37,966 bases of DNA from Anaerolineales bacterium. GTDB lineage: Bacteria; Chloroflexota; Anaerolineae; Anaerolineales; DRMV01. Position numbers and translations under genes: made by a program. Positions 1-37,966 of this stretch are shown here, piece by piece (the stretch's first letter is position 1; every line of letters starts with the position of its first letter). The DNA is taken from positions 1 through 37,966 of the forward strand of contig JALUXH010000211.1 in the NCBI GenBank assembly GCA_027019065.1, given 5' to 3'. The notes under the pieces were generated by a model. It had not been told where the DNA came from and ran no database searches. It worked only from the letters and a program-made list of their open reading frames with translations.

Positions 1-1
1 G

Positions 2-787
2 TCAGGGGGCGGTGGCGACGACATAAAGGATGGCACACATCAACGTGAGCAACACCAACAGCGCCAGAACGCCCAGAATAGCCCACTGGCGGGGGGTAAA
101 GTTGAAATACCGCTCGGCCTGCTTGACGGCTTTGGGCGGTGCAGCGGCTTTGCGGCTGCGGCGCTTTTTGGAGGAGGCGGCGGCCTGCGGCTTGGGGCGG
201 AAAGCATCGGTCAGGTTCAGCAAATCGGTCGGGGTCAGTGCCGCATCGGCCTGGGTCAGTTTGAGCGCGTGGCGCTTCAGGCCGTCCAGCAGCAACGGCG
301 TAACCTCCGGGCGCACGGCGTCGATATCGGCGCCGGGGTTGGCAAACACCATCAACGGCGTGACTTTAACCGAGAGCCCGGCCTGCTTTTCCAAAAAAGC
401 CGCCACGGCACCGCTCAAATCTTTGGCAACCTGCACCTCATTAGGCTTGCCCGGGCGGTAGCGGCGGTTGCTGCCCTGCATCACTTCCCACTGGCCTTCC
501 CGAATGCGGAAAAACCCCGCCTTCGGCCAGACATACAGCAAAAACACCCCTGCCGGGCCAAGCACCACCGGCGGCAGAGGCGTTTCTTCGCCCGGCAAAC
601 GGAACCCCCGCACCACCGTAAAACGATTATCCAGCACCCCGGCCAGCACCTGCAACACCCGGTCTTCAGCCTGGTGGCGCTGATACCACTTCCAGCCGTG
701 TTTCACCATGGCTTGCAGACGAGTGGCCCAATCCGTTGCTTTTTGCCCCCGTTTGGGCTTGAGCGGCGAAAGGTCTATGAGTTTCAT
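2..787 (-). CDS. NERD-like domain protein with C-terminal transmembrane segment
   Basis: Part of ORF 2..1246; start chosen at MKLIDLSPLKPKRG (cat at 785-787) preceded on the minus strand by GAGGAGATGCC. Motif-like stretch VVLGPAGVFLLYVWPKAGFF plus VTPLMVFANP resembles NERD; C-terminal hydrophobic helix. Confidence 0.6.
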   Translation of the reverse strand: MKLIDLSPLKPKRGQKATDWATRLQAMVKHGWKWYQRHQAEDRVLQVLAGVLDNRFTVVRGFRLPGEETPLPPVVLGPAGVFLLYVWPKAGFFRIREGQWEVMQGSNRRYRPGKPNEVQVAKDLSGAVAAFLEKQAGLSVKVTPLMVFANPGADIDAVRPEVTPLLLDGLKRHALKLTQADAALTPTDLLNLTDAFRPKPQAAASSKKRRSRKAAAPPKAVKQAERYFNFTPRQWAILGVLALLVLLTLMCAILYVVATAP

Positions 788-827
788 GGCATCTCCTCGC
801 GAGAAAGAGCCTTCAGGCGCTGCCCGT

Positions 828-836
828 ATTATAGCA
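828..836 (-). promoter_or_regulatory. Extended -10 (minus strand TGCTATAAT) for the NERD-like gene
   Basis: Plus strand attatagca at 828-836, about 40 nt upstream of the chosen start. Confidence 0.5.
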
Positions 837-1022
837 GAAGAGGCGCCCCGCTGCACTTTTGGGTACAATAGGGGGGCGCTAAAATGCTTCAGGGCGGGGC
901 GGCGTCCCGCCTTACCATTGCCTGCTCGTAACTGTTCAGCCCCGGCCAGGGGAAACCGCAGATGACGCAGATTCCCCAGAAAATCATCCACAGATTCGCA
1001 CCGATTGCAACCCCAGAAAGCA

Positions 1023-1167
1023 CCGGTGATTACCCAGATCTCTCCCCACCCCCGCCGGGGCCTCCCCCTCCCCTCCCTTACAAAGGGAGGGGAGGGGGAA
1101 AAGCCGCCGCAGGCGGCTTGGGGGAGGGGTGAGATCACCCTTCTTCCGAGTTTTGGGTAATCACCAG
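1023..1167. mobile_element. MITE-like element, type A copy 1
   Basis: Ends GGTGATTACCC / GGGTAATCACC; flanked by direct repeat AGAAAGCA(C) at 1015-1023 and 1168-1176; central hairpin 1064-1098; no coding capacity; near-identical inverted copy at 7034-7177. Confidence 0.85.
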
Positions 1168-1333
1168 AGAAAGCACAGCAGCGTCGCAGAAAACACAGAA
1201 GTTCACTTTGCGTCTTTGCCTTTGCGCTTGGCGTTACGCGGCGCAACTTTCGGGTCTCCTCTGCGCCTTGTCGTTTTCATCGCAGGCGGGCTGAGCAGTT
1301 ACGCCTGCTCCTTTTCCCAACCAGGAGGCCGAC

Positions 1334-1786
1334 ATGCGCGTTTTGCTTCAGCGAGTCAAGTGGGGACGCGTGCTCATCGGCGGGCACCCCATCGCCGAAA
1401 TCGGGGCGGGGGTCGTGTTGCTGGTGGGCATCGCCCACACCGATACCGAAGAAGAAGCCCGCTACCTCGCCCACAAAATCGCCCACCTGCGCATCTTTGA
1501 AGACGAGAACAGCCAATTCAACCTTTCGCTGCTGGAAACCGGCGGTGAAGCCCTCGTGGTTTCCCAATTCACGCTTTACGCCGATACCCGCAAAGGCCGC
1601 CGCCCGGCTTTTGTTGCCGCCGCGCGGCCGGAGCACGCCCGCCCACTTGTAGAACGCTTCGCCGCATTGCTGCAGGCCGAAGGGGTGCCGGTCCAGAGCG
1701 GCAAATTCGGCGCCCACATGCACGTGGAACTCTGCAACCACGGCCCTGTAACCCTGTGGCTGGAACGGGAGCACGCCGGTGCCTGA
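1334..1786 (+). CDS. dtd: D-aminoacyl-tRNA deacylase
   Basis: MRVLLQRVKWGRV, SQFTLYADTRKGRRPAF and NHGPVT motifs; RBS AGGAGG upstream. Confidence 0.95.
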   Translation: MRVLLQRVKWGRVLIGGHPIAEIGAGVVLLVGIAHTDTEEEARYLAHKIAHLRIFEDENSQFNLSLLETGGEALVVSQFTLYADTRKGRRPAFVAAARPEHARPLVERFAALLQAEGVPVQSGKFGAHMHVELCNHGPVTLWLEREHAGA

Positions 1787-1875
1787 ACCTCCGCCTTCGC
1801 TGCAAAGCCCCCTTTCCAACCCCCGCCGCCTGTGGTACAACAACACCACGCAACCGACACCATCGGGAGGCAGCC

Positions 1876-3489
1876 ATGAAACTGGTCACCATAGAAGAAA
1901 TGCGCGCCATTGAGCAGCAAGCCAACGCCCGCGGCCTATCGTATGCTCAAATGATGGAGGCCGCCGGTCAGGGGCTGGCGCGCATCATCGCCGACGGCTA
2001 CGCGCAGCTGGCCGAACACACCGTCTTGGGGCTGGTGGGCGGCGGCAACAACGGCGGCGATACGCTGGTCGCTCTGGCCGAACTGCAGCGCATGGGCTGG
2101 CAGGTGGCCGCCTACCTCGCCCGCCCCCGCCCCAACGACCCGCTGGTCGCGCGCGTCGCCCGCGGCGGCGGCTGGGTTCTGGAAGCCGCAGACGACCCGC
2201 AGCAGGAAACCCTCCGCCGGGTCATCGCCGACCATGCGCTGCTGCTCGACGGCCTGCTGGGCACCGGCGCCCGCCTGCCGCTGCAGAAAGACATCGCCCG
2301 CATTCTGGCAGCCGCAAAAGAAGCCGTGGCCGGGCGCGGCAACATCGTGGTCGCCGTAGACATTCCTTCAGGCACCGACGGCAACACCGGCGAAGCGGCC
2401 GAAGAAACCCTGCCCGCCAGCCTGACCGTCACCATGGCGGCAGCCAAAGTCGGCATGGCGCAAATGCCCGCGCTGGGGCTGGCAGGTCAGGTGGTTGCCG
2501 TAGACATCGGGCTGCCGGCCGACCTGCCCGCGTGGGAAGCCGTGCATCGCTACTGGGCCGATACCGACATGGTGCGAGCCCTGCTGCCGCCGCGCCCGGC
2601 CGAAGCCCGCAAAGGCCTTTTCGGGCATGCGCTGCTTGCCGCGGGGTCGGTCAACTTTGCCGGGGCGCCGCTGCTGGCCGGGGAAGCCGCCTTCCGCATC
2701 GGGGCCGGGCAGGTTACCCTGGCCGTGCCCACGCCCCTGCACCCCGCGCTGGCGGGGGCTTTCCCGGAAGCGGCGTGGCTGCTGCTGCCCCACGAAATGG
2801 GCGTTGTGGCCGAAGATGCCGCCGAAGTGCTGCAAAAAGCCCTCCCCGAAGCCACGGCCTTGCTGCTCGGCCCCGGGCTGGGGCAAGAACAGGCCACCGC
2901 CGATTTCCTGGCGCGCCTGCTGGGCGCCAGGCGGCAAGGGCGCGGGGCGCTGGGCTTTGTGCCCGCGGAAAACAGCCCCAACAAGCCCGCGGCGAGCCTG
3001 CCGCCGCTGGTTGTAGAAGCCGACGCCCTGAAATTGCTGGCGCGCCTGCCTCAATGGCACCGTCACCTGCCTGCCCCCGCCGTGCTGCTGCCCCGTCCGG
3101 AAGAAATGACCGCCCTCACGGGAAACCCCTCCGCCGCCGAACAGGCCAACCGGCTGGCCGCAGCCGAAAAGTATGCCCGGGAATGGGGGCACGTGCTCGT
3201 GCTGAAAGGCGCGGGCACCGTCGTCGCCGGGCCTGACGGCCGCACCGCCGTCATCCCCGTAGCAACACCGGTCCTGGCGCGCGCCGGCAGCGGCGACGTG
3301 CTGGCCGGTGCAGTTGCGGGCTTGCTGGCCCAGGGGCTCCCGCCGTGGGAAGCCGCCGTCGCAGGAGCCTGGCTGCACGCCCAGGCAGGCCTGTTCGCCT
3401 GGGAAAACCTGGGCACCACCGCCAGCGTACTGGCGCGCGAAGTCGCCCGCGCCTTGCCGCAGGTCTTCAACGCGCTCGGCTACGGATAG
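1876..3489 (+). CDS. nnr: Bifunctional NAD(P)H-hydrate epimerase / ADP(ATP)-dependent NAD(P)H-hydrate dehydratase
   Basis: N-terminal YjeF_N-like GGGNNGGDTLV; C-terminal LGPGLGQ, VLKGAGTVVAGPDG, AGSGDVLAG. Start at ATG 1876 after GGAGG. Confidence 0.93.
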   Translation: MKLVTIEEMRAIEQQANARGLSYAQMMEAAGQGLARIIADGYAQLAEHTVLGLVGGGNNGGDTLVALAELQRMGWQVAAYLARPRPNDPLVARVARGGGWVLEAADDPQQETLRRVIADHALLLDGLLGTGARLPLQKDIARILAAAKEAVAGRGNIVVAVDIPSGTDGNTGEAAEETLPASLTVTMAAAKVGMAQMPALGLAGQVVAVDIGLPADLPAWEAVHRYWADTDMVRALLPPRPAEARKGLFGHALLAAGSVNFAGAPLLAGEAAFRIGAGQVTLAVPTPLHPALAGAFPEAAWLLLPHEMGVVAEDAAEVLQKALPEATALLLGPGLGQEQATADFLARLLGARRQGRGALGFVPAENSPNKPAASLPPLVVEADALKLLARLPQWHRHLPAPAVLLPRPEEMTALTGNPSAAEQANRLAAAEKYAREWGHVLVLKGAGTVVAGPDGRTAVIPVATPVLARAGSGDVLAGAVAGLLAQGLPPWEAAVAGAWLHAQAGLFAWENLGTTASVLAREVARALPQVFNALGYG

Positions 3490-3492
3490 CCG

Positions 3493-4356
3493 TCACGCCC
3501 ACCGGATCGTTACCCCCAGCAAGCCGGGGCCGAAATGCACCGCCAGGGCGGGGCCGAAGTCCACCACCAGGGGCTCGCCGTCAAAGCCGAGGGCAGCGGC
3601 GGCTTCCGGCGCCCAGGCACGCGCTTTATCGCCGATGCCGCCATGCACCACCGCCATCCGCCTGACGGCGGCTTCCCCTTTGGCCGCCTGCGCCAATGCC
3701 AGCACCCGCTTCAGCGCGCCGCGGTAAGTGCGCTCGGTGGCCACGGCTTTGGGCACACCCTCCAGCAGGCCCACCACGGGCTTGACCTGCACCGCGGCCT
3801 GGGCTGCCGCCTCGGCGCCCTGCGTGCGGCCGGAAGCCGTCAGGTGCTCCACCTCGGTAACGGTGAAAAAGAGGCAGGAATGCGCTTTGACGGCTTCAAT
3901 GGCTGCCAGGGCTTCATCCACACCGCCTCCGGCGCGCACGGCTTCTGCGGCCTCAATGAGCATAAAGCCCATTTGCATGGAAGTCGTGGCGCTATCCACT
4001 ACATGCACCCGCACGCGGTCGGCGACCATTTGGGCAGCAAGTTCCGCCGACTGGCAGGTGCCGGAGGCTTTCGCGGTCACGTGTACCGAAATCACGTCGG
4101 TATAGCCCTCATCGGCAAGGCGGGCATACACGCGGCGGAAATCTTCCGGCGAAGGCTGCGAGGTGGTCGGCATGTGGCCGGTTTCCTGCCGGAATGTTTG
4201 CAGGCGGCGGTAGAATTCGGCCGGGGCGATCTCTTCGTAATCTTTCAGCGAGGTCTCCCCGAACATGACATACACCGGCACCACGGTCACGCCATAAGCA
4301 GCAGCCATTTCCGGCGGCATGTTCACGGTGGTATCGGTTACAAAAGCAACGGTCAT
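3493..4356 (-). CDS. DegV family (fatty-acid-binding) protein
   Basis: MTVAFVTDTTVNMPPEMAAAYGVTVVPVYV, HVTAKASGTCQSA, VVDSATTSMQMGFM. Start at 4356 with GGAGAAAAAG RBS. Confidence 0.9.
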   Translation of the reverse strand: MTVAFVTDTTVNMPPEMAAAYGVTVVPVYVMFGETSLKDYEEIAPAEFYRRLQTFRQETGHMPTTSQPSPEDFRRVYARLADEGYTDVISVHVTAKASGTCQSAELAAQMVADRVRVHVVDSATTSMQMGFMLIEAAEAVRAGGGVDEALAAIEAVKAHSCLFFTVTEVEHLTASGRTQGAEAAAQAAVQVKPVVGLLEGVPKAVATERTYRGALKRVLALAQAAKGEAAVRRMAVVHGGIGDKARAWAPEAAAALGFDGEPLVVDFGPALAVHFGPGLLGVTIRWA

Positions 4357-4377
4357 CTTTTTCTCCTTCCGGAAGGG

Positions 4378-4418
4378 TGTGAAAACGAAAACACCGCATC
4401 CCGTCAAGAGATGCGGTG
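4378..4418 (-). terminator. Rho-independent terminator-like hairpin
   Basis: On the minus strand CACCGCATC-loop-GATGCGGTG followed by TTTTCGTTTTC, downstream of the methyltransferase gene. Confidence 0.75.
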
Positions 4419-4451
4419 CTCTGCGCTTCGGGAAGCCGCGGCTGCAGGCCG

Positions 4452-5345
4452 TTATTTTGTGGCCACGATATCGGCCATGCCGTGTGCGGTGATGATTTCC
4501 ACCTCGGCTTCGGGGGGCAACAGCGCAGCAATTTGCTGCGGCCGCAGGAAATGAGAGCGCATCAGCAAGATTTTCTCGCCCGCGGCCAGCGCCTTGATCA
4601 GCGGCAGGTTAAGGTCGGGTTCTTCAATCACCAGCCGCCCGCCCGGCGCCAGCACGCGCCAGAGTTCCTGCACGGCTGCCGCCTGCCTGAAGACATGATG
4701 CAGGGCATCCACCATCACCACGCGATTGAAAACGCCGTCGGGGAAGGGCAACTGCTCGGCAAGCGCAGCGGCAGCCTGCACGCCGGGTTTTGCCCGCGCG
4801 TAGCGCAACATCCCCACCGAAAGGTCGGCAACCACAACCTGCCGCGCCGGTTTCAGGAACTGCGCCACGCGCCCTGTGCCGCCGCCGACATCCAGAACAC
4901 GATGTTCCGGCGCAAGGTGCAGCACGTGCAGCAGTCGATGCGGGTCCTGGGGGTGAATCAGGCGTTCATACCAGGGAGCAATCAGGTCAAAATGAAAATC
5001 TGCGCCGTAGTGCGCTGCCCGCCAGCGCCAAAGCAGTGCGCCTCCCCAGGCGGCAACGAGATCCGCCAGCAGGGTTCCCCACCAGAGGCCCGGCTGCCCC
5101 AACCAGGCCGCGCGGAGCGCCAGTTGCCCGCCCCCCAGCACCAACGCCGCGGGCAGCACCGCGCCGCGCCCCAGCCGCCCGCTGCCCAGATAGCCTGCGC
5201 CGAAATACAGCGCCCCCTGCCCCAGCAAAGCCAGCCCTGCAGCCCGCGGCGCCGCCTGCCCCCACCACGCGGGCAGAGGCAGCAGGGCCAGCAAAAACCA
5301 AAAAGCCGTCAAGCGCCAAGAGGGAGGCCGCACGGCTACCCCCAC
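4452..5345 (-). CDS. Membrane-anchored class I SAM-dependent methyltransferase
   Basis: N-terminal hydrophobic segments then VLDVGGGTGRVAQFL, VVADLSVGMLRYA, MVDALHHV, VLAPGGRLVIEEP. Confidence 0.85.
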   Translation of the reverse strand: MGVAVRPPSWRLTAFWFLLALLPLPAWWGQAAPRAAGLALLGQGALYFGAGYLGSGRLGRGAVLPAALVLGGGQLALRAAWLGQPGLWWGTLLADLVAAWGGALLWRWRAAHYGADFHFDLIAPWYERLIHPQDPHRLLHVLHLAPEHRVLDVGGGTGRVAQFLKPARQVVVADLSVGMLRYARAKPGVQAAAALAEQLPFPDGVFNRVVMVDALHHVFRQAAAVQELWRVLAPGGRLVIEEPDLNLPLIKALAAGEKILLMRSHFLRPQQIAALLPPEAEVEIITAHGMADIVATK

Positions 5346-5905
5346 GGCAGCGACTGCGCCGCAAGTTTGCGGTGGACTTCCCGCGCCAGCAAGGTATCAT
5401 CCAGGGCGCGATGGCTGTTAGGGATGGGAATGCGAAGTTCCCGCCCCACCTGCTCTAACCGCCAGCGGCGCAGGCTGCCGTCGGGGCGGCGTTGCCCTTT
5501 GAATTCGGAATAGAGCATCAGCAGATCGCCGTATTCCGCCCCCGGCACATCAAACGCCATCTCATAGCGGGCAGCCGTTTGCCGCATCACCCGAACATCG
5601 TAGTCGGCGTTGTAAATCAGCACCAGGCGCCCGGCCATGGCCGCCTGAATTTGCGGCCAGGCTTCCGGCCAGGATGGCGCGTTTTGCAGCATCGCGGTGG
5701 TCAGGCCGTGCACGCGGGAAGCATCGGCAGGCACCTCGCCCTGGGGGCGAATCAGCGTGTTGACCAATGGGCGTCCGTCGGCATCCACAATCGCGATTTC
5801 AACAACCTCGGCGTCCCCGCCCAGCCCTGTGGTTTCGGTATCCAGATAGACCGGCTGCCGCTGCAACCATGCTTTGGCCTGCCGGATGGCATCCCAACGG
5901 CTCAT
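5336..5905 (-). CDS. 3'-5' exonuclease, DnaQ-like (DEDDh)
   Basis: YLDTETTGLGGDAEVVEIAIVD, VHGLT, YNADYDVRVM, HRALDDTLLA. Confidence 0.88.
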   Translation of the reverse strand: MSRWDAIRQAKAWLQRQPVYLDTETTGLGGDAEVVEIAIVDADGRPLVNTLIRPQGEVPADASRVHGLTTAMLQNAPSWPEAWPQIQAAMAGRLVLIYNADYDVRVMRQTAARYEMAFDVPGAEYGDLLMLYSEFKGQRRPDGSLRRWRLEQVGRELRIPIPNSHRALDDTLLAREVHRKLAAQSLPWG

Positions 5906-6870
5906 GCGTCTTCCTCCGGAGCATTCTGCAAAATAGCCTCAATGCGTTCCAGCACCTCGTCGTTCAATTTGCCCAGGGCATCCGCAGCGCCCAGGTTTTC
6001 TTCCAATTGCGCCATACGGGTAGCGCCGGTAATCACGCTGGAAACCTCTTTTCGCCGCAGCAGCCAGGCAATGGCAAGTTGTGCGGTGGTCATATCCAGT
6101 TCAGAAGCCAGCGCCGAGAGTTGCCGCACCTTCGCCACGACTTCGGGCGTAATGCGGTCGCGCAGCCAGCCCATGTTTTCCAGCGAGGCCCGGCTGCCTT
6201 CGGGAATGCCATCGTTATATTTGCCGGTCAAAATGCCGGAATAAAGCGGGCTCCAGGTGGTCAGGCCGATGCCAAACCGCCGGGTCACAGGGGCCAGTTC
6301 CAGTTCCACCCGGCGGCGGTGCAGCATGTTGTACTGCGGCTGTTCCACCACCGGCGGGATGAGGTGATGCTGCCGGGCGATGCCCACGGCTTCCACAATT
6401 TGCGCCGCCGTCCATTCCGAAGTGCCCCAGTAGAGGATCTTTCCCTGCCGGATGAACACATTCATCGTATAGACCACTTCCTCCACCGGCGTATCGGGGT
6501 CAAAGCGATGGCAATAGTAAATATCCAGGTAATCCGTCTGCAAACGGCGCAGGGAAGCATGGAGCGACTCGGACATATGTTTGCGGGAAAGGCCGCGTCC
6601 GTTGGGGCCGGGCATGGTTTGCCAGAAAACTTTGCTGGAAAGCACCAGCGCTTCACGCGGCAGCCCCTGAATGGCCTTCCCCAGGATGATTTCAGCCTGG
6701 CCGCGAGCATAAACATCGGCATTATCAAAGAAGTTGATGCCGTGGTCGTAAGCCGCATGCACAAGGTCGGTGGCTTCCTGCTGAGAAAGCTGGTTGCCGA
6801 AAGTCACCCAGGCGCCATAAGAAATTTCGCTTACTTTAATGCCTGCTTGTCCCAAGCGTCGGTAGTGCAT
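5902..6870 (-). CDS. Aldo/keto reductase
   Basis: RRLGQAGIKVSEISYGAW, NFFDNADVYARGQAE, DYLDIYYCHRFDPDTP, WSPLYSGILTGKY. RBS AGGAGGTAAACC. Confidence 0.92.
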   Translation of the reverse strand: MHYRRLGQAGIKVSEISYGAWVTFGNQLSQQEATDLVHAAYDHGINFFDNADVYARGQAEIILGKAIQGLPREALVLSSKVFWQTMPGPNGRGLSRKHMSESLHASLRRLQTDYLDIYYCHRFDPDTPVEEVVYTMNVFIRQGKILYWGTSEWTAAQIVEAVGIARQHHLIPPVVEQPQYNMLHRRRVELELAPVTRRFGIGLTTWSPLYSGILTGKYNDGIPEGSRASLENMGWLRDRITPEVVAKVRQLSALASELDMTTAQLAIAWLLRRKEVSSVITGATRMAQLEENLGAADALGKLNDEVLERIEAILQNAPEEDA

Positions 6871-7033
6871 GGTTTACCTCCTGAAAAACGAAAGGGTTGC
6901 GATGGCCGTTCAGCACCCAAATCTGCTGTTCAATGGTCACAGGGTGTGTGGAGAAAATTATACCAGCCCCGTCAAGGGCAGGACACATCAATCGGACCGC
7001 CCGCCCGCCAACATTGGCGTGCCCCCATTTTTG

Positions 7034-7177
7034 CTGGTGATTACCCAAAACTCGGAAGAAGGGTGATCTCACCCCTCCCCCAAGCCGCCTGCGGCGGCTT
7101 TCCCCCTCCCCTCCCTTACAAAGGGAGGGGAGGGGGAGGCCCCGGCGGGGGTGGGGAGAGATCTGGGTAATCACCAG
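7034..7177. mobile_element. MITE-like element, type A copy 2 (inverted relative to copy 1)
   Basis: Perfect 13+ bp ends CTGGTGATTACCC / GGGTAATCACCAG; direct repeat ATTTTTG at 7027-7033 and 7178-7184; central hairpin 7102-7136. Confidence 0.88.
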
Positions 7178-7187
7178 ATTTTTGGGC

Positions 7188-7216
7188 TTGCGTTCCAGGA
7201 TATCTTGTGCTAAAGT
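7188..7216 (+). promoter_or_regulatory. Sigma70-like promoter
   Basis: TTGCGT (7188-7193), 17-nt spacer, TAAAGT (7211-7216), about 200 nt upstream of the 7416 start. Confidence 0.5.
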
Positions 7217-7327
7217 GTAACTGACAGGTCTTGCGGGGTGCGCGCCTTGTGCACCAGCAGGGAGCAAGCGCAGCCCGCCGAGCCATTGCCTCCACGGCGC
7301 AAGCGCCGGCGCCGCGGGGAAAGTGTT

Positions 7328-7362
7328 TATCGTGGCAGGCCACCGGCCAGCGCCTGCCGATA
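7328..7362 (+). other. Stable hairpin in long 5' leader
   Basis: TATCGTGGCAGG ... CCTGCCGATA with inner GGCC-ACC-GGCC. Confidence 0.45.
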
Positions 7363-7415
7363 GCCGTACGCTCACCGCCGCATGCTGTAACGCTTGTCTG
7401 CGAGGGGAGGTTCCA

Positions 7416-7718
7416 ATGGATAACGAATGGGAACAGATGGCAGAAGACATCCGCCGTTCGGTTGAGGCCGTTGCGCGCGCCCATGCCCGCGCCGAAGCCT
7501 TGCAAGAAGCCCCCACCCATCACAACCTGCTGGCGTACCAAAAAGAACTCCAGGCTCTCATCAAAGAGCTGAAAGCACTGGACTATCTCGTGCACCACGA
7601 AATAGAGGCAACGGTGGAAGACATCGGCGACGTGCTCAATCGGGCGCTGGTAGGGCGAAAAGCACCATACCGCCACAGCCCCGAAATTCATTCCTCTGAG
7701 GATAAGAAAGCCCCATGA
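7416..7718 (+). CDS. Small, mostly helical hypothetical protein
   Basis: 100 codons, RBS GAGGGGAGG; helix-rich composition; overlaps next gene by ATGA. Confidence 0.8.
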   Translation: MDNEWEQMAEDIRRSVEAVARAHARAEALQEAPTHHNLLAYQKELQALIKELKALDYLVHHEIEATVEDIGDVLNRALVGRKAPYRHSPEIHSSEDKKAP

Positions 7719-8104
7719 CGCGCACCCCCTTTGAAATCTTCATTGTGGAAGACGACAATGACACTGCCGACATGCTGGCCGAAATGGTGCAGCTGAGCGG
7801 CTATCGGGTTCGGTTATATCATGGCGCGCAAACCGTGCTGGCGGCTTTGCGGCAACATGCCCCGCCTTCTGCCATGATTCTGGATATCATGATGCCGGAC
7901 ATTTCCGGCCTGGATGTGCTGCGGGAAATCCGCGGCGACGCCCGCCTGCGCGACCTGCCGGTCATTTTGCTTTCGGCCAAAAGCACACCGTTAGAAATAG
8001 AAGAAGGCCTCAAAGCGGGCGCCAACCTTTACCTCACCAAACCCGTGCGGTTTGACGAAATTCGGCGCGCGCTGGAAGAAGTGCTGGCAAACAACACGGC
8101 CTGA
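7715..8104 (+). CDS. Stand-alone response regulator receiver
   Basis: VEDDND, MILDIMMPDISG, LLSAKS, LTKPV. Confidence 0.93.
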   Translation: MTRTPFEIFIVEDDNDTADMLAEMVQLSGYRVRLYHGAQTVLAALRQHAPPSAMILDIMMPDISGLDVLREIRGDARLRDLPVILLSAKSTPLEIEEGLKAGANLYLTKPVRFDEIRRALEEVLANNTA

Positions 8105-8123
8105 CGCCCTGCGAGGTTGCCTT

Positions 8124-8726
8124 ATGAGTGTGATTCGCGCTTTCATTGCCATTGATTTACCCGCCGAAATCCGCCAGCACCTTTCCCGCGTATCTCACAA
8201 ACTGCAGCAACAGCTTCAGCCCTACCCGGTGCGGTGGGTGCCGCCGCAAAACATTCACCTGACGTTGAAGTTTTTGGGCGACGTTTCGGAACACAACCTG
8301 CAGGTGCTGACACGTTTACTGGCCGGGGAAGTCGCGAGTCACCGCCCCTTTGAATTTGGCGTGGGCACGTTAGGCGCTTTCCCCGACTTGCGCCGCCCGC
8401 GGGTGATCTGGGTGGGGATAGAAGCCCCCGATGAACTTCACGCCCTGCAGCGGGGCATAGACCACGCCATGGCCAAACTGGGCTACGCCGGGGAACGCCG
8501 TCCCTTCCAGCCCCACCTGACCCTGGGACGGATTTCCCGCAATGCCACCGGCGCAGAAGTCCGCGATATCAGTCACGTGCTGCAAAAAACCACAGTGGGC
8601 TTTCTGGGCAGCACTCGCGTGACCGAAGTCCACCTTTACCGCAGCGACCTGCACCCTCGCGGCGCAGTCTATACTCGCCTCTTTAGCACGCGGCTCAACC
8701 CGGAAGCCCCCCCGGCCGTTGTCTGA
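8124..8726 (+). CDS. thpR: RNA 2',3'-cyclic phosphodiesterase
   Basis: IRAFIAIDLP; two HxT motifs HLTLKFLG and HLTLGRIS. Confidence 0.93.
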   Translation: MSVIRAFIAIDLPAEIRQHLSRVSHKLQQQLQPYPVRWVPPQNIHLTLKFLGDVSEHNLQVLTRLLAGEVASHRPFEFGVGTLGAFPDLRRPRVIWVGIEAPDELHALQRGIDHAMAKLGYAGERRPFQPHLTLGRISRNATGAEVRDISHVLQKTTVGFLGSTRVTEVHLYRSDLHPRGAVYTRLFSTRLNPEAPPAVV

Positions 8727-8805
8727 TTTCCTTCCGGAAGTCAAAAACGTGGCTTTCTTCTCTCCGTCATATTGGCTATACGAAACCCCGCAACAAGGAG
8801 GACGC

Positions 8806-9147
8806 TTGGACGCCTTGACTTTTGCTCACCGCCTCGTCGACGCCCTGGAAGAACACAAGGGCGAAAACATTGTGCTCCTGGACCTTCACAATCTGGCCCC
8901 TTTTGCCGATTACTTCATCATTTGCTCCGGCAGCAACGACCGGCTGCTCGACGCGCTGGCCCGCACCGCGCTGGACGAAGGCCGCGCCGCTAAAATTCAC
9001 GGCCGCGTGGAAGGAGATGCCCGCTCGGGGTGGATTCTGGTTGATTTTGGCGATGTCATCGTGCATCTTTTTACCCCCGAATTGCGGGAATATTACCGCC
9101 TGGAAGACCTCTGGGCGGAGGGGAAAGCGCTCCTGCACATTCAATAA
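8806..9147 (+). CDS. rsfS: Ribosome silencing factor
   Basis: LLDLHNLAPFADYFIICSG, GWILVDFGDVIVHLFTPELREYYRLEDLW. Probable TTG start after AAGGAGGACGC; tracked ORF starts at 8719. Confidence 0.9.
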   Translation: MDALTFAHRLVDALEEHKGENIVLLDLHNLAPFADYFIICSGSNDRLLDALARTALDEGRAAKIHGRVEGDARSGWILVDFGDVIVHLFTPELREYYRLEDLWAEGKALLHIQ

Positions 9148-9346
9148 CTCACGTTACGCAGCAGTGCTTGACAGACAGCAATTTCACCCTATGAAACCGT
9201 TGAACATTTGGCTTTTTCGCCCTCACCACACCCCCTCGCGGCGGCTCGGCCCCCTCTCCTCTCCCAGTGGGAGAGGAGAGGGGGCGCGCAGCGGGGGTAA
9301 GGTGAGGGCGCTTAGATATGTTGTTACTCAACTGCGTAACATGAGT
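9147..9346. mobile_element. MITE-like element, type B
   Basis: Ends ACTCACGTTACGCAG / CTGCGTAACATGAGT (1 mismatch in 15); 5-bp direct repeat CAATA at 9142-9146 and 9347-9351; internal CGCCCTCACC/GGTGAGGGCG and hairpin 9250-9284. Confidence 0.85.
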
Positions 9347-9434
9347 CAATAAGACCTTTCAACGCCCGCTGCGCCCCTCAAATTTTGCCCGCATTTAAAT
9401 TTTTGCGCCAAAACTGGACATGCCCCCCGCCTCA

Positions 9435-9443
9435 TGGTAGAAT
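9435..9443 (+). promoter_or_regulatory. Extended -10 TGGTAGAAT for tRNA-Gln
   Basis: TCATGGTAGAATTACGCCCGCT, 12 nt before the mature 5' end. Confidence 0.6.
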
Positions 9444-9455
9444 TACGCCCGCTGT

Positions 9456-9530
9456 TGGGGGCTCGTCTAATCGGCAGGACAGCGGACTCTGGATCCGTAT
9501 GTGGAGGTTCGAGTCCTCCGCCCCCAGCCA
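9456..9530 (+). tRNA. tRNA-Gln (anticodon CTG), CCA encoded
   Basis: Acceptor TGGGGGC/GCCCCCA, loop CTCTGGA, GGTTCGAGTCC T arm, GCCA end. Confidence 0.95.
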
Positions 9531-9531
9531 A

Positions 9532-9562
9532 ACACCCGGCCTTTGCTGGTCGGGTGTTTTTC
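9532..9562 (+). terminator. Rho-independent terminator after tRNA-Gln
   Basis: ACACCCGGCC-TTTGCT-GGTCGGGTGT then T run. Confidence 0.85.
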
Positions 9563-9570
9563 GTTGCGGG

Positions 9571-10338
9571 TCAAGGCGAATCGGCCCATTCCGAAGGCAG
9601 AGGCAACCCCCGCCGCCGATAGAATTCCCGCTCCAGGGCTTCATGGCGCTCCACAATGCGCCGATACCAGCGCAAGGTCAGTTTTTCGCGCTCGTCTTCG
9701 CTCAGCGGCCAGGGGACTTCGGCGCGTTGCAGCGCCGCCCGCAAGTGCGAGAGTGCAATCGCCACGCTCACCGAAATGTTAAAGCTTTCCACAAAGCCAT
9801 ACATGGGCAGGCGCAACGACGCATCGGCGTGTGCGAGAGCATAAGGGCTCAAGCCTTCCCGCTCGTTGCCAAACAGCAAGGCCAGCGGCCGGTCTAACGG
9901 CACGTCTTCCAGCCCCCAGGCTTCCGCGTGGGGGGAAGTAGCCACAATGCGATAGCCGCGCGCCCGCAAGGCTTCCAGCGCAGCCGCCGTTGCCGGAAAC
10001 TCTGCAGGCATTTCGTGCAGCGCATCCAGCGCTTCAGGCGCAGCCTGCCCGGCGGGGCTGCGGAAACGGTGCAAATCCACCCATTTGTGCGCGCCCAGCG
10101 CCACATCGGGGTTCACTTTGTAGGCATTCCAGTTTTCGGCAATGTACACATCCTGAATGCCGAGGGCATCGGCAGTGCGCAACGTGGCACTGGCATTCTG
10201 AGGCTGGTAAATGTCTTCCAGCAAAAAAGTGAGATAGCGCGTGCGCCAGCGCAGCACCTCGGCAATTTTGCGGCGCTTGTTTTCGGTAACAAATTGCCCC
10301 AGGAAAGCCATTAACTCACGGCGCAAAGCAGGTTCCAT
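9571..10338 (-). CDS. trmH: TrmH/SpoU family RNA 2'-O-methyltransferase
   Basis: YQPQNASATLRTADALGIQDVYI, ALLFGNEREGLSP, LRLPMYGFVESFNISVSVAIAL. Confidence 0.85.
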   Translation of the reverse strand: MEPALRRELMAFLGQFVTENKRRKIAEVLRWRTRYLTFLLEDIYQPQNASATLRTADALGIQDVYIAENWNAYKVNPDVALGAHKWVDLHRFRSPAGQAAPEALDALHEMPAEFPATAAALEALRARGYRIVATSPHAEAWGLEDVPLDRPLALLFGNEREGLSPYALAHADASLRLPMYGFVESFNISVSVAIALSHLRAALQRAEVPWPLSEDEREKLTLRWYRRIVERHEALEREFYRRRGLPLPSEWADSP

Positions 10339-10355
10339 GCAGCCTCCTCGGAAAA

Positions 10356-11837
10356 TTAGCGGCCATAAAGCACACTGATGTCATCGCGATAGAGCACACG
10401 CCACCCGCGGGCCACCAGCATCCGCCCCAAGAGAGTATCCGGCGGCATCAACACCAGGCGCACATCCCAGTAATCCAGCACGGCATCCCAACCGGGCTTG
10501 ACGCCCACCACCCGCAGCCACTGGCCGATGATCTCATCGCCATACAAATCGGCCCGGCCATCGATAAAAACCGGATAGTCGGGCGCAGCCCACATCAAAT
10601 AGGCCCCCCAGCCATAATCGTTGAACAGGCGCCCCTGAGGGTGTGCGGTTTCCAGAAAGGCCACCGCATCCACAGGGAAGTTCTGCGCCGCAGCGCCGGC
10701 ATTCACGCCGGGCAGCGTCATGACGCCCAATTTGCCCACGGCCAGCAAAGCGGCCAACGCCACCAACCCCAGGTTAATTTTCGGGTGAGGCCGGGCAGGG
10801 GGGCGTGCGGGGCGGGAAGGCAGCCACTGCAACCCGTCGCGCAGCAGGTATTCGGCGTGGCGGGCCAGCGCGGGAACCGCCACCACGGCAAACAAAGCCA
10901 CATTCCGCACGGCTGTCAGCGCGAGCGCCAGCATTCCCCCCACAAGAAAGACGTTCTCCAGAGTCATCCGGCGGGCAGAAGCCCCCACCACACCCACCAA
11001 AGCCACCAGCAACACCAGCATGGGAAGCAGCGACGCTTTATGAAAATCGGGCACCTGCCATTCGGAGATCAGGCGCAGCGCGTGAATTCCCAGCGTTTTG
11101 AAAGGATAGCCATACATCTCCAGGCCGTAAGGATTCAACAAAACGGCTACCGCTAACGCCGCGCCCACCGCGGTCAGCGAGAGCAGCCAGCGCCACGCCG
11201 AAGCCGCCGCCTGCGGGCCTTCCCGCCGACGCTGCACCGCCCAACGGAGCACCGCCGCGGCCCAGTAAGCCCCCCACCACACCAGCCCCATGATAAACGC
11301 CCCATGGCCGTTTGCCCAGAGCACCATCAAAACGGGCAGCCCAAGCAGCAGGCGGGCCCGGCCGCGTTTTGCCCGCGCCAACAGCCACAAAAAAAGTGCC
11401 GAGAGCAAAAACGAAAGCATTTGCGGACGGGCGTTCCAATAAACGGCCGAAGCCGCCGCCCCCCATGCCACCGTTCCGGCCTTGAGGAGGGGATGCACTT
11501 CCACTTCCAATTCCCGCAAGGTCAGCCACACCAGCCCCCAAACCGTCGTTACGGTCAACGCCACGGCCACATTCAATGCTCCTGTGCCGCCCAAACGATA
11601 CAGGCCATACATCAGCACTTCCACAGGCCAGCCCGGGTAGTGCCAGGCTTCGCCCAAACGGGTGTATGAAAAATGGTCCACGTTGGGCAGCGCCCTGTGC
11701 AGCCAGATCCACTGCCCGGCGCGCAAATGCCACCATGTATCAGGAGAAACGGTATAACGGGCTGCCATGGCCAAAATCAGCAGCAGCGTCAGCACTGCCA
11801 GCAACCGTTCCAGCACCCCGCGATTTTCGTCTTGCAT
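10356..11837 (-). CDS. Polytopic membrane protein, GT-C glycosyltransferase-like
   Basis: MQDENRGVLERLL start with AGGAGG; SPDTWWHLRAGQWIWLHRALPNVDHFSYT; many hydrophobic segments; FIDGRADLYG near the C-terminus. Confidence 0.75.
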   Translation of the reverse strand: MQDENRGVLERLLAVLTLLLILAMAARYTVSPDTWWHLRAGQWIWLHRALPNVDHFSYTRLGEAWHYPGWPVEVLMYGLYRLGGTGALNVAVALTVTTVWGLVWLTLRELEVEVHPLLKAGTVAWGAAASAVYWNARPQMLSFLLSALFLWLLARAKRGRARLLLGLPVLMVLWANGHGAFIMGLVWWGAYWAAAVLRWAVQRRREGPQAAASAWRWLLSLTAVGAALAVAVLLNPYGLEMYGYPFKTLGIHALRLISEWQVPDFHKASLLPMLVLLVALVGVVGASARRMTLENVFLVGGMLALALTAVRNVALFAVVAVPALARHAEYLLRDGLQWLPSRPARPPARPHPKINLGLVALAALLAVGKLGVMTLPGVNAGAAAQNFPVDAVAFLETAHPQGRLFNDYGWGAYLMWAAPDYPVFIDGRADLYGDEIIGQWLRVVGVKPGWDAVLDYWDVRLVLMPPDTLLGRMLVARGWRVLYRDDISVLYGR

Positions 11838-11851
11838 GGCTTCCTCCTCGC

Positions 11852-13429
11852 TCATCGGCGCCCGCAGGCGCTCAGCGCCCCGGCAGGCAAAGGGGCGCTC
11901 AAACCGTAAAACACCGCCTGCCCGCCCACCACGGCCTCGCGCCAGGCCAGCCCGCGCCCGCGCAGCAGGGCGCGCAGGCAAGCCACCAGGCGAGGGTGCT
12001 GCGGCGCTACCAGCGCCACCCGCGCGGCCCGTGCCACCTGCGCATCGTAAGGCGCATAGCGGTCATCGCGGGATGTGTAGCGCAAATCTTCGTGGTAAGG
12101 CAGCCGCGGCACAAAAATCATCCGCTCATCCGTCAGGAAAGCCAGAGGATACGCCACCCAGTAGGTCGTGTAGCCGCGCGTTTCGCCGCGGGCTTCCAGA
12201 AACGCAGCCAGCCGGGGCACCGCATCCACGGCAAGGCGGGCATCGGGGGCAAACTGGGTGGTCAGGCGGTAGGGGTTCGCTGCGGCCTGGGCAGTGCCGG
12301 CCGCCTGAAACAGCACCAGGAAGCCGAGCAGCGCCCAGCCGAGAGGCTTTCCCTGCCGGCGCAGGTGCGGGAAGCCGCCCGCCATCCCCAGGAAGACCAT
12401 TTGCGTAACCGGCAGGAAATAGCGCCCTGAAGGGTCGGTGCCAAAAGCCGTGAAAAGGAACCCCGCCAAAAGCGCAGCAGCCACGCCCGCCGGCAGCCAC
12501 CAGGCCCGCCGCCACGGGCGCCCTGCCCGCCACCACACCGCCGCGGCCACAGTGTAAACCAGCACCGCCCCGGCCGCCAGCGGGGGTATCAGCACGCGCA
12601 CATCCCACGGCGGGCGCAGGCCCAGCGTGACAGGCAGGCCAAAGAGCAGCGCATAAAGTGCGTGGTGCGCCGTGCGCGCCGGCCATCCGAGGCTTTCCAC
12701 AGCCACCGCGTGGCCGGTCAGTTCCTGAAGCAAAGCCGCCCAGCCGTGCCGCAGGCCGTAAGCCCACCACGGCGCCGCCCCGGCCAGCGCGCCCGAGAAG
12801 GCCCAAACGAGCAGCCCGGCAGCCTTCCGGCGCGGCAACCGCCGCCAGCGGGCCAGCAAATAAAGCCCCGCGGGCAGCGCATACACCAGCGTCAGGCCAA
12901 ACGCCCACAGGCCCAGGCCCGCCAGCAAGCCCCACAGCGCCGCGCCGAGAGGCCTTGCCCCCGCCGCCGAGAGCGCCAGCAGCAGCAAAGCCGTGCCGAT
13001 GAGCAGCGCTTCGCCGTAGCCGCCCAGACTCACCGTGGTGTAGAGCGTCATGTTCACCGTAGGCACGGCCATCAACAGCGCGGCTGCCAAGGCGCTTTCC
13101 CAACGGCCGAAAAGCCGCCGCGCCAGCGCCGCCGTCAGCGCCACCGTGACCGCATAAAGCAGCGCCTGCACCAGCCGAATCACCCACACATGCACGCCGA
13201 ACAGCGCAAAGCCACCCGCCACCAGAAAGGCATCCAGGCTGCCCATGTAAGCCTGGCCGTAAAAGAAAGTGGGGCGCTCGCCCTGCAAAATGTGGCGCGC
13301 CATCAGCCCCACCACCGCTTCATCGGCATTGAAAGGGAAAGCCCCGCGCGCCAGCCAAAACGCCTTCCACGCCACGGCCAGCAGCACCGCTCCCGCCAGA
13401 AACCACCGCCATCGCCTCGTTGCCTGCAT
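11852..13429 (-). CDS. Polytopic membrane protein, GT39/PMT-like glycosyltransferase
   Basis: [41 protein letters not shown]; multiple TM segments. Confidence 0.75.
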
Positions 13430-13527
13430 GGCTCTATTGTAACAGCCCCGGCCACCCAAAGAAGTCGCTTTGTGCTATACTGAAAACGTGCCTTCGGGCG
13501 CCATCCTTCTTCTGCGAGGGTACTCTG

Positions 13528-14721
13528 ATGGAAACCAAACTTCCTCCCAAACTGCAATGGATTGAAGACGAACTCCAAAAACTGCAGGAAAGCGGGCTCT
13601 ACAACCACATCCGCACGCTGGAATCGCCGCAAGGGGCCTGGCTGGTGGTGGACGGCAAAAAAGCCCTCAACTTCTGCTCCAACAACTACCTCGGCCTTGC
13701 CAACCACCCCCGCCTGGTGCAAGCCGCTCGGGAAGCCGCAGAAAAGTACGGCGTCGGCCCCGGCGCGGTGCGCACCATCGCGGGCACCATGAGCCTGCAC
13801 GTGGAACTGGAAAAGCGCCTCGCCGCCTTCAAAGGCGTGGAAGCCGCCATCACCTTCCAGTCCGGCTTCAACGCCAACCTGGGCACCATTCCGGCGCTGG
13901 TGGGGCGCGGCGACGCCATCTTCTCCGACGAACTCAACCACGCCAGCATCATTGACGGCAGCCGCCTCTCGCGCGCCCAAATCATCCGCTACGAACACTG
14001 CAACCCCGCCGACCTGGAAGCCAAACTCAAGGAGCACCGCCGCGAATTCAACCATGCCCTGGTCGTTACCGACGGCGTGTTCAGCATGGACGGCGACATT
14101 GCCCCCTTAGATAAAATCTACGAAGTCACCAAAAACTACGATGCCATCCTGATGGTGGACGACGCCCACGGCGAAGGGGTGCTGGGGCGCGGCGGCCGCG
14201 GCATCGTAGACCACTTCAACCTGCACGGCAAGGTAGATATTGAGGTCGGCACGCTTTCCAAAGCCTTCGGCGTGGTGGGCGGCGTGGTGGCCGGCAACGC
14301 CAAAATCGTGGAATGGCTGCGTCAGCGCGGCCGCCCCTTCCTCTTCTCCTCGGCCATGACGGTGCCCGACACCGCGGCCTGCCTCGCCGCCGTAGACCTG
14401 CTGGAAGAATCCACCGACCTGGTGGACAAACTCTGGGAAAACACCCGCTACTTCAAAGCCGAAATGCAGCGCCTGGGCTTTGATACCGGCCAGAGCGTAA
14501 CCCCCATTACCCCCGTGATGTTAGGGGAAGCCAAACTGGCGCAGGAATTCAGCCGCCGCCTCTTTGAAGAAGGCGTGTTTGCCATGGCCATCGGCTACCC
14601 CACCGTGCCCAAAGGCAAAGCCCGCATCCGGGTGATGATTTCCGCCGCCCACGAAAAGGAAGACCTGGACCAGGGGCTGGAAGCCTTCGCCAAAGTCGGC
14701 CGGGCGCTGGGCGTCATCTGA
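13528..14721 (+). CDS. kbl: Glycine C-acetyltransferase / alpha-oxoamine synthase
   Basis: [62 protein letters not shown] (PLP lysine). Confidence 0.88.
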
Positions 14722-14743
14722 AACGCCTTCCCCCCCTGACAGC

Positions 14744-14779
14744 CAAGACCTGACGGCGCTTTCTTCTCGTCAGGTCTTG
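14744..14779 (+). terminator. Terminator-like hairpin after kbl
   Basis: CAAGACCTGACG ... CGTCAGGTCTTG, perfect 12-bp stem; weak T tract. Confidence 0.6.
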
Positions 14780-15001
14780 CCGTTTAACGAGCATGCCCCG
14801 GACGCACACCTCGCCCGGGGCATACCCGACCAACTCGGAAGGAGGGAAAACATGTTCGTTCGGCTCGCACAACGTGAGTTTATTTTACCCCCCTTTCTCA
14901 AATCCGTTAGTGACAACCCTCACCTTTTGAGCATGAGTTTTTGCCCGAAAGCAGGGTTTATCAGAAAAGTATTAGAAAATTCCCGCCTGGCCGCGCACGG
15001 C

Positions 15002-15030
15002 TTGACGAATGCCGCCGCCGGTAGTAAACT
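15002..15030 (+). promoter_or_regulatory. Sigma70-like promoter for peroxiredoxin
   Basis: TTGACG, 17-nt spacer, TAAACT, about 50 nt upstream of ATG 15080. Confidence 0.65.
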
Positions 15031-15079
15031 ATAAAGGCAATAAGTTTATACACATTCTAAAGAAAACGGAGGAAGACCT

Positions 15080-15724
15080 ATGGAACCCAAACAGATGCCC
15101 CTTCTCGGCGACCCCTTCCCTCACATGGAAGTCGTGACCACCCACGGCACGCTCAGCCTGCCCGATGCCTTCAAAGGCAAATGGTTCGTGCTGTTCAGCC
15201 ACCCTGCCGATTTCACCCCGGTATGCACCACCGAATTTTACGCCTTCCAGCAACGCTACCCTGAATTCCGCAAACTGAACACCGAACTTATCGGTCTGAG
15301 CGTGGATCAGGTCTTCTCGCACATCAAGTGGGAAGAGTGGATTCACGAGAAACTGGGCGCCCAGGTAGAATTCCCCATCATTGCCGATACGGGCGCAGTG
15401 GCCGAAACGCTGGGGCTGATTCACCCCGGCAAAGGCACCAACACCGTGCGCGCCGTCTTCATTGTGGACCCGAAGGGCATCATCCGCGCCATCCTGTACT
15501 ACCCGCCCGAACTGGGACGCAACATGGACGAGATTTTGCGCATGGTCAAAGGCTTCCAGGTTGCCGACGCCCAGGGCGTTGCCATTCCCGCCAACTGGCC
15601 CAACAACGAGCTCATCGGCAGCAAGGTCATCATCCCGCCCGCCAGCGATGTCAAAACCGCCGCCGAACGCCCCAAGCAATACGACTGCTACGACTGGTGG
15701 TTCTGCTACAAAGAACAGAAATAA
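15080..15724 (+). CDS. Peroxiredoxin (Prx6/1-Cys-like)
   Basis: [15 protein letters not shown] peroxidatic motif, [19 protein letters not shown]. Confidence 0.94.
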
Positions 15725-15748
15725 CCTCCCGCCCTTCTCCTCCTTGCC

Positions 15749-15784
15749 CGCGGGCCGGTCGTTGCACCGGCCCGCGATTTTTTC
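15749..15784 (+). terminator. Rho-independent terminator
   Basis: CGCGGGCCGGT-loop-ACCGGCCCGCG followed by ATTTTTTCTG. Confidence 0.9.
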
Positions 15785-15850
15785 TGCAACCAATTGCCCG
15801 CTGGCGGGTTATAATCCCCAGAAACCCTCTCTCGGAAGGAGAACACCCCC

Positions 15851-17095
15851 ATGCAATTTCATCGTGTGGTCATTACCGGGTTGGGCACGCTCAACCCCCT
15901 CGGCAACGATGTGCCGACCACGTGGCAAAACGCCCTGGCAGGGCGTTCGGGCATCGGGCCGATTACGCTTTTTGACGCCAGCAGCCACAAAGTGCGCATC
16001 GCGGGCGAAGTCAAAGGCTTCGACCCGAAAGAGCACTTCGGCAGCCGCGACGCGCGGCGGCTGGACCGTTACAGTCAGCTCGCCATCGTTGCGGCCCGGC
16101 AGGCCGTGGCCGACGCGGGCTGGGACATGGAACACCTGGACCGCGACCGCGTCGGGGTCATCATCGGCAGCGGCATCGGCGGCATCGGCACCTTCGCCCA
16201 CGAAATGCGGGTTTACGAAACCCGCGGGCCGGGGCGCGTCAGCCCCTTCCTGGTGCCCATGATGCTGGCCGATACGGCCCCGGGCCTCATCGCCATTGAA
16301 TTCGGCCTGCGGGGCCCCAACTTTGCCGTCGTGGCCGCGTGCGCCAGCGGCACCAACGCCGTCGGCGAGGCCTTCCACGTCATCCGCCGCGGCGACGCCG
16401 ACGCCATGCTTGTGGGCGGCGCCGACGCGGTCATCATTCCCCTCGCGATGGCCGGGCTGGAAGTCATGACCGCGCTTTCCAAACGCAACGACGAGCCCGA
16501 AAGGGCTTCCCGCCCCTTTGACGCCAACCGCGACGGCTTCGTGATGGGCGAAGGCGCCACTTTCCTTACCCTGGAGACTCTGGAACACGCCCGGGCGCGC
16601 GGCGCCAACATCATTGCCGAAGTCGTGGGCTACGGCGCGACCAACGACGCCTTCCACATCACCGCGCCCGATGCCGACGGCGGCGGCGCAGCCCTCTGCA
16701 TCCGCAATGCCCTGGAAAGCGCCGGGCTGAAACCAGAGCAAATCAGTTACATCAACGCCCACGGCACCAGCACCCGCCTGAACGATAAAAGCGAAACCGC
16801 GGCCATCAAAGCCGTTTTCGGTGAGCACGCCTACAACATTCCGGTTTCTTCCACCAAATCCATGACCGGCCACCTGTTAGGCGGCGCAGGCGCACTGGAA
16901 GCCATGTTCTCGGCGCTCGCCATCCGCGACGGCATCCTGCCGCCCACCATCAACTACGAAACGCCCGACCCCGAATGCGACCTGGATTACGTGCCCAACG
17001 AAGCGCGCCGCGCCGATGTCCGCTATGTGCTTTCCAACTCGTTCGGCTTCGGCGGGCACAACGGCAGCATCATCCTCGGGCGCTACGAAGGCTAA
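15851..17095 (+). CDS. fabF: 3-oxoacyl-ACP synthase II
   Basis: VVITGLGTLNPLGND, VVAACASGTNAVGEA (active Cys), NAHGTSTRLND, SSTKSMTGHLLGGAGALEA, NSFGFGGHN. Confidence 0.95.
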   Translation: MQFHRVVITGLGTLNPLGNDVPTTWQNALAGRSGIGPITLFDASSHKVRIAGEVKGFDPKEHFGSRDARRLDRYSQLAIVAARQAVADAGWDMEHLDRDRVGVIIGSGIGGIGTFAHEMRVYETRGPGRVSPFLVPMMLADTAPGLIAIEFGLRGPNFAVVAACASGTNAVGEAFHVIRRGDADAMLVGGADAVIIPLAMAGLEVMTALSKRNDEPERASRPFDANRDGFVMGEGATFLTLETLEHARARGANIIAEVVGYGATNDAFHITAPDADGGGAALCIRNALESAGLKPEQISYINAHGTSTRLNDKSETAAIKAVFGEHAYNIPVSSTKSMTGHLLGGAGALEAMFSALAIRDGILPPTINYETPDPECDLDYVPNEARRADVRYVLSNSFGFGGHNGSIILGRYEG

Positions 17096-17106
17096 CGGAG
17101 GTCGGC

Positions 17107-18222
17107 ATGAGCCGATACGCGCACATCACCGGCTGGGGTGTGGCTTTGCCGGAGCACGTCTTGACCAATAAAGACCTGGAGCAGATGGTCGACACCAGCG
17201 ACGAATGGATCGTGAGCCGCACGGGCATTCGGGAACGGCGCATTGCCTCGCCTGACCAAACCACCGCCAGCCTGGGCGCCGATGCCGCGGTGGAAGCCCT
17301 CAAGGTCGCCGGTCTCAAGCCCACCGATGTAGACCTCATCATCGTTGCCAGTTCTTCCCCCGAACACATTTTCCCTGCCACGGCCTGCATTGTGCAAGAC
17401 ATCATCGGCGCAACCCGCGCCGGCGCTTTTGATATTTCGGCGGCGTGCAGCGGCTTCATCTTTGCGCTCAACATGGCCGCTCAGGCCATCCGCACCGGCA
17501 GCATCAACAACGCTGTGGTCATTGGCGCGGAAACGCTTTCCCGCATCGTCAACTGGCAAGACCGCAACACCTGCATCCTCTTCGGCGACGGCGCCGGCGC
17601 GTTCGTGTTGCAGGCTTCCGGCGAACCGGGCGGCGTGCTGGAAGCCGTGATGCACGCCGACGGATCCGGCGCCGACGTGCTTTCCCTGCCCGCCGGCGGC
17701 AGCAAACTGCCGACTTCGGCCGACACCGTCGCCCACGGCCTGCATTATGTGCACATGGACGGGCGTCCCGTCTTCCGCTTTGCCACCCGCGTGATGGCCG
17801 AAGCCACCCAGGAAGTCGTCGCCAAAGCAGGCCTGACGCTGGATGACATAGACCTCATCGTGCCCCACCAGGCCAACTACCGCATTCTGGAAGTCGCGGC
17901 CCGCGGGCTGAAAATGCCCATGGACAAATTCATGGTCAACCTGGACCGCTACGGCAACACCTCCACCGCCTCAATTCCGATTGCCGCCGCCGAAGCCGCC
18001 GAAAAAGGCCGCCTGCGCCGCGGCGACAAAGTGGTGCTGGTGGGCTTTGGCGGCGGGCTGACCTACGGTGCGCTGCTGGCCGAATGGACCGGCCCGCTCC
18101 CCGACCGCCCCGAAGTCAACCCCGAACGCTACCGGCTGTGGGCCAAAGTGCGCTCCACGGGGCTGCGGCTCAAACGCAAGGTGCTTTCCCAAACCCTCGG
18201 CGAAGACAAACTCGGCGGGTGA
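17107..18222 (+). CDS. fabH: 3-oxoacyl-ACP synthase III
   Basis: DTSDEWIVSRTGIRERRIA, FDISAACSGFIFAL (active Cys), VPHQANYRI, NLDRYGNTSTASIP. Confidence 0.94.
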   Translation: MSRYAHITGWGVALPEHVLTNKDLEQMVDTSDEWIVSRTGIRERRIASPDQTTASLGADAAVEALKVAGLKPTDVDLIIVASSSPEHIFPATACIVQDIIGATRAGAFDISAACSGFIFALNMAAQAIRTGSINNAVVIGAETLSRIVNWQDRNTCILFGDGAGAFVLQASGEPGGVLEAVMHADGSGADVLSLPAGGSKLPTSADTVAHGLHYVHMDGRPVFRFATRVMAEATQEVVAKAGLTLDDIDLIVPHQANYRILEVAARGLKMPMDKFMVNLDRYGNTSTASIPIAAAEAAEKGRLRRGDKVVLVGFGGGLTYGALLAEWTGPLPDRPEVNPERYRLWAKVRSTGLRLKRKVLSQTLGEDKLGG

Positions 18223-18403
18223 AACCGGCTTTTTTGCCTGTCGGCGCGACAGCGCTCTGCAGCGCAGGGCAACATCCTGCCCTGCCGCCAACACACCCTC
18301 AACGGCAAGGCTGAACGGGGGTGGATTCGGCCACACGGCTCCAATTTAGCGCCGTTTGCCCTGAAGGATAGCACGCGCAAACCTTCCCAGCCGCAAGCGG
18401 TCA

Positions 18404-18412
18404 TGGTAAAAT
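18404..18412 (+). promoter_or_regulatory. Extended -10 TGGTAAAAT for tRNA-His
   Basis: TCATGGTAAAATACCGCCGCT, about 15 nt before the mature 5' end. Confidence 0.6.
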
Positions 18413-18427
18413 ACCGCCGCTCGGTAT

Positions 18428-18501
18428 GGTGGCTGTAGCTCAAGTGGCAGAGCACCTGACTGTGGATCAGGATGTTGTGGGTTCAAGTCCCATCAGCCAC
18501 C
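18428..18501 (+). tRNA. tRNA-His (anticodon GTG)
   Basis: G-1 GTGGCTG/CAGCCAC acceptor, loop CTGTGGA, GGGTTCAAGTCCC T arm; CCA not encoded. Confidence 0.95.
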
Positions 18502-18563
18502 CTGACGTCTCCGCTCCCGCCCCGACTTCCCCAGGCCGGGGCATTTCTTCCAGGGGCGATACC

Positions 18564-19031
18564 ATGACACGCATCCTTTGCATTGAAGACGAACCGGAAA
18601 TGATTGAACTTATCCGCCTCATCCTGGCACGAGGCGGATATGAAGTGCTGGGGGCAGAAAGCGGCCCCGACGCACTGGAATTACTGGCCACCAACCCCAA
18701 CGTGGACCTGATTTTGCTTGACCTGATGATGCCGGAAATGGATGGATGGGAAGTTTACCAGCGCCTTAAAGCCAACGAACAGACACGCGACATCCCCGTG
18801 ATCATCGTCACGGCCAAAGCCCAGCGCATAGACCGGGTGCTGGGGCTTTACATCGTGGGCGTTGACGATTACATCACCAAACCCTTCTCGCCCAAAATGC
18901 TTCTGGAAAGCGTCCAAAACATTTTAGAGAAAAAAGCCCAAGGCGACCAGGATGGCGGCCAGGATAATGAAAAGGGCGGCGAACCGGCCGGCCATACCCG
19001 GGCAAGCGCCGAAACGCCTCCCAACCCCTAA
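18564..19031 (+). CDS. Stand-alone response regulator receiver with polar C-terminal tail
   Basis: CIEDEPEM, LILLDLMMPEMDGWEVY, IVTAKA, ITKPF. Tracked ORF extends into tRNA-His; ATG 18564 preferred. Confidence 0.92.
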   Translation: MTRILCIEDEPEMIELIRLILARGGYEVLGAESGPDALELLATNPNVDLILLDLMMPEMDGWEVYQRLKANEQTRDIPVIIVTAKAQRIDRVLGLYIVGVDDYITKPFSPKMLLESVQNILEKKAQGDQDGGQDNEKGGEPAGHTRASAETPPNP

Positions 19032-19065
19032 TTCCCCCCTTTTTTCCACGCCATCCCTCACCCCG

Positions 19066-19098
19066 GCGCGGCAGGCACAAAAACCTGCCGTGCTTTTT
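19066..19098 (+). terminator. Rho-independent terminator
   Basis: GCGCGGCAGG-loop-CCTGCCGTGC followed by TTTTT. Confidence 0.8.
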
Positions 19099-19113
19099 AT
19101 CGTGCCGGTGAAA

Positions 19114-19122
19114 TGGTATAAT
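19114..19122 (+). promoter_or_regulatory. Extended -10 TGGTATAAT
   Basis: Perfect TGnTATAAT 40 nt upstream of ATG 19162. Confidence 0.6.
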
Positions 19123-19161
19123 TTCCGTCACCGTTCAGCATCATGTCCGGCGGGAAAAGCC

Positions 19162-19530
19162 ATGCCGCGTTATCGTCTCAAAAACCTCACCCACCCTCTG
19201 CGCGCGCCGCTACAGGTACAGCCATGCGAAACCTTTCGCTGCCGCCTGTTAGGGTTAATGGGGCAACGCGGCTTACCCCATGAAAGCGGCCTGCTTTTTC
19301 GCTGGCCGCGCGAAGGGCGGCTCGAAACGGCCATCCACATGCTTTTCATGCGCTTTCCCATTGCCGTCATCTGGCTCAACGGGGCACAGAAAGTCGTCGA
19401 CGCCCGCCTCGCCCGCCCCTGGGTGGATTTTCTGGTACCGCGCGCTCCGGCCCGCTATGTGCTGGAACTTCACCCCGCCCGCCTGAAAGACTTTACCCTC
19501 GGAGACCACATCGCCTGGTATGTCATCTAA
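19162..19530 (+). CDS. DUF192 family protein
   Basis: GLMGQRGLPHESGLLFRWP, HMLFMRFPIAVIWLN, YVLELHPA. Confidence 0.82.
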   Translation: MPRYRLKNLTHPLRAPLQVQPCETFRCRLLGLMGQRGLPHESGLLFRWPREGRLETAIHMLFMRFPIAVIWLNGAQKVVDARLARPWVDFLVPRAPARYVLELHPARLKDFTLGDHIAWYVI

Positions 19531-20917
19531 ACGCTTTCGCGCGGTTCTGCCCCTCCTGCTGTTGAGCCTGCTTCTGCCCGCCGCCTCACCGGTGCGCGCC
19601 GAAGGCCAGCCCGAAGCGCCCTACTACATCGTCCAGCCCGGCGATACGCTTTCGGCCATTGCCTACCGCTTTGGCGTAGATATGCAGGCCCTTGCCCGGG
19701 CCAACCACATTGCCAACCCTGCCGACCTGAAAATCGGCCAAAAACTGGTCATTCCGGGGCTGGAAGGCGTGCAGGGCAGGCTGAGCACCCGCACGGTCAC
19801 GTTTGGCGATTCGCTGCTCGGCCTCAGCCGGGCACTGCACCTGCCGGAAAACACCCTGGTGCGCCTGAACCGCGTGGTTTCCCCTTACCAGTTATTTGCC
19901 GGGCGGTCGCTCATTGTTCCCATCGCCGCCGCCCAACAACAGGCCTTTCCGCAAAGAGTGCTGACCGGCAAGCGCCCCCTGCTGGAAACAGCCCTCGCCC
20001 ACGGGCAAAGCCCCTGGGCGCTGGCCCTCGCCAACCAGTTGCCGGGCACCTGGGCCGCCCTGCCGGGCGATGTCATCACCCTGCCCGGCACCAGCAGCCC
20101 CCCCGCCGCCTCCGCCTTCCCCCAAAACATGACCGCGCAGGTGCGCCCCGCAGCCTGGATACAAGGCCGCACGGGCGAAGTGCGCCTGCAAGCCCCCGCA
20201 AAAGCACAGATCACCGGGGCATTCGGCACGCACCCCCTGCACTTCTTTCGCTGGAAAGCGCAAACCTGGGTGGCATTGCAAGGCGTTTTCGCGCTGGCTT
20301 CCCCCGGCCTTTACCCGCTCACACTGCAAGTGGCCCTTCCCGACGGGCGCGCCTTCCGCTTTGGCCAGGCCGTCAGCGTGCAGCGCGGCCGTTACGCTTA
20401 CGAACGGCTCGTCGTGCCTGCCGGCCTGCTCAACCCCCAGCTCAACAAAGAAGAAGAAGCCCGCTTTGAAGCCCTTACCGCCCCCGCCACGCCAACCCGT
20501 TACTGGCAGGGGCGTTTCAAAGCGCCGGAAGCCCCGCCGCTGGACGCCTGCCACCCCTCTTATTTCGGCACCCGCCGCAACTACAACGACACATTCTACT
20601 GGTACCACACCGGCCTGGATTTCTGCGGCAAGGTCGGCACGCCCATTTACGCCCCCGCGGAGGGCGTGGTCGTCTTCGTGGGGCAAACCGAAATCCACGG
20701 CAACGTCACCATCATCAACCACGGTTGGGGCGTTTACACCACCTACTGCCACCAATCGGAGATTCTGGTCCGAAAAGGGCAACGCGTGCACACCGGGGAA
20801 CTCATCGGCAAAGTCGGGCGCACGGGCCGCGTCACCGGTCCCCACCTCCACTGGGAAGTATGGGTCGGAGATGTTCCGGTGGACCCGCAGGAATGGCTCG
20901 GCCGCGCCTTTCCCTAA
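19520..20917 (+). CDS. LysM domain M23-family metallopeptidase, secreted
   Basis: Signal peptide; YIVQPGDTLSAIAYRFGVDMQALARANHI (LysM); HTGLDFCGKVGTPIYAPAEGVVVF and GPHLHWEVW (M23). Confidence 0.93.
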   Translation: MSSKRFRAVLPLLLLSLLLPAASPVRAEGQPEAPYYIVQPGDTLSAIAYRFGVDMQALARANHIANPADLKIGQKLVIPGLEGVQGRLSTRTVTFGDSLLGLSRALHLPENTLVRLNRVVSPYQLFAGRSLIVPIAAAQQQAFPQRVLTGKRPLLETALAHGQSPWALALANQLPGTWAALPGDVITLPGTSSPPAASAFPQNMTAQVRPAAWIQGRTGEVRLQAPAKAQITGAFGTHPLHFFRWKAQTWVALQGVFALASPGLYPLTLQVALPDGRAFRFGQAVSVQRGRYAYERLVVPAGLLNPQLNKEEEARFEALTAPATPTRYWQGRFKAPEAPPLDACHPSYFGTRRNYNDTFYWYHTGLDFCGKVGTPIYAPAEGVVVFVGQTEIHGNVTIINHGWGVYTTYCHQSEILVRKGQRVHTGELIGKVGRTGRVTGPHLHWEVWVGDVPVDPQEWLGRAFP

Positions 20918-20938
20918 AGCCGGAACGGGCTAAGCGCC

Positions 20939-21177
20939 TATCCGAAAAATCCACCGTGCCCGCGGCTCTCCTTCTCGGCAAGGACGCCGATCTCCCCTTC
21001 CCCCAAGGAGCCTCGCTACGGCTCGGCTCCTTTGCCCCCTTCCCCTCTTACTAAGAGGGGAAGGGGGCGGCCCTGGCCGCGCAACGCGCGGCCAGGGCGG
21101 GGGTTAGGGAGATCAGCAGCGAGGCCGCCGCCGCAAGGCGATGCATCGTACAGCCCCGCCGTTTTTTCGGATAGATA
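20939..21177. mobile_element. MITE-like element, type C
   Basis: Ends TATCCGAAAAA / TTTTTTCGGATAGATA; 9-bp direct repeat CTAAGCGCC at 20930-20938 and 21178-21186; hairpin 21035-21067 and a second hairpin GCCCTGGCCGCGC-AAC-GCGCGGCCAGGGC. Confidence 0.82.
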
Positions 21178-21441
21178 CTAAGCGCCTTCTTCGCTTCCTG
21201 AAGCCTCATCTTCAAAATCGCCCCGGAAAAAGGCGCTCACCACGGCCTGCCCTGCGGCGGCGCGGCTTTCCGGCACTACAATTTGAATTTCGCCCAACGG
21301 CCCCACCTGAAGCCCCAAAGCACGCGCCGCCGGTTCCTGCAGCAACCGCGCCGGCACCCCCTGGGCTTCCAGCAAACCGCGCAAAATATCGGCCTGGGCC
21401 TGATTGTAAGTGGTCAACACCACCACCCAACGCTCATCCAT
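21178..21441 (-). CDS. DUF2007-like putative signal-transducing protein
   Basis: VVVLTTYNQAQADILRGLLEAQGVPARLL ... GEIQIVVPESRAAAGQAVV. Confidence 0.75.
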   Translation of the reverse strand: MDERWVVVLTTYNQAQADILRGLLEAQGVPARLLQEPAARALGLQVGPLGEIQIVVPESRAAAGQAVVSAFFRGDFEDEASGSEEGA

Positions 21442-21532
21442 ACGCCCTCCTTTGAGGCAAAAAGCCGCGCGAAAAGTGCGCAGCGAGATAGAGTATAATT
21501 GAAAAGACGCTAACTGTGAAGCGAGGCCAACA

Positions 21533-23092
21533 ATGATCCGCGAAACTTATTGGGAAGACCTGAACATCACACCGGAAGACATAGAAGCCCTTTACAACCA
21601 CCTGCTGGAAACCGAAACACCGCTGACGCCCGAAGCCCTGGCCGCGGCATTGGTCGCGTTCCGTTTGGAGGCCGAACAGCAAAAACTGGAGCGCCAGCGG
21701 AGCGGAGGCGCCGCGGTTTACCTCCCCAAAGGGCACTACGAAGTCGGGCAAACGCTGGTGTTTCCGGCCTTAGCGTGGGCCGAAGGCGAAGTGGTGGCCG
21801 TGCGCGCGGCGCATAACCCCACACTGCCGCCGTTCCAGGTCATTCGGGTGAAATTCGCCGACGGCCGCGAGCGCGAATTTGCCGCCGGGCTGGAAGAACA
21901 CCCCCTCAACGAACCGCCCCGCCTGAGCGCCGACGACCCGCTGCACAACCCCGAAAAGGTGCTGGCGACCTATGGCGAAGCACTGGCGCAAAAAATAGAA
22001 GCCGCGCTGGCCGAAAACGAAGAATTTGTACGCATTGCGGGCAAGTGGTTCCCGCGCGCCCTGCTGATGGAAGTGCATGTCGGCTTCCTCAACCTCGCCG
22101 AAGCCGTGCTGGATATGCACGGGGGCGGGCCGCTGCCCACAGCCGAAATCATCCGGCAAATTGACTTTCCGGCCGAGAACCCCCACCTGGCCGCCTTCTC
22201 GCTGGATTACGCCCTGCAGGAAAGCGAGCAATTCGACGAAGTCGGCCCCGCAGGGCAGGTGCTGTGGTTCCTGCGGCGAATGGAGCCGGAAGGCGTGCAG
22301 GAAACGCCCCCTCACCTGCGCTACCGCCCGCTGGACTATGACCGCGAAGCCCTCACCGCCGACATGCTGGCACTGGAAACCGCCCTGGGCGACGAACTTT
22401 CCCCAGAGAGCAGCGTCGCGGAAATCCCCGGCAAGGTAGAACTCGCCCTGATCTACCCCCACTGGCGGGCGGGCACCCTTCCCCTGAGCGCCAAAACTCG
22501 CGCGCTTTTCCCCACGGCCTATCAGGCCCCGCGGGTGCGCTTCACGTGGGTGGACGCCCAAAGCGGTGCAGAATTCCCCGGCTGGGTCGTGCGTCCGGGC
22601 CAATATGTCTACGGCCTGGAGGCATGGTACCGGAAAAAAGAGCTCCTTCCCGGCAGCCTGGTCACGCTCAAACCGGGGCGCGCGCCGGGGCAGGTGCTCA
22701 TAGAAGCCCACACCCACCGCCCCCGGCGCGACTGGGTGCGCAGCGTGCTGGTGGGGCGCGACGCCCAACCCGTCTTCGCCATGCTGAAGCAAATCGTCAG
22801 CGCCGAATTTGACGAGCGCATGGTGATTGCCGTGCCCGACCCCGAAGCGCTGGATGCCGTTTGGGAAGAAACCGCCCGCAGGCGCACACCGCTGGAAAAC
22901 CTGGTGGTTTCCATGCTGCGCGAACTCGCCAAACTGACACCGCAGGGGCATGTCCACGCGGCCGGGCTGTACGCGGCAGTCAACGCCGTCCGCCGCTGCC
23001 CGCCGGGTCCCATTTTCGCCTTGCTGGCCACCCGACCGTGGTTCATCCACGTCGGCGACCTGTACTTCCGGTTAGACGAATCTGCCATCTGA
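21533..23092 (+). CDS. Uncharacterised 519-aa protein
   Basis: Long ORF with strong GC3 coding character, -10 TATAAT at 21494-21499. Segment LAEAVLDMHGGGPLPTAEIIRQI...FDEVGPAGQVLWFLRR may be winged-helix-like. Confidence 0.85.
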   Translation: MIRETYWEDLNITPEDIEALYNHLLETETPLTPEALAAALVAFRLEAEQQKLERQRSGGAAVYLPKGHYEVGQTLVFPALAWAEGEVVAVRAAHNPTLPPFQVIRVKFADGREREFAAGLEEHPLNEPPRLSADDPLHNPEKVLATYGEALAQKIEAALAENEEFVRIAGKWFPRALLMEVHVGFLNLAEAVLDMHGGGPLPTAEIIRQIDFPAENPHLAAFSLDYALQESEQFDEVGPAGQVLWFLRRMEPEGVQETPPHLRYRPLDYDREALTADMLALETALGDELSPESSVAEIPGKVELALIYPHWRAGTLPLSAKTRALFPTAYQAPRVRFTWVDAQSGAEFPGWVVRPGQYVYGLEAWYRKKELLPGSLVTLKPGRAPGQVLIEAHTHRPRRDWVRSVLVGRDAQPVFAMLKQIVSAEFDERMVIAVPDPEALDAVWEETARRRTPLENLVVSMLRELAKLTPQGHVHAAGLYAAVNAVRRCPPGPIFALLATRPWFIHVGDLYFRLDESAI

Positions 23093-23105
23093 AACGGAGT
23101 CAACC

Positions 23106-23546
23106 ATGCCTCAGGGAAAACGACGCAGTCTGGTCAAGCCCACGCTGGATACCCCCTTCCACATTGATTTCTCGTGGTGGCAAACCCACACGCGCGACTG
23201 GCGTTTTTACATGCACCGCCTGCTTTGCACCGAACACCAAAAACAATTTGAAAACTGGGAAGAAACCACCCCGGTGGACTGGGTTGACCCCGAAACCGCC
23301 GAGGTTCACCCCGTGGACGGTATGCAATACATTTTGATGACCCACTGCGCCCAGCAGCCCGAATTCCTCAACGCCCACGTGCCGCTGGTGGACGCCATCT
23401 TTCGGGTGCTCATCGCCAACGGCAACCGCCCCATGACCCCCGCCGAACTGGCCGAGCACCTCAACCGCCCGGCGCAGGCCCGCACCATCCTGCGCACCCT
23501 GGCCGGCAAGCGCGACTACCTCGGCATCCGGCCGGTGGAAGAATAA
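23106..23546 (+). CDS. Uncharacterised 146-aa protein, possible C-terminal wHTH
   Basis: 14 nt downstream of the 519-aa gene; VDAIFRVLIANGNRPMTPAELAEHLNR...ILRTLAGKRDYLGI. Confidence 0.82.
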   Translation: MPQGKRRSLVKPTLDTPFHIDFSWWQTHTRDWRFYMHRLLCTEHQKQFENWEETTPVDWVDPETAEVHPVDGMQYILMTHCAQQPEFLNAHVPLVDAIFRVLIANGNRPMTPAELAEHLNRPAQARTILRTLAGKRDYLGIRPVEE

Positions 23547-23553
23547 ACTGCCA

Positions 23554-23627
23554 GCCCCCGTAGCTCAACCGGATAGAGCGCCGGACTTCTAATCCGACGG
23601 TTGCAGGTTCGAATCCTGTCGGGGGCG
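23554..23627 (+). tRNA. tRNA-Arg (anticodon TCT)
   Basis: GCCCCCG/CGGGGGC acceptor, loop CTTCTAA, GGTTCGAATCC T arm. Confidence 0.95.
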
Positions 23628-23630
23628 CTG

Positions 23631-23649
23631 AAGGCCGAAAAACGGCCTT
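23631..23649 (+). other. Hairpin after tRNA-Arg
   Basis: AAGGCCG-AAAAA-CGGCCTT; no clear T tract. Confidence 0.45.
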
Positions 23650-23681
23650 ACTTACCCGCCTTACCCCACAGAAGGAGTGGC

Positions 23682-24212
23682 ATGACCATGTTAGAACGAC
23701 AAGGCATCATCAAGTTCGGAGCGAACGACGTCACCGTCGTCGGCCCCGACATCACCCCCGGGCAGCAAGCCCCCGAATTCCGCGCCCACACGCGCGACTG
23801 GCGCACAATTTCCGTGCTGGCCGAAACCGCGGGCAAAGTGCGCGTCATCGCTGCCCTGCCTTCCATTGACACCCCCGTGTGCGACCTGGAAGGCCAAAAA
23901 TTCAACGAAGCCGCCACAGCCCTCAGCGACGACATCGTTATCGTGACCATCAGCGCCGACCTGCCCTTCGCCCAGCAGCGCTGGTGCGGCGACCACGGCA
24001 TTGAACGCCTGCTGGTCGTCTCCGACCACATGGACATGGAATTCGGCAAAAAATACGGCTGCCTGATGAAAGAAGTGCGCCTGCTGCGGCGGGCGGTTTT
24101 CGTGGTGGACCGCAACGACAACGTCGTTTACGCCGATTACATGAAAGCCTTAGGCGACGAACCCAACTACAGCGAAGTGCTGGAAGCCGCCAAAGCCGCC
24201 CTCGCGCGCTAA
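23682..24212 (+). CDS. tpx: Thiol peroxidase
   Basis: LPSIDTPVCDLEGQKFNE, ISADLPFAQQRWCG. Start 23682 after GAAGGAG. Confidence 0.92.
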   Translation: MTMLERQGIIKFGANDVTVVGPDITPGQQAPEFRAHTRDWRTISVLAETAGKVRVIAALPSIDTPVCDLEGQKFNEAATALSDDIVIVTISADLPFAQQRWCGDHGIERLLVVSDHMDMEFGKKYGCLMKEVRLLRRAVFVVDRNDNVVYADYMKALGDEPNYSEVLEAAKAALAR

Positions 24213-24249
24213 CCGCTGCACGCCAACCGCAATTTTCCGGAGGTGCGCC

Positions 24250-24657
24250 ATGTTTTCCCTCTTAAGCGCCGTGCCCACTGAAAGCGACGACCCGGAAGGG
24301 GCGTGGCTGATTGACATCCGGTGGAAGCATTACCCGGCCGCATGGCGCCCTCCGACCGATGTTTTTGAAACCCCCGAAGCCATCATCGTGCGCATGGAAA
24401 TCGCCGGCATGCACACCGACGATTTCCGCCTCTCATTAGAAGCCCAAACGCTGGTCATCAGCGGCACCCGCCGCGACCCCGACCTCGGCTCGGCCTACCA
24501 CCGCCTGGAAATCCCCTTTGGGCAGTTCCAGGTTACGGTTACGCTCCCCGCGCCGATAGAAGAAGCCGAAGTGGAAGCCGAATACCGCGACGGCTTCCTG
24601 CGCATTCGCCTGCCCAAACGGCGCGCCCACACCGTCGCCATTCATCCCGGCCAATGA
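24250..24657 (+). CDS. Hsp20/alpha-crystallin small heat shock protein
   Basis: [56 protein letters not shown]. Confidence 0.92.
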
Positions 24658-24680
24658 CCTTACCTCCGAGGAGAACACCG

Positions 24681-27278
24681 ATGCCCGCATCGCGCTGGCA
24701 CATGGGTTGGGAAGACATCGCCCAATGGCTTGAAGAAGATGCGGCCTGGGAACAGGCCGTGCTTCCCTTTTTGCACCGCATTCTCGGCGGCAACCAGGGT
24801 GAAGAAGCCGCCCCTCCCCCCGACGAACAGCCCCAACCGCCCGAACCCCAGGCGCCGGAAACCCTTGAAATTCCGGTGCTGCCCTTGCGCGGCACGGTCG
24901 TCTACCCCCAAACGGGCACCCCCCTCACCGTGGGGCTGCCGCGGTCCATCCGCCTCGTGGACGACGTGGTGGCAGGCGACCGCCGCCTGGGGCTGGTGGC
25001 TTCCAAAAAGCCCGAACTGGAAGACCCCGCCCCCAACGACCTTTACACCATCGGCACCATCGCCACCATCCACCGCCTGTTCCGCGCCCCCGACGGCACA
25101 GTGCGCCTGCTGGTGCAGGGGCAGCAGCGCATCAAAGTGCTGGAATTCGCCCAAACCGAGCCGTATTTCGTCGCGCGGGTCCAGGTCATTCCCGAAGAAA
25201 CCGAGCAGTCGCTGGAAACCGAAGCCCTGGCGCGGCAGGTGCGCGAACACTTCCAGACCATCGCCGAAATGGTGGCTTCCATCCCCAAAGAACTGGTGGC
25301 CTCGGTGCTCTCACTGGAAGACCCGCTGCAACTGGCCTACACCGTCGCCAACTTCCAGCGCATGAGCCTGGAAGACGCCCAAACCATTCTGGAACTGCAC
25401 TCGGTTACCGAAAAACTGCGCAAACTGCTCGGCATCCTGGCGCACGAAGTAGAAGTGCTTGAACTGGGGCAGAAAATCCAGAACGAGGCGCGCTCCCAGA
25501 TCGAGCAAATGCAGCGGGAATACTTCCTGCGCGAGCAGATGAAAGCCATCAAACGGGAACTCGGGGAAGAAGACGAACAGGCCGCCGAAGCCAGGGAATT
25601 CCGGCAAAAAATTGAAGCCGCGGGCATGCCCGAAGAAGCCAAAAAACAGGCGCTGCGCGAACTTGACCGCCTCGCCCACCTGCCCAGCGCCGCCGCGGAA
25701 TACAGCGTCATCCGCACCTACCTGGACTGGCTGGTTTCCCTCCCGTGGAGCAAACTTACCGAAGATCACTTAGACCTCCACCACGCCCAGGAAGTGCTGG
25801 ATAAAGACCACTACGGCCTGAAAGACGTCAAAGACCGCATTCTGGAATACCTTGCGGTGCGCAAACTGCGCCTGGAACGCAAAGAAGCGCTGGAAGCCCG
25901 CGTGCCCGACGACGCCATCCGCCACGACCGGGAAGGCGCCATCCTGTGCTTCATCGGGCCGCCGGGGGTGGGCAAAACCTCGCTGGGGCGCTCCATTGCC
26001 CGCGCCATGGGGCGGGAATTCGTGCGCATTTCCCTGGGCGGCGTGCGCGACGAAGCCGAAATCCGCGGCCACCGCCGCACCTACATCGGCGCCATGCCGG
26101 GGCGCATCATCCAGGCGCTGCGACGCGTGGGCACCCGCAACCCCGTTTTTATGTTAGACGAGGTGGATAAACTGGTCTTTGACTTCCACGGCGACCCGGC
26201 CTCCGCCCTGCTGGAAGTGCTTGACCCCGAGCAAAACGCCGAATTCCGCGACCATTACCTTGAAGTGGCCTTTGACCTCTCGCAGGTGCTTTTCATCACC
26301 ACCGCCAACTACCTGGACAACATCCCCGCCCCCCTGCGCGACCGGATGGAAATCATCCCAATCTCGGGGTACACCGAAAACGAAAAGGTGGAAATCGCCA
26401 AAGGCTACCTCATCCCGCGGCAGGTGCACGAAAACGGGCTCTTCCCCGAAGAAATCGCCTTCACCGACGACGCCCTGCGCACCATCATCCGCGCCTACAC
26501 CCGCGAAGCCGGCGTGCGCAACTTAGAGCGGGAAATCGGGAAAATCTGCCGCAAAGTGGTGCGCCAGATCGCCGAGGGCAAGGCAACAGCAGTGGAAATC
26601 ACCCCCGAAAAAGCGCGCGAGTTCCTGGGGCGGCAACGCTATTACGGGCTGGAAGAAGTCGCCCGGCGCGTCGCCATCCCCGGGGTCGCCATCGGCCTCG
26701 CGTGGACCCCCGCAGGCGGCGACATCCTTTTCATTGAAGCGACCAAAATGCCCGGCAGCAAAGGGTTCATTCTGACGGGCTCGTTGGGTGAAGTGATGCA
26801 GGAATCGGCGCGCGCGGCGCTTTCCTTCGTGCGCTCCCGCGCCGCGGAATGGGGCATTCCCGAAGACTTCTTTGAAAAAACCGACATTCACCTGCACGTG
26901 CCCGCGGGGGCACAGCCCAAAGACGGCCCCTCTGCAGGCGTCACCATCGTCACCGCCCTGGTTTCCCTGCTGACCGGCCGCACGGTGAAACCCGATGTAG
27001 GCATGACGGGCGAAGTCACCCTGCGCGGGCAAGTGCTGCCGGTCGGCGGCATCAAAGAAAAAGTGCTCGCCGCCCACCGCGCCGGGCTGAAAACCGTCAT
27101 CCTGCCCAAACGCAACCAGGCCGACCTGGAAGACCTGCCCGAAGAAGTGCGCGCCGCCATCCAATTCATCTTTGCCGAAACCGTCGACGATGTGCTCAAC
27201 GCCGCCCTGCCTGCCGCCGGCGAAACGCCCCCCGCCGCACCCGCCGATGCTTCGCAAGGAGACGCTCCCCATGGCTAA
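24681..27278 (+). CDS. lon: ATP-dependent Lon protease
   Basis: [15 protein letters not shown] Walker [11 protein letters not shown] Walker [11 protein letters not shown] catalytic Ser, [14 protein letters not shown] catalytic Lys. Start 24681 after GAGGAG preferred over 24654. Confidence 0.96.
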
Positions 27279-27633
27279 AATCATGCTGGTGGAAGACGAC
27301 CACACCATGCGTTCCCTCCTCAAAACCCTGCTGGAAATGGAGGGCTTTGAAGTGGTCTTTGGGGGAGGGCAGGCAGCCGCCTTGCTTGAAAACCTCCACA
27401 AACACAAACCCGACCTGCTGGTGATGGACGTGCACCTTGCCGGCGGCATCAACGGCATGGATCTGCTGCATTCCATTCGCCAGGATGATGAACTGAAACA
27501 TACCCGCGTGGTGATGACCTCGGGGATGAACTACGACGAGGCTGCGCTGGCCGCAGGCGCCGACGGCTTCCTGCAAAAGCCTTATATGGTTGACGACCTG
27601 CTGCACCTGTTGCGCCAGGTGTTGGCGCAATAA
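27271..27633 (+). CDS. Stand-alone response regulator receiver
   Basis: [45 protein letters not shown]. Overlaps the lon 3' end. Confidence 0.9.
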
Positions 27634-27686
27634 AGCCGCCTCCTGACCGATTTCCCCATCACCACTTTCCAGAGAGAGGATTCACC

Positions 27687-29429
27687 GTGGCACGCAAACG
27701 CTCGCCCAAAGGGCGCTGGTACGTGATGGATTTGCACCTCCACACCCCCGCATCCAGCGACTACCAGCAGCCAGAAATCACTTACCTTGACATTCTCCGC
27801 CAGGCAGAAGCCCGCGGCGTGGACATCATCGCCTTTGCCGACCACAACACCGTGGCCGGCTATCGGAAAATGCAAGAAGAGCTCCGGCAGCTGGAACTGC
27901 TGGAACAGTTAGACCGCCTGATTCCCGAAGAAAAAGCGCGGCTGGAAGAATACCGCCGCCTGCTGAAGAAAATTCTGGTGCTGCCCGGCTTTGAACTCAC
28001 CGCAACGCTGGGTTTCCACATTTTGGGCATCTTCCCGCCCGAAAAGCCCGTGCGGGAAATAGAACACCTGCTGCTCACCCTCAACATCCCGCCCGAAAAA
28101 CTGGATCAGGGTTCGGCTACCGTAGGGGCAACCAGCGACGTGCTCACCGCCTACCGGCTGATTGACGAAGCCGGAGGGCTGGCCATTGCCGCCCACGCCA
28201 ATTCCAGCAACGGCGTGGCCGCCCGCAATGTGCCGGGGCAAACCAAAATTTCTTACACCCAAGACCCGCACCTGCACGCGCTGGAAGTTACCGACCTGGA
28301 AAAGAGAGGCCGCCACACCACCGCGGCGTTCTTCAACGGCACCAAACCCGAATACCCGCGCCGGATGCACTGCATTCAAGGCTCCGACGCCCACCGGCTC
28401 ATCGGCGACGGGCGCAACCCGGGCGTAGGCGACCGCACCACCGAGGTGCTGCTGCCCGAAGTCAGTTTTCAGGCGCTGAAAGAACTTTTTCTGAGCAACG
28501 ACTTTGCCCGCCACCGCCCCCACCGCCACAAGGAAGCCCCCCAGGAAGACTTCATCCAGCAGGCCCGCGAAGAAGGCGCCAACCTGATTCAGGCCTTCCA
28601 CGAGCGCATGACCGTGCGCGGGGGGCGGCTGTATGCCATCATCGCCGACGTGTGCGCCTTCGCCAACACCAACGGCGGCACGCTCTACATCGGCCTGAGC
28701 GACGACCCCAAGCAGCCCCCGGCCGGCCTTGACAACCCCGACCAGGCCGCGGCCGAACTGGCAAAACAGATTTCCGAACGCATCATCCCGCCGCTGGAAG
28801 TTACCATTGATACCCACGAAACGCAGGGCAAAAAAGTGCTTCGGGTGCTGGTGCCGCGGGGCAGCGAGCCCCCCTACGCGGTAGACGGCAGCAAAATCTA
28901 CATCCGCGCCGAAGCCGAAACCGGCCTTGCCGTGCGCGATGAAATCGTGGACCTGGTGCTGCGCGGCCTGCGGGAAAAGGAAGCCGCCGCCGCGCCCGCC
29001 AAAACCGAAACCGGCCAGCCGCGGCACGCGACCATCCGCCCCGCGCCGGTAGACGAAGTGCCGCCCCTGCCCAAAGACGCCCCTCGCACCGGTGTAGAAG
29101 TGGTCTCGGTCATGGAACGCGACGGCACCCAATACTACACCGTGCGCGACCTGCGCAACGGCAATGTGGTCAAAAACGTCACCACCTCATCGGCGCGCCG
29201 CCTGTGGCATTACGCCATCAGCCGCTATGCCAAATTGCCCGCCGACCTCGGCAAAGTGCGCGGCATCCACTGGGAAGGCGACCGCGGCGTGATGCGGAAA
29301 TACAAACAAGGCAAACAGTGGCACTTTGACCTGGTGCAGCACACGCCCGAAGGCAACCGCCTCTTCTTCGGCGTTACCGAAGACGGCCTCACCGAACCAT
29401 GGAAGGCGGTGGTGGGGTTGGAGGAATAG
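27687..29429 (+). CDS. PHP phosphoesterase domain fused to AlbA_2/Schlafen-like domain
   Basis: PHP motifs [40 protein letters not shown]; AlbA_2-like [26 protein letters not shown]...IPPLEVTI...[10 protein letters not shown]. Confidence 0.82.
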
Positions 29430-29430
29430 C

Positions 29431-29520
29431 ATGGGCAAAAAGCAGCAAGTCATTTCCCGCCTCTTTCAGAAGTGCCAGCAGCGCGGCGAGATGCCGGGGC
29501 TAACACAGCCGACCCCATGA
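29431..29520 (+). pseudogene. 29-codon stub ORF, candidate remnant of a restriction-enzyme-like N-terminus
   Basis: MGKKQQVISRLFQKCQQRGEMPGLTQPTP* between the PHP gene and methyltransferase, overlapping the methyltransferase start. Confidence 0.3.
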
Positions 29521-30386
29521 GTGTGTACTCCACCGAGCAATTCGTTGACACGGTTTATCTGGGCGATGTGCTGGAATTGCTGGCGCAGTTGCCCGACAAA
29601 AGCGTAGATATGGTCTATGGCGACCCCGATTACAACGTTGGCGTCAAATACGAAGGCAAAAGTTACACGCGCAAATTTGACGAATACATTGATTGGTACA
29701 TTCGCCTCGCGAAAGAGTCGTTACGCGTTCTCAAAGACGACGGCAACCTCTTTCTCATCAATTACCCCAAGCAAAATGCCTATTTGCGGGTGCGCTATCT
29801 CGATGAAGCCTGCTATGAAGTGCAAGATTACGTCTGGATTTACAACACCAACATCGGGCATTCCCCCCGCCGCTTCACCACCGCCCACCGCAGCGTGTTG
29901 CACGCCCGCAAGACCCGCCATAACCGCTTCTACAAAGACCAGGTTGCTGTACCTTACCAAAACCCCAACGACAAGCGCATCAGGCAGCGCATCGCGCAGG
30001 GTTCCAAAGGCCGCATGCCCTACAGTTGGTTTTACTTTGACCTGGTGAAAAATGTCAGCCACGAAAAAACCAAACACCCCTGCCAGATCCCTCAAGGGCT
30101 CTACGAAATGCTCCTCAAAGCCAGCACCCGGCCCGGCGACATCGCGCTCATCCTGTTCGGCGGCAGCGGCTCCGAAATTGAAGTAACCCGCCGGTTAGGG
30201 CGGCATTTCATTTCTGCCGAGATCGACCCCGAATACCATCGCCTCATCATGGAAAGGCTAAAAACAGGCACTGTGCCTGCCGACTTCAAACTACGAGTTC
30301 CTCAGCGCACATCCAAACCCCTTCAACAACCTCGACTACTGGAAGCAGCCGAGAAGTACTCCATCAACGAAGCAAAGCCATCATGA
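29517..30386 (+). CDS. DNA methyltransferase, beta-class (N6-adenine or N4-cytosine)
   Basis: Motif IV-like YGDPDYNVG near the N-terminus; LILFGGSGSEIEVTRRLGRHFISAEIDPEYH (motif I) near the C-terminus. Confidence 0.88.
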   Translation: MSVYSTEQFVDTVYLGDVLELLAQLPDKSVDMVYGDPDYNVGVKYEGKSYTRKFDEYIDWYIRLAKESLRVLKDDGNLFLINYPKQNAYLRVRYLDEACYEVQDYVWIYNTNIGHSPRRFTTAHRSVLHARKTRHNRFYKDQVAVPYQNPNDKRIRQRIAQGSKGRMPYSWFYFDLVKNVSHEKTKHPCQIPQGLYEMLLKASTRPGDIALILFGGSGSEIEVTRRLGRHFISAEIDPEYHRLIMERLKTGTVPADFKLRVPQRTSKPLQQPRLLEAAEKYSINEAKPS

Positions 30387-30829
30387 ATTACACCCTCCGC
30401 ACTTTCCGCTTTCCTGAAGATTACCCCGCCGTCTACAACCTGTGGGCCAACGCCGGGCCGGGCATCCAGTTGCGGGTTTCCGACGAACCGGAAGAGATCG
30501 CCAAAAAGGTTGCCCACGACCCCGACCTGTTCGTCGTTGCCGAAAACGAAAACGGCGAGATTATCGGCGCGGTGATGGCCGGGTTTGATGGGCGGCGCGG
30601 GCTGATTTATCACCTCGCCGTGGATGCCAACTACCGCCAGCACGGCCTCGGCACCGCCCTGATGGACGAAATCGAAAAACGCCTGCGCGCCAAAGGCTGC
30701 CTGCGCGCTTACCTCATGGTCGTGCCCAGCGAAAAAGAAGTGCTGGCTTTCTACCGCAAACGCGGCTGGGAAAACCTCCCCGTCATCACCCTCGCCAAAA
30801 ACCTCACCTCTGACCATCCGACCAGTTGA
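30383..30829 (+). CDS. GNAT family N-acetyltransferase
   Basis: LIYHLAVDANYRQHGLGTALMDEIEKRL, FYRKRGWE; ATGA overlap with the methyltransferase. Confidence 0.88.
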   Translation: MNYTLRTFRFPEDYPAVYNLWANAGPGIQLRVSDEPEEIAKKVAHDPDLFVVAENENGEIIGAVMAGFDGRRGLIYHLAVDANYRQHGLGTALMDEIEKRLRAKGCLRAYLMVVPSEKEVLAFYRKRGWENLPVITLAKNLTSDHPTS

Positions 30830-30854
30830 CTAATTGACTAATTGACTAATTGAC
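30826..30854. repeat. Short tandem repeat, unit TTGACTAA x ~3.6
   Basis: TTGACTAA at 30826-30833, 30834-30841, 30842-30849, partial 30850-30854. Confidence 0.9.
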
Positions 30855-30861
30855 CAACCTC

Positions 30862-31362
30862 ATGCTCCGTTTCGCCATCCTCACCGTCTCCGACCGTTCG
30901 GCCCGCGGCGAGCGGGAAGACCTCTCCGGCCCTGCCCTCGCCGAAGCCATACGCGCCCGCGGCTGGGAAGTCGCCCACACCGCCATCCTGCCCGACAACC
31001 TGCCCGCCCTGCGCGACACGTTAGCCCGCTGGGCCGACAGCGACGCCTACGACGTCATCCTGACCACCGGCGGCACCGGCTTTGCGCCGCGCGATGTGAC
31101 CCCCGAAGCCACCCTCGCCGTGGTGGAGCGGCAGGCACCCGGCCTGGCCGAAGCCATGCGCGCCGCCAGCCTGCAAATCACCCCCCACGCGATGCTTTCC
31201 CGCGCCGCAGCGGGCATTCGCGGCCACACGCTCATCGTCAACCTGCCCGGCAGCCCCAAAGCCGCGGTAGAAAACCTGGAAGTGATTGCTCCGGTGCTGC
31301 CCCACGCCGTCAAACTCCTGCGCGGCGACCAAAGCGCCGAAAAGGAACACAGGAAAATCTAA
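30862..31362 (+). CDS. MogA/MoaB-like molybdenum cofactor protein
   Basis: AILTVSDRSARGEREDLSGP, DVILTTGGTGFAPRDVTPEA, LIVNLPGSPKAAVENLE. ATG 30862; TTG 30850 is an alternative. Confidence 0.88.
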   Translation: MLRFAILTVSDRSARGEREDLSGPALAEAIRARGWEVAHTAILPDNLPALRDTLARWADSDAYDVILTTGGTGFAPRDVTPEATLAVVERQAPGLAEAMRAASLQITPHAMLSRAAAGIRGHTLIVNLPGSPKAAVENLEVIAPVLPHAVKLLRGDQSAEKEHRKI

Positions 31363-31420
31363 ACCACAGATTGCACGGATGAGCGTAGATTTTTCTGTGC
31401 CATCTGTGCAATCTGTGGTT
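31362..31420. repeat. Inverted repeat of the CACAGATTGCAC type
   Basis: AACCACAGATTGCACGGATG (31362-31381) and CATCTGTGCAATCTGTGGTT (31401-31420), 1 mismatch in 20, 19-nt loop. Confidence 0.85.
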
Positions 31421-31441
31421 TTCCTCTTAAGGAGAGCCCCC

Positions 31442-32500
31442 ATGGAACTGGACGATTTCAAATACTTCCCCGAAATTGACCGCTCAAACATGCTGGCCGA
31501 AATTAACGGCCTGCCCGCCCAGCTGCAAACGGCATGGGAACTCGGGCAGCAATTCCCCATGCCCGACGTCGCGGGCGTGCAGCATATCATCATCGCGGGG
31601 ATGGGCGGCTCGGCCATCGGCGCCGACCTGCTCGCCGCTTACGCCGCGTCGCGGGCTTCCGTGCCCATCACCGTATGGCGCGATTACGACCTGCCTGCCT
31701 GGGCACAGGGCGGAAGCGTGCTGCTCATCGCCTCTTCGCATTCCGGCAACACCGAAGAAACGCTGAGCGCCTTTGCCGCCGCGCAGGCACGGGGCTGCCG
31801 GGTGCTCGCCGTGACCACCGGCGGCAAACTGGCCGCCCAGGCCGCCGAAGCGGGCCACACCGTGTGGCAGTTCGTCCACCCGGGGCAGCCGCGCGCCGCG
31901 GTGGGCTACTCCTTCGGGCTGCTGCTGGCCTTTTTCGCCCGCGCCGGCTGGCTTCCCGACCCCGCGCAGGAACTCACCGCCGCGGTGGCGGCAATGCGAG
32001 CCCAGCAGGCCAACTTGCGCGCCGAAGTACCCACCGAAAAGAACCCCGCCAAGCAATGGGCCCTGCGGCTGGAAAACAAGTGGGTGGCCGTTTTCGGCAG
32101 CGGTGCTTTCGCCCCCGTCGCCCGCCGCTGGAAGGGGCAAATCAGCGAAATCGCCAAGGCATGGGCACAATTCGAGTTCCTGCCCGAAGCCAACCACAAC
32201 ACTTTGGCCGGGCTGGACAACCCTGCCGCGCTGTTCCCCCAGACTTTTGCCATCTTCCTCAGCGGCAGCAGCGGCCACCCGCGCCACAACCTGCGCGCCC
32301 GCCTGACCGCGCAGGTTTTTGAGGAACACGGCCTGGATGCCGCCGTGGTGCAGGCCCCTGAAGGCAACGCCCTGGCTCAACAATGGACCCTGCTGCACCT
32401 GGGCGACTACATCGCCTATTACCTCGCCATGTGTTACGATACCGACCCCACGCCGGTTACGGCCATTGAGGGCTTCAAGGCAGCCCTCAAAAAAGCCTGA
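31442..32500 (+). CDS. Bifunctional phosphoglucose/phosphomannose isomerase (SIS domain)
   Basis: IIAGMGGSAIGADLL, LLIASSHSGNTEETLSAF, EANHNTLAGLDNP. Confidence 0.9.
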   Translation: MELDDFKYFPEIDRSNMLAEINGLPAQLQTAWELGQQFPMPDVAGVQHIIIAGMGGSAIGADLLAAYAASRASVPITVWRDYDLPAWAQGGSVLLIASSHSGNTEETLSAFAAAQARGCRVLAVTTGGKLAAQAAEAGHTVWQFVHPGQPRAAVGYSFGLLLAFFARAGWLPDPAQELTAAVAAMRAQQANLRAEVPTEKNPAKQWALRLENKWVAVFGSGAFAPVARRWKGQISEIAKAWAQFEFLPEANHNTLAGLDNPAALFPQTFAIFLSGSSGHPRHNLRARLTAQVFEEHGLDAAVVQAPEGNALAQQWTLLHLGDYIAYYLAMCYDTDPTPVTAIEGFKAALKKA

Positions 32501-32510
32501 GCCTCAAACC

Positions 32511-32533
32511 GCGGGCGGCCACGAGCCGCCCGC
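32511..32533 (+). terminator. Terminator-like hairpin
   Basis: GCGGGCGGC-CACGA-GCCGCCCGC followed by TTTGCG. Confidence 0.6.
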
Positions 32534-32556
32534 TTTGCGTAGCCCCCCTGCGCTGA

Positions 32557-32565
32557 TGGTAAAAT
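32557..32565 (+). promoter_or_regulatory. Extended -10 TGGTAAAAT
   Basis: GATGGTAAAATACGCCCC, 37 nt upstream of the 32602 start. Confidence 0.6.
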
Positions 32566-32601
32566 ACGCCCCATCACGCTGATACCATCGCAAGGTATAT
32601 C

Positions 32602-34830
32602 ATGCCCGAACTCAGCCTGTTGGACTACATCAAAGGCCGCTTAGCCGCCCACCTGCCGGAGGGGCTGCGCCCGCGCGGCTGGCAGCCGTTAGACGATGCC
32701 ACGGCGGCCCAACTGTGGGAAGCCATCCGGGGTACCGCTCGGCCCGCGAATACTACCGTCCGCCCCGCAGCGAGACCCGCCCCCTCCAGAACCGCACCGC
32801 CCCCGTCGGCCCCCGCCGCCCATCCCGAAGCCACGGCGGTTTCCCCCATTCCGGTCAAACGCCCGCGCGCGCGGGCGGCCTTCCCGACGGCCATACTGGC
32901 AGGCACCCTGCTCGCGCTGGTCGCTCAGCGGATGATGGAGCCGCCCGGCCGCAACTGGCAAATCGGCATCACCGTGTACGCCTTTGCGCTGGCCGCGTGG
33001 GGGCTTGCACTCATTCAAAAGCAATGGCGCCTGCCCGACCTGCGCCTGGCCGAATGGGAAGGCGACGCCGACGGCCCGATTGAAGTCCGCATTGTGCCTC
33101 TCAGCATTGGGCTGGTACTGGCTTTCATCGCTTTTCTGGCCTTTGGGGGCAACCGCTTCACAGCCTTCAACACCACCATCTGGCTGCTGGGCATGGTGCT
33201 CATCGTGGCCGCCTTCTGGAACCCGCCGCGCTGGAAAACGGCGCTGCAAACCCTGCACCGCGGACGCTGGCAGGTGACGCTTTCGTGGTGGCACCTTGCC
33301 CTGCTGGGGCTGGCTGCCGTTGCGGTGTATTTCCGCTACGTGCACCTTGCGAGCGTGCCCGCGGAAATGTTTTCCGACCACGCCGAAAAGTTGCTGGATA
33401 TTGCCGACGTCCTGGCCGGAAAAACGCGCATCTTCTTCCCGCGCAATACCGGCAGGGAAGCCATAGAAATGTACCTGGTGGCCGCGGTCATCAAATACCT
33501 GGGCACGGGCTACTCCTTCCTCAGCCTGAAACTCGGCATGGTCACGGTGGGGCTGCTGGCGCTGCCTTTCATCTATTTGCTGGGCAAGGAACTCGGCGGC
33601 AAGAGTGTGGGCTTTTGGGCGGCGTTGTTTGCTGCCTTTGCCTACTGGCCGAATGTTACCTCGCGGGTGGCCTTGCGCTTTGCGCTTTACCCGGCTTTTG
33701 CCGCGCCTTCACTTTACTTTTTCGTGCGCGGGTTGCGCCACGGGCGGCGGAACGATTTCCTGTGGGCAGGGCTGTTCCTCGGGGCGGGGGTGCATGGCTA
33801 TTCTCCCTTCCGGCTGATGCCTTTGACAATAGCCGCCGCGCTGCTTGTTTACTGGCTATACGAAAAAGCGGGAGCGAGGCGTACCCGTGCCCTCACCGGC
33901 TTCCTGCTGACCGGCCTGCTTTCTTTCATCGTTTTCCTGCCGCTCTTCCGCTACATGCTCGGCAACTGGCAGATGTTCTTCTACCGCAGCGCCACCCGCC
34001 TCGGCCAGTTGGAACGCCCCTACCCCGGCAACCCCCTCGCCATTTTCTTCAACAACCTTGCCAAAGCCCTCATCATGCCCTTCTGGGATGATGGGGAAAT
34101 CTGGGTGCATTCCATCCCTCACCGCCCGGCCTTAGACTGGGTCAGCGGGGCGCTGTTTGCCTTGGGGCTGGTCATCGTGGCGGTACGGCTGGCGCGCCGC
34201 CGCCATTGGGAAGACGCTTTCCTGCTGATGAGCCTGCCGCTGCTGATGATGCCATCCGTTCTCTCGCTGGCCTTTCCCAACGAAAACCCCTGCCTCAACC
34301 GCACGGCAGGGGCGTATGTGGTGGTGTTCATCATCGTAGGCCTGGCCGCCGATGCCCTCTGGCGCGCGTTCCGGCGCTGGCGGCCGCGGGCAGGGCGGTG
34401 GCTGGGCATTGGCCTGCTTGCCCTTTTGGCTGTGATCGCCGCACGCGCCAATTACGACCTGGTTTTCCACCAATACGCCGACGAATTTCGCGCCGGCGCG
34501 TGGAACACCACGGCCATCGGCGAGGTCATCCACGGCTTTGTGGCCCTGGGTAACACCCCCCAGCGCGCCTGGGTCATTCCCTACCCCTACTGGGTGGATA
34601 CGCGGCTGGTCGCCATCAACGCCGGGCTGTTCCCGAAAATTGCCGACACCGCCCTGCCGCCCCAAAGCATCGCCGAAACCCGCAGTGTGCCCCCGCCTAA
34701 ACTTTTCATCCTCAAGCCGGAAGACCAAAAGTCGCTGGACATGCTGCAACACCTTTACCCCAACGCCATCGTGCGGCTGCATCCAAGCCCGCTGGAAGGC
34801 AAGGATTTCATCGTGTTTTTCGTGCCGTAA
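32602..34830 (+). CDS. GT39-like membrane glycosyltransferase with disordered N-terminal region
   Basis: 742 aa; Pro/Ala-rich N-terminus, many TM segments, VPAEMFSDHAEKLLDIADVL and IFFPRNTGREAIEMY. Confidence 0.78.
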   Translation: MPELSLLDYIKGRLAAHLPEGLRPRGWQPLDDATAAQLWEAIRGTARPANTTVRPAARPAPSRTAPPPSAPAAHPEATAVSPIPVKRPRARAAFPTAILAGTLLALVAQRMMEPPGRNWQIGITVYAFALAAWGLALIQKQWRLPDLRLAEWEGDADGPIEVRIVPLSIGLVLAFIAFLAFGGNRFTAFNTTIWLLGMVLIVAAFWNPPRWKTALQTLHRGRWQVTLSWWHLALLGLAAVAVYFRYVHLASVPAEMFSDHAEKLLDIADVLAGKTRIFFPRNTGREAIEMYLVAAVIKYLGTGYSFLSLKLGMVTVGLLALPFIYLLGKELGGKSVGFWAALFAAFAYWPNVTSRVALRFALYPAFAAPSLYFFVRGLRHGRRNDFLWAGLFLGAGVHGYSPFRLMPLTIAAALLVYWLYEKAGARRTRALTGFLLTGLLSFIVFLPLFRYMLGNWQMFFYRSATRLGQLERPYPGNPLAIFFNNLAKALIMPFWDDGEIWVHSIPHRPALDWVSGALFALGLVIVAVRLARRRHWEDAFLLMSLPLLMMPSVLSLAFPNENPCLNRTAGAYVVVFIIVGLAADALWRAFRRWRPRAGRWLGIGLLALLAVIAARANYDLVFHQYADEFRAGAWNTTAIGEVIHGFVALGNTPQRAWVIPYPYWVDTRLVAINAGLFPKIADTALPPQSIAETRSVPPPKLFILKPEDQKSLDMLQHLYPNAIVRLHPSPLEGKDFIVFFVP

Positions 34831-34862
34831 AGACGCCCTTTCCTTTGCGCTCCGCCCAAACC

Positions 34863-37800
34863 ATGAACGCCACTCACCTCCCCCCCTCTCCCTCAGAACC
34901 TACCACCAAGAGCCGCGCGGCCGCTCCTACGCAGGCCACGAGGGCACGCCCCCGGGGCCTTCCCGCGTGGCTATACGAAGCAGCCCTCGTCATCATCCTG
35001 CTCCTTGCCCTCTACCTCCGCACCACCGGTCAAAACTGGGATGGCGAGCAGCACCTCCACCCCGACGAGCGTTTCCTCACCATGGTCGCCACAGCCATCC
35101 AGCCGGTGCACAGCCTGCGGGAATACTTTGATACCGCCCATTCCACCCTCAACCCCACCAACCAGGGCTTTGGCTTTTATGTTTACGGCACTTTGCCGCT
35201 TTTCCTGACCCGCTTCGTGGGGGAAGCCTTCCACAAAACCGGCTACGGGCAAATTCACCTTGTGGGGCGCACCCTCTCGGCATTGGCCGATGTGCTGCTG
35301 GTGTTCCTGGTCTACCTGGTGGCGGCGAGGCTCTACGACCGCCGCGTCGGCGTGTTGGCCGCGGCTTTCAGCGCCTTTACCGTCACGCAAATTCAAAACG
35401 CCCACTATTTCACCGTTGACAGCATCTTCAACCTGCTCACTTTTGTCACCGTCTGGCTGGCGATAGAAATTGGCCGGAAGCCGCCGGGCCGCCCCTTGAA
35501 AGACGACTGGTGGCTGTTTGCCCTCTTCGGGCTGGCCTATGGTGCGGCGCTGGCTTCCAAAATCAGTGCAGCGCCGGCAGCGCTGCTGCTGCCTGCCGCG
35601 GGGCTGCTGCGCCTCGCCCGCCTGCCCAAAACAGCCCAGCAGCAGGAAACCCCGTGGCTTTTCGGCCTGCTGGCGCTGGGCGGCGGCATCGGGCTGCTGA
35701 CTTTCCGCGTTTTCCAGCCTTACGCCTTCGCCGGGCCGGGCTTCATCAGCGGCCTCAACCCCCACTGGCTGGACAACCTGCGCGCCCTGCGCGCCCAGAC
35801 CAGCGGCACGGCCGACTTTCCCCCCGCCATGCAATGGGCACGGCGGCCCATCTGGTTTGCCTGGCAAAACCTGACCTTTTGGGGCACCGGCCTGCCTTAC
35901 GGCCTCGCAGCCTGGGCTGCTTTCCTGTGGCTGGGATGGCGGCTGCTCCGTGGGCAGGAAAAGCCCCTCGCCGCCCTGGTGTGGGGCTGGACGGGGTTTA
36001 TCTTTGCGCTGGAATCAGCCATGCCCAACCCCACCATGCGCTACCTGCTGCCGGTGTATCCGGGCCTGGCGGTCATCACCGGTTGGGGTGCGGTGCGGCT
36101 TGCCGGGCAGGCGCCCCGCCGACGGCGTTTTTGGGTCGTAGCGGGTACCGCCGTGGTGCTCGCCCTCACCGCCGCCTGGGCCTTCGCCTTCGTCAGCATC
36201 TATCACCGCCCCCACACCCGCATCGCAGCCACCGAATGGATTTTCAGCCACATCCCCGGCCCGCTCACCCTCGCTATCCACACCCCCGGCGGGCAGACCG
36301 AGCCGCAACTGCTTCCCGTCCCCAAAGACTGGACCATTCTGCCCGACACGCCGCTCAGCGTTACCTTCCGCGCCCGCGCCGGCGGCACACCGGAAAGCGT
36401 CCGCGTGTACCGCGTGGTCGCGCCCGCGCCTGCCGACCTGCAACCCCTCACCCTGACGGCCGCGCTGAAACCCGCAGGGCAGAAAACCGCCCTCGCCAGC
36501 GGAAGCGTACGCGTCACGCCGCAGCCCAACACTGCCGGGCCGCCGCAGAACCTTGTCATTCCGCTTACCCCCGCCGTGCACCTGCAGGCCGGCGAAGTTT
36601 ACACCCTCACCCTGGGCACCCACCGCGGCCGCGCCTGGGTGCTTTCCCCCGCCCTGGCCAACGAAACTTCGTGGGACGACGGCCTGCCCCTCCGTATGGA
36701 CGACTACGACCCCTTCGGCGGCATTTACCAGGGGCTGAACTTTGAAATGTACTGGGATGACAACGCGAAGAAACTGACCCGCATGGAAAACATTCTGGAC
36801 GGGGCAGACGACATTCTCATCACCTCCAGCCGCCAATGGGCCAGCCTGACACGCCTGCCGGAGCGCTACCCGCTGGTCAATGCCTATTACCGCCACCTGA
36901 TGGGCTGCCCGCCGTGGGAAACCGTGGAAACCTGCTACGACCGCGCGCGCGTGGATACCGCCCACGGCGATTTGGGCTACGACCTGGTCGCGGTGTTTGA
37001 ATCGGACCCCACGTTAGGGCCGCTGCGCATCAACGACCAGCCTGCCGAAGAAGCCTTCACCGTTTACGACCACCCCAAGGTTTTCGTCTTCCGCAAAAAC
37101 TGGGCCACCTACAACGCCGCGCACGTGCGCGCCGTGCTGGGAGCGGTGGATCTTGACCACGTGATGCACATCCTGCCGGGGGAAGCCCCGCCGCACCCGG
37201 CCAACTTGCTGCTGCCGCCTGCCCGCTGGGGGCTGCAGCAGATCAGCGGCACTTTTCGCCTCCTGTTCCCCTTCGGCTCGCCGCTCAACCGCTACCCTCT
37301 GCTGGGGGTGCTGGCATGGTATCTGCTGATTGCGCTGCTGGGTTGGGTGGCATGGCCGCTGCTGCGCCCCTTCTTTGCCGCCTTCCCCGATGGCGGCTAC
37401 CCCGCGGCGCGCCTGGCCGGGATGCTGCTCTTCGCCTATGCCGCCTGGCTGTGGGGTTCCGCCGGGCTGCCGGTAACGCGCGGGGCGCTGGCCGTGCTGC
37501 TGCTCGCGCTGACCGCTGCTTCGGCAACTGCGGCCCGCCTGCAATGGCCGGCCCTGCGCGCCGACTTCCGCCGCCGCAAGCGGGAAATCCTTTGGGCAGA
37601 GCTCTTCTTCCTGGCCTTCTTCCTGCTGGATTTGTACATCCGCTGGCAGAACCCCGACCTGTGGCACCCGTGGAAGGGCGGCGAAAAGCCCATGGACTTA
37701 TCGTACTTCACCGCGGTGCTGAAAAGCGTTACCTTCCCGCCCTACGACCCGTGGTTTGCCCACGGCTACATCAACTACTACTACTGGGGCTTCGTGCTGG

Positions 37801-37966
37801 TCGGGATGCCGGTCAAACTGCTGGGGCTCGCGCCCACGTTTGCCTACAACCTGATTTTGCCCACCCTGTTTGCCACCGTGGCGCTCACGGCTTTCGCCGT
37901 GGTGCGCGGGCTGTATGCCGCGTTAGGCCGCCCATCCCCGCGGCCGCGGCTGGTGGGTCTGGCCGG
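34863..37966 (+). CDS. Large membrane protein: GT39-like N-terminus plus DUF2298 / Chlor_Arch_YYY-like C-terminus; runs off the window
   Basis: Frame read from ATG 34863 to the window end without a stop. HPDERFLTMVATAIQ near the N-terminus; MDLSYFTAVLKSVTFPPYDPWFAHGYINYYYWGFVLVG near the end. Missing from the ORF track because no stop is in the window. Confidence 0.85.
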   Translation, partial: MNATHLPPSPSEPTTKSRAAAPTQATRARPRGLPAWLYEAALVIILLLALYLRTTGQNWDGEQHLHPDERFLTMVATAIQPVHSLREYFDTAHSTLNPTNQGFGFYVYGTLPLFLTRFVGEAFHKTGYGQIHLVGRTLSALADVLLVFLVYLVAARLYDRRVGVLAAAFSAFTVTQIQNAHYFTVDSIFNLLTFVTVWLAIEIGRKPPGRPLKDDWWLFALFGLAYGAALASKISAAPAALLLPAAGLLRLARLPKTAQQQETPWLFGLLALGGGIGLLTFRVFQPYAFAGPGFISGLNPHWLDNLRALRAQTSGTADFPPAMQWARRPIWFAWQNLTFWGTGLPYGLAAWAAFLWLGWRLLRGQEKPLAALVWGWTGFIFALESAMPNPTMRYLLPVYPGLAVITGWGAVRLAGQAPRRRRFWVVAGTAVVLALTAAWAFAFVSIYHRPHTRIAATEWIFSHIPGPLTLAIHTPGGQTEPQLLPVPKDWTILPDTPLSVTFRARAGGTPESVRVYRVVAPAPADLQPLTLTAALKPAGQKTALASGSVRVTPQPNTAGPPQNLVIPLTPAVHLQAGEVYTLTLGTHRGRAWVLSPALANETSWDDGLPLRMDDYDPFGGIYQGLNFEMYWDDNAKKLTRMENILDGADDILITSSRQWASLTRLPERYPLVNAYYRHLMGCPPWETVETCYDRARVDTAHGDLGYDLVAVFESDPTLGPLRINDQPAEEAFTVYDHPKVFVFRKNWATYNAAHVRAVLGAVDLDHVMHILPGEAPPHPANLLLPPARWGLQQISGTFRLLFPFGSPLNRYPLLGVLAWYLLIALLGWVAWPLLRPFFAAFPDGGYPAARLAGMLLFAYAAWLWGSAGLPVTRGALAVLLLALTAASATAARLQWPALRADFRRRKREILWAELFFLAFFLLDLYIRWQNPDLWHPWKGGEKPMDLSYFTAVLKSVTFPPYDPWFAHGYINYYYWGFVLVGMPVKLLGLAPTFAYNLILPTLFATVALTAFAVVRGLYAALGRPSPRPRLVGLA

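Follow-up and report, generated by a model that had tools for sequence, protein, structure and literature searches.

A Chloroflexota PHP-AlbA_2 gene and a restriction-modification remnant as probably independent neighbours in an Anaerolineales genome

The window analysed here is a contig of 37,966 nucleotides (C211) from an Anaerolineales draft genome (G000; 2.48 Mb, 277 contigs, 96.5% complete). It carries a gene for a 580-aa protein with a PHP and an AlbA_2 domain (PHP-AlbA_2), followed after one short ORF by a DNA methyltransferase gene. We consider it very probable that these are two independent units, a Chloroflexota PHP-AlbA_2 gene and an inserted restriction-modification remnant with an orphan methyltransferase. 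A preliminary description had proposed a PHP-AlbA and methyltransferase defence locus, with the alternative that the PHP gene should be grouped with the lon operon and the methyltransferase is an unrelated arrival. Synteny and an empty site in sibling genomes bore out the alternative. Its term "remnant" fits the methyltransferase half, where the endonuclease is reduced to 21 codons, and not the PHP-AlbA_2 half. A supposed new defence system thus turns out to be a false lead, and the locus illustrates how a fresh insertion and a deletion scar can mimic a two-gene operon. The features are as follows.

24250-24657, + strand: hsp20, opening the conserved hsp20-lon-receiver-PHP block (Pfam HSP20, E 1e-14; synteny in siblings)
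24654-27278, + strand: lon (endopeptidase La), 874 aa (TIGR00763, E 2e-291)
27271-27633, + strand: stand-alone receiver (response regulator) domain protein (Pfam Response_reg, E 1e-22)
27687-29429, + strand: PHP-AlbA_2 gene, ORF with GTG start, 580 aa
29430-30382 (approximate): DNA present here and absent from siblings (junction comparison with G001, G002 and G004)
29432-29521, + strand: stub ORF, 29 codons and stop, overlapping the methyltransferase start in ATGA
29432-29494, + strand: 5' end (21 codons) of a lost DUF6996/DUF6997 restriction endonuclease, MGKKQQVISRLFQKCQQRGEM, matching N-termini of methyltransferase-adjacent endonucleases elsewhere
29495-29521, + strand: junction tail of the stub, PGLTQPTP-stop, read from the sequence; the stop overlaps the methyltransferase ATG
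29517-30386, + strand: beta-class DNA methyltransferase, 289 aa (Pfam N6_N4_Mtase, E 1e-34; PADLOC MTase_II PDLC03337, E 3e-132)
30383-30829, + strand: GNAT acetyltransferase, the usual downstream neighbour of the PHP gene (Pfam Acetyltransf_1, E 3e-18; synteny)

The insertion between the PHP and acetyltransferase genes

Compared base by base, the junction in the sibling genomes G001, G002 and G004 has the acetyltransferase start directly after the PHP stop codon, whereas about 950 bp separate the two in this genome. The insert has a G+C content of 54%, the genes on either side 60-63%. Its flanks both have orthologous counterparts in the siblings, so that binning does not account for the insertion; a local misassembly, an assembly variant or a mixture of strains may nevertheless affect 29432-29521 in this draft assembly. 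No orthologue of the methyltransferase was found in 17 genomes of the family, in which the best matches reached 31-37%, and no relative of it was found near any of the 41 PHP-AlbA_2 loci examined. The methyltransferase is therefore an arrival in this one genome.

It could be argued that PHP-AlbA_2 and the methyltransferase form one defence system, in which the methyltransferase marks self and the PHP nuclease cuts unmarked DNA. The two genes are adjacent, on the same strand and nearly overlapping, and the PHP domain is nearest to those of TrlF and Ppl, the latter being an anti-phage protein by its NCBIfam name. However, none of the 41 homologues lies beside this methyltransferase, and the siblings show the empty site. 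PHP-AlbA_2 is also missing from 48 of 50 genomes from many phyla that were picked for carrying the methyltransferase, the two exceptions both being Anaerolineae. In addition, the methyltransferase has a partner of its own, another endonuclease, whose 5' end is still present. A joint system is very improbable on these grounds, and as an inherited system it is refuted by the empty site and the absence at 41 loci.

Small mobile units have entered the PHP-AlbA_2/acetyltransferase junction on at least two occasions. Two genomes from another genus of the family have a different small cassette in this gap, on the opposite strand (L022:5335-5990 and L024:7700-8365), which on reading of its sequence resembles a toxin-antitoxin pair of the DinJ-YafQ type.

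The stub and the orphan methyltransferase

The order of a stub ORF and then a methyltransferase, as first described, is real, and so are the genes, but the stub proved to be an endonuclease remnant and the start of the methyltransferase is better placed at 29517. This ATG (289 aa) is the most likely start, rather than the GTG at 29472. The reading frame is intact and contains the motifs DPDY and FGGSGSE, and 102 of the 103 positions that are conserved in relatives are kept (alignment of 81 sequences). Relatives at 60-78% identity are spread over many phyla, and one of them, phiLo_15, is carried by the Thermus phage phiLo (75% identity).

In the nearest relatives, an intact DUF6996/DUF6997 partner of 255-290 aa is encoded directly upstream of the methyltransferase. 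Among 74 methyltransferase loci with enough upstream sequence, a clear DUF6996/DUF6997 ORF was found in 24, and in 17 more there was related sequence, either full length or fragmentary; the other 33 lack DUF6996/DUF6997 upstream, several having a different ORF there. The partner proteins share an invariant D169...E182-x-K184, a PD-(D/E)XK signature, and match a PADLOC type II endonuclease model. From this motif and the gene order, we infer that they are PD-(D/E)XK restriction endonucleases.

The first 21 codons of the stub (MGKKQQVISRLFQKCQQRGEM) are 67% identical over 18 residues to the partner at L029. In a position matrix built from 23 partners the stub scores 45.1 bits, within the 37-56 bits of the partners themselves, while the maximum of 100,000 shuffles was 13.3 and the next best 20-mer in six frames of the window scored -1.1. 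About 240 codons of the endonuclease gene thus appear to be missing here. DUF6997 was not found elsewhere in this genome, in a search whose positive controls worked. It is scarcely credible that the short stub ORF arose by chance and that the methyltransferase came in on its own: only 21 residues are left to judge by, but the match is strong, it has the correct place, strand and order, the nearest relatives have the intact partner upstream, and comparable stubs occur elsewhere. At L055:4851-4968 an endonuclease stub of fewer than 40 codons immediately precedes the methyltransferase. At L040 (upstream of 5001) only the 3' end of the endonuclease gene remains, and at L072 (upstream of 4983) the gene has an internal deletion. 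The neighbouring methyltransferase is intact at all three loci. These remnants indicate repeated, and suggest frequent, loss of the DUF6996/DUF6997 endonuclease in the family.

We propose that 29432-30386 derives from a type II restriction-modification unit that would have been acquired horizontally as a pair and inserted between the PHP and acetyltransferase genes. A deletion would then have cut the endonuclease gene back to 21 codons. The methyltransferase, intact but orphaned, probably still methylates its own site but cannot restrict. Since the PHP gene has GGAGGA at its end, with the stub frame just behind, and this frame overlaps the methyltransferase start in ATGA, the stub probably serves translational coupling of the methyltransferase to the PHP operon. 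Compared to DUF6996/DUF6997 type II restriction-modification systems such as phiLo_14/phiLo_15 of the Thermus phage, the window has the same methyltransferase family, preceded as in those systems by the first 21 endonuclease codons, but the endonuclease gene is otherwise deleted and the methyltransferase alone is left. Orphan (solitary) DNA methyltransferases, reviewed in PMC12707154, are likewise without a partner. The one in the window differs from them in that its deletion scar is still readable and in that it occurs in one genome only, without conservation in the lineage. It would therefore be a clean case of a restriction-modification system turning into an orphan methyltransferase.

Other arrangements were observed upstream of related methyltransferases. 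A second type of partner ORF, about 175-230 aa with the motif IKGxLxRHEIVRKVVNTFI and unrelated to DUF6996/DUF6997, lies directly upstream at L046, L047, L049, L056, L058, L059, L061, L063 and similar loci. The one at L058 had no Pfam or PADLOC match, and an alternative endonuclease is possible. A third type of about 275-280 aa is found upstream at L096 and L103, the latter having no Pfam match. In the sibling G001, a Dam-like methyltransferase is followed by a 443-aa DUF6997 protein, a distant relative (L183:3459-5846), which is apparently another complete restriction-modification system, different from that of the window.

Domains and residues of PHP-AlbA_2

The 580-aa protein consists of three parts.

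Residues ~10-273: PHP domain
Residues 318-412: SLFN_AlbA_2 domain
Residues ~450-580: unnamed C-terminal module

The presence of a full PHP motif set and an AlbA_2-like domain, reported in the preliminary description, was confirmed by residues as well as by Pfam and NCBIfam matches. The Pfam PHP match (residues 15-70, E 6e-4) is under the curated cut-off for this protein taken singly; both the PHP and the AlbA_2 domain were matched by 28 of 28 aligned homologues. Of the PHP-bearing NCBIfam models, TrlF (E 2e-28) and Ppl (E 6e-26) cover residues 10-273; both matches lie far under the family cut-offs and end at model position 236-268 of 882-944. The Spaf_1101 model is also related to this PHP domain, and weaker NCBIfam matches are to nucleoside bisphosphate and cyclic phosphate phosphatases. 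All nine expected PHP metal ligands are present (H17, H19, D25, H53, E103, H111, H170, D234 and H236). In alignments of 28-40 homologues, the motif residues including D52 are invariant or nearly so (D25 nearly), which makes an active PHP site probable.

Among characterised PHP domains, that of Ppl is nearest; it has been described as a single-strand DNA 3'-5' exonuclease under the control of an NTPase domain (PMC12904381). PHP-AlbA_2 shares the N-terminal PHP domain and its metal ligands with the TrlF AAA-like ATPases (NF045780) and the anti-phage protein Ppl (NF042955), but it lacks their large AAA/SMC-like ATPase domain and has the AlbA_2 domain and the C-terminal module instead. No Walker A motif and no ATPase or NTPase domain were found in it. 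Because it is without the NTPase, PHP-AlbA_2 is not a Ppl.

The SLFN_AlbA_2 match (Pfam, E 3e-19) begins at profile position 20. Acidic residues of the Schlafen core are catalytic in active members. In 40 aligned homologues, the E..EFK stretch of active Schlafen domains is absent from the segment preceding the match, and the acidic position that follows the GG..IG strand shows no conservation. PHP-AlbA_2 thus resembles SLFN11, SLFN12, CbCash and other Schlafen/SLFN_AlbA_2 proteins in the sequence-profile match, but differs from these three in that the E..EFK-bearing N-terminal stretch is replaced and the acidic residue is not conserved. For these reasons binding is a likelier function of the domain than nuclease activity. 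In its known members the AlbA_2 fold binds nucleic acid.

The favoured reading of these comparisons is that PHP-AlbA_2 would be a PHP-type nucleic-acid phosphodiesterase. Its PHP domain most likely hydrolyses nucleic-acid phosphodiester bonds, like the related PHP domain of Ppl, and its AlbA_2 domain would bind nucleic acid. A small-molecule phosphoesterase acting on nucleotides or sugar phosphates, with a structural AlbA_2 domain, is rather unlikely. Several PHP families act on nucleotides, including those behind the weaker matches noted above, but the best PHP matches are TrlF and Ppl, and nucleic-acid binding by the AlbA_2 fold also speaks against it.

The extra C-terminal region noticed at the outset is indeed a conserved module, and it occurs repeated in longer homologues of 700-860 aa. 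No Pfam family matched it in a scan of 28 aligned homologues. Structure prediction without an alignment was of low confidence (pLDDT 36 for the full length, 46 for this module).

Distribution and the lon neighbourhood

PHP-AlbA_2 was found in 8 of 18 family genomes and in 60 of 400 Chloroflexota genomes, with one match in each except for one genome with two partial matches side by side. Synteny around it is conserved, with no methyltransferase, in seven family genomes. Of the 41 loci examined, 18 have lon and 12 have the receiver gene upstream, and at 12 an acetyltransferase or moaB gene follows downstream. The PHP-AlbA_2 gene usually stands within an hsp20-lon-(receiver)-PHP-(GNAT)-moaB block in this class and its relatives. 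The neighbours are variable at the other loci, mainly in lineages with longer proteins, and the linkage to lon is absent in Chloroflexota lineages with longer homologues; a Lon-related role is therefore not general. The preliminary description had set in advance that its proposal would fall if homologues always lay next to lon or receiver genes and never near methyltransferases or defence genes. A relative of the window's methyltransferase was never nearby at the 41 loci, and the association with lon was partial.

Pairwise distances of PHP-AlbA_2 correlate with those of Lon (Mantel r 0.93, 14 loci, 0/5000 permutations), as expected under shared descent. No full-length relative was found on the plasmid or phage records searched, and the viral contigs scanned with the PHP-AlbA_2 alignment contained only weak relatives, matching over the PHP part (25-30%). 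Homologues had been expected to recur beside defence or methyltransferase genes, an expectation that failed at these loci, since no recurrent defence family was found among 117 neighbouring proteins. The few PADLOC matches among the neighbours (kinase-type PD-T4-6 and similar) were non-recurrent and were discounted as matches to kinases in general. Literature searches on the PHP-AlbA_2 combination, on TrlF with PHP and on DUF6997 returned nothing useful. PHP-AlbA_2 is an old resident chromosomal gene of Chloroflexota, mostly single copy and uncharacterised.

These data also bear on the idea that PHP-AlbA_2 alone, independent of the methyltransferase, is a Ppl-like single-gene system against phages or nucleic-acid damage. 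Its PHP domain is related to the TrlF, Ppl and Spaf_1101 models, Ppl has been described as a single-gene 3'-5' exonuclease defence (PMC12904381), and Schlafen domains occur in defence (PMC12839542). On the other hand, the gene is single copy with a fixed operon place and distances that track Lon, it encodes no ATPase, and it has neither recurrent defence neighbours nor full-length relatives on plasmids or phages. We regard such a system as improbable.

As a resident gene, PHP-AlbA_2 is suggested by gene order only to be tied to Lon and Hsp20 in stress. A fuller proposal, which we put forward tentatively, is a Chloroflexota-wide nucleic-acid-processing enzyme working with the Hsp20-Lon stress operon, in which the PHP nuclease would be guided by a catalytically dead Schlafen domain. 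The protein is a conserved PHP-Schlafen fusion that has gone unstudied and is linked to lon in part of the Chloroflexota. Within the same block, the receiver protein (27271-27633) diverges fast, with 47-83% identity within the family compared with 77-93% for Lon.
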